NCBI GenBank assembly: GCA_021737785.1
Contig: JAIPDI010000025.1
Span: 20,385 to 84,384 of the forward strand
Source: Deltaproteobacteria bacterium
Lineage (GTDB): Bacteria > Desulfobacterota > DSM-4660 > Desulfatiglandales > Desulfatiglandaceae
Length of the DNA: 64,000 nucleotides
Direction: 5' to 3'
Shown here in pieces: positions 1-64,000 of the stretch. The notes under the pieces were generated by a model, which ran no database searches, was not told the DNA's origin, and saw nothing but the letters and a program-made list of their open reading frames with translations. Every line of letters begins with the position of its first letter. The stretch's first letter is position 1. A program made the position numbers and the translations under genes.

Positions 1-336
1 GTCCTGTCTGAGGAGGGGAGTCGGCTTTCAGGGTATGTGTGCTATGGCCCCATCCCTTGTACAATCGGGTCTTATGATCTGTATTGGATTGCTGTGGATC
101 CCACGTTCCAGGGAAAAGGCCTTGGTAGATCTCTTCTCCATGAGGCCGAGCGTCTCATCCGGGAGATGGGCGGGACCCGAATATATGTGGAAACCTCCTC
201 CCGGGGCCAGTATGTCAGCACCCGTATCTTCTATGAGCGTTGCGGGTACATGCTCGCATCTGTGCTCGATGACTTCTACGGCCCCGACGACAGCAAGGCA
301 ATCTTCCTCAAGGTACTGACGTCTTCCACAGGGTAA
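1..336 (+). CDS. GNAT family N-acetyltransferase, 5' end missing
   Basis: The reading frame is open from the first base, so the gene starts outside the window; 111 C-terminal residues are visible. They contain the acetyl-CoA binding motif of the GNAT fold (VDPTFQGKGLGRSLL, the Q-x-x-G-x-G loop), and further on the FYERCGY segment that typically forms the last part of the fold. The substrate cannot be told from the sequence. The stop is TAA at 334-336 and no gene follows closely on the same strand. Family assignment is firm; function within the family is unknown. Confidence 0.85.
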   Translation, partial: VLSEEGSRLSGYVCYGPIPCTIGSYDLYWIAVDPTFQGKGLGRSLLHEAERLIREMGGTRIYVETSSRGQYVSTRIFYERCGYMLASVLDDFYGPDDSKAIFLKVLTSSTG

Positions 337-792
337 CCCGCGGCCTAATCCCCGACAGAACACAGTCCTCTTCTCCATCTTGACCGTGATTTCTATCCCA
401 TCGTCCGTCACCCTCGGCATATCCTCGCAACAAACGATGATCCTCCGTCGAATGGCTCTGCCGCGACCTCTCTCTTCAGGTAATTTGCCACAGAGGCATT
501 CAGGAATCGATGCGGCTGGTCGGCAAGATATATGACAGGAAGCTATCCATGATTCAGAAGCCTGTTCAGATCGAAGTCAGGGGCCAGCTCCGCGGCGTTG
601 AAGCCGAACAATTCATAACGGACGTGCAGGAAAGGGACACCCTTTATACCTGTATATTCACCAGATCTATCACTCTCTGGAGATCGACCCCTTAAGCTGC
701 CAGAGCGGGTTTCCTTTCCATGGCACGATAAAAGTCATTCATTCACCGGCACTGTGGGAAGCCGGAGATTGGAGACGATAAGACACTCGCGT
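337..792. other. gene-poor stretch between acetyltransferase and nucleotidyltransferase
   Basis: No convincing gene. A 61-codon frame on the plus strand at 510-695 has no recognisable domain and no good ribosome binding site, and could be a remnant. No tRNA, repeat array or strong terminator seen. Confidence 0.4.
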
Positions 793-1344
793 TCAAGAGG
801 CATTTTTCAGAACACTCTCAAAACGATCAACAAAAGACTCACCTGTGGCCTCTGCCAGGTCATTCAGCCAGCGACGGATGTAAGGGGTGTCCATTTCGGG
901 GTTTTTGATCAGGATGGATTTGACATCTTCCATATCACGGGGCCTTCCGGCAAAGATTTTATGTATTACAAGATCCTCAGCCGATGCGAACTTTACGTCG
1001 ACGCCTTCCATGTTCACCAGGCGTACCATTTCCATGGCTTGACGCTCATAGGGAGAAAAAGAAAAGATGAAATCAACACGGATGTGGCTTTTGGGATCTT
1101 GACAGGGAAGGACCATGGTTCGAAGAGTAAAATCGGTAGGGTCTACGAGAGGTTTTAATCCAACTGATCCAACGGCATCCAACATCTGATCAATTTTGTC
1201 GGTTCCAATCCCAACGGTCACATCGATGTCTCGAGTCATGCGGGGCTCTCCGTGGAGGAGAACAGCCTGCCCTCCAATGACCATATAGGGGATGCGTTTT
1301 CGATCCAGCACCAGGGCGATTGTTCTAAGAAGTTTTGTGAACAT
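793..1344 (-). CDS. AbiEii-like nucleotidyltransferase
   Basis: Protein of about 183 residues with the nucleotidyltransferase signature near its N-terminus: IGGQAVLLHGEPRMTRDIDV, i.e. the G-G motif followed by D-x-D metal-binding aspartates. The later segment SAEDLVIHKIFAGRPRDMEDV is typical of AbiEii/DUF6036-type proteins, in which the K-x-x-x-x-R-x-K/R-D region lies in the C-terminal part. The ATG at 1344 is preferred because relatives begin with a similar MFT.LL segment; a TTG at 1377 with a purine-rich leader is an alternative. It overlaps the end of the small upstream gene, as toxin-antitoxin pairs often do. Toxin activity is inferred from the family only. Confidence 0.7.
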   Translation of the reverse strand: MFTKLLRTIALVLDRKRIPYMVIGGQAVLLHGEPRMTRDIDVTVGIGTDKIDQMLDAVGSVGLKPLVDPTDFTLRTMVLPCQDPKSHIRVDFIFSFSPYERQAMEMVRLVNMEGVDVKFASAEDLVIHKIFAGRPRDMEDVKSILIKNPEMDTPYIRRWLNDLAEATGESFVDRFESVLKNAS

Positions 1345-1588
1345 TGAGTACACGCGCAAGTCTGATATCGTTTTCAATCCCTTCCAGCGGATCTTTCAGC
1401 GGTAACGCCCCCATTGCAATGGCCTCGCGATAAAGCCCTTCAAAGAGAGCGAGATTCTCGAAATAGTCGGGGGTGGAAGACCGAATCAGAACTTTGTTCA
1501 GCTCTTCAATCAAATGGATATTCTGAATCATGCGCTGCACGAACTTTCTTTTGATAAGAGGTTTGGAAAGGGGGCCATTAGCCGTCAC
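1325..1588 (-). CDS. small protein paired with the nucleotidyltransferase
   Basis: An 87-residue protein, mostly helical in character, with no domain I can name. It starts at a GTG at 1588 preceded by AGGAGG with a very short spacer; an internal ATG at 1531 is an alternative. Its stop codon lies inside the nucleotidyltransferase gene, so the two are translationally coupled. By position it may be the partner or antitoxin of the nucleotidyltransferase, but this rests on arrangement only. Confidence 0.5.
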   Translation of the reverse strand: MTANGPLSKPLIKRKFVQRMIQNIHLIEELNKVLIRSSTPDYFENLALFEGLYREAIAMGALPLKDPLEGIENDIRLARVLNVHKTS

Positions 1589-1907
1589 GCCCTCCTATTC
1601 TCTCACGCATGGATCGGATAATTCGAGCGTGGTGGATTACACTCAGCTTAAGAATATCCTATTGATTTGTCAATTAATATTCCTTTCTTTAAACCGCATC
1701 CTATTCAAATTTCCTGGCGGCGAAATGTAGAACCAGAAAAGCCACTCCGTCACGAGGTCTTTTTTGCTTCTGCATCTGATTTCTACGGCAGCACCGGTCC
1801 TTCCATGCTGCTTCGGTTGGGAGATGGCGCTCCGGTCGGAAAGTAGACCAGGATTGCCGGCAAGCGGTATTTCGACGAATCTACCGGCATGAACGGTCTC
1901 CCGGTTG
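1589..1907. other. intergenic stretch, no gene seen
   Basis: About 320 bases with no supported gene. The part around 1650-1700 is AT-rich and could hold the promoter of the small gene/nucleotidyltransferase pair. The open frame at 1670-1948 on the minus strand has no recognisable content. Confidence 0.4.
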
Positions 1908-4900
1908 TCATCCACGGCTGAAACTGGAATAGACAGAAATCTTGTCAAAGAGTGCTGCCTTTTTCAGCGGCTTGGACAGATAATCGGTGCACCCTGCATT
2001 CAGGCATTTCTGACGGTCATCCGCCAGGGCATGGGCGGTGAGGGCGATGATCGGAGTGGCGTCTTTGTTGGTTTCCTTTTCCCACTTCCGGATCTCACGG
2101 GTCGCGGTATAGCCGTCCATGACCGGCATACGCATGTCCATGAGCACAAGGTCATAGTCTCCGGATACGAATTTATCCACGGCGATTTCCCCGTTTTCGG
2201 CGACTTCAATGGTGTGCGGACTCTTTTTTAAGAAGGCCTTGACCACGATCTGGTTCTCTTTTGCATCTTCCACCAGGAGGATATGGAGAGGACGGATCGT
2301 TTCTTCCGTTTCTCCCTTTGTGTCCGGGGCTTCCTCCTGAGGGGGCGCCTCTGCCTTTCCAAGTGCTGTTTGAATCGCCTCTTTCAACTCCTGGCGCTTG
2401 ACCGGTTTAACCAGATAGATCGAAATGCCGATCTCCCTGGCCCTTGAGATATCCCGGCTGCTCTCTTCCGAGGTAATCAGCAGCAAGGTTTGTTTCATAT
2501 GATCGAAGCGCTCCTTGATCTTCCGCGCGGTTTCAAACCCGTCCATTCCAGGCATTCTGCTGTCTAACAGGATCAAGGGGAACGGTTGATGGGTCCTTTC
2601 GGCCTCCGCAATGATCTCCAGGCACTCCGAACCGCTTTTGGCCTCACTGACCTCCAACCCCCAGGAGGTCAGTGTTTCATTGAGAATGAGGCGATTGGTG
2701 GCATTGTCATCAACCACCAGGGCCCGAACCCCTTTAATATCCGAAGGAACCGGCATCTTTGTTGCCGCGGGCTTGGGATCGACCTGGAACCACGCGGTGA
2801 AAGAGAAGGTGCTTCCCTCACCCGGGCGACTCTCTACCCGGATATCCCCGCCCATCAACCTGGCCAGACGCCGGGAAATGGCCAGGCCCAGACCCGTACC
2901 CCCATACTCCCGTGTGGTGGAGGTATCGGCCTGGCTGAAGGTCTCGAAGATTATGTCCTGCTTATCCTTTGGGATGCCGATCCCGGTATCCCGAACCGAG
3001 AATTCGAGCGACACTGTGCCCTCACGCTCCTCAGCCGTCCTTACTTCCAGGACGATCTCGCCCTTGTGGGTGAACTTCACCGCATTTCCGATTAGATTCA
3101 CCAGGACCTGCCGTAACCTGATAGGGTCTCCCACAAGGTGCACCGGTGTGTCGGGCAGCACATGACAGAGGAGTTCCAGTCCCTTCTCGTGGGCCCTCAG
3201 TGCCATGAGTTCACCGATCCGCTCAACCACGGCCAGGAGATCAAAACCGGTTTCCTCCAACCCAATCTGTCCGGCCTCCACCTTGGAGAGATCCAGAATA
3301 TCATTGATCAGGTCCAGAAGTCCTTCTCCGGCATTGCTCAGGATATGGACATATTTTTTCTGTTCAGGGGTCAGAGAAGATTCCCGGAGGAGATCGGCCA
3401 TGCCCAGGATGGCATTCATCGGCGTCCGGATCTCATGGCTCATGATGGCCAAAAACTCACTCTTGGACTGGTTTGCGCGGGCCGCCAGTTCCTTTTCCTG
3501 TCTGAAGGTACGGATGCGGTCCCCGAGGGCCAGGGAGAGCAAAACGGCCTCCAGAGAGATCGAGGTCTCAAATATTTCAAAAGACAACTGGAAGTAGGGG
3601 AGTACCCCCTCCAAGATGAGGGCGTAATAAACGCCTGAAATACATGCGATAATTTCAGCCAGCAAAAAAAACCTCGCCGGTTTGAAACCCCGCTTCCAGC
3701 ATGCCAGGCCGATCCAGACAAAAATAAAGGATGAGATAAAAATCAATAGTGAAAGGCATTGACTTAAGACCCGGATATCACCAAACAGGCTCGACACCAC
3801 AAGTATCAGGCATAAGGCCAAAAAGATGACCAGCACCTTGTCGCCCAGGGGGTAGTTTTGTTTTGTGGCCAGGAATGATCGGGTAAACATCACCAGGAAG
3901 ACGAAAAATGTCCCCCCAAAGAAGAGGACCACGCGCCCATGTCGCATAAATTCGTGGGGGCCGATGCCCCCTAAGAAAGTGGTGTCAATATGACCATACA
4001 CATAGACGGCGAAAGACAGCAGGTAAAGGACATACCAGAGGTAGCTTCTGCTCCGAAGGCTGATAAAGAGAAACAGGTTGAATGCTGCCATGGAAAAGAT
4101 GACGCCATAGTTGATGCTTTTCCATGTCTTTTTCACAATGGATACGTCAAGATAGGCGGCATCTTGATAGATATTGAGGGGCAACAGGATATCTGATGCG
4201 CCTTGTAATCGCAGATAGCAGGTGACGGGTTTTTCAAGATCGTTCGGGAGATGAAAAAAGGGGAGTTTCCGATGGGATCGGCCGGGGAAGGCGCCTGCGG
4301 AGGTTCCAACCTCCTCCATGATCCACCCCTCTGATGCGCCGCCCGTATCCCTGGCGGACCTGGGGATATAGAATTGTGTAAACAAAGGAAACGGCCAGTC
4401 CACGTCAAGAAGCCATTTTTGTGGGGTCGGGCTGTCTCCTGGGCCTGGCTCGGCCTTGACTGTGAAACGGAGCCAGAATGCAGAAGCGCTCATGCCCAGG
4501 TTCGGGGTCTGTGAGTCCACAAGTTTGAATTGGTCCGACAAGGGGGGAGTCGTCACATCATCGATGGTCCATTTTCTCTCTTTGTCCTCTAGGATTTCTG
4601 CGTAGGGCGACAGGTCATAGTGATCCTGACCGGGCTGGAGCTGAAGCGTTGGAACATCTCCTGCCGTGCAGACAGGGGCCATGAACAGGCACAGGATCAG
4701 GATTATCGTGAGCTGACGGATAACCCCGCCCTTGGCCGCCTTTTCCAGCTTTTCGGGCGGTATCGCGCCCAAGTCCTTGATGTCCTCGACGACATTCACC
4801 ACATCGGCGGTGTATTCTGCCTTGTCAAGTCCTTTTATGATCGCCTCATCGGAGGGATATGAACGGATCAGGATGTCCAGAACCTCATGTTCCGTGGCGA

Positions 4901-5276
4901 TGACCACATGGACACGATAGCCGCAAACAAAGGTCACCTCATCCATGGCCTCGTAGTCAATGGGGTTGCTCATGGCCACGGCAACCTCCCGGCCCCTGAT
5001 GGACAGGGGTATCAAGCGCCTTTTGAAACAGAGCTTTGCAGGGAGGAGTCGCAGTATCTTGGGGTCCACTTTGACATTCTTGAGGCTGATCATCCGGATG
5101 CCCAACTGTTTGGACAGGGTGCGGCAGATGTCCATCTCGGAGACCCACCCCATTTCAACGAAAACCTTCCCGATGCGTTTCCCTGTCTGGCCGGATATTT
5201 TCAGGGCCTCCTGGACCTGCTCTTCGCTCAGAACGCCGGCTTCCTGAAGGATCTCGCCAAGTTTTTTGCGTTTCAT
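1908..5276 (-). CDS. MshEN-7TMR-DISM hybrid sensor histidine kinase with two receiver domains
   Basis: A 1122-residue multidomain kinase. Residues about 5-145 match the MshEN/T2SSE N-terminal domain, with its two repeats visible ([16 protein letters not shown] and [14 protein letters not shown]); in other proteins this domain binds c-di-GMP. A hydrophobic stretch at 186-205 ending in a signal-peptidase-like CTAG follows, then a periplasmic 7TMR-DISM extracellular domain (about 215-375), seven membrane helices (about 385-585), HisKA with the phospho-acceptor in MSHEIRTP (His614), and HATPase ([18 protein letters not shown]). Two receivers follow, with acceptor aspartates in [11 protein letters not shown] and [11 protein letters not shown]. 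The start has AAGGA 8 bases upstream. The HPt gene and pseudokinase gene lie directly upstream on the same strand, so this kinase probably uses the separate HPt protein for phosphorelay. Confidence 0.9.
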
Positions 5277-5307
5277 GATGTGTCCTTGTGGGAGCTTAAA
5301 GGTGAAA

Positions 5308-5365
5308 GCTCAAAGCTGAAAGCTCAAAGGATCGTTCAACCCGCTTTCAGCTTTCAGCTTTGAGC
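5308..5365. repeat. perfect 16-bp inverted repeat between HPt and kinase genes
   Basis: GCTCAAAGCTGAAAGC at 5308-5323 is exactly reverse-complementary to 5350-5365, leaving a 26-base loop. Further copies of CTTTCAGCTTT and CTTTCGGCTT flank it. It may act as a stem-loop that attenuates or stabilises the operon transcript, or be a dispersed intergenic repeat. There is no U-tract. Confidence 0.65.
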
Positions 5366-5405
5366 TGAGGGACGAAATTGGGCGGGTACGTCCCGCCTTC
5401 CCCTT

Positions 5406-5723
5406 TCAGCTTTCGGCTTCTTCGTAGACGACCTCTACTCGGTCGATATATTCGGAAAGGTTCTGGACCTGGTTTTTGATATCACCCGTATTCAGTTCCT
5501 TTGCCGCCATTTCAATGGATTTTCCTATCTCCGAAACCGCGTCAAACCCAAAGGTTTCCCCGCTTCCCTTCATGCGGTGGCCCGCATCCCGAATGGTTTC
5601 GAAATCGTCTTTTTCAAGGGCCGCACCAATGGCTTCTATATATTCCCGTACCTGCCCCATATACCAGGGAATGTCATCGGCCAGGTCCGGGTCCGCATGC
5701 ACGACGATCCGTTCTGTTTCCAT
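5406..5723 (-). CDS. HPt domain phosphotransfer protein
   Basis: A single-domain HPt protein of about 105 residues. The phosphorylated histidine lies in AGHRMKGSGETFGFD (H-x-K-G-S consensus), followed by the usual helix with E-I-G-K-S-I-E. It probably shuttles phosphate between the hybrid kinase encoded 130 bases downstream, which has receivers but no HPt of its own, and an unknown output regulator. The ATG at 5723 has AGGAGG at a good 8-base distance; the ATG at 5729 lies too close to the same site. Confidence 0.85.
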   Translation of the reverse strand: METERIVVHADPDLADDIPWYMGQVREYIEAIGAALEKDDFETIRDAGHRMKGSGETFGFDAVSEIGKSIEMAAKELNTGDIKNQVQNLSEYIDRVEVVYEEAES

Positions 5724-5745
5724 AGCCATCTCCTCCTATCTGTTT

Positions 5746-6330
5746 TCAGGGTTCCAGGCCCTGATGCATGCGGCCTGTCTGCTCTGGAGAGATGTACGCC
5801 AAGGCCCCTTCCAGGGAATGCGGGTTTTCCGAGGCGACGGTTTCAATGGATTCGAAGGTGGAAATTCTGAAGCCGATGATTTTGACCCGGTCTGATTCCG
5901 GATGATGGAGGATATGGGATGGGTTGATGTTCTTATGGATGATGCCTGCGGCATGGATGACCCCGAGGTGTTCTGAAATTATGGAAGCCATCTGCAGAAA
6001 AACATTGGGGTCTGCATATGTGCCGGATCCCTTCAGCCGGTACAGAGAGCGGCCGCCAAAGTCCTCCAGTACCAGTACATGGCGGTTTCTCAGGGCCAGA
6101 TCTCCATGCAGTTTAATGATGCCGGGGACATCGGACTGATTCAAAATGGAGAGGATGTTATATTCCTGTTTATACCGGGTCATCTCCGCAATGGAAGGAT
6201 AAGCGTTCCTCATTGCCATGAGGACCACCGGAAGATCGTCCTTGATCCGACGAGCGCCGAGGATCAGGGACGTGTGGCTTTCACATAGGGTTTCCTTTGG
6301 CTGATATCCGGGAATTGACATCATGGCCAT
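5746..6330 (-). CDS. truncated serine/threonine pseudokinase (N-terminal part of a trifunctional kinase/ATPase/sensor type)
   Basis: 194 residues that follow the N-terminal kinase domain of the very large Ser/Thr kinase-AAA ATPase-GAF-histidine kinase family (YKQEYNIL, LEDFGG, AYISPEQTGRM), but the protein stops right after the SPEQTGRM segment. The catalytic residues appear lost: the beta3 lysine position reads VVLMAM, the catalytic-loop aspartate position reads IIHKNINPSH, and the DFG position reads IIGFRI. The rest of the roughly 1800-residue family architecture is absent. It is followed by the HPt gene after 22 bases. It could be a decayed gene or a retained binding or scaffold protein for the phosphorelay. 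Confidence 0.7.
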   Translation of the reverse strand: MAMMSIPGYQPKETLCESHTSLILGARRIKDDLPVVLMAMRNAYPSIAEMTRYKQEYNILSILNQSDVPGIIKLHGDLALRNRHVLVLEDFGGRSLYRLKGSGTYADPNVFLQMASIISEHLGVIHAAGIIHKNINPSHILHHPESDRVKIIGFRISTFESIETVASENPHSLEGALAYISPEQTGRMHQGLEP

Positions 6331-6617
6331 CGACTTCCACAGGTTTTTGAGATATTCCAGGATGCTGCATCTGCGGTACTCTTAGATAAGAAAGAGAGGT
6401 TTGTCAAGGAAGTTGTCGCCGTTCGCCACGAGCATCACCGAAGATCAGAAGTCGGCTTTCGGAGCCGCGCGCGCCCGGAAAATTTCTGGGAGTTGCACCA
6501 ATACCTTTTTGGTTGCGGCTGTTAGACCGCCTTGGGAAGAGAGGGGTATAGAACTCAATCTAGCGAGTGCTCTGCAACTACGAAAAAATTGATATCCGTT
6601 TGATAATGCTCTTCAAA

Positions 6618-7748
6618 TTAGCTGCATGGGAGGGATATTAAGAAGGTGGTGCCTTCCGCCTCTGTGGAGGTGAAAGACACATGCCCGTTCAGATATCGTT
6701 CGGTGAGAAGCTTAATGCTGTAGGTTCCGAGGCCTCTTCCCTTTCCTTTGGTAGAGAAGGATCGTTGAAAGACCTGGAGCTGGCTGTCCCTGGGCATGAA
6801 GCCCGGATTGTGAACCCATATTTCAACACGGTTTTCTCTCCGTCTGGCGCCAAGAGTCACGGTTTCTCCGGCGGCAGAGGCCTCCAGGGCGTTTTTCATC
6901 ATATTGCCCAAGACGCGTCTTAGAATAGTTAAATCAGCTGTGAAATCAAATGGTTGTGCTTCAACATGAATGGCCGTACGCCGGCCCTTCGATACCATAT
7001 GGTTCTCATATAGACCGGCGACCTCCTCCAGGAGAACATCGGCCCGAACCGTCTCCGGATCAACTGTGAGTTCGCCGGTTTCCGCTGCGCTGAGCGCCTT
7101 CTGGGCTTGTATTTCTTCAATGAGACTATGGGCCCCGATGCGGATGATGTCAATGAGTTCACCGGCCTTCCGGGGATCGGCCTCCTCTTTCAGAAGTTCT
7201 GCCAGACCCTGGACCCCGCCGGCAGTATTGAGGACATCGTGAAAAAAGATCCGCTCAAGGGCCCGGCGCCGCTTCTCATGGGTGATGTCTTCAAGGGCAA
7301 AGGATATAAATTCATTTCCATCTGTCCATGGGCAGGCAAAAGCCCTCAGATCCAGCGCTTCTCCGTTTCGGGTGGTGATCCGGCACTCCTGCATATTTGT
7401 TTTCCCGCCGATGGCGGCAACAATGGCCCGGGCCGCCCCGCACGTCCTGCAGAATTCGGTTGTGCCGCATCCTCCCGCTATCTCATCCAGATGGACGCAG
7501 TTAAGTGCTTCCCCGGGCCGGAGCCCGTATAAGGCCTGGGGGTGTTTTTTTCCGGCGAGATCCGCCAGGGCCTGGTTTGCAAAGACGATCTGGCGATGGG
7601 TGTTGAGCACCACGAAAATGGTGGGGAGTGCGTCGGCAAATTGTCTGAGATAGGATAGGTTGGAAAAGAACGCCGATTGGATCTGGATCTCCTCCGGGGG
7701 CAGCCTTTCTGCGGGTGCGAACCGGGTCGGGAGGGCGGATGGTTCCAT
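6618..7748 (-). CDS. PAS sensor histidine kinase with cysteine cluster
   Basis: A cytosolic kinase of 376 residues without membrane segments. The PAS domain (about 35-155) contains CVHLDEIAGGCGTTEFC followed by RTCGA, four cysteines in the pattern C-x10-C-x5-C-x2-C that could bind a metal or Fe-S cluster or sense redox state. The H-box is FFHDVLNTAGG, the dimerisation type seen in PAS kinases of deltaproteobacteria. The ATPase domain has NMMKNALEAS and GRGLGTYSIK. It starts at an ATG 5 bases after GAGGAG. No receiver is fused and no response regulator gene is adjacent, so its partner is elsewhere. Confidence 0.88.
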   Translation of the reverse strand: MEPSALPTRFAPAERLPPEEIQIQSAFFSNLSYLRQFADALPTIFVVLNTHRQIVFANQALADLAGKKHPQALYGLRPGEALNCVHLDEIAGGCGTTEFCRTCGAARAIVAAIGGKTNMQECRITTRNGEALDLRAFACPWTDGNEFISFALEDITHEKRRRALERIFFHDVLNTAGGVQGLAELLKEEADPRKAGELIDIIRIGAHSLIEEIQAQKALSAAETGELTVDPETVRADVLLEEVAGLYENHMVSKGRRTAIHVEAQPFDFTADLTILRRVLGNMMKNALEASAAGETVTLGARRRENRVEIWVHNPGFMPRDSQLQVFQRSFSTKGKGRGLGTYSIKLLTERYLNGHVSFTSTEAEGTTFLISLPCS

Positions 7749-7829
7749 TTTTGTCTCCTCGGATATAGGGGGCCCTGACCTGAGGTGAAAAACGTGGGCT
7801 ATCAGCGATATGGAAGGGACTCGATGTCG

Positions 7830-8471
7830 CTATTCCAGGAATCCGGTGATATAGGGGTTTGTCTCCCTTTCCCGGGCGAGGGTCGAAACCGGCGCGTCGC
7901 CGTAATCGTGTCCCGGCCATACCCGCGTTTCAGGCGGCAGGGTTAAAAGTTTTTTGAGAGAATCCAAAAGAGTCTCGAAAGACCCGCCCTTCATATCGGT
8001 CCTGCCGACCGCCCCGACAAAAAGGGTGTCGCCTGTAAAGAGGTTTCCTTCTCCATAGAGGCAGATGGCGCCGGGGGTGTGACCGGGCGTATGAATGACC
8101 TTGAGACCGGTCTTCCCGATCCGGATGACATCCCCGTCGGTCACCAGTAAATGGGGCGCCGGCGAGGGTCATTTCCCCATGGCCATGCTGAATGCGCGGT
8201 TCAATCCCCTGAGGATCTCGCCGGCCTCCTCCCGGTGCATCACCAGGTCGGCCCCGGTTTTTGCCAAGACCGCCCGGTTGCCGCAGGTATGGTCCGCATG
8301 GCCATGGGTATTGACCACATATCGGATGGTGAGTCCCATGTCCCCGGCCTTTGAAACGATCTTACTTTCGGATCCGGCAGGATCGATGACCAGGCCTTCT
8401 TTCTCCTGTTCGCAGGCTACGATATAGGAAAAGACCGCCATAGGCCCGATCCGCATCTGTTCTACAATCAT
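7830..8471 (-). pseudogene. metallo-beta-lactamase fold hydrolase (glyoxalase II-like) interrupted by an in-frame UGA
   Basis: Codons on both sides of a TGA at 8169-8171 read in the same frame as one 213-residue hydrolase. The first part has the zinc motif THGHADH; the second keeps HTPGHTPG, TGDTLF and WPGHDYG, so all metal ligands are intact and nothing else is decayed. The UGA follows AFSMAMGK, before PSPAP, in the loop before the third zinc ligand; relatives do not usually have cysteine there as far as I recall. I find no clear SECIS hairpin behind it. A GTG at 8144 could restart translation. Either a recent nonsense mutation, recoding, or a sequencing error. GGAGA precedes the ATG. Confidence 0.75.
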
Positions 8472-8957
8472 GGATATCTCCGTTTAACTTTAACCGTATA
8501 GCCTGTTTTCATAGGAGGCGTCAAGGATGATGCCGTATCGAAACCAATGAAATCGTGAATCTTTCCTTTAATCCCTCGACCAAACCAACCCCCCGAGGCT
8601 GTTTCTGCTTTGGGGATCTCAAAGCTGCCTGTATGGCTCAGCCTATTGATATTAAGTTATTTGAGAGGATTTGATCCGTTGGTCTTGATAAATACCTGCC
8701 TCTGAGGAACGTATGCCGCTTAGGTTGGATGAGTCACTTGACGCCGCGAGAGATAAACGGACTTCCTGCCGGTGCTCCCTTTTTCGGTGCGTAACCCCTT
8801 TGTTCGTGCCGATAGCGCGATTCCGGCCTTTCCCTCCTCTGCATCTGGAATCTACATTGAATTCCTCGGCCGGCCCTCCCCCAAGCTTATTCCAATTTTA
8901 AAGATGGCAAAACTGGCCCTGAAAGGACTCCCTGTGATCACTTTCGAATTTCCAGGA
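8472..8957. other. intergenic stretch upstream of the parS sites
   Basis: Nearly 500 bases between the hydrolase and the par locus with no supported gene and no recognisable DnaA box cluster. Short open frames at 8713-8969 have no recognisable product. Confidence 0.4.
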
Positions 8958-8973
8958 TGTTTCACGTGAAACA
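8958..8973. other. parS: parS centromere site 1
   Basis: TGTTTCACGTGAAACA, a perfect match to the universal chromosomal parS palindrome to which ParB binds. It lies about 190 bases upstream of parA. Confidence 0.95.
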
Positions 8974-9017
8974 CCGGTATTCGGAATGAGTGTTCGAATT
9001 GGTGTTTTGCGATCCGA

Positions 9018-9033
9018 TGTTTCACGTGAAACA
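9018..9033. other. parS: parS centromere site 2
   Basis: A second perfect TGTTTCACGTGAAACA exactly 60 bases after the first, in the leader region of parA. Together the two sites mark the ParB loading zone and usually lie near the replication origin. Binding here could also repress parAB. Confidence 0.95.
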
Positions 9034-9160
9034 TGGTTTTGTCTTTTCAATCCGGAAGGATTGTGCTATCAATCCACTTGTCTTTGATTCACTTGTGCCC
9101 AGGGGCGGAAATTTCCCGGGGCGGGATCTAACATTCCTTAACAGGCGGTTACTTTCAGTC

Positions 9161-9922
9161 ATGGGTCATGTCATCTCCATCTCCAACCAGAAGGGCGGCG
9201 TGGGAAAAACCACCACCGCGGTCAACCTTTCCGCCTCCCTCGCCGCAGGAGAGAAGGAGTGTCTTCTTATCGACTGCGATCCTCAGGGGAATGCCACCAC
9301 CGGGCTGGGCATAGACCCGGCCGACATAGCGCACGGCCTCTACGATGTCCTCCTCGACGGAGTGCCGCCCCATGAAGCGATCACCGCGACCCTCCTTCCC
9401 AGGCTCCATTTGATCTGCGCCAGCCGCAATATGATCGGGGCCGAGGTGGAGATGGCCTCCATGGAGGGAAAGGAGTTCCTCCTGCGGAATGTGGTTGCCG
9501 CACTCAGGAATGAATACGACTACGTATTTATTGACTGTCCCCCCTCTCTGGGCTTTCTGACGGTGAATGCCCTCACTGCCACCGAATCCGTCCTGGTTCC
9601 GCTTCAATGTGAATATTATGCCCTGGAGGGACTCTCTCAACTCCTTACTACCGTCAATGCGGCGAAAAAACGACTTAATCCGCGGCTTCAGCCACCGGAT
9701 ATTCTCCTGACCATGTATGACAGCCGCAACAATCTCTCACGCCAAGTGGAAGAGGAGGCCAGGTCGCTCTTCAAGGACCGGGTGTTCAAGACGGTAATTC
9801 CGCGGAATGTCCGTTTGAGCGAGGCCCCGAGTTATGGAAAACCAATTATTTTGTATGACATCAGCTCCAAAGGGGCCCAGAGTTACCTGGCCCTTGCCAG
9901 GGAACTGATCAAGAGGGGATAG
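9161..9922 (+). CDS. parA: chromosome partitioning ATPase ParA/Soj
   Basis: A 253-residue ParA-type ATPase. The deviant Walker A motif is SNQKGGVGKTTTAVNL, the switch region is CDPQGNATTGLG, and Walker B is YVFIDCPPSLG. It binds nucleoid DNA in the ATP form and is released by ParB, moving origins apart. The ATG at 9161 is chosen because the family begins right before the ISNQKGG strand; the open frame continues further upstream but through the second parS site. parB follows after 6 bases. Confidence 0.96.
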   Translation: MGHVISISNQKGGVGKTTTAVNLSASLAAGEKECLLIDCDPQGNATTGLGIDPADIAHGLYDVLLDGVPPHEAITATLLPRLHLICASRNMIGAEVEMASMEGKEFLLRNVVAALRNEYDYVFIDCPPSLGFLTVNALTATESVLVPLQCEYYALEGLSQLLTTVNAAKKRLNPRLQPPDILLTMYDSRNNLSRQVEEEARSLFKDRVFKTVIPRNVRLSEAPSYGKPIILYDISSKGAQSYLALARELIKRG

Positions 9923-9928
9923 GGTATC

Positions 9929-10774
9929 ATGACCAAAAGGAAGGCCCTCGGAAAAGGCTTGTCCGCACTGATCCCGGATGCCGACCGTCTGGATGGGGAA
10001 GAAGCGGTCTTTTTTCAGTGTCCCATAGAGACGATTTCGCCGAATCCCAATCAGCCGAGGCAGCAGTTTTCCCCTGTCGAGCTGGATGAGATAGCGACAT
10101 CAGTTAAGGAAAAAGGGATTCTCACACCGCTTTTGGTCAGCCGGATCGAAGGCGGGTATCAACTCATTGCAGGCGAACGCCGGTGGCGGGCGGCTCAGAA
10201 GGCGGGTCTTGAGCGCGTGCCGGTGGTGGTCAGGGACGTCACCCCTGTGGAGGCCCTTGAACTGGCGCTCATTGAGAATATCCACAGGACGGACCTGAAT
10301 CCCATCGAGGAGGCGGCTGCATACCACAACCTGTTGGAACAGACCGGGATGACGCAGGAGGAACTGGCCAGGAGGCTGGGCAAGGATCGGTCCTCGGTAA
10401 CGAATCTGCTGCGCCTTTTACGGCTCCCGCGTGCCATTCAGCAGGATGTGATGGATGGGCGGTTGAGCATGGGGCATGCCCGGCTGTTGGCCGGACTCAA
10501 GGACGCTACGGCGCAGAAGGCCCTGTGGGATGTCATCGTGAAGAGAGGGCTTTCTGTCAGGCAGGCGGAAGCGTTGGCAAAAAGAGGAAAGGCCTCTTCA
10601 GGCGCAGGGGGAAAAAGACCGTCCAGGGATCCCTATGTTCTATCCCTGGAGGACAGGCTCAAACGCTCCCTTGGCACCAAGGTCGAGATCAAAACAAGGG
10701 GCGGGAAGGGCCATATTATGGTGCACTTCTATTCCGATGAGGAATTGGACAGACTGATGGAATTCTTTGGTTGA
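9929..10774 (+). CDS. parB: chromosome partitioning protein ParB/Spo0J
   Basis: A 281-residue CTP-dependent clamp protein. It begins with the typical RKALGKGLSALIP segment that stimulates ParA ATPase. The CTP-binding parts are visible (NPNQPRQQF and AGERRWRAAQKAG), then the helix-turn-helix that reads parS (LARRLGKDRSSVTNLLRLL), and the C-terminal dimer domain. It loads at the two parS sites upstream of parA. Its 3' end overlaps the convergent plsY gene by 46 bases. Confidence 0.96.
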   Translation: MTKRKALGKGLSALIPDADRLDGEEAVFFQCPIETISPNPNQPRQQFSPVELDEIATSVKEKGILTPLLVSRIEGGYQLIAGERRWRAAQKAGLERVPVVVRDVTPVEALELALIENIHRTDLNPIEEAAAYHNLLEQTGMTQEELARRLGKDRSSVTNLLRLLRLPRAIQQDVMDGRLSMGHARLLAGLKDATAQKALWDVIVKRGLSVRQAEALAKRGKASSGAGGKRPSRDPYVLSLEDRLKRSLGTKVEIKTRGGKGHIMVHFYSDEELDRLMEFFG

Positions 10775-11385
10775 TGGCCCTTTTTTTTCCATTTCCGCTC
10801 TTCTCCCCTGATAAGCTGTCTTATGTTTTCCCTGTGTTTGAAGCAGATAAGCACCGCCATGACCAGGGAGACAGCGATGAACGGGTATGGCTTTCCAAAT
10901 AGAATGAGGAAAAGGGGGATGGCGCAGGCTGCAATGAGAGAGCCCAGGGAAACAAAGTCCCATATGGCTACCACCAGGAGAAAGAGGATGAGCCCGCACA
11001 GGCAGGATAGGGGCGACATGACCAGGTAGATACCCAGTGCGGTGGCCACCCCTTTGCCGCCCCTGAATTTTAGAAAAAGCGGAAACATGTGCCCCAACAG
11101 GGCGCACAGGCCGATGCCGGCAAGGGCGATTTCATAGGAGGTTCCTGATTCGGACGTATGGAGAGCAAAGACGCTCATAGGGACCAAGCCCTTTAGCATA
11201 TCCAGAATGAGGGTGATGATCCCCCATTTCATGCCGATTTCTCTGGCGACGTTGGTCGCTCCGATATTACCGCTTCCCCGACGAGTGATGTCGATATGGG
11301 CCACATACCCTGCAATGAGTTTCCCAAAGGGGATGGAGCCGACGATATAGGCCGCGGTGGCAAAAAAAATGGACGGATATGCCAT
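10729..11385 (-). CDS. plsY: glycerol-3-phosphate acyltransferase PlsY
   Basis: An integral membrane enzyme of 218 residues that transfers acyl groups from acyl phosphate to glycerol-3-phosphate, the first step of phospholipid synthesis. The three family loops are present: SIPFGKLIAG, GSGNIGATNVAR and HMFPLFLKFRGGKGVAT. Several hydrophobic helices separate them. The C-terminal tail after about residue 190 is polar and longer than usual. GAAGAGG lies 7 bases before the ATG. Confidence 0.95.
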   Translation of the reverse strand: MAYPSIFFATAAYIVGSIPFGKLIAGYVAHIDITRRGSGNIGATNVAREIGMKWGIITLILDMLKGLVPMSVFALHTSESGTSYEIALAGIGLCALLGHMFPLFLKFRGGKGVATALGIYLVMSPLSCLCGLILFLLVVAIWDFVSLGSLIAACAIPLFLILFGKPYPFIAVSLVMAVLICFKHRENIRQLIRGEERKWKKKGHQPKNSISLSNSSSE

Positions 11386-11633
11386 GATATACCTCTTCGA
11401 ATTGATGAATTGAAGATTCCGCCATCCGGTGATGGATCTTTACACTTTCCAAGAGCTTTGTTATTCTAACAGCAACATGATCGCATCTTCGATTAAATTT
11501 TATGAAACTTTAGAAAAACCATTGAAATTGAAACCATTGCACTTCTGAACCCATGAACGGGTACATATATTCTTTTTGATACGGATGCAAATTCTTTTTT
11601 GGCGCCGGTCTTTGCCGGTGGACAGGGGTCGGG

Positions 11634-12041
11634 ATGAAATTGATGGTGATGGACGGACAGGGCGGTGGCATTGGGGCAGCCGTCATCAAGGGGTTGCGGC
11701 AATCCATCGGGAGTGATCCGGAGATTTTAGCCCTCGGCACCAATTCAATTGCCACATCCAAGATGATGAAGGCCGGGGCAAACCGGGGCGGTACGGGTGA
11801 AAATGCCATCCTGTGTACCAGCCGGATCGCGGATGTGATCATCGGGCCGCTCGGTATCCTGATGACGAATGCCATGATGGGCGAGGTGACCGCTCAAATG
11901 GCGTCCGCCGTGAGTTCAAGCAGGGCAACTAAGATCCTGATTCCGCTGACGCAGGAGAAGGTCCGACTTGTGGGGTTCTCGGGGGAGCCCCTGCCGCACC
12001 TGGTGAATCGGGTCATTGAAATGGTAAAGGAGATGATGTGA
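11634..12041 (+). CDS. DUF3842 family protein
   Basis: A 135-residue protein with the DUF3842 features MDGQGGGIGAAVIKGL at the N-terminus (a glycine-rich, nucleotide-binding-like turn), GTNSIATSKMMKAGAN, and ADVIIGPLGILMTNAMMGE. The function of the family is unknown. The stop overlaps the leader of the CooT-like gene, which starts 2 bases after it, so the two are translated together. Co-occurrence with a nickel-binding CooT-like protein hints at metal or cofactor handling, which is inference. Confidence 0.85.
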   Translation: MKLMVMDGQGGGIGAAVIKGLRQSIGSDPEILALGTNSIATSKMMKAGANRGGTGENAILCTSRIADVIIGPLGILMTNAMMGEVTAQMASAVSSSRATKILIPLTQEKVRLVGFSGEPLPHLVNRVIEMVKEMM

Positions 12042-12043
12042 AG

Positions 12044-12232
12044 ATGTGTGAATCGACAGCCTATCTTTTGAAGGACGCAAGGGAAGAGATGGTTTTTGAG
12101 GACATCGAATCCCTGGAGAACAGCGGCGGTGAGATAAAGATGATCAGCATCTTCGGGGAGGAGAAAACCATTCGCGCGAGGCCCAGACGGTTTTCGCTGG
12201 TAGATCACAAGATCGTATTAGAGCCTCAATAA
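12044..12232 (+). CDS. cooT: CooT family nickel-binding protein
   Basis: A 62-residue protein starting Met-Cys (MCESTAYLL), the arrangement in which Cys2 of CooT binds Ni(II). The remainder fits the small beta-barrel family: FEDIESLENSGGEIKMISIFGE and HKIVLEPQ at the end. In Rhodospirillum rubrum CooT belongs to the carbon monoxide dehydrogenase nickel-insertion set; no CODH gene is visible here. The ATG at 12044 is chosen over the GTG at 12038 because it puts cysteine at position 2. Confidence 0.8.
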   Translation: MCESTAYLLKDAREEMVFEDIESLENSGGEIKMISIFGEEKTIRARPRRFSLVDHKIVLEPQ

Positions 12233-12270
12233 AGGAAGATGATGGACTATTTTTCGAAGGAGGTGGTGAG

Positions 12271-12897
12271 ATGATTGCGTCGTTTGCCGATAAAATTACG
12301 TGGCTGGGTCACGATGGGTTCCGCATAGACGCGGGCAAGACGATCTATTTTGATCCCTATCAGATCGCCGGCGGTCCTACGGCGGACCTGATTCTGGTCT
12401 CCCATGAGCACTTCGATCATTGTTCACCTGAGGATATCGAAAAAATTCAAGGACCTGCAACCACTATTCTCACAGAAAAAGACTCTGCAAAGAAGCTTAC
12501 CGGAGATGTGAGGGTGATGAAACCGGGAGATGTCCTCGATCTGGGTGACGTAAAAATAGAGGCCGTTCCCTCATACAACATGGACAAGGAGTTCCATCCC
12601 AAAAAAAGGGGGTGGCTGGGATTTGTTGTGGAGACGGAGGGGGCCAGGATCTATCATGCCGGCGATACAGACTTTATTCCGGAGATGAAAAACTTAAAGG
12701 TGGACATCGCGTTCCTGCCGGTGTCCGGGACATATGTCATGTCGGCGGAGCAGGCCGTTAAGGCGGCCCTTGGCATTCGACCCAAACTTGCCATCCCGAT
12801 GCATTACGGGGCGATTGTGGGAGATGCCGGAGATGCGGACCGTTTCCAGAAGGCCCTTTCAGGGAAGGTGGATGTGCGGATTTTTGAAAAAGGGTAG
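12271..12897 (+). CDS. UlaG-like metallo-beta-lactamase fold hydrolase
   Basis: A 208-residue MBL-fold protein with SHEHFDHCS (H-x-H-x-D-H metal motif), YHAGDTDFI and a C-terminal IPMHYGAIVGDAGDA metal ligand region. Length and order match the UlaG/YtkL-like L-ascorbate-6-phosphate lactonase relatives, whose substrates are mostly unknown. A strong AAGGAGGTG site lies 7 bases before the ATG. It follows the DUF3842 and CooT-like genes on the same strand and may be their operon partner. Confidence 0.88.
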   Translation: MIASFADKITWLGHDGFRIDAGKTIYFDPYQIAGGPTADLILVSHEHFDHCSPEDIEKIQGPATTILTEKDSAKKLTGDVRVMKPGDVLDLGDVKIEAVPSYNMDKEFHPKKRGWLGFVVETEGARIYHAGDTDFIPEMKNLKVDIAFLPVSGTYVMSAEQAVKAALGIRPKLAIPMHYGAIVGDAGDADRFQKALSGKVDVRIFEKG

Positions 12898-13317
12898 CAG
12901 TCGGTTTGGGGATATTGTTCTTGACAAGGCATGCCGGTTAAATGTTATATGATGCCCACACCAGCGGCTGTTAAAGGCTGCGGTTTTGTTGAGAGGCACA
13001 AAGAATCCGACGCATGGTGCCGAGCAGCTTTGGGGTGTTCTTTACGACAACTCGCAATTAGAGGTCCCGGGAATAACTTTTTATAACAGGGCGTGTTTTC
13101 AGATTTCCTTCGGCGACAGCTGACTGTGTCGTTGATCTGGAATGATGAAAATGGGGAATAATGGAATGACGGGCATGAAAAACAGAAAGTCATCTTTTTC
13201 TAGGCTTTCCATTCCGCTATCCCATATATTCTAAATGCTTCATCACTGCAATTGGGTCGAAACCCACTAACGTATTTATTTTATTATCATATTATTAATT
13301 CAAAGGAGGTAATGAAC
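12898..13317. other. long leader region before the biotin carrier gene
   Basis: About 420 bases with no supported gene. The last 60 bases are AT-rich and end in AAAGGAGGT, the ribosome binding site of the carrier gene. A promoter is likely here but I cannot fix hexamers with confidence. Confidence 0.4.
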
Positions 13318-13530
13318 GTGAGCGACATTATTGCTCCCATGGGAGGAAAGGTCATCGATGTGAAGGTAAACGTAGGTGACGCGGTTAACGAAGGGGATGA
13401 GGTCGTGATCATCGAGGCCATGAAAATGGAACTGCCCATCACAGCCGAGGCATCCGGGACGGTCAAAGAGGTCAAATGCAAGAAAGGCGATACGGTTGAA
13501 GCAGAGGGCGTCCTGATCGTATTGGAGTAA
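13318..13530 (+). CDS. biotin carboxyl carrier protein of a decarboxylase complex
   Basis: A stand-alone biotinyl domain of 70 residues. The biotinylated lysine lies in IIEAMKMELP and the second half (ASGTVKEVKCKKGDTVEAEG) completes the barrel. It carries CO2 between a carboxyltransferase and a decarboxylase membrane subunit such as the OadB-type protein encoded nearby. GTG at 13318 lies 8 bases after GGAGG and is preferred; an ATG at 13312 is only 2 bases from it. No carboxyltransferase alpha gene is next to it. Likely complexes are methylmalonyl-CoA or glutaconyl-CoA decarboxylase. Confidence 0.88.
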   Translation: MSDIIAPMGGKVIDVKVNVGDAVNEGDEVVIIEAMKMELPITAEASGTVKEVKCKKGDTVEAEGVLIVLE

Positions 13531-13586
13531 TAAAGCCTGAAACAGGGGGATGGTCTTATCGAACACCCTCTGTCACCAGAAATGGT

Positions 13587-13623
13587 AATGCCGGAGGATG
13601 CTAATGTTCTCCGGCATTTTTTT
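13587..13623 (+). terminator. intrinsic terminator of the biotin carrier gene
   Basis: AATGCCGGAG pairs perfectly with CTCCGGCATT across a 12-base loop and is followed by a run of seven T, about 55 bases after the stop codon. Confidence 0.88.
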
Positions 13624-13658
13624 GTGTCCCCCGGCAGAGGAATACCCGCTATGGCTGA

Positions 13659-14123
13659 TCAGTGAGCCGCCTTTTTGGCGTCCATTCTGGCCACCGACCT
13701 GGAGATAATCCTTCCGGAAACAGACATCCCGATGAGGAGCACCATCAGGACCATAAAAACTCCGATATATCGGAGAACAAGGGTCCCGATTATCCATGTC
13801 CAGTTGTCTTTGACGATAGTGATCTCCGTCTCGGTTTCCCCGCCTTTTGAGACGGTGATGGAATGCCACGGCATCCTGCCGTCGTCTTCAATATAGGTGG
13901 CGTCTTTCCAATTCCTGAATTTGATATCCTGAAAGTCCTTCAGGGCCTCCCTGTAGAAAGCGATGACTTCGTCGTGGGAGAGCCCGACCTTCATCTCCAA
14001 GCGGTCATCGGTCTTTTTGGTCGTCGTCCCCTGGGGAATGACCGGCGCCCCGAGAAAATCCTCGCCATAGGAGGCGACGGGCAGGAAGATCACGAATGAG
14101 AGTAACAGTATCCATTGTTTCAT
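13659..14123 (-). CDS. exported or membrane-anchored protein next to the decarboxylase beta subunit
   Basis: A 154-residue protein of unknown function. It begins with a signal peptide (ILLLSFVIFLPVASYGED) and ends with one transmembrane helix (about 107-135) and a short basic tail. The part between them, about 25-100, has FYREALKDFQDIKFRNWKD and would be periplasmic, resembling small domains that sense or bind surface ligands. The single C-terminal helix with a basic cytosolic tail recalls OadG-type small subunits that hold decarboxylase complexes together; the exported domain does not. It follows oadB on the same strand after 135 bases. Confidence 0.65.
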   Translation of the reverse strand: MKQWILLLSFVIFLPVASYGEDFLGAPVIPQGTTTKKTDDRLEMKVGLSHDEVIAFYREALKDFQDIKFRNWKDATYIEDDGRMPWHSITVSKGGETETEITIVKDNWTWIIGTLVLRYIGVFMVLMVLLIGMSVSGRIISRSVARMDAKKAAH

Positions 14124-14258
14124 GATTCATCACCTTAAAATATTATAGGTTGAACCGTTGTGCTTAACCTCTCGAAGTTTTTTACAACTTTCTGTAACTG
14201 TGTATCTTATGTGCTTGTTTTCCAGGTTGACCCATTATTCCAGAATTCCACCATTCGA

Positions 14259-15401
14259 TTAATCAAACATGGCGATAAACATGCCTGCTGCAGCGGCCGA
14301 TCCGATAACCCCTGCCAAATTGGGTCCCACGGCATGCATCAGGAGATGATTGGTCTTGTCATACTTAAGCCCCTGCATCTGGGAGACGCGTGCCGCCATG
14401 GGTACTGCGGAGACGCCTGCCGAGCCGATGAGGGGGTTGATCTTCTCCTTCAGGAAGAGATTCATGATTTTCACCGTAACAATCCCCCCGACGGTACAGA
14501 CCGCAAAATCCACAAGGCCCAGGCTGAAGATGAAGAGGGGTTTCCAGCTTAAGAATTTATCGGCATGCATGGTGGCCCCCACTGAAATTCCCAAAAATAT
14601 AGTGACAATATTCATGAGAGAACCTTGGGCCGTATCGGTCAGCCTGCCCACGACGCCGCTTTCCTTCATCAGATTGCCCAGCATGAACATCCCCATCAGG
14701 GGGATGACGGAAGGCACCAGCAGGGCGATGATGCCCGCGGTGACCAGAGGAAAGAGGATTTTTTCCTGCCGTGAGACCGGTCGCAACTGGTGCATGCGGA
14801 TCTTTCTCTCCTTTTCATTGGTCATCATCCGCATGATGGGAGGCTGGAGAAGGGGGACCATGGCCATATAGGAATAGGCCGCCAGGGCATTGGGGCCTAA
14901 GAGCTGGGGGGCCAGATGCTGGGTCAGATAAATGGTGGTGGGGCCGTCTGCGCCCCCGATAATGCTGACAGAGGCCGCCTCCTTGAGAGTGAACCCCACC
15001 AGGACCGTACCAGTAAAGGTGATGAAGACCCCTAATTGTGCGCCGGCCCCGATCAAAAGGGTCTTGGGGTTGGCAATGAGAGGACCAAAGTCGGTCATTG
15101 CGCCCAGTCCCAGGAAAATGATGCAGGGGATGACCTCCCATTCCAGCCCATAGTGGTAAAATACCTGCAGGAGCTGGGCATGGCCGTGGGAGTAGCCCAT
15201 TAACGGGACCAGGGGGAAGTTGACGATAAATATCCCGAAACCGATAGGGAGGAGGAGGAGGGGCTCATATTTCTTGGCGATGGCCAGGTAGATGAAGAGG
15301 CTTCCTATGCCCCACATGATGATCAGGTTCCACTGGAAATTGTATACCCCGGTTGTACGGAGGGTCCCGTACAGCAGGTCCAATATCTCATTTGCTGTCA
15401 T
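14259..15401 (-). CDS. oadB: sodium-translocating decarboxylase beta subunit
   Basis: A 380-residue membrane protein with about 9-11 helices, of the OadB/MmdB/GcdB family. Diagnostic segments are SIIGGADGPTTIYLT and NPLIGSAGVSAVPMAARVSQ; the aspartate in GGADGP takes part in Na+ transport and decarboxylation. It releases CO2 from carboxybiotin and pumps Na+ outward. The partner could be methylmalonyl-CoA (a mutase lies divergently) or glutaconyl-CoA (benzoyl-CoA pathway genes lie 3 kb away), so the symbol denotes the family only. The ATG at 15401 with AGAGGA 8 bases upstream is preferred to the ATG at 15431. Confidence 0.92.
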   Translation of the reverse strand: MTANEILDLLYGTLRTTGVYNFQWNLIIMWGIGSLFIYLAIAKKYEPLLLLPIGFGIFIVNFPLVPLMGYSHGHAQLLQVFYHYGLEWEVIPCIIFLGLGAMTDFGPLIANPKTLLIGAGAQLGVFITFTGTVLVGFTLKEAASVSIIGGADGPTTIYLTQHLAPQLLGPNALAAYSYMAMVPLLQPPIMRMMTNEKERKIRMHQLRPVSRQEKILFPLVTAGIIALLVPSVIPLMGMFMLGNLMKESGVVGRLTDTAQGSLMNIVTIFLGISVGATMHADKFLSWKPLFIFSLGLVDFAVCTVGGIVTVKIMNLFLKEKINPLIGSAGVSAVPMAARVSQMQGLKYDKTNHLLMHAVGPNLAGVIGSAAAAGMFIAMFD

Positions 15402-15482
15402 GGCAACATCCTCTCCCAGAAATCGTTTCATGCGTGCTGTCCCGAAAAGGGGGCCAGCATTTTAATTGTTGATGATCACAGG

Positions 15483-15503
15483 TGTAGCTATAATAAAGCT
15501 ACA
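15483..15503. promoter_or_regulatory. palindromic operator candidate between oadB and the mutase
   Basis: TGTAGCT-N7-AGCTACA, perfect 7-bp arms. It covers the -10 region of the oadB promoter. A 21-base site with 15 identical positions and the same TGTA/TACA ends lies at the promoter of the benzoyl-CoA operon (22078-22098). Confidence 0.7.
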
Positions 15504-15515
15504 ATCCGTTGTCAA
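15487..15515 (-). promoter_or_regulatory. sigma70-type promoter of oadB
   Basis: On the minus strand TTGACA (15515-15510), a 17-base spacer and TATAGC (15492-15487). The -10 sits inside the palindrome, so a bound repressor would block polymerase. Confidence 0.7.
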
Positions 15516-15572
15516 GATCAAAATCAGAACACCGGAGCGAAAGATGTCGGGCCGGAGCCGTTTAAAAATGAT

Positions 15573-15600
15573 TTGACAGATGTCAGGGTGTTGAAATAGT
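15573..15600 (+). promoter_or_regulatory. candidate sigma70-type promoter of the mutase gene
   Basis: TTGACA, 16 bases, AATAGT, with the start codon 60 bases downstream. A second possible -10, TATAAT at 15489-15494, lies inside the palindrome with a weak TTGTTG 17 bases before it. Confidence 0.5.
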
Positions 15601-15659
15601 TTCTCATGAAAACCCGCAAGTTTTAGAAGCGTTTCTCAGAAGACAATCAGGAGGCTTAG

Positions 15660-17339
15660 ATGGGGAATCAAAAAGGTCATGAGGACTTGCAGACCGCCCT
15701 GAAACGGTGGTCGGAGGCGGTGGAAAAGACCGTGAGCAAGCGGCCGGAACGGAAGGCTGCATTTGTCAATACCTCGGACATTCCGGTCAAACGACTCTAT
15801 ACGCCCCTTGACGGGAACGATGTCGACTATCTGTCGGAAGTGGGCCTGCCCGGGGACTACCCCTTTACCCGGGGAGTACAGCCTACCATGTACCGGGGAC
15901 GATACTGGACCATGCGACAGTATGCCGGATTTGCCACGGCCGAGGAATCCAACCGGCGATACCGGTTCCTGTTGGATCAGGGTCAGACAGGACTCTCTGT
16001 GGCCTTCGATCTTCCTACCCAGATCGGGTATGATTCGGACCATGAAATGGCCATGGGCGAGGTGGGCAAGGTGGGAGTGGCCATCGACTCGCTCAAGGAT
16101 ATGGAGATCCTTTTTGATCAGATCCCCCTGGACAAGGTGAGCACCTCCATGACCATCAATTCGCCTGCTGCCGTACTGCTGGCCATGTACATTGCCGTGG
16201 CGGAAAAGCAGGGCGTTTCAGCCGACAGGCTGACGGGCACCATTCAGAACGACATCCTGAAGGAATACTCATCCCGGGGCACCTATATCTTTCCCCCCAA
16301 ACCGTCCATGCGGATTATCACGGACATCTTTTCCTATTGCGGGGATCATGTGCCGATGTGGAACACCATCAGTATCAGCGGGTACCATATCCGGGAAGCG
16401 GGATCTACGGCCGTGCAGGAGGTGGCCTTTACCCTGGCGAACGGGATTGCCTATGTTCAGGCGGCCCTGGACGCCGGTCTGGATGTGGATACCTTCGGGC
16501 CCAGGCTGTCATTCTTCTTCAACGCCCATGTGGATTTCCTGGAAGAGATCGCCAAGTACCGGGCAGCGCGGCGGTTGTGGGCCGAGATCATGAAGGAGCG
16601 GTTCAAGGCCAGAAATCCCAAATCCATGATGATCCGATTTCACACCCAGACCGCCGGGTGCACCCTCACTGCCCAGCAACCCAAGAACAACATCGTGCGG
16701 GTGGCGTTTCAGGCCCTCTCCGCGGTCCTGGGGGGCACCCAGTCGCTCCACACCAATTCCATGGATGAGGCGCTCTGTCTCCCGTCGGAGGAGGCCGTGC
16801 AGATCGCCCTTCGGACCCAGCAGGTGATCGCCCATGAGACGGGCGTGACCGATACGGTGGATCCCTTGGGTGGATCCTACTATCTGGAGACACTCACCCG
16901 GGAAATCTATGCGCGGGCCGGCGATTATATCCGGAAAATCGATGAATTGGGCGGTGCGGCCGAGGCTATTGAGAAGGGTTTTGTGCAGCGGGAAATCCAG
17001 GACAGCGCCTACCGATACCAGCGGGAGATCGAAAAAGAGGAAAGGATCGTCGTAGGACTCAATCGATTCCACGTTGCGGAAGAAAAGCCGAAAAACCTCC
17101 TCAGGGTGGACCCGGCGGTTCGCACTTCCCAGGTCGATCGTCTCAAGCGGCTCCGATCGGAAAGGGATGGCAAAAAGGTGGAAACATGCCTGGCCGACCT
17201 GAAGCGCGGGGCTGAAAGCGACCGGAATCTGATGCCACTCATCCTGGAGGCCGTCAAGGCGTACGCGACCCTCGGGGAAATCTGCGACGTATTGAGGGAA
17301 GTGTTTGGGGAATATCAGCCGGTCAATACGCTGGGGTAG
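15660..17339 (+). CDS. mutA: methylmalonyl-CoA mutase large (catalytic) subunit
   Basis: A 559-residue TIM-barrel subunit of the two-subunit adenosylcobalamin mutase that interconverts methylmalonyl-CoA and succinyl-CoA. The acyl-CoA-specific residues fit methylmalonyl-CoA rather than isobutyryl-CoA: tyrosine in WTMRQYAGF, where isobutyryl-CoA mutase has phenylalanine, and arginine in [12 protein letters not shown], where it has glutamine. The cobalamin-binding domain is absent and supplied by the gene 123 bases downstream. AGGAGG lies upstream of the ATG. It serves propionyl-CoA oxidation or its reverse. A Na+-pumping decarboxylase subunit is divergently encoded. Confidence 0.94.
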
Positions 17340-17462
17340 CCCAGGTAACGGAATGCTGAATGCTCGATACCGGATGCAGGGATAGCGGCCGCGCCGGTGA
17401 ACCATGGCGATAATCTGTGCCAATCTGCGAAATCTGCGGATCAGGCAGCAGGAGGGTGGGAG

Positions 17463-17870
17463 ATGACCAAAGACAAGAAGATACGGGTATTGGCGGCAAA
17501 GCCGGGCCTTGATGGGCATGATCGGGGGATCAAGGTTGTGGCCTCGGCCCTTATGGACGCCGGGATGGAGGTGGTTTACACCGGCCTGAGACAGACACCC
17601 TCGCAGATCGTCTCATCCGCCATTCAGGAAGATGTGGACGTGATTGCCATGAGCATCCTTTCCGGGGCCCATGATTATCTCTTCCCAAGAGTTATGGAAC
17701 TCTTGAAGGAGAAGGGCGTAACAGACATGCTGGTGGTCGGCGGCGGGATCATCCCGGACGAAGATATCCCGCCTTTAAAGACCGCGGGCATTGCCGAGAT
17801 CTTCGGTCCAGGGACGACCACCACGGAAATCATCGATTATATAAAAAGCAATGTAAGAATCCGGAACTGA
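17463..17870 (+). CDS. mutB: methylmalonyl-CoA mutase small (cobalamin-binding) subunit
   Basis: A 135-residue B12-binding domain. [16 protein letters not shown] holds the D-x-H-x-x-G motif whose histidine replaces the dimethylbenzimidazole ligand of cobalamin, and the downstream SILSGAH and [12 protein letters not shown] segments complete the nucleotide-tail pocket. It assembles with the large subunit encoded just upstream. The ATG at 17463 lies after GGAGGGTGGGAG; the open frame extends further upstream without a good start. Gene symbols mutA/mutB are used differently between organisms. Confidence 0.93.
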
Positions 17871-17877
17871 TAATAAA

Positions 17878-17914
17878 GAGAGGCCCTGATGACCTTGGCA
17901 TCATAAGGCCTCTC
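17878..17914. terminator. hairpin between convergent mutase and hydratase genes
   Basis: GAGAGGCC pairs with GGCCTCTC and an inner TGATG with CATCA. No U-tract on either side, so it may be a weak bidirectional terminator. Confidence 0.5.
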
Positions 17915-17926
17915 AATGCTTGTTCA

Positions 17927-18694
17927 TTACTCATTTTTCCATTCCGGCTTCCGCTTTTCCAGAAAGGCTTTCAGGCCCTCCTGGGCGTCGGCGGTCTTCA
18001 TGAGTTCGTCTAAATAGATCCCTTCGATAACCTTTAAGGACGGTTCCAGCTCATCCATGAGACCGGCCATGACGGCCTTTCGGGTCTTTCTCAGGACCTC
18101 GGCGCTCAGCTTGAGGTAGGGCTTGAGAAATTCCTGGGTAGCTGCCTGCAGGTCTTCCTTGCCGACCACCTTGTTGATTAGGCCCATTGCCAGGGCCTCT
18201 TGAGCGGAGATGATTCTCCCGGAGAGGATCAGGTCCATGGCGGCCTTTCTTCCGATGATTCGGGGCATGATCTGCGCGGCAATGGGGGGGAATACTCCCA
18301 CCTGTACCTCCGGCTGCCCATATTTGGCGTCATCCGAAGATATGACGAGATCGCAGAAGATGGCCAGTTCACATCCTCCGCCCAGGCACGACCCGTATAC
18401 CGAGGCCAGGGTAGGTACGCCCAGACGATCCATCAGACGGAACATCCCATGAAAGACCCCAATCATCTTGGGGGCCAGGTCCCCCATGTGTTCTCCCACA
18501 TCCACGCCGGCAGAGAAGCATTTTCCTTTGGCATCGAAGAGGACGGCCTTGAGGTCTTTCTTCCCCCGCCAGTCCTCCAGCACCTCATTGATCTCTTCCA
18601 TCATCGCGATATTCAGTATGTTGACCGGGGGCCGGTTCAAGGTGATGGTCCCCAGCCCATCCTGGAAGCCGGTCTCAATATGTTCATAAGCCAT
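17927..18694 (-). CDS. dch: cyclohexa-1,5-diene-1-carbonyl-CoA hydratase
   Basis: A 255-residue crotonase-fold enzyme that adds water to the dienoyl-CoA made from benzoyl-CoA. The oxyanion-hole segments CFSAGVDVGEHM and SVYGSCLGGGCELAIFCD are intact. The N-terminal LNRPPVNILNIAMMEEIN is close to the dienoyl-CoA hydratases (BamR) of anaerobic aromatic degraders. It lies downstream of oah and had, the enzymes that take its product, which supports the assignment over a general enoyl-CoA hydratase. The ATG at 18694 follows GAGGAG; longer readings through 18817 have no such site. Confidence 0.85.
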   Translation of the reverse strand: MAYEHIETGFQDGLGTITLNRPPVNILNIAMMEEINEVLEDWRGKKDLKAVLFDAKGKCFSAGVDVGEHMGDLAPKMIGVFHGMFRLMDRLGVPTLASVYGSCLGGGCELAIFCDLVISSDDAKYGQPEVQVGVFPPIAAQIMPRIIGRKAAMDLILSGRIISAQEALAMGLINKVVGKEDLQAATQEFLKPYLKLSAEVLRKTRKAVMAGLMDELEPSLKVIEGIYLDELMKTADAQEGLKAFLEKRKPEWKNE

Positions 18695-18841
18695 GATTAT
18701 CTCGCTCCTCTTGTTCGGGTTATCTTCATCATGGGTCAATGTCTGATCATCAACCCGGAATCGCATTTTTAAAAAAAATGGCAGGAGGGTTTGGTCTTGC
18801 CGCCCTGCCTGCCACATGGGTTCTTACCGTCAATAAGGCGA

Positions 18842-19978
18842 CTATTCCTGAGGCTTTCCAAGAACTTCCGCGAACATATCCATATCCCATCCTTTGGTTT
18901 CCGCAATGTTCTGGCGGAATTTGATAAAGTCGATGGTATCCTTGCCGGTGATCTTTTTGGTGTTAAAGGCCCCGAAGCCTAAGAAGGCTTCGCCGCCCAT
19001 GTTGGCTGCCAGCCAGTGCCTGTGGGCGTTTTTCATGGTATCCCAGAAAAATTTCTTCTTCTGGCGAACGCTGTCGATGGATTCGATAAGACATGCGGGG
19101 AAGAGATTGGCAAAGGTCCATACCATTTTATCCACTTCCTTGTCCAGGAGCTCGAAATCCGCATTGGGCTGATGTTCCTTGGCAAAGGCGCGGGCCTCTT
19201 TGGCCTCAGGACCTGTCTTGAATTCGCCATAGACGATCTCGCCGTCCTGGATATACTGATCCGTGATGATCATGGGGTTTCGGACCCACTTGCCATCCAC
19301 CTTCAGGACCGGGACAATCTTGCTGATCAGGTTCTTGGCCTTCATTTTGTAGGCGGACCACATCTCGCACGAGATACAGTTCCACATGGCGTCTTCAATG
19401 CTGAGATACCAGGGGAGAAAATCCGAGGCCCCGCCCACGGGGGCCGACCCGTGTCTGGGCCCGGCCTGTCCATAAATGGCCAGATCCGACGAAACGGCCA
19501 GGTCGCATGCCATGCCGATCTCCTGACCGCCGGCCACCCTCATGCCGTTGACCCTGCAGATAACAGGCTTTTTACAGGCGAGGATGGAATCGACCATATG
19601 GTTGAAAAGCTCCATGTACTGGCCGTATTCATCCGGTCTTCGGCTGTAGTATTCACTGTATTCCTTGGTATTTCCGCCGGTGCAGAAGGCAAAAGGCCCG
19701 GTGCCCGTAAAGACTACGGTGACAACGCTCCTGTCCAGGGAGGCGTTTTCAAACCCGGCGATGACGCCTTTCACCATCTCCGTGGTATAGGAATTGTATT
19801 GTTTAGGGTTATTGAGACGAATCCACGCCACATAAAGACCCTCCACGACGTTTCCCTGCGGATCTGTCAAGGGTCTCTTTTCATAGACCACGCACGGGGC
19901 ATCGGTTCCCCAGTGGCCGTCGGTGTGCAAAATGTGATCTTTCTTCTCATCTTCTCTCGGCATCCATTCTAAAGCCAT
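18842..19978 (-). CDS. oah: 6-oxocyclohex-1-ene-1-carbonyl-CoA hydrolase (BamA/Oah)
   Basis: A 378-residue crotonase-superfamily hydrolase that adds two waters and opens the ring to 3-hydroxypimelyl-CoA; it is a widely used marker of anaerobic benzoyl-CoA degradation. The length is right and the family signature RHGSAPVGGASDFLPWYL is present, as are the oxyanion segments CTGGNTKEYSEYY and VNGMRVAGGQEIGMACD. It lies between had and dch on the minus strand with 82 and 147 bases between genes. AGGAGGAG precedes the ATG. This is the most secure pathway marker in the window. Confidence 0.95.
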   Translation of the reverse strand: MALEWMPREDEKKDHILHTDGHWGTDAPCVVYEKRPLTDPQGNVVEGLYVAWIRLNNPKQYNSYTTEMVKGVIAGFENASLDRSVVTVVFTGTGPFAFCTGGNTKEYSEYYSRRPDEYGQYMELFNHMVDSILACKKPVICRVNGMRVAGGQEIGMACDLAVSSDLAIYGQAGPRHGSAPVGGASDFLPWYLSIEDAMWNCISCEMWSAYKMKAKNLISKIVPVLKVDGKWVRNPMIITDQYIQDGEIVYGEFKTGPEAKEARAFAKEHQPNADFELLDKEVDKMVWTFANLFPACLIESIDSVRQKKKFFWDTMKNAHRHWLAANMGGEAFLGFGAFNTKKITGKDTIDFIKFRQNIAETKGWDMDMFAEVLGKPQE

Positions 19979-20060
19979 AATGTCTCCTCCTTTTTCTTTT
20001 TAGTTGTTTCTCTGCTCTGGTTTAACGCCTCTGTTTCAAGCCTGGAACGGCTGGACCGCC

Positions 20061-21164
20061 CTAAAAATCAGGCGTGAGAACGATCCGTTTCATGGGCGGC
20101 GTCTTGTGGGCCTCGGCAAACGTCTCGGCGATGGTGCTCATGGGCCGGACTTCCACGAAGTTTGCCATGTTGATCTTGCCGCTTAAGACCATATCCAGGA
20201 CAATCGGATAATACTCGGGGAGGCATCCCCAGGTACCGATAATCTCCGCGTCAAAGGCCATTAATCGACCGATGGCGTATTCGTTTTTGGCAAGGCCGAA
20301 TCCCACCACAACCAGTTTGCCGGTGAATCCGAGCAGGGCCAGCGCAATATCCTGGCCGCCTTTGGCACCGGTGACCTCAAAAATCTTCCAACCGAAATTG
20401 GGAAGTTCGTTTTCCTTGCAGATAGTCTTAAATTCCTTGGAAACGGCCTTGGCATCCTTGTCCCTGGAATTGATGACAAAGTCAGCCCCGTACTGAAGGG
20501 ACCTGTCCAGCTTCTCCTGATTGCGGGCGATCCCGATCACCGTCTTTGCACCCAAGGCCTTGGTGATCTGACCCACATACTGGCCTACCCCGCCGGTGAT
20601 CCCCACCACCACCACATTGTCGCCCGGCTGCAGGTCGACCCGTTTGGCCGCCTGATAGGGGGTTGTGGCGGCGTCGGCCACCACGGCAAGGTGGGCGAGG
20701 GGGACATCTCCACGGGTTTTGACCTCGCACAAATCGATGCTGGGGACAGGAATATGGCTGGAAAACCCCCCATAGAGGCCGAGGCTGTTTCCGGGCATTT
20801 TCTGGTCCAGGCATCGGTTTCCGCGGCCGGTCTTGCAGAGGATACATTTCCGGCAGGGCATTACCGCAGGGATGATCACCTCTTTGCCGATCCAGGCATC
20901 ATCTCCAGCCACGACCGTCCCTGAAATTTCGTGGCCCAATGTCAAAGGGGGCTTTGATACAGTGGGGACGCCATCATAGAAATAGCCCAGGTCTGTGTGG
21001 CACACGCCGCACCCGGCCACCTCCACAAGGACCTCTCCGGCCTGCAATTCGGGAACAGGGATCTCGGTCTTCTCCAGTTTGCCGGGCGTGGACTCTTTGG
21101 TTTCCCGGTTGAATGTCGTGGGCTGAACCATCTGCCAGGTCTGAATTTTATCTGGTACTGTCAT
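20061..21164 (-). CDS. had: 6-hydroxycyclohex-1-ene-1-carbonyl-CoA dehydrogenase
   Basis: A 367-residue zinc alcohol dehydrogenase that oxidises the hydroxy-acyl-CoA with NAD+. Catalytic zinc ligands sit in GCGVCHTD and TLGHEISG, structural zinc in CRKCILCKTGRGNRC, and the nucleotide fold in GITGGVGQYVGQ. The general family is certain; the specific substrate rests on the long form of the protein and its place between an SDR gene and oah. The ATG follows an AAGGAGGATATC site. Also called bamQ in Geobacter. Confidence 0.92.
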   Translation of the reverse strand: MTVPDKIQTWQMVQPTTFNRETKESTPGKLEKTEIPVPELQAGEVLVEVAGCGVCHTDLGYFYDGVPTVSKPPLTLGHEISGTVVAGDDAWIGKEVIIPAVMPCRKCILCKTGRGNRCLDQKMPGNSLGLYGGFSSHIPVPSIDLCEVKTRGDVPLAHLAVVADAATTPYQAAKRVDLQPGDNVVVVGITGGVGQYVGQITKALGAKTVIGIARNQEKLDRSLQYGADFVINSRDKDAKAVSKEFKTICKENELPNFGWKIFEVTGAKGGQDIALALLGFTGKLVVVGFGLAKNEYAIGRLMAFDAEIIGTWGCLPEYYPIVLDMVLSGKINMANFVEVRPMSTIAETFAEAHKTPPMKRIVLTPDF

Positions 21165-21240
21165 GATATCCTCCTTGCTTCTGGATTGATGTGGTTGAGT
21201 CCCGCATACCTGAGGCGGGATTGATGGTCAATTTTTCATG

Positions 21241-21993
21241 TTAAATCATTCCGTAGCCTCCGTCCACACAGAGCAGCTGGCCGGTGATGTAGTTGCTTTC
21301 GTCTGAGGCAAGAAATACAAAAGCCGGAGAAATATCGCCGGGTTCGGCAAACCGCTTCAAGAGTATCCGGTTCATGTATATCTCTCTGAGTTTATCATCG
21401 CTTCGTATCTTCTCCGTCATATCGGTGGCCACAATGCCGAGAGAGATGACATTACAGCAAACATTATAGCGGGCCAGCTCGCGGGCAATGGACTTGGTCA
21501 TACTCAGGATGCCCCCTTTGGCAGCGCTGTAGTTGACCTGTCCCACGGTGCCCACCAGTCCCGCAACCGACATCACGTTGATGATTTTGCCGTTGTTTTG
21601 CTCCTTCATGCGCAGCCCGGCGGCCTGTGAGCAGAGAAAGGCCCCTTTCAGGTGGATATCCACCACCTGATCCCATTGGTCTTCCGTCATCTTGAGGAGT
21701 AGGGCCGGTCGGGTAAACCCTGCGTTGTTAACCAGGATGTCGATTCTGCCGAAGGTCTCAACGGCCGCCCCCACCAGGTCTTCTGCGTCTTTTTTCCGTG
21801 CCACATCCGCCTTGACGGCAACGGCCTTGGTCCCGATGGCCTGAACAGCGTTTACCGTCTCCTTAGCCGCATCTTGGTTGGAAGTGTAGTTGATGACGAC
21901 ATTCGCCCCCTGTTGTGCGAAACCGAGGGCAACGGCCTTTCCCACACCCCTGCTGCTGCCCGTTACTATTGCAACTTTGTCTTTCAATCTCAT
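21241..21993 (-). CDS. SDR family oxidoreductase, FabG-like
   Basis: A 250-residue short-chain dehydrogenase. Cofactor motif TGSSRGVGKA, NNAG at LVNNAGFTR, and the catalytic Ser-Tyr-Lys in NVMSVAG and NYSAAKGG. It is the first gene of the operon SDR-had-oah-dch, so it may act on a 3-hydroxyacyl-CoA such as 3-hydroxypimelyl-CoA, the product of Oah, or in fatty acid synthesis. Substrate is inference from position. The operator/promoter of the operon lies about 90 bases upstream. Confidence 0.88.
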   Translation of the reverse strand: MRLKDKVAIVTGSSRGVGKAVALGFAQQGANVVINYTSNQDAAKETVNAVQAIGTKAVAVKADVARKKDAEDLVGAAVETFGRIDILVNNAGFTRPALLLKMTEDQWDQVVDIHLKGAFLCSQAAGLRMKEQNNGKIINVMSVAGLVGTVGQVNYSAAKGGILSMTKSIARELARYNVCCNVISLGIVATDMTEKIRSDDKLREIYMNRILLKRFAEPGDISPAFVFLASDESNYITGQLLCVDGGYGMI

Positions 21994-22077
21994 AACTTAA
22001 CCCTCATCATCAGGTCCGCTGCCGAAGCGGAATGAAACGTTTAGGGACCTCACGGATCCGTAAAAATATAATCACAT

Positions 22078-22098
22078 TGTAATCACAATATAGTTACA
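22078..22098. promoter_or_regulatory. operator candidate of the benzoyl-CoA operon
   Basis: TGTAATCAC-N3-ATAGTTACA, an imperfect palindrome with the same TGTA/TACA ends and length as the site at oadB; 15 of 21 positions are identical. It begins 6 bases after the -10 box, at the expected transcription start. Confidence 0.65.
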
Positions 22099-22104
22099 GT
22101 GCCA

Positions 22105-22133
22105 ATTTAAAAGAAATGCCATTTTCATGTCAA
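22105..22133 (-). promoter_or_regulatory. sigma70-type promoter of the SDR-had-oah-dch operon
   Basis: On the minus strand TTGACA (22133-22128), 17 bases, TTAAAT (22110-22105). Transcription would begin within the operator candidate and run 100 bases to the SDR start codon. Confidence 0.7.
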
Positions 22134-22289
22134 GAAAAATCGAATGAGGAAGATTGCCGGGACTTTATTACCCTTTGACACGCGAAACCTTCAAATATAT
22201 ACTCTTGCCTGAGTCAGGAGGGGCCGGGGAAGGGAAACGACGTTCCCTACTGCCTACTGCTTACTATCTACTTTTTACGGGAGCCTTAC

Positions 22290-23744
22290 ATGGGCCGGAT
22301 CACCTACTACAGCACCAATAACCCGTCAGAACATGCCAGTTTCGAGACCGCATTGATGAACGGCCTTGCCTCCGATTATGGTCTGTACATGATTTCGAAG
22401 AGAGATATCCCTTCACTCCCCCCTGATGCAATTCAGGCGATGAAAGGGCAATCCTACGCACAGATCGCTTATCAGGTACTCTACCCGTTTTTAAAAGAGG
22501 ACATTGAAGGGTCGGACCTGAGGGAGATGCTCGCGGATGCCTATGATGAGGAGATCATCCCCACCCAGGTAGCCCATGTCACGGGTAAGACCCATATCAT
22601 GTGGCTGACCCGGGGCCCGACCTATTCCTTTAAGGATTATGCGGCCCGGTTTTTCGGAAGGGCCCTCAATTATTTTCTCACCCGATCGGGGTCCCGGCGG
22701 GTGGTCGTCGTGGCTACCAGCGGGGATACGGGGGGGGCCGTGGCCGATGCCCTGCATGGCCTGGAACAGATCGACAATATCGTCTTTTTTCCAAAAGGAT
22801 CTGTCACCGAAAGACAGCGGAGACAGATGACCACCCTGGCCGGCAACGTGTATGCCTTTGAGATAAACGGCGATTTTGATGTGTGTCAAGCCCTTGCCAA
22901 ACGTCTCTTAGGGGACAGGGCCTTTGCGGAGGGCCTGTTCGGGGACCCTGCGCGGTTCACCTCTGCCAATTCCATCAGCGTGGGCCGGCTCCTGCCTCAG
23001 GCCGTCTACCCTTTTTTCGCCTATTCCCGCATTGCCGCATATGACGAGCCGATGATTGCCAGCGTGCCCTCCGGGAACTTCGGAGACATGATGGGCACGG
23101 TCTTGGCCAAGGAGATGGGTCTTCCCATCCGGAAGATCGTCTGCGGCGTCAACGAGAACGATGAGTTTCCCCAATTCCTGCAAACTCAGGATTACCGGGT
23201 CAAACCCTCCAGGAAATCCCCGTCGTCTGCCATGATCGTCTCCAATCCGAGCAATTTTGCGAGACTGGTGGATCTGTATGGGGGGCATGTCTACGACAAA
23301 AGGGATGAGGAGGGAAATGTGATTCAGGAAGGCGTCATGGACGTGAGGCCGGACATGGCAGCCATGCGAAGAGATTTTTATTCCATCAGCGTCAGCAACC
23401 CGGATCACTATGCAGCCATTCGGGAGGTCTATGAGAGATTCGGGATCATCCTCGAGCCTCATGGGGCCGTGGGCTGGCGGGCCCTGGACGATTTCCTTGA
23501 ACATCATCATGACCGGCTTGCCGTCATCTATGAGACCGCGGACCCGGGGAAATTTCCCGATGACGTCAAATTGGCGATCGGCGTGACGCCGGATGTGCCT
23601 GAACGGATCGCCAGGCAGGCAACACTCAAGGAACGGATATATCGTGTCGGGGCGCCCCCCTTGCAGCGGAAGGATGGTTCCATGGCGCTGAGCGACGGGC
23701 AGTACAGGGAAGCAAGAGAGGTCCTAAGAGAGATCTTCGGCTGA
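22290..23744 (+). CDS. thrC: threonine synthase
   Basis: A 484-residue PLP enzyme that converts O-phosphohomoserine to threonine. The start MGRITYYSTNNPSEHASFETAL is of the long threonine synthase type. The PLP lysine is in PTYSFKDYAARF, the phosphate-binding loop in TSGDTGGAVADAL, and SVPSGNFGDMMG is present. It stands alone at its 5' end with a poor GGGAG site; nth follows after 22 bases. A biosynthetic housekeeping gene. Confidence 0.95.
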   Translation: MGRITYYSTNNPSEHASFETALMNGLASDYGLYMISKRDIPSLPPDAIQAMKGQSYAQIAYQVLYPFLKEDIEGSDLREMLADAYDEEIIPTQVAHVTGKTHIMWLTRGPTYSFKDYAARFFGRALNYFLTRSGSRRVVVVATSGDTGGAVADALHGLEQIDNIVFFPKGSVTERQRRQMTTLAGNVYAFEINGDFDVCQALAKRLLGDRAFAEGLFGDPARFTSANSISVGRLLPQAVYPFFAYSRIAAYDEPMIASVPSGNFGDMMGTVLAKEMGLPIRKIVCGVNENDEFPQFLQTQDYRVKPSRKSPSSAMIVSNPSNFARLVDLYGGHVYDKRDEEGNVIQEGVMDVRPDMAAMRRDFYSISVSNPDHYAAIREVYERFGIILEPHGAVGWRALDDFLEHHHDRLAVIYETADPGKFPDDVKLAIGVTPDVPERIARQATLKERIYRVGAPPLQRKDGSMALSDGQYREAREVLREIFG

Positions 23745-23766
23745 GGAATTGAAGGGTTGAGGAATT

Positions 23767-24408
23767 ATGGAAAGCGCAAAAAAGATGAAGGAAAGGGCCG
23801 GTCTGATCTACGAGACGCTGGATCCCATCTATACTCACGAAAAAACCGCTCTCACCTATAAAACCCCGTTTCAGCTCCTGGTATCAACCATCCTGTCGGC
23901 CCAGTGCACGGACAAGCAGGTGAATATGGTGACAAAGGACCTGTTCAAAAAGTACAAATCCCCCCGGGACTATGTCTCAGCGCCCATTGAAGAACTGGAA
24001 GCGGACATCCGGCCGACCGGATTCTACAAGAATAAGGCAAAATCCCTGAAGGGATGTTCTCAGGGTCTGCTGGATCTCTATGGAGGAGAGGTTCCTGCCA
24101 GCATGGAGGCGTTGATCAAGCTGCCGGGCGTGGGGAGAAAGACAGCCAACTGCGTACTGGGAGCTGCCTTTGATATCCCCGGTGTAGTGGTGGATACCCA
24201 TGTGAAGCGGCTTTCCCTTCGGTTGGGGCTCACCCAGAACGAGAATCCGGACAAGATAGAAACCGACCTTCAAAAAATCCTTCCAAAAGAGCGGTGGCGT
24301 CGCTTTTCAGACCTTCTCATCTATCACGGAAGGGCGGTCTGCAAGGCCAGAAACCCGGACCATGGCCGTTGCGTTATCTCGGCATATTGCCCATCACGAT
24401 CAATATGA
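23767..24408 (+). CDS. nth: endonuclease III
   Basis: A 213-residue DNA glycosylase/AP lyase for oxidised pyrimidines. The helix-hairpin-helix is LPGVGRKTANCVLG with catalytic lysine, and the catalytic aspartate is in VVVDTHVKRLSLRLG. The Fe-S loop is unusual: it reads C-x6-H-x2-C-x5-C (CKARNPDHGRC, then AYC), with histidine where the second cluster cysteine normally stands. A variant cluster with one histidine ligand, or a changed cluster, is possible. ATG after a GAGG site. Confidence 0.94.
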   Translation: MESAKKMKERAGLIYETLDPIYTHEKTALTYKTPFQLLVSTILSAQCTDKQVNMVTKDLFKKYKSPRDYVSAPIEELEADIRPTGFYKNKAKSLKGCSQGLLDLYGGEVPASMEALIKLPGVGRKTANCVLGAAFDIPGVVVDTHVKRLSLRLGLTQNENPDKIETDLQKILPKERWRRFSDLLIYHGRAVCKARNPDHGRCVISAYCPSRSI

Positions 24409-24436
24409 AGTGCATGATAGGAAAGGGTGAAGACAG

Positions 24437-24799
24437 ATGATGAAAATAGCAGTAAGTATCCTCCTCTTAGGGGCGTTGATGCTTGGAGGATGTGCGGAAA
24501 CCCCCTACCGGGAGTCCAAAATTCGATATCAGTATCCCAAATGGGATGATGCCACGATCCGGAAGGTGGCCAAACGGGAAGTGGAACCGGGGATGACCGG
24601 CGACATGGTGCGGGCCGCTTTGGGGATCCCTGACGCCATTTCGCGCCAGGGCGATGAGGAACGGTGGGGGTATGCGGTCATGGTAGGCGATATTCAGCCG
24701 CAGGAAGAACTGGTTTTTTTCGTTTATTTGAGGCATGGCGTCGTGACACGAACCGCCGGGGACAGGGATCGACTCAAGACACTTTCCTGGCATGACTGA
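24437..24799 (+). CDS. small lipoprotein with a BamE/SmpA-like domain
   Basis: 120 residues with a lipoprotein signal (ISILLLGALMLGGC in general form, lipobox LGGC at residue 19) and a single domain carrying VEPGMTGDMVRAALGIPD and EERWGYAV, the pattern of the SmpA/OmlA (BamE) fold: a turn of G-M-T, D-V-R-x-x-L-G-x-P, and W-x-Y. The relatives help outer membrane assembly; whether this one does is unknown. It stands between nth and a cupin gene on the same strand. Confidence 0.8.
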   Translation: MMKIAVSILLLGALMLGGCAETPYRESKIRYQYPKWDDATIRKVAKREVEPGMTGDMVRAALGIPDAISRQGDEERWGYAVMVGDIQPQEELVFFVYLRHGVVTRTAGDRDRLKTLSWHD

Positions 24800-24814
24800 G
24801 AAAGGGCAACCACA

Positions 24815-25213
24815 ATGGATATCTTGAATGTCAACGACAGGGAAGAAATGCGGATTGAGAGCTTTCCGTATAAGGGTAGATCCCTGAAGGTGCGCGAAGT
24901 GGGAATCCGATGGTTGAGCCAGGCCGGTCCCGACGATTCCCCGGAATACGGCCTCAGATTCTTTACCGTCGGCCCCGGGGGTGAAATTCCCATCCATAAT
25001 CATTTCTATGTGCAGACCATGTTTATCCTGAGCGGGCGGATGGTCGTCTATTCATATGACAGGGAGACGGATGAGCAGACCAGCGAACGGACAGTGGGAC
25101 CCCATGATATTATTTTTGTCCCCAGCATGGAGCCTCACGGCATGAAGAACGCCAGCGGGACCGAGGAGGCCACCTTCCTCTGCTGTATTGCCAATGTCTA
25201 TGAAGAGGAATGA
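24815..25213 (+). CDS. cupin domain protein
   Basis: 132 residues folding as a single cupin. The first metal motif is GGEIPIHNHFYVQTMFILSG (H-x-H and a later E/Q position filled by Q), and the second is DIIFVPSMEPHGMKN. The histidines could bind a metal; the substrate is unknown. It follows the lipoprotein gene after 15 bases. The ribosome binding site is weak. Confidence 0.8.
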   Translation: MDILNVNDREEMRIESFPYKGRSLKVREVGIRWLSQAGPDDSPEYGLRFFTVGPGGEIPIHNHFYVQTMFILSGRMVVYSYDRETDEQTSERTVGPHDIIFVPSMEPHGMKNASGTEEATFLCCIANVYEEE

Positions 25214-25569
25214 GTTCTCACGGTACGCTCATATGGCGATGATGTGCAGATGCGGGAAACAGTCCGAACTTGTCAGGAGATGATCAGGGGTTTTTATCGT
25301 CTGCAGGTCCTGCGGACGGGAAAGACCTCTGAGGGTGGATGATATAACCGACGAAATAGAGGCGTTGCTGGCCCGAATGCGATGCGATCGCATTTGATTC
25401 AGCCCATGATACGGCACTCCAGACGGTTTCCTTGACGCCGTCGCCGTCCCAGAAAGCCCGAGCCCGGGAAAAAATGGCTGGGAAGAAGGAAAAAAACACA
25501 AGCCAGTTGAGATCCAACGCCTGCAGGTGAGCTCAGCCGGGGGGTCTCCGATAGAAGCTGATTAACCCC
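25214..25569. other. gene-poor stretch
   Basis: About 350 bases. A minus-strand frame at 25284-25517 has hydrophobic and aromatic residues but no identifiable domain. Nothing else seen. Confidence 0.35.
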
Positions 25570-26184
25570 TTAACTGCGTAACCTTGCAGCGGCGGGTCTT
25601 CTGGCAGGTACATTTGAGCTGTTCACAGGTCTTTTTACTTTTTTTTCCCGCAGCCGGATGCCGTTTTCTTCAAGGTCAATCAACCTTTTTTTGTACAGAT
25701 TGCCGATGGCCTTCTTGAATGATTTCTTGCTGATGCCGAAAAGGTCGGCGATCAGCCTTGGCCGGCTCTCATCGGTGACCCGGATAAATCCCCCCTGTTG
25801 CTGCAATTCGTCCATAATTTTTCGTGACACAGCATCGACGGATTTGTAGCCGGGTCTTTGCAGACAAAGATCTATTTTCTTGTCGTCGCGCACTTTTTTG
25901 ATAAATCCGTCAATTTCCTGACCGATCTTCAGCGGCTGAAACACCTCGTTTTTATAAAGGATGCCCTTGTGGGTGCCGTTGATGTCGGCCAAAAACCCCA
26001 TCTCGGTTTGAGAGGAGATGCGCAGCGCCACCTTCTGGCCTTTAAGAAAATCATTTTTCGCCGAAATGGCCCGGCCCTTCTTATTTTCCGGCCTTAGCCT
26101 TTGAATAACCCCGGCAATAGGTGCGGATCGATCCCTGCGACTATCGATCAATGGTTCAAGAATTCGGGGACTTTTCAGCATCAT
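25570..26184 (-). CDS. CvfB-like S1/winged-helix RNA-binding protein, N-terminally short
   Basis: The C-terminal half matches CvfB/YitL: the last S1-type domain (MGFLADINGTHKGILYKNEV) and the winged helix (ADLFGISKKSFKKAIGNLYKK). The family is usually about 280 residues with further S1 domains in front; here those are missing and the first 45 residues look unrelated. The ATG at 26184 overlaps the small upstream gene by 29 bases and has no clear ribosome binding site. Either a truncated gene or a short variant with a later start. The basic tail would help RNA binding. Confidence 0.65.
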   Translation of the reverse strand: MMLKSPRILEPLIDSRRDRSAPIAGVIQRLRPENKKGRAISAKNDFLKGQKVALRISSQTEMGFLADINGTHKGILYKNEVFQPLKIGQEIDGFIKKVRDDKKIDLCLQRPGYKSVDAVSRKIMDELQQQGGFIRVTDESRPRLIADLFGISKKSFKKAIGNLYKKRLIDLEENGIRLREKKVKRPVNSSNVPARRPAAARLRS

Positions 26185-26293
26185 CGTTTTCCACCGACTT
26201 GTTTTCCTGCTTGCGTTGTTTTTTTTCCTCTTTTTTCTTTTTCTTGGCTAATTCTTTCTGGCGTTTCTGAAACTCGTAATTGGGTCTTGCCAT
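26156..26293 (-). CDS. small highly charged protein (MARPNYEF type)
   Basis: 45 residues, MARPNYEFQKRQKELAKK and then a run of Lys/Glu/Gln. Similar short proteins with the same start are common in deltaproteobacteria to my recollection; no function is known. AAAGGA lies at proper distance from the ATG at 26293; the longer frame upstream has no support. The sequence is strongly helical and low in complexity. Confidence 0.6.
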   Translation of the reverse strand: MARPNYEFQKRQKELAKKKKKEEKKQRKQENKSVENDDAEKSPNS

Positions 26294-26383
26294 GGTATTT
26301 CCTTTCAGGGTGTATGGATAGGGTCTCTGGTAACAGGGAAAGAACCTCCGCCTGTATGAAAGATTTGATGGGAAAAACGACAA

Positions 26384-26416
26384 AAAGGCATCCCCCGCTT
26401 CACAGGAGATGCCTTT
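26384..26416 (-). terminator. terminator of the cold shock gene
   Basis: AAAGGCATC pairs with GATGCCTTT across a GC-rich interior, followed on the minus strand by more T. It is about 20 bases after the csp stop codon. Confidence 0.75.
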
Positions 26417-26435
26417 AATTGCCTTTTAAAGCATG

Positions 26436-26636
26436 TTAGACAGCCGTCACATTGACAGCAGCCGGACCTTTTGGCCCTTGCTCGATGTCAAAGGTCACAC
26501 GCGCACCTTCACTGAGGGATTTAAAACCGGCTGCATTGATTGCGCTGTGATGCACAAATACATCCGGGCCGTTTTCCTGCTCGATGAACCCAAAACCTTT
26601 ATGGTCGTTAAACCATTTAACAGTTCCGTTTATCAT
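26436..26636 (-). CDS. csp: cold shock protein
   Basis: A 66-residue CSD protein. RNP1 is KGFGFIEQ and RNP2 is DVFVHHSAI, with the N-terminal [10 protein letters not shown]. It binds single-stranded RNA/DNA and melts structure. The start at 26636 has AGGAGG 8 bases upstream, and the leader region upstream is long, as is common for cold shock genes. Followed by a clear terminator. Confidence 0.95.
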
Positions 26637-26890
26637 AATATCATCCTCCTTTCGAAAAATTTCAACGTTACCGACTGAAGGATGACAGCGTTTGAGAAAC
26701 GGATACTTCCAACAGAAAGAAACTCTTCCGCCCAATTGGCGGCGGAACTTTATTGATAATTTATGTTAACCATCTTTATATGAATAACAAGGCAAATGCG
26801 ACTTGTCTACTGAAATTCTGCAGCTTAAGACCCTTCTTTAAGCTCCTGACTCGAGCGCAAGATCTCCATAGAATCTTGGAGCCCTGGTGC

Positions 26891-27166
26891 TTATCTGTTA
26901 ATCCGCTCCTTAAGCGTTGCGCCTGGGGCAAATTTAATCGCCTTGGAGGCCGAAATCTGAATTTTTTCACCCGTGCTTGGATTTCTTCCTTCTCGAGCAG
27001 CTCGCGTCACAGTCTTAAAACTCCCGAAGCCTACCAGGGAGATAGAATCCCCTTTCTCCAATGCGGAAGTGATGCCCTCCAACACGGCGTTAACGGCTTC
27101 ACCTGCGGATTTCTTGGTGATGTCTGCCTTTTCTGAAACAAATGCCACTAATTCTTCTTTTTTCAT
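26891..27166 (-). CDS. hup: HU family DNA-binding protein
   Basis: 91 residues with the complete HU/IHF fold: KKEELVAFVSEKADITKKSA, then LVGFGSFKTVTRAAREGRNP (the flank of the DNA-binding arm, GRNP turn), and ISASKAIKFAPGATLK. It bends DNA and packs the nucleoid. Start at 27166 with AAGGAG 7 bases before; longer readings have no site. Confidence 0.95.
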   Translation of the reverse strand: MKKEELVAFVSEKADITKKSAGEAVNAVLEGITSALEKGDSISLVGFGSFKTVTRAAREGRNPSTGEKIQISASKAIKFAPGATLKERINR

Positions 27167-27513
27167 CTCTTTTCTCCTTATGCGAATCATTAAAGTGCAA
27201 TTTCGGACAATTCCCGATGGTAAGATCAAATAGCCTTGTAACCCTCTAAAGGTCAAGGAAAAAGATTGATGTAGAGGAAATTTGAACGCCGGGAGCGAGA
27301 TCCTGTCTCTGAAAAAGAGAAACGGCCATAATTGTTGAGCACAAATGGGTTGAAATTGTGGGACAAGCGTTCGACCCAGTATGAATACCCACATATTTGC
27401 AGAAAATCATTCAGGGAAGACTGAATTTTTGAAGCGCACAATGGGCCGATGGTCAACTAAGCCCAAAAATTATGATCTGCTTCGATATAATGTTAAGCAT
27501 CGCATGGTCTGGG
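27167..27513. other. intergenic stretch before the HU gene
   Basis: About 350 bases, AT-rich in part, probably with the HU promoter. No supported gene. Confidence 0.4.
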
Positions 27514-27717
27514 TCAGTCCTTCCCCTCAATCCCCTCCTTTTGTCTTTTTAACTTTTTTCTCCAGGAGGACTCTTCTGCAAGATAGATGTCTGCCAGCCG
27601 ATTAAACCCCCGGGCCTGATCCAGCACGTGTAATTCCGCCCGTTGTTCGGGTCCAGGCTGACAGCCCGTTCCAGGATCCTTTTCGTACATGAGTTCCTTG
27701 ATAACGGCCATGAGCAT
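27514..27717 (-). CDS. small hypothetical protein
   Basis: A 67-residue frame with a charged, helical sequence (VLDQARGFNRLADIYLAEE, SSWRKKLKRQKEG). No family recognised and no strong ribosome binding site. It lies downstream of the sigma54 regulator gene on the same strand with 92 bases between. May not be real. Confidence 0.3.
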   Translation of the reverse strand: MLMAVIKELMYEKDPGTGCQPGPEQRAELHVLDQARGFNRLADIYLAEESSWRKKLKRQKEGIEGKD

Positions 27718-27809
27718 TTCCTTGAGCTTCCTGGAAAAAGTCTTCTCAGGTGTTAGAAAATAATTCTTCTGAACCGGACAGGGAAAATAAAGAAACTTGG
27801 ATCAGTGAC

Positions 27810-29177
27810 TTACTTTGCCTTTTTGAACGCCGAAGGAGTCAGGTGATGTTTCTTCATGAGGGCGTAGAAATCGCCCCTGTATTTTCCGGCCAGTTTCGCC
27901 GCCTTGCTCACATTGCCCTCTGAAAGCGACAGGATGTTGGAAATATAGCCCTTTTCGAACTGATTTTTGGCTTCTTTTAATGAACTTAACTTATCATCTT
28001 CTGATGCTCTGGTATGTAGAATCATGTCTTCGCCAATGATCTCCTGAGCAGTCATGGCCACCGCATACTCGATGGTGTTTTCCAATTCTCTCACATTGCC
28101 GGGCCAGGAATAAGCCAAGAGCTTCTGGAGGGCGGGCGTAGAAATTCCCTTTACGCCCTTTTTCAATTTATTGTCAAATTTGTTTAAAAAATGATCTACC
28201 AAAAGGGGGATATCTTCTTTCCTCTCCCGCAAAGGGGGGAGGTAAATAGGTATGACGTAAATGCGATAAAAAAGATCTTCACGAAATCTGTTATTTTTGA
28301 CTTCGTCTTCCAGATTTTTATTTGTGGCTGTCAATATCCTTGCGTCCACATGCGTTGATTTTTCCCCCCCCAGAGGATAAAACTGTTTTTCCTGAAGCAC
28401 CCGGAGCAGTTTTACCTGCATGGATTCCGGCATCTCCGACACCTCGTCAAGGAAAAGAGTCCCTTCATGGGCCTGGGCAAAAAACCCTCTCTTATTTCTG
28501 TGGGCGCCGGTGAAGGCCCCCTTTTCATAACCGAACAGTTCGCCTTCATGTAACCCTTCCGGAATGGCGGCGCAGTTTACCGCCACAAACGGCTTATCCT
28601 TTCGGGAACTTAACAAATGCAGAGACTTGGCGATAAGTTCTTTGCCGGTTCCACTCTCTCCAGAGATACAGACGTTGGAGTCTGTCTCTGCCGCTCTAGC
28701 GACCTGCTCCATGACGTCCTGCATTATTTTGCTCTTGCCGATGATGTTTTCAAAGCCATACCTTTCCCCTACCAAGGCCTTTAGCCTTCTGACTTCTCTT
28801 GAAAGACTACTCTTTTCTAAGCCGTTTTTGATCTGAAGAAGCAGTTCTCGACGGTTGAACGGCTTAGTGAGGTAACTGTAGGCGCCGCGCTTCATGGCTT
28901 CTACCGCCGTGTCGATTGTTCCGTAGGCGGTGAGAATGATCACCGGCATTTCAGGAGCTACCAGGTGCAACTTTTCCATCAAGTCGATGCCATTTTCCCT
29001 TCCGGCCAACTTGAGATCAACAAGCGCAAGATCAAACAGCTCATTTTCAACCATTTTTAAGGCATCTTGGGCTCCGGCGGTGGCAGTGACGGTATATCCT
29101 TCCGCTTCAAGCCTTAGGCTCAGGACCTCAAGCATGTTTTTGTCATCATCCACTATCAGAATGTTCTCTGCAGTCAT
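27810..29177 (-). CDS. sigma54-dependent response regulator, GlrR/NtrC type
   Basis: 455 residues: receiver (acceptor aspartate in LALVDLKLAG), AAA+ activator domain with GESGTGKELIAK, GAFTGAHRNKRG (sigma54 contact) and Walker B LFLDEVSEMP, and a C-terminal Fis-type helix-turn-helix (SEGNVSKAAKLAGKYRGDFYAL). It activates transcription at sigma54 promoters when phosphorylated. Order kinase-lipoprotein-regulator matches E. coli glrK-qseG-glrR, and the C-terminal region resembles GlrR. It follows the lipoprotein gene after 14 bases. Confidence 0.93.
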   Translation of the reverse strand: MTAENILIVDDDKNMLEVLSLRLEAEGYTVTATAGAQDALKMVENELFDLALVDLKLAGRENGIDLMEKLHLVAPEMPVIILTAYGTIDTAVEAMKRGAYSYLTKPFNRRELLLQIKNGLEKSSLSREVRRLKALVGERYGFENIIGKSKIMQDVMEQVARAAETDSNVCISGESGTGKELIAKSLHLLSSRKDKPFVAVNCAAIPEGLHEGELFGYEKGAFTGAHRNKRGFFAQAHEGTLFLDEVSEMPESMQVKLLRVLQEKQFYPLGGEKSTHVDARILTATNKNLEDEVKNNRFREDLFYRIYVIPIYLPPLRERKEDIPLLVDHFLNKFDNKLKKGVKGISTPALQKLLAYSWPGNVRELENTIEYAVAMTAQEIIGEDMILHTRASEDDKLSSLKEAKNQFEKGYISNILSLSEGNVSKAAKLAGKYRGDFYALMKKHHLTPSAFKKAK

Positions 29178-29191
29178 ACCCGCTCACCTGC

Positions 29192-30016
29192 TTATTTTCG
29201 GGGTCGATCTTCCCTCTTTTTTTCTTCAATCCTTATGTCTATTTCTTTTAGAATATTCAGTCGCTTATTCAACACGCTGACCGATTTTTCAAGATCTTGG
29301 ACTCTCTCCTCATATCGGATAAGTTCGTTAGTGGCGCTCACCCAGATGCTGGCTTGTTCCTTTAAAGGGCTTCCAGGAAAATCGCGGGAAAGCCGCTGAA
29401 AATATCGACGGGCCTTTTCATAATTCCTCTGTGGATTGGCAGGATACGCGCAGATAAGCCCCATATAAAACAAGGCCCTGTCTCCCGGCGATTCGCCGGG
29501 AAATACCCTTACAACCTCCTCATATGCTTTGAGCGCTCCTTTGTAGTCTCCTTTGATTGCCAGGTTGTGTGCCTCTTCAAGCTCTTCTATTCTGCCGTTG
29601 CACTGGATGATGTGATTAATGGCGTTTACCCATGCCCCGGCGTGTTCCTTTAGGGGGCTGCGGGGAAAATCCCGGGAAAGCCGCTGAAAATATGGAAGGG
29701 CCTTTTCATAATCTGTCTGTGGATTGTCCGGATGCACCCAGATAAGTCCCATGTGAAACAGTGCCCTGTCACCCGGCGAATCGCCGGAAGACAATCTTAC
29801 AGCATCTTCATATGCTTTGAGCGCTCCCCCATAGTCTCTTTGGGTTGCCAGGTTTTCGGCCAATTCAAGATGTTTGTTCGCCTGGTATTTGTTCTCGTCC
29901 CACTTCTTTTGAAAGGCCGGGCTATTGAGGCATCCGGCGCTTAACAGCAGGACGGCTAAAAAACAGGCACCGTGAAGAAAAAGGTGCTTCCTATTTTTTC
30001 TTCGCTTTTTACCCAT
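29192..30016 (-). CDS. QseG-like lipoprotein with internal duplication
   Basis: 274 residues with a very basic start (GKKRRKNRKH) and a lipobox LLSAGC at Cys29. The mature part has two TPR-like units about 96 residues apart: DYGGALKAYEDAV and DYKGALKAYEEVV, each followed by SPGDRALFxMGLI and YFQRLSRDFPxSPLKE. A coiled coil ends it. QseG in E. coli controls the activity of its kinase from the outer membrane. The start codon lies inside the kinase gene: the whole signal peptide is encoded in a 61-base overlap. A GGAGG site precedes it. Confidence 0.85.
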   Translation of the reverse strand: MGKKRRKNRKHLFLHGACFLAVLLLSAGCLNSPAFQKKWDENKYQANKHLELAENLATQRDYGGALKAYEDAVRLSSGDSPGDRALFHMGLIWVHPDNPQTDYEKALPYFQRLSRDFPRSPLKEHAGAWVNAINHIIQCNGRIEELEEAHNLAIKGDYKGALKAYEEVVRVFPGESPGDRALFYMGLICAYPANPQRNYEKARRYFQRLSRDFPGSPLKEQASIWVSATNELIRYEERVQDLEKSVSVLNKRLNILKEIDIRIEEKKREDRPRK

Positions 30017-31425
30017 ATATGGCCTCCGTGGGCACTGACAATTTGCTTTGCTATATAAAGGCCCAACCCTGTGCCTTTCTCATGCAACTTCTTAAATTTT
30101 TCAAACACGTCTTGAAGATGTTCTTTCGGGATCCCGCACCCTGTATCTGATACAAAAACCTCTATGAACTCTTTTTCTTCATTGCCGAGATGGTTTGAGG
30201 GCTCCTTATCTTTGAGAACTGCTCCGATTGACACCTTCCCCCTTGCCGAGGTGAATTTCAACGCATTGTCCAACAGGTTATCAAGTACCTGTCCGATCTT
30301 TTCTGTATCTATTGCAGCATTTGGCAGGTTGTCGACAAGATTCACCTCAAGAGAAATTTTCTTCCTTTCCGCTATCGGCCGTATCTTCGAAACGCTCATC
30401 TCTACCAACTGGGAAAGGCTGTATTCCTCCATATGATAGTCCATCATTCCGGCATCCATCCGAGACAGGTTGAGTACCTTATTGACTGAGGTTATCAGTC
30501 TCTCGCATTCCTCTGCGATGATACCCAAAAGCCTGCGTTGTTTTTCTATGGGACCTTTGGAGATAGCGTCCAGCTGCAGGCTTACCGCTTCCCTGATTAC
30601 CGCCAGAGGGGTTCGAAATTCATGCGATATATGGGCGATAAGATCCGCCTTCATCTCGTCGAGTTCCTTTAAGCGGTCACACATATGATTGAATGCATTT
30701 GTCAGTTCATTTATCTCTGGAGGAGAGGGTATGGTCAAGTGTTTTTCGAATTTTCCTTTGGCGATCTCCTTTGTCCCTTTTATCAGGAGAACAATAGGTC
30801 GATTGATCGTCCGGGCAATGAAAAATGCGATTAAGATTCCCATTGCAACGGATGCTATGGTGATGATCACGATAACTTTCGATGCCTGCGAACCGATCCT
30901 TTTGGACATGTCAATTTTGTTATCGATAGCCGCCTTTGTCTCTTTTATCAATGTTTCAAGCTTCTGAATGATCTGTTCGGTAAGCTCCTCCTTTATCTGC
31001 TCATATTCTTGCTGGGAATATCTCTCCCTGCTCTTTATCAAGCGGACTTCCTCTTGAACCGTAAAAAGATAACGGCGATAAAACGTCTTTACGTCGGTAA
31101 GGAGATCCTCGCTTTCAGTGTCACCCATAAGGGGGCTCATCTGCTCGAGATCCTTTTCGATATATTTCTCAGTCTCCAGAAACTGGCGATGAAAGTCCGT
31201 GTCTTTGGAAACCACATATTTTTTTTCAAACTTCCTCTGAGTGAGGAGGGAATCCCTCAGCCGATTTGCCATCCTCATGGTTTCATTGTCGATAGAACTG
31301 ATGGATCGGATGATCTGGTTCAACTGCCCCAGCTTCAAGGTTGAGTACACCCCGAGAGCAGTAACAACCAGCAGGATTACGAGGAAACCCAGGACAAGTC
31401 TTTTAAAAATAGTAAATTTAGCCAT
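29956..31425 (-). CDS. sensor histidine kinase, GlrK type
   Basis: 489 residues: N-terminal membrane helix (VLGFLVILLVVTALGVYS), a periplasmic helical sensor of about 150 residues with many charged heptads, a second helix (VIVIITIASVAMGILIAFFI), HAMP, HisKA (IAHISHEFRTPLAV), and HATPase (DNALKFTS, DTGCGIP, GTGLGLYIA). It probably phosphorylates the sigma54 regulator encoded two genes downstream, with the lipoprotein between as periplasmic partner. The gene order supports the QseE/GlrK comparison. Confidence 0.93.
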   Translation of the reverse strand: MAKFTIFKRLVLGFLVILLVVTALGVYSTLKLGQLNQIIRSISSIDNETMRMANRLRDSLLTQRKFEKKYVVSKDTDFHRQFLETEKYIEKDLEQMSPLMGDTESEDLLTDVKTFYRRYLFTVQEEVRLIKSRERYSQQEYEQIKEELTEQIIQKLETLIKETKAAIDNKIDMSKRIGSQASKVIVIITIASVAMGILIAFFIARTINRPIVLLIKGTKEIAKGKFEKHLTIPSPPEINELTNAFNHMCDRLKELDEMKADLIAHISHEFRTPLAVIREAVSLQLDAISKGPIEKQRRLLGIIAEECERLITSVNKVLNLSRMDAGMMDYHMEEYSLSQLVEMSVSKIRPIAERKKISLEVNLVDNLPNAAIDTEKIGQVLDNLLDNALKFTSARGKVSIGAVLKDKEPSNHLGNEEKEFIEVFVSDTGCGIPKEHLQDVFEKFKKLHEKGTGLGLYIAKQIVSAHGGHIWVKSEEKIGSTFFFTVPVF

Positions 31426-32268
31426 GATACGTGTGGTGTCGGAAGCGGCGAAATGGGTTATGGGCGAAAAATGACGAGCTGTTTACCAAAATGTAATATG
31501 ATTAAAGGAAGTTTAGATTAAGTTCTTTCTTTTCCCATCGAAAAGAAAAGAACACTCTGTGAAAGTAGGTTCGGAGATAAGTTGTTGGCAGTTAATGCAT
31601 CTTGGCTTTCTGAAAGCTGTCAAAGAGTTGCCGCAGGAGTTTCAGTTGCCGGAAGGCGCACTGTGTCAGCACCTCTCATTTTCTGGCTGCCATCCGACCC
31701 ATACACTTTTCCCTTTTGAGGCCGTACCATACCACATCTTTTTGCTAAATGCGGCAGAGAGTTAACGATTTTAAAAAAAAATATCAAAATTTTATGGTTT
31801 TAAGGTCCCCGGGCAGCGTGCCCGCCGGACCCATCGAGAGTCAGCTCAATCAGAGAGGCGCCGGAGTAAACGCCTCGCCTGCATCAGCTCAGTCCCTGTG
31901 GTTGAAGACATATAGATTGAAAGAATTTCAAGACCTTGTCAACACTTGTGCATGATCCTGGAGATGAGAGGGGATGTTGATTTGGTGAAACCTCGGTGAC
32001 ACGCCTCAATGGTAACTCATGGGTGTGAAAAGACCTTGGACTTTCCGCCGTTCTCGCACCGGCAAAGAAACAAGAAAACGCCTTTGCATCGCGGTGAAAA
32101 CCACCTGAATGTCCAATGTCATTGCCCTGGCCAAATGAAAAAGTCCAATATTTTGGATTGATTTTCCTAACCTTTCAGTAGTATCCAGAACATATGAATT
32201 CGACGCCTTGGAATCGGAAAACCAAATTATCTCCAAATGACGAGGACGCTCACAGAGGGAGGGACGGC
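31426..32268. other. longest gene-free stretch of the middle region
   Basis: About 840 bases. Plus-strand frames at 31559-31765 and 31749-31955 have no domain, no good start and no apparent relatives. Low-complexity and GC-rich patches mix, and I see no RNA gene, repeat array or convincing promoter. It may hold remnants of lost genes. Confidence 0.4.
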
Positions 32269-32694
32269 ATGGATAAGGGACAAATCGCAGAAATAATCCG
32301 GAGGAGATTGAACCTTGAAGACCAGGATTGGTCAATGATTGAAAAAACCCCTAGATTTCAAAAGCTTTTTCAAAACGCAATTGAAGCATCGAAATACAGA
32401 CTGGTTGCCGAAGTGACCGAATCAAAAGGCTGCCACTCAGGACATGTCGTCGGTCAACAGCTGATTTTTGATAATTCCGGCAATCTGCTTACCAAGGAGA
32501 ATCCGGATCGGATATGTGCATTCCTGATGCCGAATCTGACGGTGCTTATAAATGCATTCTTTGAAAACTTTATGAACGGACGCAATCCGAACGAGGTGAT
32601 GTTCAACACCACCGGATGTTTCGATACAGGCCCTTCCTGTGGCGGTTGGGGACATGTCGTGGTGAGAATGCAGGCGGAGTTGATTCCAAGATAA
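32269..32694 (+). CDS. TIGR04076-like protein
   Basis: 141 residues. The central segment SKGCHSGHVVGQQLIFDNSG, then ICAFLMPNLT, and the C-terminal NTTGCFDTGPSCGGWGHVVV follow the TIGR04076 layout of small proteins with conserved Cys and His. These could bind a metal or Fe-S group. Function is unknown. The ATG at 32269 follows GAGGGAGGGAC; longer readings are less likely. Confidence 0.6.
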   Translation: MDKGQIAEIIRRRLNLEDQDWSMIEKTPRFQKLFQNAIEASKYRLVAEVTESKGCHSGHVVGQQLIFDNSGNLLTKENPDRICAFLMPNLTVLINAFFENFMNGRNPNEVMFNTTGCFDTGPSCGGWGHVVVRMQAELIPR

Positions 32695-32838
32695 ATTGAG
32701 ACTTCGCACTCTCTGTAGCTTTTCAGTAATTACTGGGAAGTCCGAGCCCGAGTCAATCCCTTCCCTCAGTCAACCGCCACCCACCAACCCAAAGCAGAGC
32801 GTCTCTGAAGCCGCAGGAGCCGGACCCGGTTTGCGGCC

Positions 32839-32874
32839 AAGGACCTGCCGGGCTGGCAGCCGGTCCTTGTTTTC
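32839..32874 (+). terminator. candidate terminator
   Basis: AAGGACC pairs with GGTCCTT, with an inner TGCC/GGCA, followed by GTTTTCC. It lies 145 bases after the TIGR04076-like gene. Confidence 0.55.
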
Positions 32875-32983
32875 CTTGACATCCAAGATCCATCTCAGGA
32901 TACTCTTATATGAATGGACGTTCTCTGTCACCTTATCACCTCCACGAGCAAACACGAGTTAATATACCGAAAGGAGGTGGGCC

Positions 32984-33247
32984 ATGTACGCCCTCATCTA
33001 TGACCAACACCAACTGGATCACCCGCAAAAACGAGTCTTTTCCGTCCATAAGAGTCGGACAACTGCTGAGAAAGCCTTGGAAAAGAGGATGAAAACCCTT
33101 GATCGAAGGGTCTGGGAATGCCATACCCGAATCGTGTGGGTAAGCCGAAAGGTCGGTGCCGGGGACCTGCTCGGGCCCGGGGATTACGACACCTGGCGTC
33201 CGGGTGAAGAGATTCCCCATGGAGACCTGTATTCCGATTCAGACTGA
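32984..33247 (+). CDS. small conserved protein of unknown function
   Basis: 87 residues, MYALIYDQHQLDHPQKRVFS at the start, a central helix with AEKALEKRMKTLDRRVWECHT, and an acidic end (RPGEEIPHGDLYSDSD). I do not recognise a family with known function, though similar short proteins seem to occur in deltaproteobacteria. A strong AAAGGAGGTG site lies 6 bases before the ATG. Confidence 0.7.
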   Translation: MYALIYDQHQLDHPQKRVFSVHKSRTTAEKALEKRMKTLDRRVWECHTRIVWVSRKVGAGDLLGPGDYDTWRPGEEIPHGDLYSDSD

Positions 33248-33363
33248 TGCCCTTTGGGTGAAGAAAAAAAGGCAAGAGACGGGATGCGCGGGGAAAAGGG
33301 TCTAATATAGGCAAGGCTTGGCCAAGTTAGATATTCCAGCCCTTGCTTACAACGAAAGTATAC

Positions 33364-33861
33364 CTAATCCTCAGTTCGCAACTCCGGTGTCCGGAGCTGA
33401 TCGCATCCCCCCTTCTCCCTCTGGATTTGGTTGATGGCATTGTCCAGCGACTGCAGGAAGCGGGAACGGTCGCGCTTATCAAACGGCGGAGGTCCTCCCG
33501 TAACCTCACCCCACTCCCGCAGCTCGGAGAGGAGGTTTCGAGTGGCAAGGGCAGAACCGATGTTGTCTTCTGAGAAGGGTTTCCCCGTGGGTCCAAGCAC
33601 ATAGGCGCCTTTGGCAACGCACCGGGCTGCGAGAGGAATGTCCGCCGTGATAACAATGTCGCTCGCCTCCATATGTTGGACTATCCAGTCGTCGGCTGCA
33701 TCCATGCCCTGACCAACAACTTGCAGGTCTATGTTCCCGCTCTCCGGGATCCGCATTCTTACCCCTGCTACCAACGTGACGCTCAGCTGGTAGCGGTGAG
33801 CCACTCGATAGACCTCCGGTTTCACCGGACAGGCGTCCGCGTCTACGAAGATGCGCAGCAA
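33364..33861 (-). CDS. yaiI: YaiI/YqxD family protein (UPF0178)
   Basis: 165 residues with the family marks FVDADACPVKPEVYRVAHRY, DIVITADIPLAARCVAKGA and VLGPTGKPF. The acidic residues of the first motif fit a PIN-like nuclease fold, with unproven function. Start is TTG at 33861 with AAGGAG 8 bases upstream. It follows the YwbE-like gene after 13 bases, so the two are probably co-transcribed. Confidence 0.9.
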   Translation of the reverse strand: MLRIFVDADACPVKPEVYRVAHRYQLSVTLVAGVRMRIPESGNIDLQVVGQGMDAADDWIVQHMEASDIVITADIPLAARCVAKGAYVLGPTGKPFSEDNIGSALATRNLLSELREWGEVTGGPPPFDKRDRSRFLQSLDNAINQIQREKGGCDQLRTPELRTED

Positions 33862-33874
33862 TCAATCTCTCCTT

Positions 33875-34081
33875 TCAATTCTCCCGCTGAGGGATGATCC
33901 CCTTTACCCGGCCAACCACCCCGTTTTCCAGGCGCACCTTTATGCCGTGGGGGTGAGTGGCGGAACGTGTCAGAATTGTGTGTACAATCCCTTCCGTCAA
34001 CCTGCCGGAGCGCTGGTCCTGTTTCTGCACAACCTGCACCCGATCCCCCGGCCTGATGTGGGATCGTTTTTTATTGTCCAT
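33875..34081 (-). CDS. YwbE family protein
   Basis: 68 residues, a small SH3-like protein: IRPGDRVQVVQKQDQRSGRLTEG, then SATHPHGIKVRLENGVVGRV, both typical of YwbE (DUF2196). Function unknown. The start at 34081 begins MDNKKRSHIRPG; the frame extends further upstream without support. Confidence 0.88.
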   Translation of the reverse strand: MDNKKRSHIRPGDRVQVVQKQDQRSGRLTEGIVHTILTRSATHPHGIKVRLENGVVGRVKGIIPQREN

Positions 34082-34590
34082 TCCTGTCCACCATGAAAAG
34101 CACCATCGCTCCTTTGGCAAATGATACCCGATTCTTCTCTCTGCCTAAAATAGTTGAATGGATTGGTAAACTGCCTCTTCTTGAGTATACAGGACGCAAG
34201 ACACCGTATCTACCACCGTCCAAATCCTGAAATCACTTCAAACGAAGCACCTTCTCTGCACCCTTGAAGAAAATGGTGCCTTATCGGCAAGCGCGTGGGG
34301 GTCTCTTTCTCCCGCTCTCCATTTTCCCGATTGCTCTGCAGTGACCTCACAGAGAAGGGAATTGTATCCAAGGCGATTTGAGGGCGTATGTTTGAATGTC
34401 GTCAAAACATTGACGATTCCTTCATAGAAGCGCCCGGGGCGCCCCTTGCATATCCCCAATGTGCCCATGACATCGTCCAAATGAACCGTTTACAATAGAT
34501 CTCTCGTTTTGGCATCATATTTGCATTTCTCCACATGGCGGAAGCCCCAGGACTATACAGGTAGACTCATGACCAGAGGAGGCATACAGA
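34082..34590. other. intergenic stretch, no gene seen
   Basis: About 500 bases. A minus-strand frame at 34238-34480 (80 codons) has no recognisable content. It should contain the divergent promoters of ywbE and the PilZ-like gene. Confidence 0.4.
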
Positions 34591-34959
34591 ATGGGATTGA
34601 TTGAAATTGAAGAAAGCAAGAGAGGGACAGGCCCTTATGCACCCGATCTATCCACAAACAAATACTATAGCGTGGAGTTCTCAGTCAATGGTTCGTTTTT
34701 TGTCCACCAGTTTAAGATTCGGAATCTGACAACGTCATCCATTGGGGTTCTGGTCAATGAGAATTCCGAGATTATCGATTTGCTCAGGGTCGGCGATGTC
34801 ATCAAAATGAAGTACTATCCCAAAGATTCATTCCTCCCTCCAGACCTGATGGATACGGAAATCCGGCATATCAAAAAAGAACGCCAGGGACGCTTTAACG
34901 GACACTATCTCATCGGCCTGGCCATCCGATCTCAGACGCTCCAGGAGCAGCTTCACTAG
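34591..34959 (+). CDS. PilZ-like domain protein
   Basis: 122 residues. FKIRNLTTSSIGVLVNENSEIIDLLRVGDVIKMKYYP follows the usual PilZ strand order, with R-N-L-T where the D/N-x-S-x-x-G motif should be. The motif is degenerate and the upstream R-x-x-x-R is missing, so c-di-GMP binding is doubtful. An AGGAGG site is 7 bases before the ATG. Short, cytosolic, unlinked to other genes. Confidence 0.65.
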   Translation: MGLIEIEESKRGTGPYAPDLSTNKYYSVEFSVNGSFFVHQFKIRNLTTSSIGVLVNENSEIIDLLRVGDVIKMKYYPKDSFLPPDLMDTEIRHIKKERQGRFNGHYLIGLAIRSQTLQEQLH

Positions 34960-35009
34960 GATAACCGGCCTGGGCTCGGCGGTTGCTTTTCAGGCATAAT
35001 CAACTCCTT

Positions 35010-35663
35010 TCAATAAACCCATCCCAGGAATCCCAGACAGATGATATTGGCGATTACGGCCGTGAGGTAAAGGCACGTCACAACGGCAATTTTGGCCGTG
35101 TGGGACCTGAGGGAGAGGACCAGAATGGTGGCCACGTAAAAGTGGAAGTAGCCGAAGAAGAAGATGAGCCAGATCCCGCCGAAGCTGCGGTTCCACCAGG
35201 GGTATTCCCAGACCAGGAGACCTCCCTTATTGAGCGCGCATTCCACGAACACGCAGAACGCTGCATAGCCGATGGCCCAGAACCATCGATTGGGGATTCC
35301 CAAGATTCTTTCGGCCGGGTCCTCCGACAGGGTGTGATAATAGATGATGCCGGCAATGGCGAACATGAACATGATCTCGATGTTCCAGCCCACCATGGTC
35401 CGGAGGGCCGTTTCGCCGGGCACGGTCCAGCAGGCGGAATGCTGGGTAAAGTGAAGCACCCAGCCGTTCCAGGTCTCGTTGATAAAATCCATGCCGAACA
35501 GGGTCAGCCCGGCATAGACCGCATCCCAGTTGCCCGATGACCGCGCCGCCTTGATTTCCCGCGCGTAAATATAGAACACAACGGCCAGCAGAGGGATGAC
35601 ATACCACTTGAGTGTGGACAGGTCTCTCAAGTGTTGAAGGGCCAGTTCGGATGCGTGCGTCAC
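35010..35663 (-). CDS. multi-pass membrane protein of unknown function
   Basis: 217 residues with about six hydrophobic helices, rich in Trp and aromatic residues (WNGWVLHFT, NIEIMFMFAIAGIIYYH, WFWAIGYAAFCVFVE). No family recognised; no motif for a known transporter. The start is GTG at 35663 with GGGAGG 5 bases before. It lies downstream of the AmpG gene on the same strand with 190 bases between. Confidence 0.7.
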   Translation of the reverse strand: MTHASELALQHLRDLSTLKWYVIPLLAVVFYIYAREIKAARSSGNWDAVYAGLTLFGMDFINETWNGWVLHFTQHSACWTVPGETALRTMVGWNIEIMFMFAIAGIIYYHTLSEDPAERILGIPNRWFWAIGYAAFCVFVECALNKGGLLVWEYPWWNRSFGGIWLIFFFGYFHFYVATILVLSLRSHTAKIAVVTCLYLTAVIANIICLGFLGWVY

Positions 35664-35854
35664 GGGATCCTCCCTTCAGGACAAACAGCCGGTTGTTTCA
35701 GAAAGACGGCAGAAATTTTCAGAACATATATGACATGTTCCGTCTGTTCAGTCAATTCTCTTGATGGTGCGGGCCGCATAAACAACCATGCGTTTTTGTG
35801 GATTCGAAGCATTCTGAGGGCTCTGTGAGAGACCTGCCGGGTCGGAAGCTCGGG

Positions 35855-37093
35855 TCAGCGGGAGGATGGTCGCCAAGGGGCGAACTTGAGGAGGAGGAGC
35901 ATGCCCGGGGCGGCGATGAGGGTGCAGGCGATGAAAAAGCCTTCCCAGCCAAAGTGTTTTGCCAGAAAGCCGGTGGGGGCCGAGGCTATCACCCTCGGAA
36001 CGCCCATAAGACTGCTCAGGAGGGCATACTGGGTGGCGGTGAAGCGTTTGTTGGTGATGCTGGCCATGAAGGCCACATAGGCCGCAGTCCCCATGCCGCC
36101 GCTCAGGTTCTCAAAGGCGATGACCCCGGAAAGGAGCGGGACGCTGTGCCCGACGCGGGCCAGGAGGGCAAACCCGGCCGTGGATACGGCCTGAAGCACG
36201 CCGAAGATCCAGAGGGACCGGTTGATCCCGAGCCTGAGCATGATCACCCCGCCGATCAGGCTCCCCACCACCGTGGCCCAGAAGCCGAAGAGCTTGACCA
36301 CGGCCCCGATCTCGGTCTTGGTGAATCCGATGTCGAGATAAAAGGGGGTGGTCATGGCGCTGGCCATGGTATCGCCGATCTTGTAGAGGAGGATGAAGGC
36401 CAGTATCCAGAGGGCCCCTTCCCTGCTGAAATACTCGGTCAGGGGATCGATGACCGCCTCCCGAAGACGCCTGGGGGCCCCGGGCGGGAGCGGGGGTTCC
36501 GGGGCCATGAGGGTGGTCAGGATCCCCGGCAGCATGCCGCCGGCCATGATGAGGTAGACCGAGGCAAAGGGGATGTGGTCCGCCAGGATGAGCCCGCCCC
36601 CGGACGCCAGGAGCATGCCCAGCCTATAGCCGTTCACGTAGAGGGACGAGCCCAGTCCCAGTTCCGCGTCCGAGAGGTCCTCCCGCCGGTAGGCGTCCAC
36701 CACGATATCCTGGGAGGCGCTGAAAAAGGTGACCAGAAATGCGGCCACGGCCACCATCCAGGGGTTGGCGCCCGGATTGGTCAGGGCCATCGCTGCGATG
36801 GCCAGGGCCAGGGCCACTTGGGCCGTGAGGAGCCACCCCCGCCTCCGGCCCAGGAAAGGGAGGGTATATCGGTCCAGAAAGGGGGCCCAGAGGAATTTGA
36901 CCGTATAGGGGAGGCCCACCAGGGCCATCAAGCCGATGACGGTCAGGTCCACCCCTTCCTCCTGCATCCAGGCCTGAAGGACGGTGATGGTCAACAGAAG
37001 GGGCATGCCGCAGGAAAAGCCCATGATGAGGGCCACGAACATGCGGTGGCTGAACACGGTTTTCAGCAGGGGTTTGCGATCGTCAGGGGACAT
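35855..37093 (-). CDS. ampG: AmpG-like MFS transporter
   Basis: 412 residues with 12 predicted helices. GLMALVGLPYTVKFLWAPFLDRYTLPFLGRRRGWLL is split here into parts that match AmpG: GLPYTVKFLWAPFLDRY and LGRRRGWLL; SASQDIVVDAYRRE is the second family hallmark. AmpG imports anhydro-muropeptides for peptidoglycan recycling, so that is the likely role. GC content is high and the antisense strand shows a long spurious frame. Confidence 0.88.
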   Translation of the reverse strand: MSPDDRKPLLKTVFSHRMFVALIMGFSCGMPLLLTITVLQAWMQEEGVDLTVIGLMALVGLPYTVKFLWAPFLDRYTLPFLGRRRGWLLTAQVALALAIAAMALTNPGANPWMVAVAAFLVTFFSASQDIVVDAYRREDLSDAELGLGSSLYVNGYRLGMLLASGGGLILADHIPFASVYLIMAGGMLPGILTTLMAPEPPLPPGAPRRLREAVIDPLTEYFSREGALWILAFILLYKIGDTMASAMTTPFYLDIGFTKTEIGAVVKLFGFWATVVGSLIGGVIMLRLGINRSLWIFGVLQAVSTAGFALLARVGHSVPLLSGVIAFENLSGGMGTAAYVAFMASITNKRFTATQYALLSSLMGVPRVIASAPTGFLAKHFGWEGFFIACTLIAAPGMLLLLKFAPWRPSSR

Positions 37094-37308
37094 GTATTGG
37101 ATTGATGATGGATGATTGCAGATTGTTGATTGAAAGGCAGCAGAGAAGCAAAAAATATGGGCTCGGTTTTCTTAATAACGTGTTCAATGAGTTGGGTCGT
37201 TGAGTTGACAGACTGACGCTCCTGTCGGGATTGAAGGTTTAGCCACAGGAGGCGCCGGGTTTGACGAGGTTTTCACTCAATCGTCAATCAACAATCATCA
37301 ATCGCCAA

Positions 37309-39735
37309 TCATTCCGTGAGTATCTGCACTGTTTCGGCGATCTCCTCAAGGGATACGGCGTCCCTCAATGACTCCATCCGTTTCATGACCTCGGCAAAGC
37401 GGATCCCCTCGGCCGCACTGATCCATTCCAGTTGGAGCCGTTCGGGCCGCATTCCCAGCTTTGCCATCTTTTTGTGTATTTTTGCGACCCGCTTTTCGGT
37501 CCAGTGATTGGCGTCGATATAATGGCAGTCGCCGATATGGCACCCGCTCACCAGGATCACGGGCGCCCCCATCTTAAAGCCCTCCCAGATGAACTTTTCA
37601 TCGACCCTTCCCGAGCACATGGTCCGGATGAGCCGCACGTTGGGAGGGTACTGGAGCCTGGACACCCCGGCAAAGTCGGCCCCGGCATAGGAGCACCAGT
37701 TGCAGGCAAAGGCCAGGACCTTTTCCTTGGGGTCCTCTTCCAGGAGGGCATGGACCTGATTAAGGATCTGGTCATCGGTGAAATGATTCATGACAATGGC
37801 GTCGAAGGGACACTCTGCCGCGCAGGTGCCGCATCCGGCGCAGGCGGCGGTATTGACCACAGCCGGGGTCTTCCGCTTGACATCCACGGTGATGGCGTTG
37901 TAAGGGCAGACCTCCGCGCACTTGCCGCACGACTTGCATGCCTCCGCCACCACCATGGAGGTGATCGGCTCGGTGGTGATCTCCCCCTTGTGCATGAGTC
38001 GGATGGCCCGTGCCGCGGCGGCCGAGGCCTGGGTCACGCTCTCCTTGATGTCCTTGGGGCTTTCCGCACATCCGGCGTAGAAGACGCCCCGGGTGGCAGC
38101 GTCTACCGGCTGGAGCTTGGGATGGGCCTCCAAGAAGAACCCGTCCGGGGTAAGCTGGAGTCCCAGCATCTCCTGAAGCCGCTGGGTGCTGGAGGCCGGT
38201 TTGATCCCCAGGGCCAGGACCAGCATATCTAGAGAATGGGTTTCGAGTTTGCCGGTGGCCGTGTTTTCCACCGATACCTTCAGGCTCTTGTCCGGTCCTT
38301 CTTCCACGGTTCCCGGAAGCCCCCTGAGATAATGCACCCCCAAGCGCCGGCTTCGCGTGTAGAGGTCTTCAAAGCCCTTTCCAAAGGCCCGTATGTCGAT
38401 GTAAAAGACCTTGAGGTCCATGTCGGGATAGTGCTCTTTGAGCATGAGGGTGCTCTTCACCGTGTTCATGCAGCAGATATTGGAGCAGTAGCTTCCTCCC
38501 TTTTTGGCGGAACGGGACCCCACGCACTGCACAAACCCGATGGACCGGGGCGGTTTTCGGTCTGTGGGCCGAAGGACCTCTCCTCCGGTCGGTCCACCGG
38601 CATTGATGAGCCGTTCCAATTCAAGGCTGGTGACCACGTTCGGAAACCGGGCATAGGCGTATTCATCCATCTCAGTAGGGTCGTAGACCTCCAGGCCGGT
38701 GGCCACCACTATGGAGCCTACGGTCTCGACGATCTCTTCGTCGGACATGTGAAAATCGATGCACCCCTTGTCGCAGGCGTCCACGCACTTGGCGCAGACC
38801 ACGGGATTGTGACCGAGGCACTCGGCGATGTTGATGACATAGGCCGAAGGAACGGCCTGGGGAAATGGGGAGAAAATGGCCCGCCGGGAGGAGAGGCCCA
38901 GGTTGAACTCATCCGGACGCACCACCGGGCAGACCTTGGCGCATTCCCCGCATGCCGTGCATTCCTTTTCATTCACGTAGCGGGCCTTTTTCAGTATCCT
39001 GACATCAAAATTGCCGACATAGCCCTTGACATCGACCACGTCGCTGAGGGTGTAGAGGGTGATCCGGGGATGTCGACCGACATCCGTCATCTTGGGCCCC
39101 AGTATTCAGATGGAACAGTCCATGGTGGGAAAGGTTTTGTCCAGCTGGGCCATGACCCCGCCGATGCTGGGCAGTTTTTCCACTAGGACCACGTCGTAGC
39201 CGTTGTCTGCAAGGTCGAGGGCCGCCTGGATCCCGGCCACGCCGGCTCCGATCACCAGGGTCCTCTTGGTCAGGGGAAGGGTGTCCTCATGGAGCGCCTC
39301 AAGGAGCCGTATCCGCGATACGGCCATCTTGACCAGGTCCCGGGCCTTTTGTGTGGCCCCCTCGGGATCCTTCATGTGGACCCAGCTGCACTGCTCCCGT
39401 AGATTGGCCATCTCCAGGAGATAGGGATTGAGTCCGGCCGACTGGAGCATCTGTCTGAAGGTGGGTTCGTGCAGCCGCGGGGAACAGGATGCCACCACCA
39501 CCCGGTCCAGTTCATACTCCTTAATATCATCCTTCATCTGTTGCTGTCCGGGCTCTGAACAGGCGTAGCCGATATCTTTGGAGACGATCACATCGCTCAG
39601 AAGTGCGGCCGATTCGGCCACCTTCCGGCAGTCCACCGTCTGGGCGATATTGAGTCCGCAGTGACAGACATAGACCCCGATGCGGGGGCTTTCAGCCGAA
39701 GGTTGCGTCTCATTGTCAAGCACACTTGCTTCCAT
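37309..39735 (-). CDS. hdrA: HdrA-MvhD fusion, probable selenoprotein (UGA = Sec210)
   Basis: One 808-residue protein if the TGA at 39106-39108 is read as selenocysteine. The N-terminal part has the FAD fold (VIGAGVAGIQAALDLA) and ends KTFPTMDCSI; after the UGA it continues ILGPKMTDVGRHP without shift. The UGA falls exactly where HdrA has its invariant Cys (Sec in methanococcal HdrA). The second part carries ferredoxin motifs (CTACGECAKVCP, CKSCGKCAEVCP, CAGCGTCAAECP) and the C-terminus is MvhD (CNWCSYAGAD). A hairpin with GGTC loop follows the UGA. Such HdrA units bifurcate or confurcate electrons between ferredoxin and other carriers. The start at 39735 has AGAGGA upstream; last gene of the kor-hdr operon. 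Confidence 0.92.
39068..39085 (-). promoter_or_regulatory. bacterial SECIS hairpin candidate in hdrA
   Basis: On the minus strand GGATGTC-GGTC-GACATCC, a perfect 7-bp stem with a GGUC loop, the same loop as in E. coli fdhF. The loop begins 27 bases after the UGA, inside the range known for bacterial SECIS elements. Confidence 0.8.
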
Positions 39736-39761
39736 TGTTTCCTCTTTCTCCCGAAATCCCT

Positions 39762-41345
39762 TTACTCCCATTCGATGGTCTGGGCCAGGACGCTGGTGAC
39801 GTCCATCATTTCCATCTGAAGCGCCTCGCCCAAAAACGGGTCCTCCATGGCGCAGCGGAGATGGATCTGACACTTGGGACAGGCCGTGACCAACAGATCG
39901 CTTCCTGTTTCATGGGCCTGCCGGATGCGTTTGACCTGAAGGGCCTTGCTGAATGCATCGCACCCGATCCAGGCGCTGTTTCCGCAGCAGATGGCGCTGG
40001 CGCCATGATCCGCCATCTCGTCGAACGATACAGGATTCAGCCGCCGGATCAGTTTCCTCGGGAGATCCGACCGATTTTCAAGGCGGCTCAGTCGACAGGG
40101 ATCCTGAAAGGTCAGTTTCCTGTCCAGTTCCTTGAAACTCACGGCCCCCTTGTCGATCTCTTTTTCGATCAGATCAAAGATGTGGGTGACCTTGAACCCC
40201 GGATCCACGCCCTGCCGAGGATAGTCCCTGGCAAGGGTGTGATAACACTCGGGGCAGGCCGTGATGACCTCTTCAACCCCCATGTCCTGAAGGGCGCGCA
40301 CATTCAACTGCGCCAGCTTCAAAAAGTTCTCCTGATCGCCGGACCAGAGGAGGTCGTGACCGCAGCAGCGCTCATCCTGGAGAAGGGCCGGATGGATGTC
40401 GAAGAAATTGAGAAGCCGCAGGCTGTCCACCAGTGTGTTGCGGGTTTTGACCCCCAGATGGGTCCTGAAAAAGATATCAAAATAAGGGGCGCATCCTCCG
40501 AAAAAAAGGACCTTGCTGTCCGGATCCGTCCGAATGTCTTTGGGGAGCCAGTCCCAGTGTCTGATCGGGAGTTCTTCCGATGTCATGGTCCGCATCAGGG
40601 ATTGAAAAAATCCCCCGTGGGCCGCGTAGCTGTTTGAGCCTCTCGTTGCCAGGTAATGGCGAAGATCGCGGATGAACTCGGCAAAATTGACTGCCGACGG
40701 GCACCGGTCATAACAGAGCCCGCAAGTGAGACATGACCAGATGTCCTTCTGGACCGCGGGGTCGTCGATATGCCCGGCAATCACCTCGCCGACGATCCCC
40801 CTCGGAGAAAAGGGCTTCCCTGCGAGGGTCAGGGGGCAGGCGGAGGAGCACTTCCCGCAGTCCTGACAGGCATAGACATCGTGGGCGGATACGATGTCCT
40901 TAACCCTGTCTTCACCTTCAGTTTCCAGGATGCTTTCTTCTGAAGGGACCACTAAACTGGGACCCATTTCCCGTATTTCCGCTGAGAAGTCCTGGAGAAA
41001 CGACAGGAGCCGTTCCGGTTCATCGGGGAGAAAGGTGGCCAGACGAAGGCGATCCTTTCCAAGGCCCAGCAGCTCCAGGATTCCCCGGGTATCTTCCACA
41101 TGACCCTGCGCATTGGACGATCCTGTTCCATACCGGCATGAACCGGGCCGACACCCCACCAGGGCCACGCCGTGGGTCCCCATTTCAAAACACCTGAGCA
41201 GGAGGGCCTTACTGATCCTTCCCACGCACGGAATCCGGACCATCTTGATCTCGTCCGGAATTAGGGCGGCCGTATCCTGAAGCGTCTGAAATGCCGCATG
41301 GGGGCCCCAGTTGCACATAAAGAGGATGATATTAAATTCTTTCAT
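39762..41345 (-). CDS. MvhD-HdrC-HdrB fusion protein
   Basis: 527 residues joining three parts. Residues 1-130 are MvhD-like (IILFMCNWGPHAAFQTL, IPCVGRISKALLL, GCRPGSCRYGTGSSNAQ). The HdrC-like part has two 4Fe-4S motifs, CQDCGKCSSACP and CLTCGLCYDRCP. The HdrB-like part has two complete CCG domains (DERCCGHD ... CPECYH and SAICCGNSAW ... CPKCQIH), which in HdrB bind the noncubane clusters that reduce a disulfide. No membrane segment. It probably receives electrons from the HdrA-type subunits encoded on both sides of it. Confidence 0.9.
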   Translation of the reverse strand: MKEFNIILFMCNWGPHAAFQTLQDTAALIPDEIKMVRIPCVGRISKALLLRCFEMGTHGVALVGCRPGSCRYGTGSSNAQGHVEDTRGILELLGLGKDRLRLATFLPDEPERLLSFLQDFSAEIREMGPSLVVPSEESILETEGEDRVKDIVSAHDVYACQDCGKCSSACPLTLAGKPFSPRGIVGEVIAGHIDDPAVQKDIWSCLTCGLCYDRCPSAVNFAEFIRDLRHYLATRGSNSYAAHGGFFQSLMRTMTSEELPIRHWDWLPKDIRTDPDSKVLFFGGCAPYFDIFFRTHLGVKTRNTLVDSLRLLNFFDIHPALLQDERCCGHDLLWSGDQENFLKLAQLNVRALQDMGVEEVITACPECYHTLARDYPRQGVDPGFKVTHIFDLIEKEIDKGAVSFKELDRKLTFQDPCRLSRLENRSDLPRKLIRRLNPVSFDEMADHGASAICCGNSAWIGCDAFSKALQVKRIRQAHETGSDLLVTACPKCQIHLRCAMEDPFLGEALQMEMMDVTSVLAQTIEWE

Positions 41346-41386
41346 GGATGTGTTTCATTTCCCCATTTTCGTTCATTGACAGACGT

Positions 41387-44300
41387 TCACGGGCTCAGGG
41401 TTTCGTGCAGGTCCTGATCCGTTGATCCGGTCCCCAGCGAGGGCCGGAAAAGTACCGCACTCAGCAGTTCTTCCAGATACCCCTGATTTCTGTATGGGCT
41501 GTCAGCGGCATTCGACGGGCATACCGAGATGCAGTTGCCGCACCCCTTACAGAGGGCCTCGTCCACCTTTGCCACCCACCCGCCCACGGTGTTCTCGTGG
41601 AGGGTCACGGCCTGGTAGGGGCAGATACGAGTGCAGCGGCCGCAGCCCCGGCAACGATCTTCGTCCACCACCACAGTGAATCCCTTGCTCTGTCTCGGCC
41701 CCCGGGGCATGATGGCGGCGGCAAGGGCGGCGGCCGCAGCGCCGGCCCTTCGTTGAGACACGGGAATCCCCGAGGGATAGGCCTTGAACAGTCCCGCGAT
41801 GGGGGTGGCACCGGGATAGGCAAAGGGAATTCCCGAGAGGTCGCTCTTTTGCATGGACGGCGACAGCATGATGCTCGGGAGACCCTCCTGGGGAATGTAG
41901 GGGATCAGCGCTCTCGCCTTGTTTCCTAAGATGATGGCCCCCACCTGCATCACCTGAGAAAACCCGTCGGTCTCGACAAATATCTGAAAATTGCCCAGGT
42001 TGCCGCTCATGCCGTTGACCCTGGACCCCTCGAAACAGTGGATGTTCGGATGGGCCAGTTCCGTTGACAGCGGTTTTTCACGGGTCCCGAACAAAAACAC
42101 CTCAAGCCCGGCAGAGGCCAATGTCTGGGCACTGCTGACAGCGGCTTCAGACTCGCCGATGACTGCGGTGGCAAAATTGTATATTCTTACCGGGGCCGGC
42201 AGGGGCCGCAGGGTCCTGGCCCTGCTGATGGATCGGTCGATCAGTCCGGAAAACCGTTCCATGGCCGCATCCCGGTCATGTGCCAGATACCGGAGGGCCT
42301 CGCCCCTCAGATTGCAGGTCTCCACCATGGCGCGGCTGACGCCTGTCCCATGGAAGAGGGCGTCCTTCAATCGACTGCGTTGATCTGTGCAGGCACTGCA
42401 TACGAAGTCGAGGGGGCAGCACACACACGACGCAAGGACCACCCGGGTCAACCCCTTTTCACGGATCGCCCGCAGAATGCCGGACGTCCCTTCCACGACG
42501 CATGCAGCGGGCATGACCTCGGCGTGGACGATTTCCTCTCTTTGCGTCAGGGCCTCGACATATGGATTCATCTCGTCTATCCAGCCGAAGGCATCATTGC
42601 ACCGGCATACGAAGACGCCCATGCGGATCTCAGGGGACAGGTCCGGGTCCGGGGGGAGGAATGAGACGCCGCGGCCTCTCGGTCGCTGGGAGGTCCCGCC
42701 CAACAATACCATGGCCTGGGCCGCAGCGGCAAAGCCACGGACAATCATGGCATTTACATCCGATTTGGCGGCCTTGGGACCATAGGCCCTGAGTACATCT
42801 TCTCCTTTGACCGCGGGCGCTGCTTCCGGGTCGGCGATAATCACCACCCCTGCATGCTCCACCCCCTCTTCCGCCTGTTGCTGGTGCTGAATGGCACTCA
42901 AAGAGCCGCAGGCCTCGGTGCAGAGGAGGCATTCGGAACAGATCCCGCACTGGAGGCACCGTTCGGCCTCCGATATGACCTGGGATTCGCTCAGACCCAG
43001 GGCCACCTCCAAGAAGTTATCTTTTCTGATGGCCGGTTGTCTCTCAGCCATGGTGGGCCGGGCAAGAGAGGGGATGTCTTCGGGGATCTGAAGATACTCC
43101 CGGGCTTCGGGTCTCGATGAGCCATTCAGCGGGATCTCTTCTTTGCTGAGGGCCGTATGCACCGAACGGGCGACCGCCCTGCCCGAGGCCATGGACTGGA
43201 CCACACTGGAGGGACCTGTCACTGCATCGCCTGCCGCATAGACGCCGTCCATATTCGTGCGTCCGGCTTCATCAGCCTCCAGGAAGCCGTAAGGTGTGGT
43301 CCGAAGCCCGGCAGGGTCTCCCTTTCCACTGGATTCGGTCGGGGCGGGAAAGGCGCCTGCCTGGCCGATGGCCACAATGACCCTGGAGAAATTGAGCTCA
43401 AAAGGCTCTGACGCGGGAACCATGACCGGCCATGCAATGCCGTTGGCATCAGGGGGGCCCGGTTGTGTGGACCGGCAGGTTAGATGGGTCAGCCTTCCGT
43501 TGCGGCCGGAAAAGGCCGTCACCTGGGTCTGATCCACGATGGCGATGCCCTCTTCCTTGGCCTGCTTGACCTCTTCTCTGTCTGCCGGTATCTGGTCTTG
43601 GGAAAACCACGAAATAATGGTGACATCGGCGCCCAGACGCTTCATGGTCCGGGCGGTATCAAAGGCGGCATTCCCGTCGCCGATGACGGCCAACGCCTCT
43701 CCCTGCAGCGCTTCCTGCTGTCTTGCCTCACCCCGGGTGTCAAGCCCTTCACGGTAGAGCCGGTTCAGGGCAGCGAGGCATCCTTCGACCCCTTCAAGGT
43801 CCTCTCCCGGCACCCCCAGTTTCCTGTCTGTCCAGGATCCTACGGTCAGTATCACGGCCTCGAAATCTTCCCTCAATCGGTCCAGGGACTGGAAGACATT
43901 CACCTCATGGGAGGTAACCATTTCAACCCCTGACCTTCTGACGTATTCGAGGTCGTAATCCAGGATATCTCTCGGAAGACGGTGCGGGCCGATCCCGTAC
44001 CGGAGCAGGCCGCCTGCTTCGGTTTCCTTTTCAAAAACAGTCACCGGGTATCCCATCCGGGCCAGATCAGCGGCAGCGGCCAGTCCGGCCGGCCCTGAAC
44101 CGACCACGGCGATCTTTTCTTCTCTCGCAGGGGTGGTCTTGATCGACGGGGCGCTGGCGTGGCTTTTCTCGTAATCCGCTACAAACCGTTTGATATCTCT
44201 GATGGCAAGGGGTTCATCCAGTTCTCCCCGTCGGCAGGCCGCTTCGCAGGGATGGGTGCACACCCTTCCACAGATTCCGGGGAGGACATTGTCTCTTCTG

Positions 44301-44848
44301 ACCACATCGAGGGCCTCCTGGTACCGGCCGACGCGTGTGAGGGCGATGTAGGCCTGGGCATTGACCCCCAGGGGGCATTCAGTCTGGCACTGCGGCTGAC
44401 GGCTCTTTTCAATGACCGGTCTCCCCGGAAGGGACTGCCTGCCGGCAAATCGTAACGGCTTCCCCCCGTCCGGGAGGGATACCGGACAGACCGCCGCACA
44501 CCGGCCGCACAAGACGCATTGGTTAGGGTCGATATACGTCTGGGAGGTTTTGATTCTGGCGCGGAACCCCTGGGGGGTGTGCTTGAGAGAGAGAACCTTG
44601 GCCGGCAGGACGCAGCGAATGCGGGGATTGCGCAGGATCCGGATGAGTCCGGACCGGTATGCGAAATTGAGCGGTACGCCGGAGGCCAATCGCCATTCTT
44701 CATGGGCCAGTTTTTGGTCCAGATCGGGATCCGTGTCCACCAGGATGACGGGAATTCCCAGCTCGCCCAATTTGCTGGTGGCAGCGATCCCTGCGGGCGT
44801 GGCACCGATGACAATAACCCTGTGCAGACGGTCTTTCGGGCGCGTCAT
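41387..44848 (-). CDS. GltD/NfnB-HdrA-like iron-sulfur flavoprotein fusion
   Basis: A 1153-residue protein with several flavin and Fe-S units in series. It opens with an FAD/NAD Rossmann motif (VIVIGATPAGIAATS) and CVLCGRCAAVCP. A GltD/NfnB-like unit (CQTECPLGVNAQAYIAL, GICGRVCTHPCEAACRRG, VVGSGPAGLAAAADLARMG, GDGNAAFDTARTMKRLG, YAAGDAVTGPS) follows. A cysteine-rich linker CLQCGICSECLLCTEAC leads to an HdrA-like part (VFVCRCNDAFGW, ASCVCCPLDFVCSAC), and it ends with a 2[4Fe-4S] ferredoxin (CRGCGRCTRICP, CKGCGNCISVCP). The NfnB-like part suggests NAD(P)H use. It lies 2 bases after korC. Confidence 0.88.
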   Translation of the reverse strand: MTRPKDRLHRVIVIGATPAGIAATSKLGELGIPVILVDTDPDLDQKLAHEEWRLASGVPLNFAYRSGLIRILRNPRIRCVLPAKVLSLKHTPQGFRARIKTSQTYIDPNQCVLCGRCAAVCPVSLPDGGKPLRFAGRQSLPGRPVIEKSRQPQCQTECPLGVNAQAYIALTRVGRYQEALDVVRRDNVLPGICGRVCTHPCEAACRRGELDEPLAIRDIKRFVADYEKSHASAPSIKTTPAREEKIAVVGSGPAGLAAAADLARMGYPVTVFEKETEAGGLLRYGIGPHRLPRDILDYDLEYVRRSGVEMVTSHEVNVFQSLDRLREDFEAVILTVGSWTDRKLGVPGEDLEGVEGCLAALNRLYREGLDTRGEARQQEALQGEALAVIGDGNAAFDTARTMKRLGADVTIISWFSQDQIPADREEVKQAKEEGIAIVDQTQVTAFSGRNGRLTHLTCRSTQPGPPDANGIAWPVMVPASEPFELNFSRVIVAIGQAGAFPAPTESSGKGDPAGLRTTPYGFLEADEAGRTNMDGVYAAGDAVTGPSSVVQSMASGRAVARSVHTALSKEEIPLNGSSRPEAREYLQIPEDIPSLARPTMAERQPAIRKDNFLEVALGLSESQVISEAERCLQCGICSECLLCTEACGSLSAIQHQQQAEEGVEHAGVVIIADPEAAPAVKGEDVLRAYGPKAAKSDVNAMIVRGFAAAAQAMVLLGGTSQRPRGRGVSFLPPDPDLSPEIRMGVFVCRCNDAFGWIDEMNPYVEALTQREEIVHAEVMPAACVVEGTSGILRAIREKGLTRVVLASCVCCPLDFVCSACTDQRSRLKDALFHGTGVSRAMVETCNLRGEALRYLAHDRDAAMERFSGLIDRSISRARTLRPLPAPVRIYNFATAVIGESEAAVSSAQTLASAGLEVFLFGTREKPLSTELAHPNIHCFEGSRVNGMSGNLGNFQIFVETDGFSQVMQVGAIILGNKARALIPYIPQEGLPSIMLSPSMQKSDLSGIPFAYPGATPIAGLFKAYPSGIPVSQRRAGAAAAALAAAIMPRGPRQSKGFTVVVDEDRCRGCGRCTRICPYQAVTLHENTVGGWVAKVDEALCKGCGNCISVCPSNAADSPYRNQGYLEELLSAVLFRPSLGTGSTDQDLHETLSP

Positions 44849-44850
44849 GA

Positions 44851-45447
44851 TCAGGCTCCTGCCTTCCCTCTGGCCTTCTTCTCCCGTCCCTTGAGCACGG
44901 CCAGTCCGTAATCACAGCCTTTGTTGAAGGCAGTTGCGTTCATTTCCCCGGTTCCTTTGGGCACAGATTTCGTCACCGCATCGCGGGCCGCTTCCACAGA
45001 GACGGCCCCCGTGACAGCGGTAAAAAACCCCAGCATGATGATGTTGGCCATCATGATCCTTCCCAGCTCTTCGGCCATGCGTGAGGAGGGGATCGAGAAA
45101 AAATCTCCTGAAACCCCCTTGGGCTGAACCAGATCCTTGTCTATCAGCAGGGTCCCCCCCTCTTTCATCTGATCTATAAACTTGTCAAATCCGGCCTGGG
45201 ACATGCATACCAGGACATCCGGCCTCCTCACATAGGGGTAATGGATGGCCTGATCGGCGATGATTACCTGGGCGCTGCACGCTCCGCCCCGGGCCTCGGG
45301 CCCGTAGGCCTGGACCAGGGTGCTCTGTCGGTGGTCTCCGATGACCGCGGCCTTGCCGAGGATACGGCCTGCCAGTACAATTCCCTGGCCGCCGAACCCG
45401 GTAAACACAATCTCCTGCCTTCGGGCATCCGTCTTCTGTTGAGTCAT
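44851..45447 (-). CDS. korC: 2-oxoacid:ferredoxin oxidoreductase gamma subunit
   Basis: About 198 residues of the POR gamma domain: IVFTGFGGQGIVLAGRILG at the start, VQAYGPEARGGACSAQVII, and PDVLVCMSQAGFDKF. The ATG at 45447 overlaps the korB stop as ATGA, so the two are translationally coupled; longer readings lack support. Works with KorA, KorB and the ferredoxin subunit to oxidise a 2-oxoacid, most probably 2-oxoglutarate, to the acyl-CoA with ferredoxin reduction. Confidence 0.9.
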   Translation of the reverse strand: MTQQKTDARRQEIVFTGFGGQGIVLAGRILGKAAVIGDHRQSTLVQAYGPEARGGACSAQVIIADQAIHYPYVRRPDVLVCMSQAGFDKFIDQMKEGGTLLIDKDLVQPKGVSGDFFSIPSSRMAEELGRIMMANIIMLGFFTAVTGAVSVEAARDAVTKSVPKGTGEMNATAFNKGCDYGLAVLKGREKKARGKAGA

Positions 45448-46304
45448 TGCTTCGGGCCCTTCACTTGTTCCAGCAACTCTTTGGGTCGGCATATGTTATC
45501 GTATCTGTCGGTACAGGTGGGACGTTCGGTTTCAATGAATTTGCCCAGGATGATCTTCTTGTCAAAATCGATATCCAGCTCCCACGGTTGGGCGTCGTTC
45601 CGGATGATGGTTCGTTCCTGGTAGATCTTCATGGAATCGATGGCCTTTTCCTTATTTCTCCGGCCGTAATTGATCGGGCAGGGGGAAAGGACTTCAACAA
45701 AGGAAAATCCCCTGTTCAAAAGGGCCTCCTCGATGGATTCCATAAGATCGCGGGCATGGAGAATCGTCCACCTGGCCACATAGCTGGCCCCGCATGCAAA
45801 GGCCAGGAGGGGGAGGTTAAACGGGGCATCCGGATTGCCCGCAGGCGTGGTGGTGGTCCTGGCCAACAAAGGCGTGGTGGCCGCCGCCTGACCTCCTGTC
45901 ATTCCGTAATTAAAATTGTTGACGCACACCACCGTGAGGTCCACATTGCGCCGGGCCGCGTGGATGAAATGGTTGCCGCCTATGGCGAAGAGGTCTCCGT
46001 CGCCGCTGAACACCACCACATTGAGTTCGGGATTTGCCAATTTCATGCCGGTGGCAAACGGTATGGCCCTCCCGTGGGTGGTGTGATAGGAATCCAGATC
46101 CACATAGCCGGCGCCCCTCCCTGAGCAGCCGATCCCTGAAACCATGACCGTTTTTTCGAGGTCGATGCCGCTTTTCTTCATGGCGGTCAGACAGGCGGAA
46201 AACGCCGTACCGATACCGCATCCGGGACACCAGATATGGGGGATCCGGTCGGTCCGGAGGAGATCATCTAAAGGGTGCCTGTCCTGTTTTTTGGGGGGGT
46301 TCAT
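45444..46304 (-). CDS. korB: 2-oxoacid:ferredoxin oxidoreductase beta subunit
   Basis: 286 residues with the TPP-binding domain: WCPGCGIGTAFSACL (cluster/TPP cysteine region), GDGDLFAIGGNHF (Mg-TPP motif G-D-G ... N) and NFNYGMTGGQAAATTP. The order A-B-C and the sequence type suggest the 2-oxoglutarate class, though 2-oxoisovalerate cannot be excluded. AGGA precedes the start. A 103-base gap separates it from korA, containing short repeated ATGTTGAATGTTCGATG-like text. Confidence 0.92.
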   Translation of the reverse strand: MNPPKKQDRHPLDDLLRTDRIPHIWCPGCGIGTAFSACLTAMKKSGIDLEKTVMVSGIGCSGRGAGYVDLDSYHTTHGRAIPFATGMKLANPELNVVVFSGDGDLFAIGGNHFIHAARRNVDLTVVCVNNFNYGMTGGQAAATTPLLARTTTTPAGNPDAPFNLPLLAFACGASYVARWTILHARDLMESIEEALLNRGFSFVEVLSPCPINYGRRNKEKAIDSMKIYQERTIIRNDAQPWELDIDFDKKIILGKFIETERPTCTDRYDNICRPKELLEQVKGPKQ

Positions 46305-46407
46305 AGGTATTCCTGGATCATAAAAGGTGCTTAAAGTGCCTTGAGTGAATGAAATAATAAATCTTCATCATTCGATGTTGAATGTTCGATGTTCTTCGCT
46401 CCCATAT

Positions 46408-47553
46408 TTAAAAAAGGTCTTTCAATGCTTCTATGACGCGTTCGGGCGGAATAATGGTGCCCCCCGGATGCCCCACCAAAAAAGACGGGACCTTTCCGGC
46501 GGCGCATCTTTCAACTTCCAGGTGAATCTGGCCCAGGTTGAGTTCCACCGTTACGAACCCCTTGATACGCTTGGCCAGCTCACGTATCCGGGCCTCAGGG
46601 AAAGGCCATACCGTAATCAGCCGGAGGAGGCCCGCCTTGATTCCCTGTTCCCGCGCCTCATCCACGGCCGCCAGGGCGGTTCGTGCCGAAACCCCGTAAG
46701 AGACGATCACGATGTCTGCATCCTCGATCCGGTAGGCCTCCGTCCGAATGATATCATCGAGATTCCGCTGAATCTTCCCCACCAGCTGGTCCATCATCCA
46801 TTCCTGGGCCTCGACGGTCATTACGGGATAGCCCCGCTGATCATGGGTAAGCCCTGTGACATGAATATGATATCCCTCGCCCGCAGAGGCCATGGGGGCG
46901 ATGCCGTCGGGGCCCGGTTCGTAGGGATTGAAACGGTTCTTTCTCCCTTTTGGACGGGGCCTTGAGACCGTCCGGATGGTTTTCGCATCCGGTATGACCA
47001 CCCGTTCGCTCAGGTGACCGATCATCTCATCGGTCATAATCAGGACGGGGATCCGGTAGGTCTCGCTCAGGTTAAATGCATCGATCGTCTGATAAAAGAT
47101 TTCCTGGGGAGAGGACGGTGCCAGCGCGATGATCTCATAATGGCCGTGGGACCCCCACCGGGCCTGCATCATATCCCCCTGGGCCCCCTGGGTGGGAAGG
47201 CCAGTGGAAGGCCCGGCCCGTTGGACATTGACCAGAACACACGGGGTTTCCGTACAGATCGCCAGGCCCAGATTTTCCATCATGAGGCTGAAGCCGGGGC
47301 CCGAAGTGGCGGTCATGCTCTTGACGCCCGCACAGGAGGCCCCAATGACAGAGCCGATGGCGGCGATCTCGTCTTCCATCTGGATGAAAGTTCCCCCCAC
47401 CTCCGGCAGCCTTCCCGAAATATGCTCGGCGATCTCCGTGGCAGGGGTGATCGGGTATCCGCCGAAAAACCGGCAGCCGGCGGCCAGAGCCCCCTCAGCG
47501 CAGGCTACATCGCCGGTCATGAAATGCTCGCCTGTGAGGACGGCCGGTCTCAT
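46408..47553 (-). CDS. korA: 2-oxoacid:ferredoxin oxidoreductase alpha subunit
   Basis: 381 residues. AEGALAAGCRFFGGYPITPATEI is the marker of this class of alpha subunits; SMTATSGPGFSLMMENLG, QRAGPSTGLPTQGAQGD and the C-terminal transketolase-type domain follow. The ferredoxin gene upstream overlaps its start by ATGA. Provides low-potential electrons, which in benzoyl-CoA degraders can feed ring reduction; the Hdr-like proteins downstream are the likely acceptors here. Confidence 0.93.
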   Translation of the reverse strand: MRPAVLTGEHFMTGDVACAEGALAAGCRFFGGYPITPATEIAEHISGRLPEVGGTFIQMEDEIAAIGSVIGASCAGVKSMTATSGPGFSLMMENLGLAICTETPCVLVNVQRAGPSTGLPTQGAQGDMMQARWGSHGHYEIIALAPSSPQEIFYQTIDAFNLSETYRIPVLIMTDEMIGHLSERVVIPDAKTIRTVSRPRPKGRKNRFNPYEPGPDGIAPMASAGEGYHIHVTGLTHDQRGYPVMTVEAQEWMMDQLVGKIQRNLDDIIRTEAYRIEDADIVIVSYGVSARTALAAVDEAREQGIKAGLLRLITVWPFPEARIRELAKRIKGFVTVELNLGQIHLEVERCAAGKVPSFLVGHPGGTIIPPERVIEALKDLF

Positions 47554-47843
47554 ACTGCCTCCCTTTCTTTCGGGGCGGACGGATCCATGGGGGCTTCAAC
47601 CGAATAGATGGCAAACTCCGGGCAGATGATCTCGCAGAAATGGCAGTTCACGCACTCATCCGGCTTCTTGACGGCCGGAGGATGATAGCCCTTGGCGTTA
47701 AACCGGGTTGAAAATTCAAGGACATGCCGTGGGCAGAATTCGATGCAGTAACCACATCCCTTGCATCGATCTTCCAGGATATACACAATACCCGTGGTAA
47801 TCTGAATCTCTTCCGAATCGAACGGAACCCGCCAGAATTCCAT
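47550..47843 (-). CDS. korD: 2[4Fe-4S] ferredoxin subunit of the 2-oxoacid oxidoreductase
   Basis: 97 residues with CKGCGYCIEFCPRHVL and CVNCHFCEIICPEFAI, the two cluster motifs of the delta subunit of POR/KOR enzymes. First gene of the kor-hdr operon, with a GAGAAGG site. It relays electrons from KorAB to the acceptors. Confidence 0.93.
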   Translation of the reverse strand: MEFWRVPFDSEEIQITTGIVYILEDRCKGCGYCIEFCPRHVLEFSTRFNAKGYHPPAVKKPDECVNCHFCEIICPEFAIYSVEAPMDPSAPKEREAV

Positions 47844-48437
47844 GGACCTTCTCTCATATCAGTACTTAATTAAACAACTCTAAGACTCCAAAGCTCATCG
47901 TTTATACGTTTTTGGGCGTTGGTGTCAAGATAAAAGATAGGTCAGTCGGAAAACTGGGAGAGACCGAAATATTTTTCATGGGGGTGTCCTAAAAATCAGC
48001 CTTTCTCAAGCCTTGTTGATTGTCCATCTCTTTGGTGGGAGTATCATAGGTTTCATTTTTATTCGGTTATCGCGAATCAAGAAAAAACAAGCTCCAAAAA
48101 TTCAAATGCTACACACATCAGTTTTAGCTTGACTATTTTGTCATTTTCCTTTAAATGTTTGCATTAATCAATTAAAGTTTTTGATTAGGATGAGGTGAAA
48201 TAGTCATGGTCTTTTTTGTCTATCCACCCTGGCATCTGCAACCTTTGCATCTGGTACGTAATCGATTTGACACGTGCGGTATCCCTACTCGCTTCTTGAC
48301 GACTGAGGGTCCACTAAGTAGGCCGTGTATCTCTTTTCTTCCGGAATAAGCTTGGCACTGATTGCGGGTTTGTGGTTTTTACCAGTTCGAAAGGATTGAA
48401 CCCGGATAAAAATAATACTCGATGGGAGCTCAAATTT
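47844..48437. other. divergent intergenic region before korD and the PilZ gene
   Basis: Nearly 600 bases, AT-rich at 48050-48200, with no supported gene. It should hold both promoters. A TGGCAC-like text near 48353 is not a proper sigma54 site. Confidence 0.45.
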
Positions 48438-50597
48438 ATGGAGAGCAATAAAGCCATAAGAATTCCTGTAACTCAGGGGGATGCCCAGAATCCTTCAACA
48501 AATGTTGAACTGGAAGAGAAAAGAGCTCTTGTAAACGATAGAAATTCGGTCGACACTGTTTCAGAAGACGAATCTACCCCCGCACTCTGTTTATTCCGCC
48601 ATGAAGACTTGGTCCACACCTTTGGGAATGCCAAAAAAATTGATAGAACCTCTCTGACCAATATACTCAACCGCATTCATTTTATGGATGGGAGTCTCTC
48701 CGTACAGCTACGACATCCCGAATATGATGAGAGTGTAACTGTAAAGATCAGGCCAAAGCCTTGCCTCGGCACGGAGCTGACCTGCCATTTTGCAGAGAAT
48801 AGCTTCACTGGAACAGATTTCACGAAATATGAATTCCTTAATCTTATTATAGATGATTCCCAAATGGTAATATTTGTTCCTGCCGTCCTGCAGAGAGTGG
48901 GTAAGAAAGACTTCACCGTCCAGTTGCCTCAAGAAAGTTTTGCTGTCGATCAGCGACAGACAAAAAGGCACCTTTCCATAGGAGTAGAAGCTGAGGTGAT
49001 AAAGGGAGGTCGCTTAATAAAGGGAGAATTGCTTGATTTCAGCGGCAAAGGATTCCGTATTGGTATGTCCCGCAGCCCTTCCAGCGCCTTTGACTGGTCA
49101 CACAAGGGTATACTGACCCTGTTGCACTTAAGAAGAGACGGGCATCTCCTGTTTTCCGGCCTATGTTCCTGTCTCCGCCATCATGAAAGCCCATACTTCA
49201 CAGAGGTTGTCCTGACTCCCTGTGATGATCAGGCCAACCGCTCTGACAGAAGGCAGACCAGAAATCCGGCAGAGAGTATCTTTACGACACCTGTTGTTAA
49301 TTTCATCCATCCTTTTTTGGGGAAGGTTGTTGAATTCGATATTTCGGATATTTCAACTTCAGGATTTGCCGTATATGAAAAGTTGGATGAAGGGCTACTC
49401 ATACAAGGAATGATCATCCCTGAGCTAACCATTGAGTTTGCCGGCGCCATACGAATAGGCTGTTCCGCCCAGGTCGTATATCGCTTGGAGGAAGCTGATA
49501 AAGGCATTCGTTCGGGCTTTGCCATTCTCGACATGAATATCGATTCCTACACCCGTCTGGTTCATATCCTGGCCAATTCGATAGACCCTTATTCCCGTAT
49601 TTCCAACAAGGTGGACATGGATGCACTCTGGGAGTTCTTTTTTGACACAGGCTTTATTTATCCCAAGAAATACGGCCTTATCCAGTCTCAAAAGGAGAAA
49701 TTTAAGCAAACCTATCAGAGGCTATACAATAATAGCCCGGAGATTGCGAGGCATTTTGTCTACCAGAAAAATGGGCGGCTTTTTGCTCATATTTCAATGG
49801 TAAGGGCCTACGAGCGTTCCTGGATGATTCATCATCATGCTGCAAGGAGCCTGGAAGGAAGAAGAGCCGGCTTTTCGGTGTTGAAACAGATCGTGCTCTA
49901 TCTGAACGACATGCATCGGCTTCCCTCCACCATGATAGATTATATGATGGTTTATTTTCGTCCTGAAAACAAATTTCCGGACAGGGTATTCGGTGGATTT
50001 GCCAGGTCCCGAGAGAATGTAGGGGTGTGCTCGATGGACCTTTTTTGCTATCTGCCCTATACGGCCATCCCACTGATAACCAAGCTCCCGAATGGGTGGT
50101 GTCTCAACGAGTGCTCGGAGATGAATCTGTGGAAACTGAATCTCTTTTATCGCAAGCGTTCGGGTGGGCACCTTATGGACGCCCTCGGCATGGTTCAGAA
50201 AAGCCACAGTGACAAATCTTTGGAGGAAACATACGGACGCCTTGGCTTTTTGAGGAAATGGAAGGCATATTCGCTTGAATATCAGGGAGAACTTGCGGCT
50301 GTCCTGATCGTCAATCAATCGGATTTCGGGTTCAATCTTTCTGAATTGCTCAATGGCATTAAGGTGTTGCTCGTAAATCCGGAACACGCGTCCTGGGCCG
50401 TCCTTTCAACAGCCATTGGACAGCTGCTTATAAACCACCACATGGAAAAGGTATCCGTATTGTTTTTTCCTTCCGACGATGCACAGGCAAAGGATATCCC
50501 GTTCGAAAAGCATTATCAATTGTGGATCTATGATGCTCGTTTCGTTGATCAGTTTGTCCAATATATGAAAAGAAAATTCAGAATAAAGGATTGGTAG
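48438..50597 (+). CDS. tandem PilZ protein with GNAT-like C-terminal domain
   Basis: About 719 residues. The first PilZ unit has QRQTKRHLS (R-x-x-x-R) and LLDFSGKGFRIG (D-x-S-x-x-G); the second has DRRQTRNP and ISDISTSGFAVYE, so both should bind c-di-GMP. The last 350 residues have no named motif that I can fix, but the order of strands and helices (FVYQKNGRLFAHISMVRAYE, AGFSVLKQIVLYLN) looks like an acyltransferase of GNAT type. Start at 48438 after GGGAG. It lies 11 bases upstream of a hybrid kinase gene and near an HD-GYP regulator gene, forming a c-di-GMP module. Confidence 0.8.
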   Translation: MESNKAIRIPVTQGDAQNPSTNVELEEKRALVNDRNSVDTVSEDESTPALCLFRHEDLVHTFGNAKKIDRTSLTNILNRIHFMDGSLSVQLRHPEYDESVTVKIRPKPCLGTELTCHFAENSFTGTDFTKYEFLNLIIDDSQMVIFVPAVLQRVGKKDFTVQLPQESFAVDQRQTKRHLSIGVEAEVIKGGRLIKGELLDFSGKGFRIGMSRSPSSAFDWSHKGILTLLHLRRDGHLLFSGLCSCLRHHESPYFTEVVLTPCDDQANRSDRRQTRNPAESIFTTPVVNFIHPFLGKVVEFDISDISTSGFAVYEKLDEGLLIQGMIIPELTIEFAGAIRIGCSAQVVYRLEEADKGIRSGFAILDMNIDSYTRLVHILANSIDPYSRISNKVDMDALWEFFFDTGFIYPKKYGLIQSQKEKFKQTYQRLYNNSPEIARHFVYQKNGRLFAHISMVRAYERSWMIHHHAARSLEGRRAGFSVLKQIVLYLNDMHRLPSTMIDYMMVYFRPENKFPDRVFGGFARSRENVGVCSMDLFCYLPYTAIPLITKLPNGWCLNECSEMNLWKLNLFYRKRSGGHLMDALGMVQKSHSDKSLEETYGRLGFLRKWKAYSLEYQGELAAVLIVNQSDFGFNLSELLNGIKVLLVNPEHASWAVLSTAIGQLLINHHMEKVSVLFFPSDDAQAKDIPFEKHYQLWIYDARFVDQFVQYMKRKFRIKDW

Positions 50598-50608
50598 ACG
50601 GCCCTCTC

Positions 50609-53600
50609 ATGGACAACCATCCCCTATACAACAGCAGGATCATCAGGACCTACGTCGAATACCTCCAGAGAAATTATCCTGACATAGCAATCGATCCTAT
50701 TTTGGACCTGGCAGGGATGACCGCCTCTGAAGTGCGGGATGGGGCCCACTGGTTTACGCAAAACCAGGTAGATCGCTTTTACAAGAGAGCGGAGTTGGAA
50801 ACGGGGAACCCCAATATTGCCAGAGAGGCCGGACGGTTCTCAGCGTCAGCAGAAGGGCTTGGGGCCGCAAAACAGTACACTCTGGGCCTGATGAACCTGA
50901 CATCTATTTATTTGTTGATGGGAAAACTTTATCCCCTCTTGAGTCGCGGAGCGGATGTCCAGGCAAAAAAGATCAAATCCAACAAGGTGGAAATCATCGT
51001 CATCCCTAAACAGGGTGTGGCTGAGAAGCCCCACCAGTGCGACAACCGGATCGGCTTCTTTGAGGCTATCGCGGAATTTTTGCACAAAACGCCCGCCAGG
51101 GTGGAACATCCTTCCTGTTTTCATAAAGGAGATAATTGCTGCCACTATATCGTCACCTGGGAAAGAAGCCCCGCCCACATATGGAAGCAGTTGAGGAACT
51201 ATGGCTTTTTGGTTGGGATGACGGCGACTCCGGCACTCTTTTTTATCCTACACCCAAAGGCATGGGGTCTCTTTGTTCTGGTCGCAGGGCTTGTAACGGT
51301 CTCGTTTGCCTTTGTCTGCCTGTACCTTGAAAAAAGAGCCCTGATAGATACAGTAAAGGCCCAGGGTGATGCCGCCAAGGACCTTCTGGAAGAGACAAAT
51401 ATTCGTTATAACAATGCGATATTCGCTCAGGAGATCGGGCAGGCCATCTCGTCAGTCCTGGATATTGATGCGCTTATCAGAACGGTTGTTCGTGTAATGG
51501 AAAAGCGTCTTGATTTCGATCGCGGCATGATCATGACCCCAAACAAGCAAGAAACGCGACTTGTCTACAGGGGAGGTTACGGATATGAGCCTGGAATGGA
51601 AGAGGTGTTGACAACCACAGGGTTTCATCTGGACAACCCCCGTTCACGGGGGCCGGCCGCGGAGGCGTTTAAAAAACAAAAGCCGTTTCTGGTCAATGAC
51701 ATCTCTGAGATAGAGAAGACCCTTTCTGAAAAGAGCAGGGCGTTTGTCAGGCAAATGCTTACGCAGTCATTCATCTGCGTCCCTATCCTGTACGAACATA
51801 AATCCCTGGGCGTTATTATCGTGGACAACATACGGTCAAAAAGAACCTTCACCACCAGCGATATGAATCTCCTGATGAGCGTTGCCTCCCAGGCGGCCGT
51901 AAGTATGGCCAACGCCATTTCATTCCAAAAGCTTCAGGCGAGCGAAGAGAAGTACCGGACCATACTTGAAAGCATCGAAGAGGGCTACTTTGAGGTCGAT
52001 CTTTCCGGAAATCTTACGTTCTTCAATGACTCGGTTTGCAAAATCCTCGGGTATGCTCACGGCGAGCTGAGGAATATGAACAACAGAGCGTACACGGATG
52101 CTGATACCGCATCCAAGATGTTTGGGATATTTAATGAAATATTTCGAACCGGCAGGCCGGCTACCATAATGGATTACCAGATAGTAAGAAAAGACGGGGG
52201 AAAAAGGGCTCTCGAGATCTCTGCCTACTTGATGAACGACCAGGAAGGAAAGCCGATCGGATTCAGGGGCGTAGTAAGGGATGTAACGGAGAAAAAACAG
52301 ACGGAGGAGATGCGCCGGGCCAAATTGGCGGCAGAGGCTGCAAGCAGGGCAAAGAGCAGGTTCTTGGCCAATATGAGCCATGAGATACGGACCCCTTTGA
52401 ACGGGATTATCGGCATGACCGAATTAGCCATGGCAACGGAGATGGATGGCAATCAGCGCAAAATTCTGGAGACATTACACGCAGAATCGGACGCTTTGTT
52501 GGGGATCATCAATGATATCCTTGACTTTTCAAAGATCGAGGCCGAAATGCTGGAACTGGAGGAAACCCCGTTTGATCTATCGGAAATGGTCGATTATCTG
52601 GTGAACAGCTTTGCACACAGGGCGACCCAAAAAGGTCTGGCAATCAGGGCCTCTATGGCGCCAGAGGTTCCCACCGGTGTCTCGGGCGATCCCGGGAGGC
52701 TGAGGCAGATTTTGACAAACCTTGTGGCCAATGCCCTCAAATTCACTGAAAAAGGGGGGATAACGATTGACATCAGCGTGGCCGAAGATCTTGGCGAGCA
52801 GGTCAAATTGCGTTTCTCCGTCACGGATACAGGTATCGGCATACCTGAGGACAAAAGGGATGCCATCTTTGAAAGCTTTACTCAGGCAGACAGTTCAACC
52901 ACCAGAAAATATGGCGGAACCGGTCTTGGGATAACCATATCCAAGCAACTGGCGGAAATGATGGGGGGCGAGGTCGGGGTGGAGAGTGAGGTGGGGGCGG
53001 GAAGTCATTTTTGGTTTACCGCGGTGTTAGCCAGACAATCGATTGATGAGGCCGCCCGGATCAAAAGAGAAGCGGAAGAATTTGCCGATGAGGGGAATGT
53101 AAAAGACCTGAGAAAATCATCCAGGATACTGCTGGTGGAAGATTATCCAACGAATCAGGAGGTGGCAATGAGCCACCTGAGGGCCGCTGGTTATGATGTG
53201 GATTTAGCGGAGAACGGCCTCGAAGCGTTGGAACTATTTAAACAAAATATATACAGAGCCATCCTGATGGATGTGCAGATGCCTGTTATGGACGGATATG
53301 AGGCGACCCGCCAAATCAGGAAACTTGAGGCCCGGAGCAGACAGCTTCCATTTGATCATATGGCAGATGACGATCAACACTCCATTGCCGGCAACGCGGG
53401 GAGACAACTGTCAATCATCCATGGCCGATCATCCAGCCACAGGGTCCCCATTATTGCCATGACAGGACACGCCGTGGAAGGCTACCGGAAAGAATGCCTG
53501 GAAGCAGGCATGGATGATTATCTTTCCAAGCCATTGACAGGAAAGCATTTTCTGGCCATGGTGGATAAATGGACCGGCGCCCTTGCCAACAGCGAAGCCC

Positions 53601-54046
53601 GCGGCACAAGTCTTAAGCGCAAGACACAAAGCGGTTTAGAAATGAGCCATGAATCACGATTTCCTCAGACCTCCGACGACCTCCAAACAACCATCCCGCA
53701 TGCGAGGGTTGAAAGAGGCACTCCAATGGATTTTGAGAAGACCTTGAATGAATTCGAGGGTGATAAAGCGCTTTTGATGGAAGTCTTAAAGGGTTTTGTG
53801 GTAAATGTCAAAGAGCAGATCAAGATCATCGGCCGTGCCCTACTGACTCAAGATGCCGAACGGGTGAGGAGAGAGGCCCACTCCATTAAGGGGGGGGCAG
53901 CTAATTTAAGGGCTGACCAACTTTCCAGGATCGCATTTGAGCTGGAAAAGATAGGTAAATCAGGCGAATTGGAGCAGGGAATCGACGTCCTTGAAAGGCT
54001 CCAGACAGAGCTTGCTGAATTGGAGAAATTAGCGAGCATCCTGTAA
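50609..54046 (+). CDS. membrane hybrid histidine kinase with V4R-like sensor, GAF, PAS, receiver and HPt
   Basis: About 1145 residues. Residues 1-185 form a sensor domain ending in [15 protein letters not shown], a cysteine pattern like V4R domains. Two membrane helices (about 200-240) follow, then GAF (about 265-430), PAS (about 445-565), HisKA ([13 protein letters not shown]), HATPase ([18 protein letters not shown]), one receiver ([11 protein letters not shown]) with a 30-residue insertion, and an HPt domain ([13 protein letters not shown]). It thus carries a full phosphorelay. The ATG at 50609 is likely; a TTG at 50591 overlapping the PilZ gene is possible. The HD-GYP regulator gene follows after 27 bases. 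Confidence 0.88.
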
Positions 54047-54073
54047 ATAGAGAAAAGTATCTGAGCATCTCTT

Positions 54074-55078
54074 ATGAAAATATTGATAGTGGATGATGAA
54101 CTGGTAAGCCGGAAAAAAATGGACTTGCTCGTCACGAGTTTGGGTTATGAGACGCTCATTGCCAATGACGGACTCGAGGGTTGGGAAATCTGGAAGCGTG
54201 AGAGGCCCAGGATGGTGATTACCGATTGGATGATGCCGCGCATGGACGGGCTGGAGCTTTGCAGGAAAATTCGAGAGGCGGAAGGGAGTCAATATATCTA
54301 CTTAATCATGGTAACCTCGAGAGAGGATGTCAATGATCTTGTTGTGGGTATGGACGCAGGGGCGGACGATTTCATCACAAAGCCCTTTGTTAAGGAAGAA
54401 CTGGCCGTAAGGATACGATCAGGAGAGCGAATCTCGAGTTTTGAGACCAGAGATATCGTAATTTTCTCTCTGGCCAGGCTGGTTGAGTCACGGGATTTGG
54501 AAACAGGCCATCACCTGGAACGGATAAGACACTATTCCAAGACCCTAGCCCTGGCCTTGTCCAAATCGGACAATCCTCCAGAAGAGATAGATGGGCTGTT
54601 TCTGGACAATATTTTTCTGACAAGTCCGCTGCACGACATCGGAAAAATAGGCATTCCCGATCATATATTGCTTAAGCCGGGCCGGCTCGATGATAGGGAA
54701 TTTGAAGTTATGAAACGACATAGCAAGATCGGATTTGACACCCTTCACGAGGCCCTGGGGAAATATCCGAAGGCGGATTATCTCCGTATGAGCGCTCATA
54801 TCGCACGGTCTCATCATGAGAAATTTGACGGCACCGGGTATCCTGATGGCCTAAAAGGAGAGGAAATTCCGCTTTCCGCACGTATCGTGGCATTGGCCGA
54901 CGTTTATGACGCTCTCGTCAGCAAGAGAATTTATAAGCATGCCTATAAACATGACGTGGCCAAGGCGATCATCGAGAGTGAAAGCGGAAAACATTTCGAT
55001 CCACGGGTGGCGGATGCCTTCTTGATGTGTGAGAGAGAATTTATCGAAATTCTTAAGCGATTTTCCGAAGGCGCATAA
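54074..55078 (+). CDS. response regulator with HD-GYP phosphodiesterase domain
   Basis: 334 residues: receiver (VITDWMMPRMDG, KPF) and HD-GYP output (HDIGKIGIPDHIL, HHEKFDGTGYPDGL). HD-GYP domains degrade c-di-GMP. The kinase upstream, whose HPt can pass phosphate to this receiver, is the probable controller, and the PilZ protein a probable reader of the c-di-GMP level. Confidence 0.95.
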   Translation: MKILIVDDELVSRKKMDLLVTSLGYETLIANDGLEGWEIWKRERPRMVITDWMMPRMDGLELCRKIREAEGSQYIYLIMVTSREDVNDLVVGMDAGADDFITKPFVKEELAVRIRSGERISSFETRDIVIFSLARLVESRDLETGHHLERIRHYSKTLALALSKSDNPPEEIDGLFLDNIFLTSPLHDIGKIGIPDHILLKPGRLDDREFEVMKRHSKIGFDTLHEALGKYPKADYLRMSAHIARSHHEKFDGTGYPDGLKGEEIPLSARIVALADVYDALVSKRIYKHAYKHDVAKAIIESESGKHFDPRVADAFLMCEREFIEILKRFSEGA

Positions 55079-55226
55079 TAGCTTTCTCCCCTTGCCGAGG
55101 ACCAAAGAGGGGGATTTACGTGAACCACCTTGGCTTATTATAAGTCATTAAACTTCGGGCATCATCACATTAAAATATAAGCCTGACGCTGATGCCTGGG
55201 TGACTCACAGCGCTTTGAAGCGAGCC

Positions 55227-56039
55227 TCACAATATGGCCTTGATGGATTCAGGGGTGCTCATGTCATTAGACATGGCCAGTTCATGAATCCGAAAGGAAT
55301 TTCTAACATAGCTGAAGACCTGGTTATAGTCAAAAGATGCATTGACCTGCTGGTAATAGTCGAACAAGATCCTCTTTGGGGTATATCGTTTAAAGGGGCA
55401 CTCCACCTGGGAGAGGGGAAGTCCGTGTTTTGTCACTGTCTGGAGAATTTCCTGATTGTTATACTTCAACAGGGGCTTAAAGACCGTTAATCCGTTCTTG
55501 AGCTGAGTTACAGGATAAAATCGATGGGACGTTACCAGCATCCTTTGCTCATGCTCTGCCGTGCTCTGCACATTGTAAACACCCTCAACCAGGTACTCGA
55601 TCGAGTAGCTTACCAAATCCCACAGGGAAAAACTCAAGATTACAACAATATCGCGCAACTCATACTCAAGGACTTTTAGGTGGCTTAAGAGGCGAGTACG
55701 TTTCATGCTGTGACATAGGGGGCAAGGATTTTCTCCCCGGAGTTGGGCCTTAGAAAGTAGTTCGTCCGAGGCGTCGACTTCGTGCCACTTGATTTCCACA
55801 CCCTGATTGCGCCAGTAGGTGTCGAGTTTTTCCACCTCCGCATCCGGATACACCTGCAACGGGTACCGTCCCGTGCTCGTCTCAAAGGAAAACCCGAATT
55901 CCCGGGATGCCTTCAGGAGCATCCATAGGATGACGGAGCTGTCTTTACCCCCGGTAAACAGCATGAGCACTTTTTTGTGCGGGAAGGTTGCCAGCAGCGG
56001 TGCGTGTTCCTGTTTCCACTTTTCGTAGTCCAGCGTCAT
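55227..56039 (-). CDS. PP-loop ATPase of the PAPS reductase/TtcA superfamily
   Basis: 270 residues. LFTGGKDSSVILWML is the PP-loop that binds ATP; ENPCPLCHSMKRT and VECPFKRYTPK hold C-x-x-C and a third cysteine as in tRNA thiolation enzymes (TtcA/CTU1 type). It may transfer sulfur to tRNA or to another acceptor. It is followed upstream by a methyltransferase gene after 12 bases on the same strand, so the two probably act on one pathway. Confidence 0.82.
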   Translation of the reverse strand: MTLDYEKWKQEHAPLLATFPHKKVLMLFTGGKDSSVILWMLLKASREFGFSFETSTGRYPLQVYPDAEVEKLDTYWRNQGVEIKWHEVDASDELLSKAQLRGENPCPLCHSMKRTRLLSHLKVLEYELRDIVVILSFSLWDLVSYSIEYLVEGVYNVQSTAEHEQRMLVTSHRFYPVTQLKNGLTVFKPLLKYNNQEILQTVTKHGLPLSQVECPFKRYTPKRILFDYYQQVNASFDYNQVFSYVRNSFRIHELAMSNDMSTPESIKAIL

Positions 56040-56051
56040 AGACCTTCTCCT

Positions 56052-56876
56052 TTATGACCTTTTAGGCTCGGGTTTTTTCCCTGTGCAAATCATCAGCGGC
56101 GTGTAGGTGAACCGCCTCGGATCGTGAAAGAAGGCAGTGAAGTCCTCCAGGAACCCGTCATAGCCCCCGGGATAGGCCTCGAAGTTCTTGCGCGCTTTTA
56201 CCGATGCCATCTCGACCTTCTTGATCCAGTTGAAATCGTCGCTGTCTCTGAGGTTGCCGTAGATCAGATGGTGGGGAATCATGTTTACCTCGATGTCCCT
56301 GAAGGCTTGATCGTAGAGATAGGCATAGAGCTTCCTGCCGACGTAAGGGTCGAAATTGTATGATTCCATCATCTTGTTTACAAGTATCTGGAGGGTCCTC
56401 TCCATCTCGGCCTTGATGGGATAGTGGCTCAGGCAATTGTAATCGAGATCCAGCAGGCACAAGATTCCCTCCGGGGCGAGGCTGCCCGCTACCGTGGCGA
56501 TAATGTCCTGGGCCCCTTCCCGGTAGTGCTCCAGCACGAATCGCATCCAGACGAAATCGAACTGCCCGAGTTCGTCCAAGGGCTCCCTCAGGTCCATAAG
56601 GCGGAATTCGATGCCCGGCTCCCCCCCATAGTTGTTCTGCGCAAAGCTGATTCGGTCCTGGGCGAAATCCACGCCAACAATGGTCCCTCCCGGCTGGATC
56701 ATGTCGTGGAGAACCGCGGTGGTCTTTCCGGACCCGCAGCCGGCATCCAGCACCCGTGCGCCGGCGCGGATACCGCAGAGCTGCGCCTGCCTCCTAACGG
56801 CATCGGGATCGGTCTTTATGTCGAGCCGGATCGCCTCGTCCGGATTCTCCATGAGATAGGCAGCTTCTTTCCTCAT
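56052..56876 (-). CDS. SAM-dependent methyltransferase
   Basis: 274 residues with motif I VLDAGCGSGKTTAVL, motif II VDFAQDRISFA and LDLDYN after the fourth strand. The start at 56876 (MRKEAAYLMENPDE) fits the type; a GTG at 56903 is an alternative. Substrate unknown. It is 12 bases before the PP-loop gene. Confidence 0.82.
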   Translation of the reverse strand: MRKEAAYLMENPDEAIRLDIKTDPDAVRRQAQLCGIRAGARVLDAGCGSGKTTAVLHDMIQPGGTIVGVDFAQDRISFAQNNYGGEPGIEFRLMDLREPLDELGQFDFVWMRFVLEHYREGAQDIIATVAGSLAPEGILCLLDLDYNCLSHYPIKAEMERTLQILVNKMMESYNFDPYVGRKLYAYLYDQAFRDIEVNMIPHHLIYGNLRDSDDFNWIKKVEMASVKARKNFEAYPGGYDGFLEDFTAFFHDPRRFTYTPLMICTGKKPEPKRS

Positions 56877-57226
56877 ATCATGTCTCTCTGGGAAGTTTCC
56901 CACCGCACCCTATCACGGAATTCCTAAAAGACAAAAGAAATTCAGACTTCCCCTTATCTGACCCACGTGTTACCTTCCTCATACACCCGTGTATTCTCAG
57001 CTTCCTGATCCGCCGCGAGCCCACTTTGGCCTTCTACTGCGCACTCGGCCATGAGCGCTTCCTCAACCCATGTAGGAATTCGTCGCGCCTCATTCACAAG
57101 ATCCCTTAGCTTTATGGGCTGTGCCGGATGGCCCAACCTGCCCAACCTTGTTCCATCTCGCGCAGCTCGATATTCCGCCAATGATAGACTTTTGAATGGC
57201 AGTAATACCTGGGAGCCTTGGCCTAT
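56877..57226. other. gene-poor stretch
   Basis: About 350 bases. A TTG-started minus-strand frame at 56954-57181 (75 codons; PTWVEEALMAECAVEGQSG) could be a small gene or a remnant; no ribosome binding site is convincing. Confidence 0.35.
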
Positions 57227-59053
57227 TCATCGGATATACTCCCGGGCGTACCTTCTGACGTGATGGCCGTCCAAGACGTGGAACTGGCGGATGTTCTTTA
57301 GTGTTACCGGGGAAAAAGTACCGATGGGAAGATAGATGATCCGTTTTCCCAGACGTGCGGCCATGCTTTGACACCATCCTGAAGGGGGGCTGGCCGCCAC
57401 GTAGACCACATGCCGCTCCAGGCTGTAATCGAGGGCGGCCATGAGGAGCCTTTCCGGCTTGTTCCGGGCAAACTGAAAGAAGGGGTCCCTCCAGATGTCA
57501 TAGACCCTCAGGGGCGGATAGGAAAGCATGAAGCCCCCGTACTGGCACCTGGAGATGCCGGGACCGTCCATGATTTCGCCGGCCGGGGTGCTGTAAAAGG
57601 CCATGTCCGATTCCTGTGTGTGCTCCCCCAGCCATGTGACGCACCACGGAAACTCCTCCCTGCCGTCCGCGTCTGCGTAATCGGGATCAAAGATGACGAC
57701 CACCGAGCCCACCTTCCCCTTAACCGGCCGCTCTTCCCTCACATAGATGGTGCCCCCACTGACCCACTCCCGGATCGTCTCCCGGATATCCAGGCCGTCC
57801 AGCAGGGAGGAGGAAAATGGTTCGATCCGGGTATTCTCCTCGGTCTTGATCTCAAGGGCCTTCTTTCTCAGGCGGTGGCCGTACCCTTCCACGGCCACAT
57901 CCTCGGGCGGGTAGGAGCAGATGGAGATTCCCTTGAAATCCTTGCGCCATTCTCCGGGACGACGCTCCCGCCGCTTCTTCCGGACCGGGACAGGCACCAG
58001 GCGCGTGCGCAGGGTCTTCATCTGGCGGTGGAACCGGATCCGTTTCTGATCCAGGAAGAGATCCTCTCCCTCCAGACGGAGCACCGGCAGCCCGGGTTCT
58101 TCGGTCTGCCAGGGATAATCGCTCCCTTTTTCCCAGACTTCATAGGCGAAATTATCATCCACGGCCCCCCGGGCTGCGACGATGAGCTGATAGAAACTGG
58201 GGACCAGATTCCCTGTGAGGAGTGCATAATTCCTGGCAAACCGGTTCAGAATGCGGATCTGACTGCGGCCAAGGGTTTCCTTGGTGGTCTTCCAATATTT
58301 TTCTTTTGCAGTACGGAGCAAATCCATCTGGATCTTGAGTCTGTCCACTTCCATGGGTCCGGATCTGCCGCGCTCATAGGCCGCTGCGAGATACGGCATC
58401 TCGCCCATGATTTCCCTGCTGGAATCCCCGTGGAGGTGGGCAAGATCTACCCCTTTTCGCACTCTTCGGCCGATGACCTGGGTCTGGGGCTGATTGAGGC
58501 AATGGAGTATCCTGCGGGCATGGGAGAGCCCGCACACCAAAAGAACCCTTTCGCCGGTCTCGGCCAGTTGCTGGAGGTGGTAGGCCATGGTCTTTTCGCG
58601 GAGGAGGTCGTCAGGGGAGGCCGGATCATCTCGTTCGGTCTCCATAACCACCCGGCAGTATGCGGAATGGCCGATCTTTGTGACGGCGTAAGCGTCGGGC
58701 ATGGGGGAAAAATCAGGGAGATAGCCTTCCGTGTCCCGGTCCACAAAATAGACAGGGAGTCCGGCTGAAAGGCCCAATCGGATGGCCTCCACCTGGCCGT
58801 CGGTCGGTTCCAGCGGGAGATAAACAAAGGCGCCGTCCGATTCCTCATAGGTGACGACCGACAGGAGCGGGAGCCGCCGAACGCCGGCAAGAATTTTCTC
58901 CTTCAGTGTGTCGGGATATTCAACGGCCACATGGTGAGGCTTGAAGGCGTCAAAGACCTTTCTCACCTCCAGTGCGAATTCCACCCGGTTGTGGAGGATT
59001 GGAACCATCCGGATCTGATTCCATTGCAGATCATTCCTCCGGGTCGCTGTCAT
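57227..59053 (-). CDS. DUF5682-like (TraB/ChaN-like) protein paired with AAA ATPase
   Basis: 608 residues. The N-terminal third reads like the DUF5682/TraB-ChaN superfamily: [48 protein letters not shown] and [17 protein letters not shown]. The rest, about 230-608, has no motif I can name; it includes a basic segment ([15 protein letters not shown]) and an aromatic C-terminus. The ATG at 59053 has AAGGAG 7 bases upstream and overlaps the ATPase gene by 23 bases. Related proteins are found next to MoxR ATPases and vWA proteins in uncharacterised systems. No vWA gene is near here. Confidence 0.6.
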
Positions 59054-59903
59054 CCATCAACTCCTTGAAATATGCGGATGCGGCATCGTCCAGGATCATG
59101 GATGCCGCTTCTTTCAGGTACAACGCCTGTGTCTCTGGGCCTGACCCGGGCACCCCATGATTTGTACCTGCCAGTCGTTTCAGTGCATAGCGGGCGATGT
59201 TGATCCCGTCCCTGACCGAATAGCGTTCATCGGCCTCGTGGGCCGCCTGGAGAAATTCCACCACATATTCGAGGATCTCTTCATTTGCAAAAGGGAGATT
59301 GCTCTTGAGAATCAGGAGTTCCTCGTCTCTTTCGGGAAAATCAATATGAATCTGCGGCTGGAGTCTCGAGTGGATATACTCAGGGAGTTCGAACGTGCTG
59401 GCGTCATCGTTCATGGTTGTGCAGAGGCGAAATTCGGGATGGGCCTTGATTTTGATCCCGGCCACAATGGATTCCACATACCGCCTGCTGTCAAGGAGAG
59501 GGGCAAGGGAGGCCCAGCTCTTTTCGCTCATCCGGTTGCCCTCGTCAATGATCGCCACCCCCCCCGTGATCATGGCAGAGACCACTGAGCTGGCCGTATA
59601 TTTGATCTTTCCGTTTTCCGATATGACCGGCGTGACGATCAGGTCTTCGGGTCGGGTGTCCATGGTGGCCTGAAACAGATAGACCGGCCGATTCAAGGCC
59701 TTGCCGGCATGATAGGCCAAGGTCGTTTTTCCAACGCCCGGCCTCCCCACCAGCCGTGGGCTGAGGGGCAGATCCTCATTACCGATGACCAGCCAGGCAG
59801 CCTGGACCTGTGTGATGAGCTCCTGCTGGCCCACCCACCGCATCGGCACCTCATCCGGTTCGCTCAGGTGGAGTTCCACATTGTCGATGATTATTTTTTC
59901 CAA
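59031..59903 (-). CDS. MoxR-type AAA+ ATPase
   Basis: 290 residues with Walker [16 protein letters not shown], Walker [14 protein letters not shown], sensor 1 in CTTMNDD, and a helix-2 insert before Walker B as in MoxR proteins. It probably remodels a protein complex. First gene of the pair with the DUF5682-like gene, which it overlaps. Divergent from rlmE, with 93 bases between. Confidence 0.88.
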
Positions 59904-59996
59904 ACGCTTTCAGCCTCCTCGGTTCAAAGATAGCAGCTCTTTACATTATATATATTTTTTTTGCAAAGGGGATACAACTGTGATAAAAATACGAAA

Positions 59997-60587
59997 ATGA
60001 AGCCAAGCAGGTGGGATGACGCCTATGCCCGCCGGGCCAGGGACGAAAAGTGGCTTGCCCGGTCCGTCTATAAGCTACAGGAAATCGACAGCAGATTCAA
60101 GCTGATCAAGAGGGGGAGCCGTATCCTCGATCTGGGGTGCTATCCGGGTTCATGGTGCCAGTACGCCCTCGGCAGAACAGGGCCCGGCGGGGAAGTGGTG
60201 GGGATCGATCTGAAACGGCCGGATCATCTGTCGGCCCGGGAGTTTCGGTTTATCGAGATGGATGTGATGGCCCTGGAGATCGACTGGCTGGTCCGGGAGA
60301 TTTCGCCAAGGGATGTGGTCATGAGCGATCTGGCCCCTTCCACCACGGGAATTCGGGCTACGGATGAGAGTCGGTCTCTTGCCCTGGCAGGAAGGGCGGT
60401 CGAAATTGCCGGTGCGCTCCTTAAAAGCGGGGGGCATTTTGTATGCAAAATTTTCGAGGGAGAGGATCTGAACCGGTTCAAAGAAGAGGTTTCCGGCCGT
60501 TTCAGACAGGCCCGCCTCTTCAGGCCGAAGGCCACCCGCAAGCGGAGCAGGGAGGTCTATCTGGTGGGACAGGACTGGAGGGATTGA
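59997..60587 (+). CDS. rlmE: 23S rRNA 2'-O-methyltransferase RlmE (FtsJ)
   Basis: 196 residues. SAM site LDLGCYPGSWCQYAL and the K-D-K-E catalytic set: Lys in VYKLQEID, Asp in MSDLAPSTTG, Lys in CKIFEGED and Glu in SREVYLVGQDW. It methylates U2552 of 23S rRNA. The start at 59997 has a weak ribosome binding site. Stands alone between the AAA gene and yebC. Confidence 0.95.
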   Translation: MKPSRWDDAYARRARDEKWLARSVYKLQEIDSRFKLIKRGSRILDLGCYPGSWCQYALGRTGPGGEVVGIDLKRPDHLSAREFRFIEMDVMALEIDWLVREISPRDVVMSDLAPSTTGIRATDESRSLALAGRAVEIAGALLKSGGHFVCKIFEGEDLNRFKEEVSGRFRQARLFRPKATRKRSREVYLVGQDWRD

Positions 60588-60721
60588 GAATTTGAGAAAT
60601 TTGGGGATTTAGGGGTTTAGGAATTGAGAATTGGGGGATTCAGGCCCTTGCCTGCAATCCGGCAAAAAAACAAGAAAATTTCTTTGCGTCTTTGCGCGAG
60701 GCATTTTTTCCGGGGGGGGAT

Positions 60722-61468
60722 ATGTCAGGTCATTCAAAATGGAGTTCCATAAAGCACAAGAAGGGGGCCGCCGACGCCAGGAGGGGCAAGATTTTTACCA
60801 AGCTGATCAAGGAGATCACAGTGGCTGCGCGCATGGGCGGTGGAGATCCCGACGGGAATCCCCGGCTTCGGACGGCCATAGCCGCGGCCAAGGCGGAAAA
60901 CATGCCCAAGGAGAACATCGATCGAGGTATAAAAAAAGGGACCGGGGAGCTGGAAGGGGTCACCTATGAGGAGGCCGGTTATGAGGGGTATGGACCGGGC
61001 GGGGTCGCCGTGCTGATCGAATGTCTCACGGATAACAAGAACCGGACCGTGGCGGATATCAAGCACCTGTTCGAACGGCATGGGGGTAACCTGGGCGAGC
61101 CAGGGTGCGTCTCCTATCTGTTCGTGCAGAAGGGGGTGATCTCCTTTGAAAAAGACCAGGTAGATGAGGAAGCGCTTTTTAATCTGGCATTGGAGGCCGG
61201 GGCCGAAGATGTGAATGAAGAAGAGACTGAGTTCGAGGTCATTACCACCCCGTCCAATTTTGAAAAAGTCAAAGCGGCCGTGGATGCGGCCGGTCTCTCC
61301 TACACCTATTCAGAGGTAACCAAGATTCCCAAAACCACCGTCAAGGTGGAGGGCAAAAAAGCACAGCAGATGGTGAGCCTCATGCAGGGCCTTGAAGACC
61401 ATGACGACGTATCCCATGTATACGCCAATTTTGATATCCCCGAAGATGTCATGGAGGCCCTGGGCTGA
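60722..61468 (+). CDS. yebC: YebC/PmpR (TACO1) family protein
   Basis: 248 residues. [19 protein letters not shown] at the start, [18 protein letters not shown], and [17 protein letters not shown] are characteristic. Proteins of this family act as transcription regulators or help ribosomes translate proline-rich stretches. The start at 60722 follows a G-rich site. The TGA overlaps the ruvC start as TGATG. Confidence 0.95.
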
Positions 61469-61953
61469 TGCTGGTGCTGGGGGTAGATCCCGGCTCGAGG
61501 ATAACCGGCTACGGCCTGGTGGAAAAAAAAGATCATGACGTGAGATGTGTTCATTCCGGTCTTATCCAGCCCCCCGGCAAGGCCCCGTTCTATCAGAGAA
61601 TCTACACCATATTTGAATCCATGATAGAGATCATGGGCCATTACCAGCCACAGGAGATGGCCATTGAAGACCTCTTCTATGCCAAAAACATCCAGAGTTC
61701 GCTCAAGCTGGGACATGCCAGGGGGGCCGTGCTCATTGCCGCAGTGAAATGCAACATTCCGATTTTTGAATATTCCCCCTTAGAGATCAAGAAGTCGGTC
61801 GTGGGGTACGGCCGGGCCGATAAAGAGCAGGTGAGGTCAATGATTCAGGTGATTTTGCGAATCAGGGAGGCATTGCCCCTGGATACCTCGGATGCCCTGG
61901 CCGCCGCCATCTGCCATATCAATTGGTCGCGGTTCGAAGCGGTGAAACGATGA
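61468..61953 (+). CDS. ruvC: Holliday junction resolvase RuvC
   Basis: 161 residues. The catalytic acids are in LGVDPGSRITGYGLV, the second in AIEDLFYAKN, and the third in DTSDALAAAICH. It cleaves four-way junctions. The gene overlaps ruvA as ATGA and is coupled to yebC. Confidence 0.95.
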   Translation: MLVLGVDPGSRITGYGLVEKKDHDVRCVHSGLIQPPGKAPFYQRIYTIFESMIEIMGHYQPQEMAIEDLFYAKNIQSSLKLGHARGAVLIAAVKCNIPIFEYSPLEIKKSVVGYGRADKEQVRSMIQVILRIREALPLDTSDALAAAICHINWSRFEAVKR

Positions 61954-62552
61954 TCGCTCATTTAAACGGGGTCCTGCTCGCCAAAACACCGCAGTCGATC
62001 ATCATCGATGTCGGGGGTGTGGGATACCAGGCCGTGGTCCCGCTGTCCACCTTTTACGCCCTCCCTGAGACGGAGGAAAGGGTCGGCCTCCTCATCTATA
62101 CTCATGTGAGGGATGATGCCCTGACGCTGTTCGGCTTCCATACCAGGCTTGAGAAGGACCTGTTCCTGATGCTCATCTCGGTATCGGGCATCGGACCGAA
62201 ACTGGCCATCAATGTGCTGTCGGGCATCGGCCCCCAGGACCTGTTGGGTGCCATTGCCAAGGGAGATGCCCTGCGGCTTCAAGCGATTCCGGGGGTGGGG
62301 AAGAAGACCGCGGAACGAATGGCCCTGGAGTTGAAAGATCGTGCATCCAAGGCCCTCGGAGACGGGGACATGCCCCGGGTCGCGGCGCCCCAGGGGGAGG
62401 AACGGCGCATCATGGATGACGCCCTTTCCGCCCTGGTTAACCTGGGCTATTCCACCAAATCGGCCAGAATGGCCGTGGACAAGGCCCAGGCCCGGATCGG
62501 CGAGTTGACCCTGGAGGGACTGATTCGGGAGGCCTTGAGAACGCTGTCGTGA
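61950..62552 (+). CDS. ruvA: Holliday junction DNA helicase subunit RuvA
   Basis: 200 residues. [15 protein letters not shown]-terminal OB fold, two HhH motifs ([15 protein letters not shown] and [16 protein letters not shown]), and a C-terminal domain ([16 protein letters not shown]) that contacts RuvB. The longer reading frame starting at 61923 lies inside ruvC and is not needed. Confidence 0.95.
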
Positions 62553-62562
62553 CGGTGAGACA

Positions 62563-63594
62563 ATGGAAGAACGAATCATAGACCCTGAACCGTTTTCAGA
62601 GGAACTTCCGGCAGAGATCAGTCTCCGGCCCCGAACCCTTGACGAATATATCGGTCAGGAGGAGATGAAGCGGAATCTCAGGGTCTTTATCGAGGCCGCC
62701 AGAGGACGTGCCGAGGCCCTGGACCATGTGCTGTTCCATGGGAGCCCCGGTCTTGGCAAGACTTCCCTTGCCCATATCATCGCCAACGAACTGGATGTGA
62801 ACATCAAGAGCACCTCCGGACCGGTTATCGAGAAATCGGGAGACCTGGCCGCCATCCTGACCAGCCTTCAACCGAGGGATGTGCTGTTTATCGATGAGAT
62901 CCACCGCCTCAACCATGTGGTGGAAGAGGTCCTCTATCCGGCCATGGAGGACTATGAGCTGGATATTATTATCGGCCAGGGCCCTTCGGCAAGGACCATG
63001 AAGATTCCCTTGCCTCAGTTTACCCTGGTGGGAGCCACCACGCGGACCGGCCTCCTGACCCCGCCGTTGAGAGACCGGTTCGGGGTGATCCTCCGGGTGG
63101 AGTTCTACGGTCCAGAGGAGCTGCGTCAGATCGTCATCCGCTCGGCCGCGCTCCTCAAGATACCGATTCGGGAGGCGGGGGCGCTTGAGATCGCCAAAAG
63201 GGCCCGGGGGACACCCAGGGTGGCCAACCGGCTCCTTCGACGGGTACGGGATTTTGCAGAGGTGGAGGCGGACGGGGTGATTACCCGGGAAGTGGCAGAC
63301 CAAGCCCTGGATATGCTGGAGGTTGATGATCAGGGCCTTGACAAGATGGACCGCCACATCATGCACACCATTATCGAGAAATTCGACGGCGGACCCATCG
63401 GCCTGAACAGTCTTTCAGCGGCTGTGAGCGAGGAAAAGGACACGCTGGAAGACGTGTATGAGCCGTTTTTGATTCAGCGCGGCTATATCAAACGAACGGC
63501 CCAGGGCCGTGTGGCTACCCGGAGGGCCTATCTCCATCTCGGGCTGGAAAAAAAGGGCCTGGGCGGCGGGGCACAGAAAAAACTCTTCAGTTAA
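62563..63594 (+). CDS. ruvB: Holliday junction branch migration ATPase RuvB
   Basis: 343 residues. [18 protein letters not shown], Walker [15 protein letters not shown], Walker [11 protein letters not shown], sensor 1 [18 protein letters not shown] and the C-terminal winged helix with [17 protein letters not shown]. Drives branch migration with RuvA. 10 bases after ruvA. Confidence 0.96.
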
Positions 63595-64000
63595 AAAGCC
63601 GGTTTTGTCGTCGTAATAGGGCCGCCGTCTTTTGCTCTCGACATGAACCCGTTGCCGCTTTAACATGACTGCCCACGGCCGGGGATGGGCCGCCAAGATC
63701 CCGTGATCTAATCTCAAAATCCGGCAGCGTGCCGCCCTCAGCCCAGGCGGGTGCGTGCTGATGCCTCCTGACGGAAGACCTCCAGGAAGACCAAACCGTT
63801 GGGGATGTCCAGGTGGTCAACCCGTTTCATCGCTCCCCAGAAAATGTAATAGTGAAACCTTAAAACCTTACAGCGTTATATATTGAAAAAGCAATGGGTT
63901 AGCTTCCCAAATGTTAGTATAGAAAAAAAATTCTTAATAGCTATGCAAAAGAAAAACCTCCTGTTAAGGTAAAACAATTTTTCCCAAAAATGTTAACTTA
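63595..64000. other. downstream region of ruvB, no full gene seen
   Basis: About 400 bases, AT-rich at the end. A small minus-strand frame at 63738-63830 would encode a 30-residue peptide (MKRVDHLDIPNGLVFLEV start) with a fair GGGGAG site, but I cannot name it. Otherwise nothing. Confidence 0.4.

What the first reader, a model, noticed from the sequence alone, without database searches (positions are those of the whole stretch)
37309..39735. HdrA-MvhD fusion read through UGA as selenocysteine
Two adjoining frames join in the same phase across one UGA. The residue before it (DCSI) and after it (ILGPKM) match the HdrA segment where a conserved cysteine, and in methanococci a selenocysteine, sits near the FAD. 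A perfect 7-bp hairpin with a GGUC loop lies 27 bases downstream. An annotation pipeline would split this into two broken genes.
Basis: partly seen in the sequence, partly recalled or inferred. Interest (0 to 1): 0.85.

Follow-up and report, generated by a model that had tools for sequence, protein, structure and literature searches.

The report
Selenocysteine HdrA-MvhD electron-transfer protein
A gene that looks broken by a stop codon encodes a protein predicted to carry the rare amino acid selenocysteine at a site that likely helps hold an iron-sulfur cluster; the stop codon and an RNA hairpin just after it are kept in all 80 related genes first collected, whereas nine more distant relatives without the stop carry ordinary cysteine there and an imperfect hairpin.

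Summary
Confirmed. On the minus strand, 39735-37309 reads as one 808-residue HdrA-MvhD protein with one in-frame UGA (39108-39106, residue 210). The genome has tRNA-Sec (anticodon TCA), SelA, SelB and a UGA-bearing SelD. All 80 orthologs collected have TGA at this codon and no other internal stop; nine fetched relatives without the stop have TGC/TGT. A GGUC-loop hairpin 20 bases after the UGA keeps 6-7 of 7 pairs in the UGA genes but 3-5 in the nine cysteine genes. Its codons are the most synonymously constrained window of the gene, and one stem pair covaries on a tree, about 10 concordant to 0 discordant comparisons. Residue 210 aligns with Cys197 of methanogen HdrA, described as the trans ligand of the partner subunit's N-terminal cluster (PMC9012536), not merely near FAD. 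The gene ends a conserved operon: korDABC, HdrL-like, flpD-hdrCB, hdrA-mvhD. Cysteine forms up to 78% identical are listed in a protein database. Sec-HdrA was reported in bacteria by 2006: new member of a known kind. Sec incorporation and the Fe-Se ligand are untested.

The parts
37309..39735 (-). hdrA-mvhD fusion gene (HdrA2 / type Ia HdrA), 808 residues with the UGA read through, terminated by its own TGA at 37311-37309
   Evidence: Read-through; NF040770 HdrA2 1207.4 bits over the 1100 cut-off; 5odc_A E 1.5e-236
39106..39108 (-). in-frame UGA, codon 210, predicted selenocysteine (CSIU = CxxU); aligns with Cys197 of 5odc_A
   Evidence: 80 of 80 orthologs TGA; Cys in 9 of 9 fetched relatives without the stop
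39068..39085 (-). bacterial SECIS-like hairpin GGAUGUC-GGUC-GACAUCC
37309..39090 (-). C-terminal open frame (starts at Met216) of the kind that gene callers report as a separate gene
   Evidence: 90 of the 120 listed database proteins align only after residue 210
37372..37719 (-). C-terminal MvhD/FlpD domain (residues 673-788); no UGA
   Evidence: PF02662 155.7 bits; cysteines 678, 681, 707, 732, 737 in 121 of 121 rows
39762..41345 (-). flpD-hdrC-hdrB fusion, 527 aa: two CxxCxxCxxxCP motifs and two CCG motifs (285-367, 417-492)
   Evidence: present upstream in 72 of 72 testable orthologous loci
41387..44848 (-). HdrL-like protein, 1153 aa, GltD/NADPH-type flavoprotein with HdrA-like parts
   Evidence: none of the 25 best NCBIfam models shown reaches its cut-off; upstream in 54 of 56 testable loci
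44851..45492 (-). KorC-like, 2-oxoacid:acceptor oxidoreductase gamma subunit
   Evidence: best 196.2 bits, below its cut-off of 235; upstream in 52 of 55 testable loci
45444..46304 (-). KorB-like, beta subunit
   Evidence: best 245.3 bits, below its cut-off of 364
46408..47553 (-). KorA, 2-oxoacid:acceptor oxidoreductase alpha subunit
   Evidence: NF006412 564.6 bits over 411
47550..47843 (-). KorD-like two-cluster ferredoxin, 97 aa
   Evidence: open frame and two CxxCxxCxxxCP motifs read directly (no family search made); homologs precede korA in 8 of 8 Cys-form loci L156-L163

Best explanation
This gene encodes a full-length HdrA-MvhD fusion whose in-frame UGA is predicted to be read as selenocysteine with the likely help of the hairpin after it, and the selenium would likely ligate the N-terminal [4Fe-4S] cluster of the partner HdrA subunit. 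Shown by sequence: one frame across one UGA; Sec machinery in the genome; UGA or cysteine, and nothing else, in the relatives fetched as DNA; a hairpin that is intact and covarying where UGA is present and imperfect in the cysteine genes. Inferred: SelB binds the hairpin and delivers Sec-tRNA; Sec210 takes the place of Cys197; HdrA works as a homodimer, since the N-terminal domain and position 197 are both present, whereas among this genome's other HdrA copies the N-terminal domain lies on one copy and the Sec on another. Inferred for function: KorDABC oxidises a 2-oxoacid (2-oxoglutarate is the likeliest), and the HdrL-like, FlpD-HdrCB and HdrA-MvhD proteins share its electrons by flavin-based bifurcation or confurcation between ferredoxin, pyridine nucleotide and a disulfide acceptor at the two CCG sites.
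For: Machinery: tRNA-Sec 73.6 bits (cut-off 47), anticodon TCA; SelB 397.4 bits; SelA 616.9 bits; SelD 372.9 bits with its own UGA in a UxxK motif. Codon: TGA in 80 of 80 orthologs, each the only stop in the aligned frame, and in 29 of 29 loci L113-L141 plus L164-L166; TGT/TGC in 9 of 9 fetched relatives without the stop. RNA: loop GGTC in 80 of 81; pair U-A 44, C-G 29, U-G 8, no mismatch; codons 217-222 are the lowest of 404 six-codon windows for synonymous diversity, GAT 81/81, CAT 81/81; on a 121-row tree the pair changes 25 times, and independent comparisons average 9.7 same way, 0 opposite, 3.3 no difference. Of the 111 fetched UGA rows, 102 form 7 of 7 pairs and 9 form 6; the nine Cys rows form 3-5; L155 keeps the peptide DVGRH with 3 of 7 pairs. 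Position: 210 = Cys197 of 5odc_A, the trans cluster ligand (PMC9012536). The N-terminal cysteines 24, 26, 59, 84, 116 and the residues E374 and K427 do not vary in the rows that cover them. In the stretches of this genome read, 9 of 9 other Sec copies start after the N-terminal domain, and 13 copies with the N-terminal domain (one only partly covered) have no Cys or Sec aligned at 210.
Against: No selenium was measured. Single-sequence folding is not significant beyond the 21-mer, and the minimum-energy fold of the window's first 48 nt is not the hairpin. No Rfam SECIS family matched. The outermost stem pair is absent in 6 of 81. Two of the nine Cys genes still pair at the covarying position, and one forms 5 of 7 pairs. 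Cysteine forms listed in the protein database reach 78% identity, so Sec is not needed for function throughout this branch. Met216 could allow re-initiation, giving a separate C-terminal protein. The trans-ligand role rests on a methanogen structure as described in one paper, not on a model of this protein; alignments of the N-terminal paralogs around position 210 are weak. Kor and Hdr are linked by gene order only.
Confidence: 0.93

Rival explanations
1. Two separate proteins: translation ends at the UGA, and a second protein starts at Met216 fifteen bases downstream by re-initiation.
For: ATG at codon 216; databases list the C-terminal part as its own protein (90 of the 120 listed hits).
Against: TGA, never TAA or TAG, in 80 of 80; Cys forms are single full-length proteins (30 of the 120 listed; 9 of 9 loci); the hairpin is intact only in the UGA genes; Met216 is also part of the Cys proteins. 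The frame would break inside the flavin domain.
Confidence: 0.03
2. A pseudogene or a sequencing error: a real TGC/TGT/TGG read as TGA.
For: A single in-frame stop in a draft genome of 96 contigs.
Against: The same codon is TGA in 80 of 80 separate records and in 29 of 29 loci of a second, partly overlapping sample, with no other internal stop; E374, K427 and most cysteines are invariant.
Confidence: 0.01
3. Stop-codon reassignment (UGA read as Trp or Gly throughout the genome).
For: UGA occurs in frame in several genes of this genome.
Against: The gene itself ends in TGA. Seventeen other UGAs of this genome align with cysteines of this protein: nine at position 210 and eight at MvhD positions 681 or 732 (which counted only UGAs aligned with Cys); SelD has its UGA at UxxK. 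Relatives have Cys, not Trp or Gly, at 210. Sec machinery is present.
Confidence: 0.01
4. Sec is inserted but serves as a redox-active CxxU thiol-selenol pair beside the FAD, as in thioredoxin reductases, and not as a cluster ligand.
For: The motif is CSIU and Cys207 is invariant (121 of 121); the review PMC13188914 lists the motif as CxxU (passages read).
Against: PMC9012536 assigns Cys197 as the trans ligand of the N-terminal cluster; in this genome Sec is on copies that lack the N-terminal domain, beside N-terminal copies that lack the residue.
Confidence: 0.2

Closest known systems
Sec-containing HdrA of Deltaproteobacteria and Methanococcales (PMC1794560, PMC2702500, PMC2933860, PMC13188914)
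   Same: HdrA with UGA; PMC1794560 counts 16 bacterial Sec-HdrA, 7 of them in Syntrophobacter fumaroxidans (passages read); PMC13188914 gives the motif CxxU.
   Different: The operon described there for bacteria is glpC-hdrA-frhD-frhG-frhA with hydrogenase genes; here MvhD is fused to HdrA and the operon is korDABC, HdrL-like, flpD-hdrCB, hdrA-mvhD.
HdrA2 (NF040770; Methanosarcina acetivorans HdrA2B2C2, PMC5296606; type Ia HdrA of PMC12054007)
   Same: HdrA fused at its C-terminus to MvhD; scores over the NF040770 cut-off. PMC13188914 lists Sec for this accession.
   Different: The main text of PMC5296606 has no word beginning 'selen'; HdrB and HdrC are here part of one FlpD-HdrCB protein; other operon partners.
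Desulfococcus multivorans Sec-HdrA (dmul_C02770/80, PMC5109826)
   Same: A split Sec-hdrA with SECIS; the paper's hdrA1 lies with mvhD1 and a pyridine nucleotide-disulfide oxidoreductase (Dmul_C02800): probably the same operon (passages read).
HdrL of Desulfobacterium autotrophicum HRM2 (PMC2702500)
   Same: HdrA/glutamate-synthase fusion proteins near mvhD, some with Sec (passages read).
   Different: The window's HdrL-like 1153-aa protein is read without an internal stop, and none of the 25 best NCBIfam models shown reaches its cut-off; no sequence comparison with HRM2 HdrL was made.

Membership tests
Sec-containing HdrA selenoprotein | In-frame UGA at the CxxU site where relatives have Cys | tested here: met
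Sec-containing HdrA selenoprotein | selA, selB, tRNA-Sec and selD in the same genome | tested here: met
Sec-containing HdrA selenoprotein | Bacterial SECIS: hairpin soon after the UGA with G in the first two loop bases | tested here: met
   Geometry; selection on RNA. Rules recalled from Zhang and Gladyshev 2005; bSECISearch itself was not run. Rfam models did not match.
Sec-containing HdrA selenoprotein | Selenium present in the protein | not testable with these tools
   needs 75Se or mass spectrometry
HdrA2 / type Ia HdrA | HdrA and MvhD in one polypeptide, over the NF040770 cut-off | tested here: met
   1207.4 bits against 1100, residues 18-797; PF02662 at 673-788
HdrA2 / type Ia HdrA | Bifurcation residues equivalent to E356 and K409 (PMC12054007, passages) | tested here: met
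   E374 and K427 by hand count on the alignment to 5odc_A, 121 of 121 rows
HdrA2 / type Ia HdrA | Reduction of CoM-S-S-CoB with HdrB and HdrC | not testable with these tools
   FlpD-HdrCB has two CCG motifs, but the acceptor is unknown
glpC-hdrA-frhD-frhG-frhA selenoprotein operon | Neighbouring FrhG/FrhA hydrogenase genes | tested here: not met
   The adjoining genes are korDABC-like, HdrL-like and FlpD-HdrCB upstream, and AmpG and a 217-aa frame downstream; the rest of the window was not searched for hydrogenases

The most novel reading that the evidence does not exclude
Selenocysteine here is a native selenolate ligand of a cubane [4Fe-4S] cluster shared between two subunits, tuning the ferredoxin branch of an electron-bifurcating complex that is fed by a 2-oxoacid oxidoreductase; the same genome uses Sec at this trans-ligand site in ten HdrA-type copies, either with its own N-terminal domain (this gene) or with the N-terminal domain on a neighbouring copy.
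Probability: 0.4. Interest if true: 0.72.

Novelty: new member of a known kind. Interest (0 to 1): 0.42.

Why it matters
Gene callers cut this protein in two (90 of the 120 listed database entries), so surveys of electron bifurcation see many of these as fragments. It also makes a concrete chemical claim testable: whether natural selenocysteine ligates an iron-sulfur cluster across a subunit interface, with cysteine forms up to 78% identical as ready-made comparisons. The Val/Ala-to-CGA/CGG covariation is a clean example of an RNA signal constraining the protein sequence.

Tried and rejected
Rfam SECIS: RF00031 on the own genome found nothing but rang in no control either; all Rfam families on 38980-39180 at E up to 10 gave three matches, none a SECIS. 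Thermodynamic folding alone did not support the hairpin beyond the 21-mer. An L002 match to tRNA-Sec over its cut-off (50.2 bits) was an ordinary tRNA-Trp. A simple hairpin search gave a hairpin after each of 17 other Cys-aligned UGA codons in the own genome, but several are weak (-4.0 to -4.7 kcal/mol); of its 34 control Cys codons one reached -9.4 and the next -6.4; the one is presumably Cys207, whose distance of 36 bases to the loop lets it find this same hairpin. Pseudogene, reassignment and re-initiation were set aside for the reasons under rivals. Literature: 10 of 10 searches used; of 14 papers I saw passages only, of the rest listings. I found no passage describing the korDABC, HdrL-like, flpD-hdrCB, hdrA-mvhD operon or Sec as this cluster's ligand, but the library lacks most subscription papers, among them the 2017 HdrABC-MvhAGD structure paper, which I know only by recall.

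Rows dropped or not examined: one search kept the best 80 of 579 confirmed loci. One search listed weaker matches and partial ones (for example G041, G113, G276:C28) that I did not fetch; the nine near-full-length matches without a stop at 58% identity or more (figures) were taken as the Cys set, so 'UGA or Cys only' is not tested at the DNA level beyond them. L166 was left out of the tree, and 6 of the 121 tree rows are identical to others. The 30 full-length database proteins with Cys at 210 (16 of them at 70-78% identity) were not checked as DNA, except that one has the contig length of L155; a source may have written U as C. Nine of these 30 keep the peptide D[V/A]GRH that all 112 UGA rows have; the other 21 do not, which speaks for real Cys forms there.

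Full report
WHAT IS THERE. On the minus strand of the window, 39735-37309 is one continuous frame interrupted by a single UGA at 39108-39106. Read through, it gives 808 residues: an N-terminal HdrA domain, a flavin (thioredoxin-reductase-like) domain, ferredoxin domains and a C-terminal MvhD/FlpD domain. It scores 1207.4 bits against the NCBIfam model HdrA2 (NF040770, cut-off 1100), and its best relative of solved structure is HdrA 5odc_A (E 1.5e-236). The gene's own terminator is also TGA.

SELENOCYSTEINE MACHINERY. The window's genome (5.3 Mb, 96 contigs, listed as 100% complete and 3.11% contaminated) has tRNA-Sec at 73.6 bits over a cut-off of 47, confirmed by ARAGORN with anticodon TCA, a full-length SelB (397.4 bits, cut-off 242.25), SelA (616.9 bits, cut-off 267.9) and SelD (372.9 bits, cut-off 125) with an in-frame UGA in a UxxK motif.

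THE CODON. A scan of one genome per species gave 579 confirmed loci, of which the best 80 (73-94% identity) were kept; their titles name Desulfobacteraceae, Desulfobulbaceae, Syntrophobacteraceae and other deltaproteobacterial genomes. In 80 of 80 the codon aligned with residue 210 is TGA, and it is the only stop in the aligned frame. A second sample of 297 genomes of the phylum, partly overlapping the first, gave 29 further loci, all TGA. The same sample held relatives without a stop; the nine near-full-length ones that I fetched (57-67% identity) have TGT or TGC, 9 of 9. Sixteen of the 30 Cys proteins are 70-78% identical to this one, so cysteine forms occur within the identity range of the 80 Sec loci; 21 of the 30 lack the D[V/A]GRH peptide that all 112 UGA rows have. 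These proteins were not checked as DNA, and a source may have written U as C.

THE HAIRPIN. The stem starts 20 bases after the UGA and the GGUC loop 27 bases after it. Folding one sequence is not persuasive, and no Rfam SECIS model matches. Comparison is. In the window plus 80 loci, the loop is GGTC in 80 of 81 and five of the seven stem pairs never vary; the outermost pair is lost in 6. The pair formed by the second base of codon 219 and the third base of codon 221 is U-A in 44, C-G in 29 and U-G in 8, never mismatched. One side of this pair changes an amino acid (Val or Ala), the other is synonymous (Arg CGA or CGG). On a tree of 121 rows (the window, the 80 loci, L113-L141 and L155-L165) built without columns 208-224, this pair changes 25 times among the 112 UGA rows; phylogenetically independent comparisons average 9.7 in the same direction, none opposite and 3.3 without difference (median sign-test p 0.002; quick tree, 33 of 112 inner branches open). 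Among 448 codon columns with a conserved degenerate amino acid, GAT218 (81/81) and CAT222 (81/81) show no synonymous variation and GGT220 (80/81) is third; codons 217-222 are the lowest of 404 six-codon windows. Of the 111 fetched UGA rows, 102 form all seven pairs and 9 form six; the nine Cys genes form three to five. Seven of the nine Cys genes do not pair at the covarying position and two do. L155 keeps the very peptide DVGRH with codons GAC GTG GGC CGT CAT, which leave 3 of 7 pairs. The constraint therefore follows the UGA, not the protein.

WHERE THE SELENIUM WOULD SIT. The alignment to 5odc_A is ungapped around the site, so residue 210 equals Cys197. [quoted passage not shown] The window's protein has both: cysteines 24 and 26 (120 of 120 rows covering them) and 59, 84 and 116 (121 of 121) do not vary. 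Its paralogs in the stretches of the same genome that I fetched follow the sharing rule: of 27 matches that span position 210, 9 Sec copies and 4 Cys copies (two of them weakly aligned, in L143 and L147) start after the N-terminal domain, 13 copies that carry the N-terminal domain (one only partly covered) have no Cys or Sec aligned at 210 (in two of them the position aligns to a gap), and one match has neither. Alignments of the N-terminal copies around 210 are weak. The inference is that Sec serves as the trans ligand of a [4Fe-4S] cluster. A CxxU redox pair remains a rival.

SURROUNDINGS AND LIKELY FUNCTION. Upstream on the same strand lie korD-, korA-, korB- and korC-like genes, an HdrL-like 1153-residue flavoprotein and a FlpD-HdrC-HdrB fusion with two CCG motifs. 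The FlpD-HdrCB gene is upstream in 72 of 72 orthologous loci with enough DNA, the HdrL-like gene in 54 of 56 and korC in 52 of 55. In the eight fetched Cys loci L156-L163, korDABC stands directly before hdrA-mvhD without the HdrL-like gene between; the ninth, L155, has another neighbourhood. The link between a 2-oxoacid oxidoreductase and this HdrA is thus found on both sides of the Sec/Cys difference. By analogy with characterised HdrA complexes, I infer electron transfer from the 2-oxoacid oxidoreductase into a bifurcating or confurcating complex; the bifurcation residues E356 and K409 named in PMC12054007 (passages read) correspond to E374 and K427, 121 of 121 rows. The direction, the pyridine nucleotide and the disulfide acceptor are unknown.

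WHAT IS KNOWN. Sec-HdrA in deltaproteobacteria was reported in 2006 (PMC1794560, passages), in Desulfobacterium autotrophicum in 2009 (PMC2702500, passages) and, with SECIS, in Desulfococcus multivorans in 2016 as the split gene dmul_C02770/80 (PMC5109826, passages), probably an ortholog of this gene. A 2026 review lists the family under NF040770 with motif CxxU (PMC13188914, passages). HdrA-MvhD fusions are known as HdrA2 (PMC5296606, passages). The gene is therefore a new member of a known kind. What I did not find in print, within the ten searches and the passages read, is the conserved kor-hdr operon, the RNA covariation, or the statement that Sec is the trans cluster ligand.

VERDICT. The ordinary part is that Sec-HdrA is a known selenoprotein family; the part worth a bench test is the predicted iron-selenium ligand.

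Noticed in passing
own genome loci L142, L144, L145, L146, L148, L149, L151, L153: Seventeen further UGA codons align with cysteines of this protein: nine at the HdrA position 210 and eight at MvhD positions 681 or 732. With the window gene and SelD that is at least 19 predicted Sec residues in the stretches read, so the genome looks rich in selenoproteins.
   Followed up: partly
own genome, tandem HdrA loci in L142-L152: Tandem HdrA copies divide the N-terminal domain and the residue-210 Cys/Sec between them, as described for ANME archaea (PMC9012536), here with Sec in 9 of the 13 copies that carry Cys or Sec.
   Followed up: partly
L155 (G132 contig C1) and L166 (G132 contig C2): A genome of the same family holds both a Sec form (L166) and a Cys form (L155, 67% identity) of this protein.
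   Followed up: partly
L156-L163: korDABC directly followed by a Cys-type hdrA-mvhD: a simpler form of the operon without the HdrL-like gene in between.
   Followed up: partly
L088, L095, L109: The orthologous loci in which korC (all three) or the HdrL-like gene (L088, L095) was not found upstream within the DNA held.
   Followed up: no
L150, 14338-14435: The tRNA-Sec gene lies about 9 kb from an HdrA cluster with Cys at the site.
   Followed up: no
window 35010-35663, minus strand: A 217-residue open frame, seemingly a membrane protein, with no NCBIfam or Pfam match, near an AmpG-family transporter gene.
   Followed up: no
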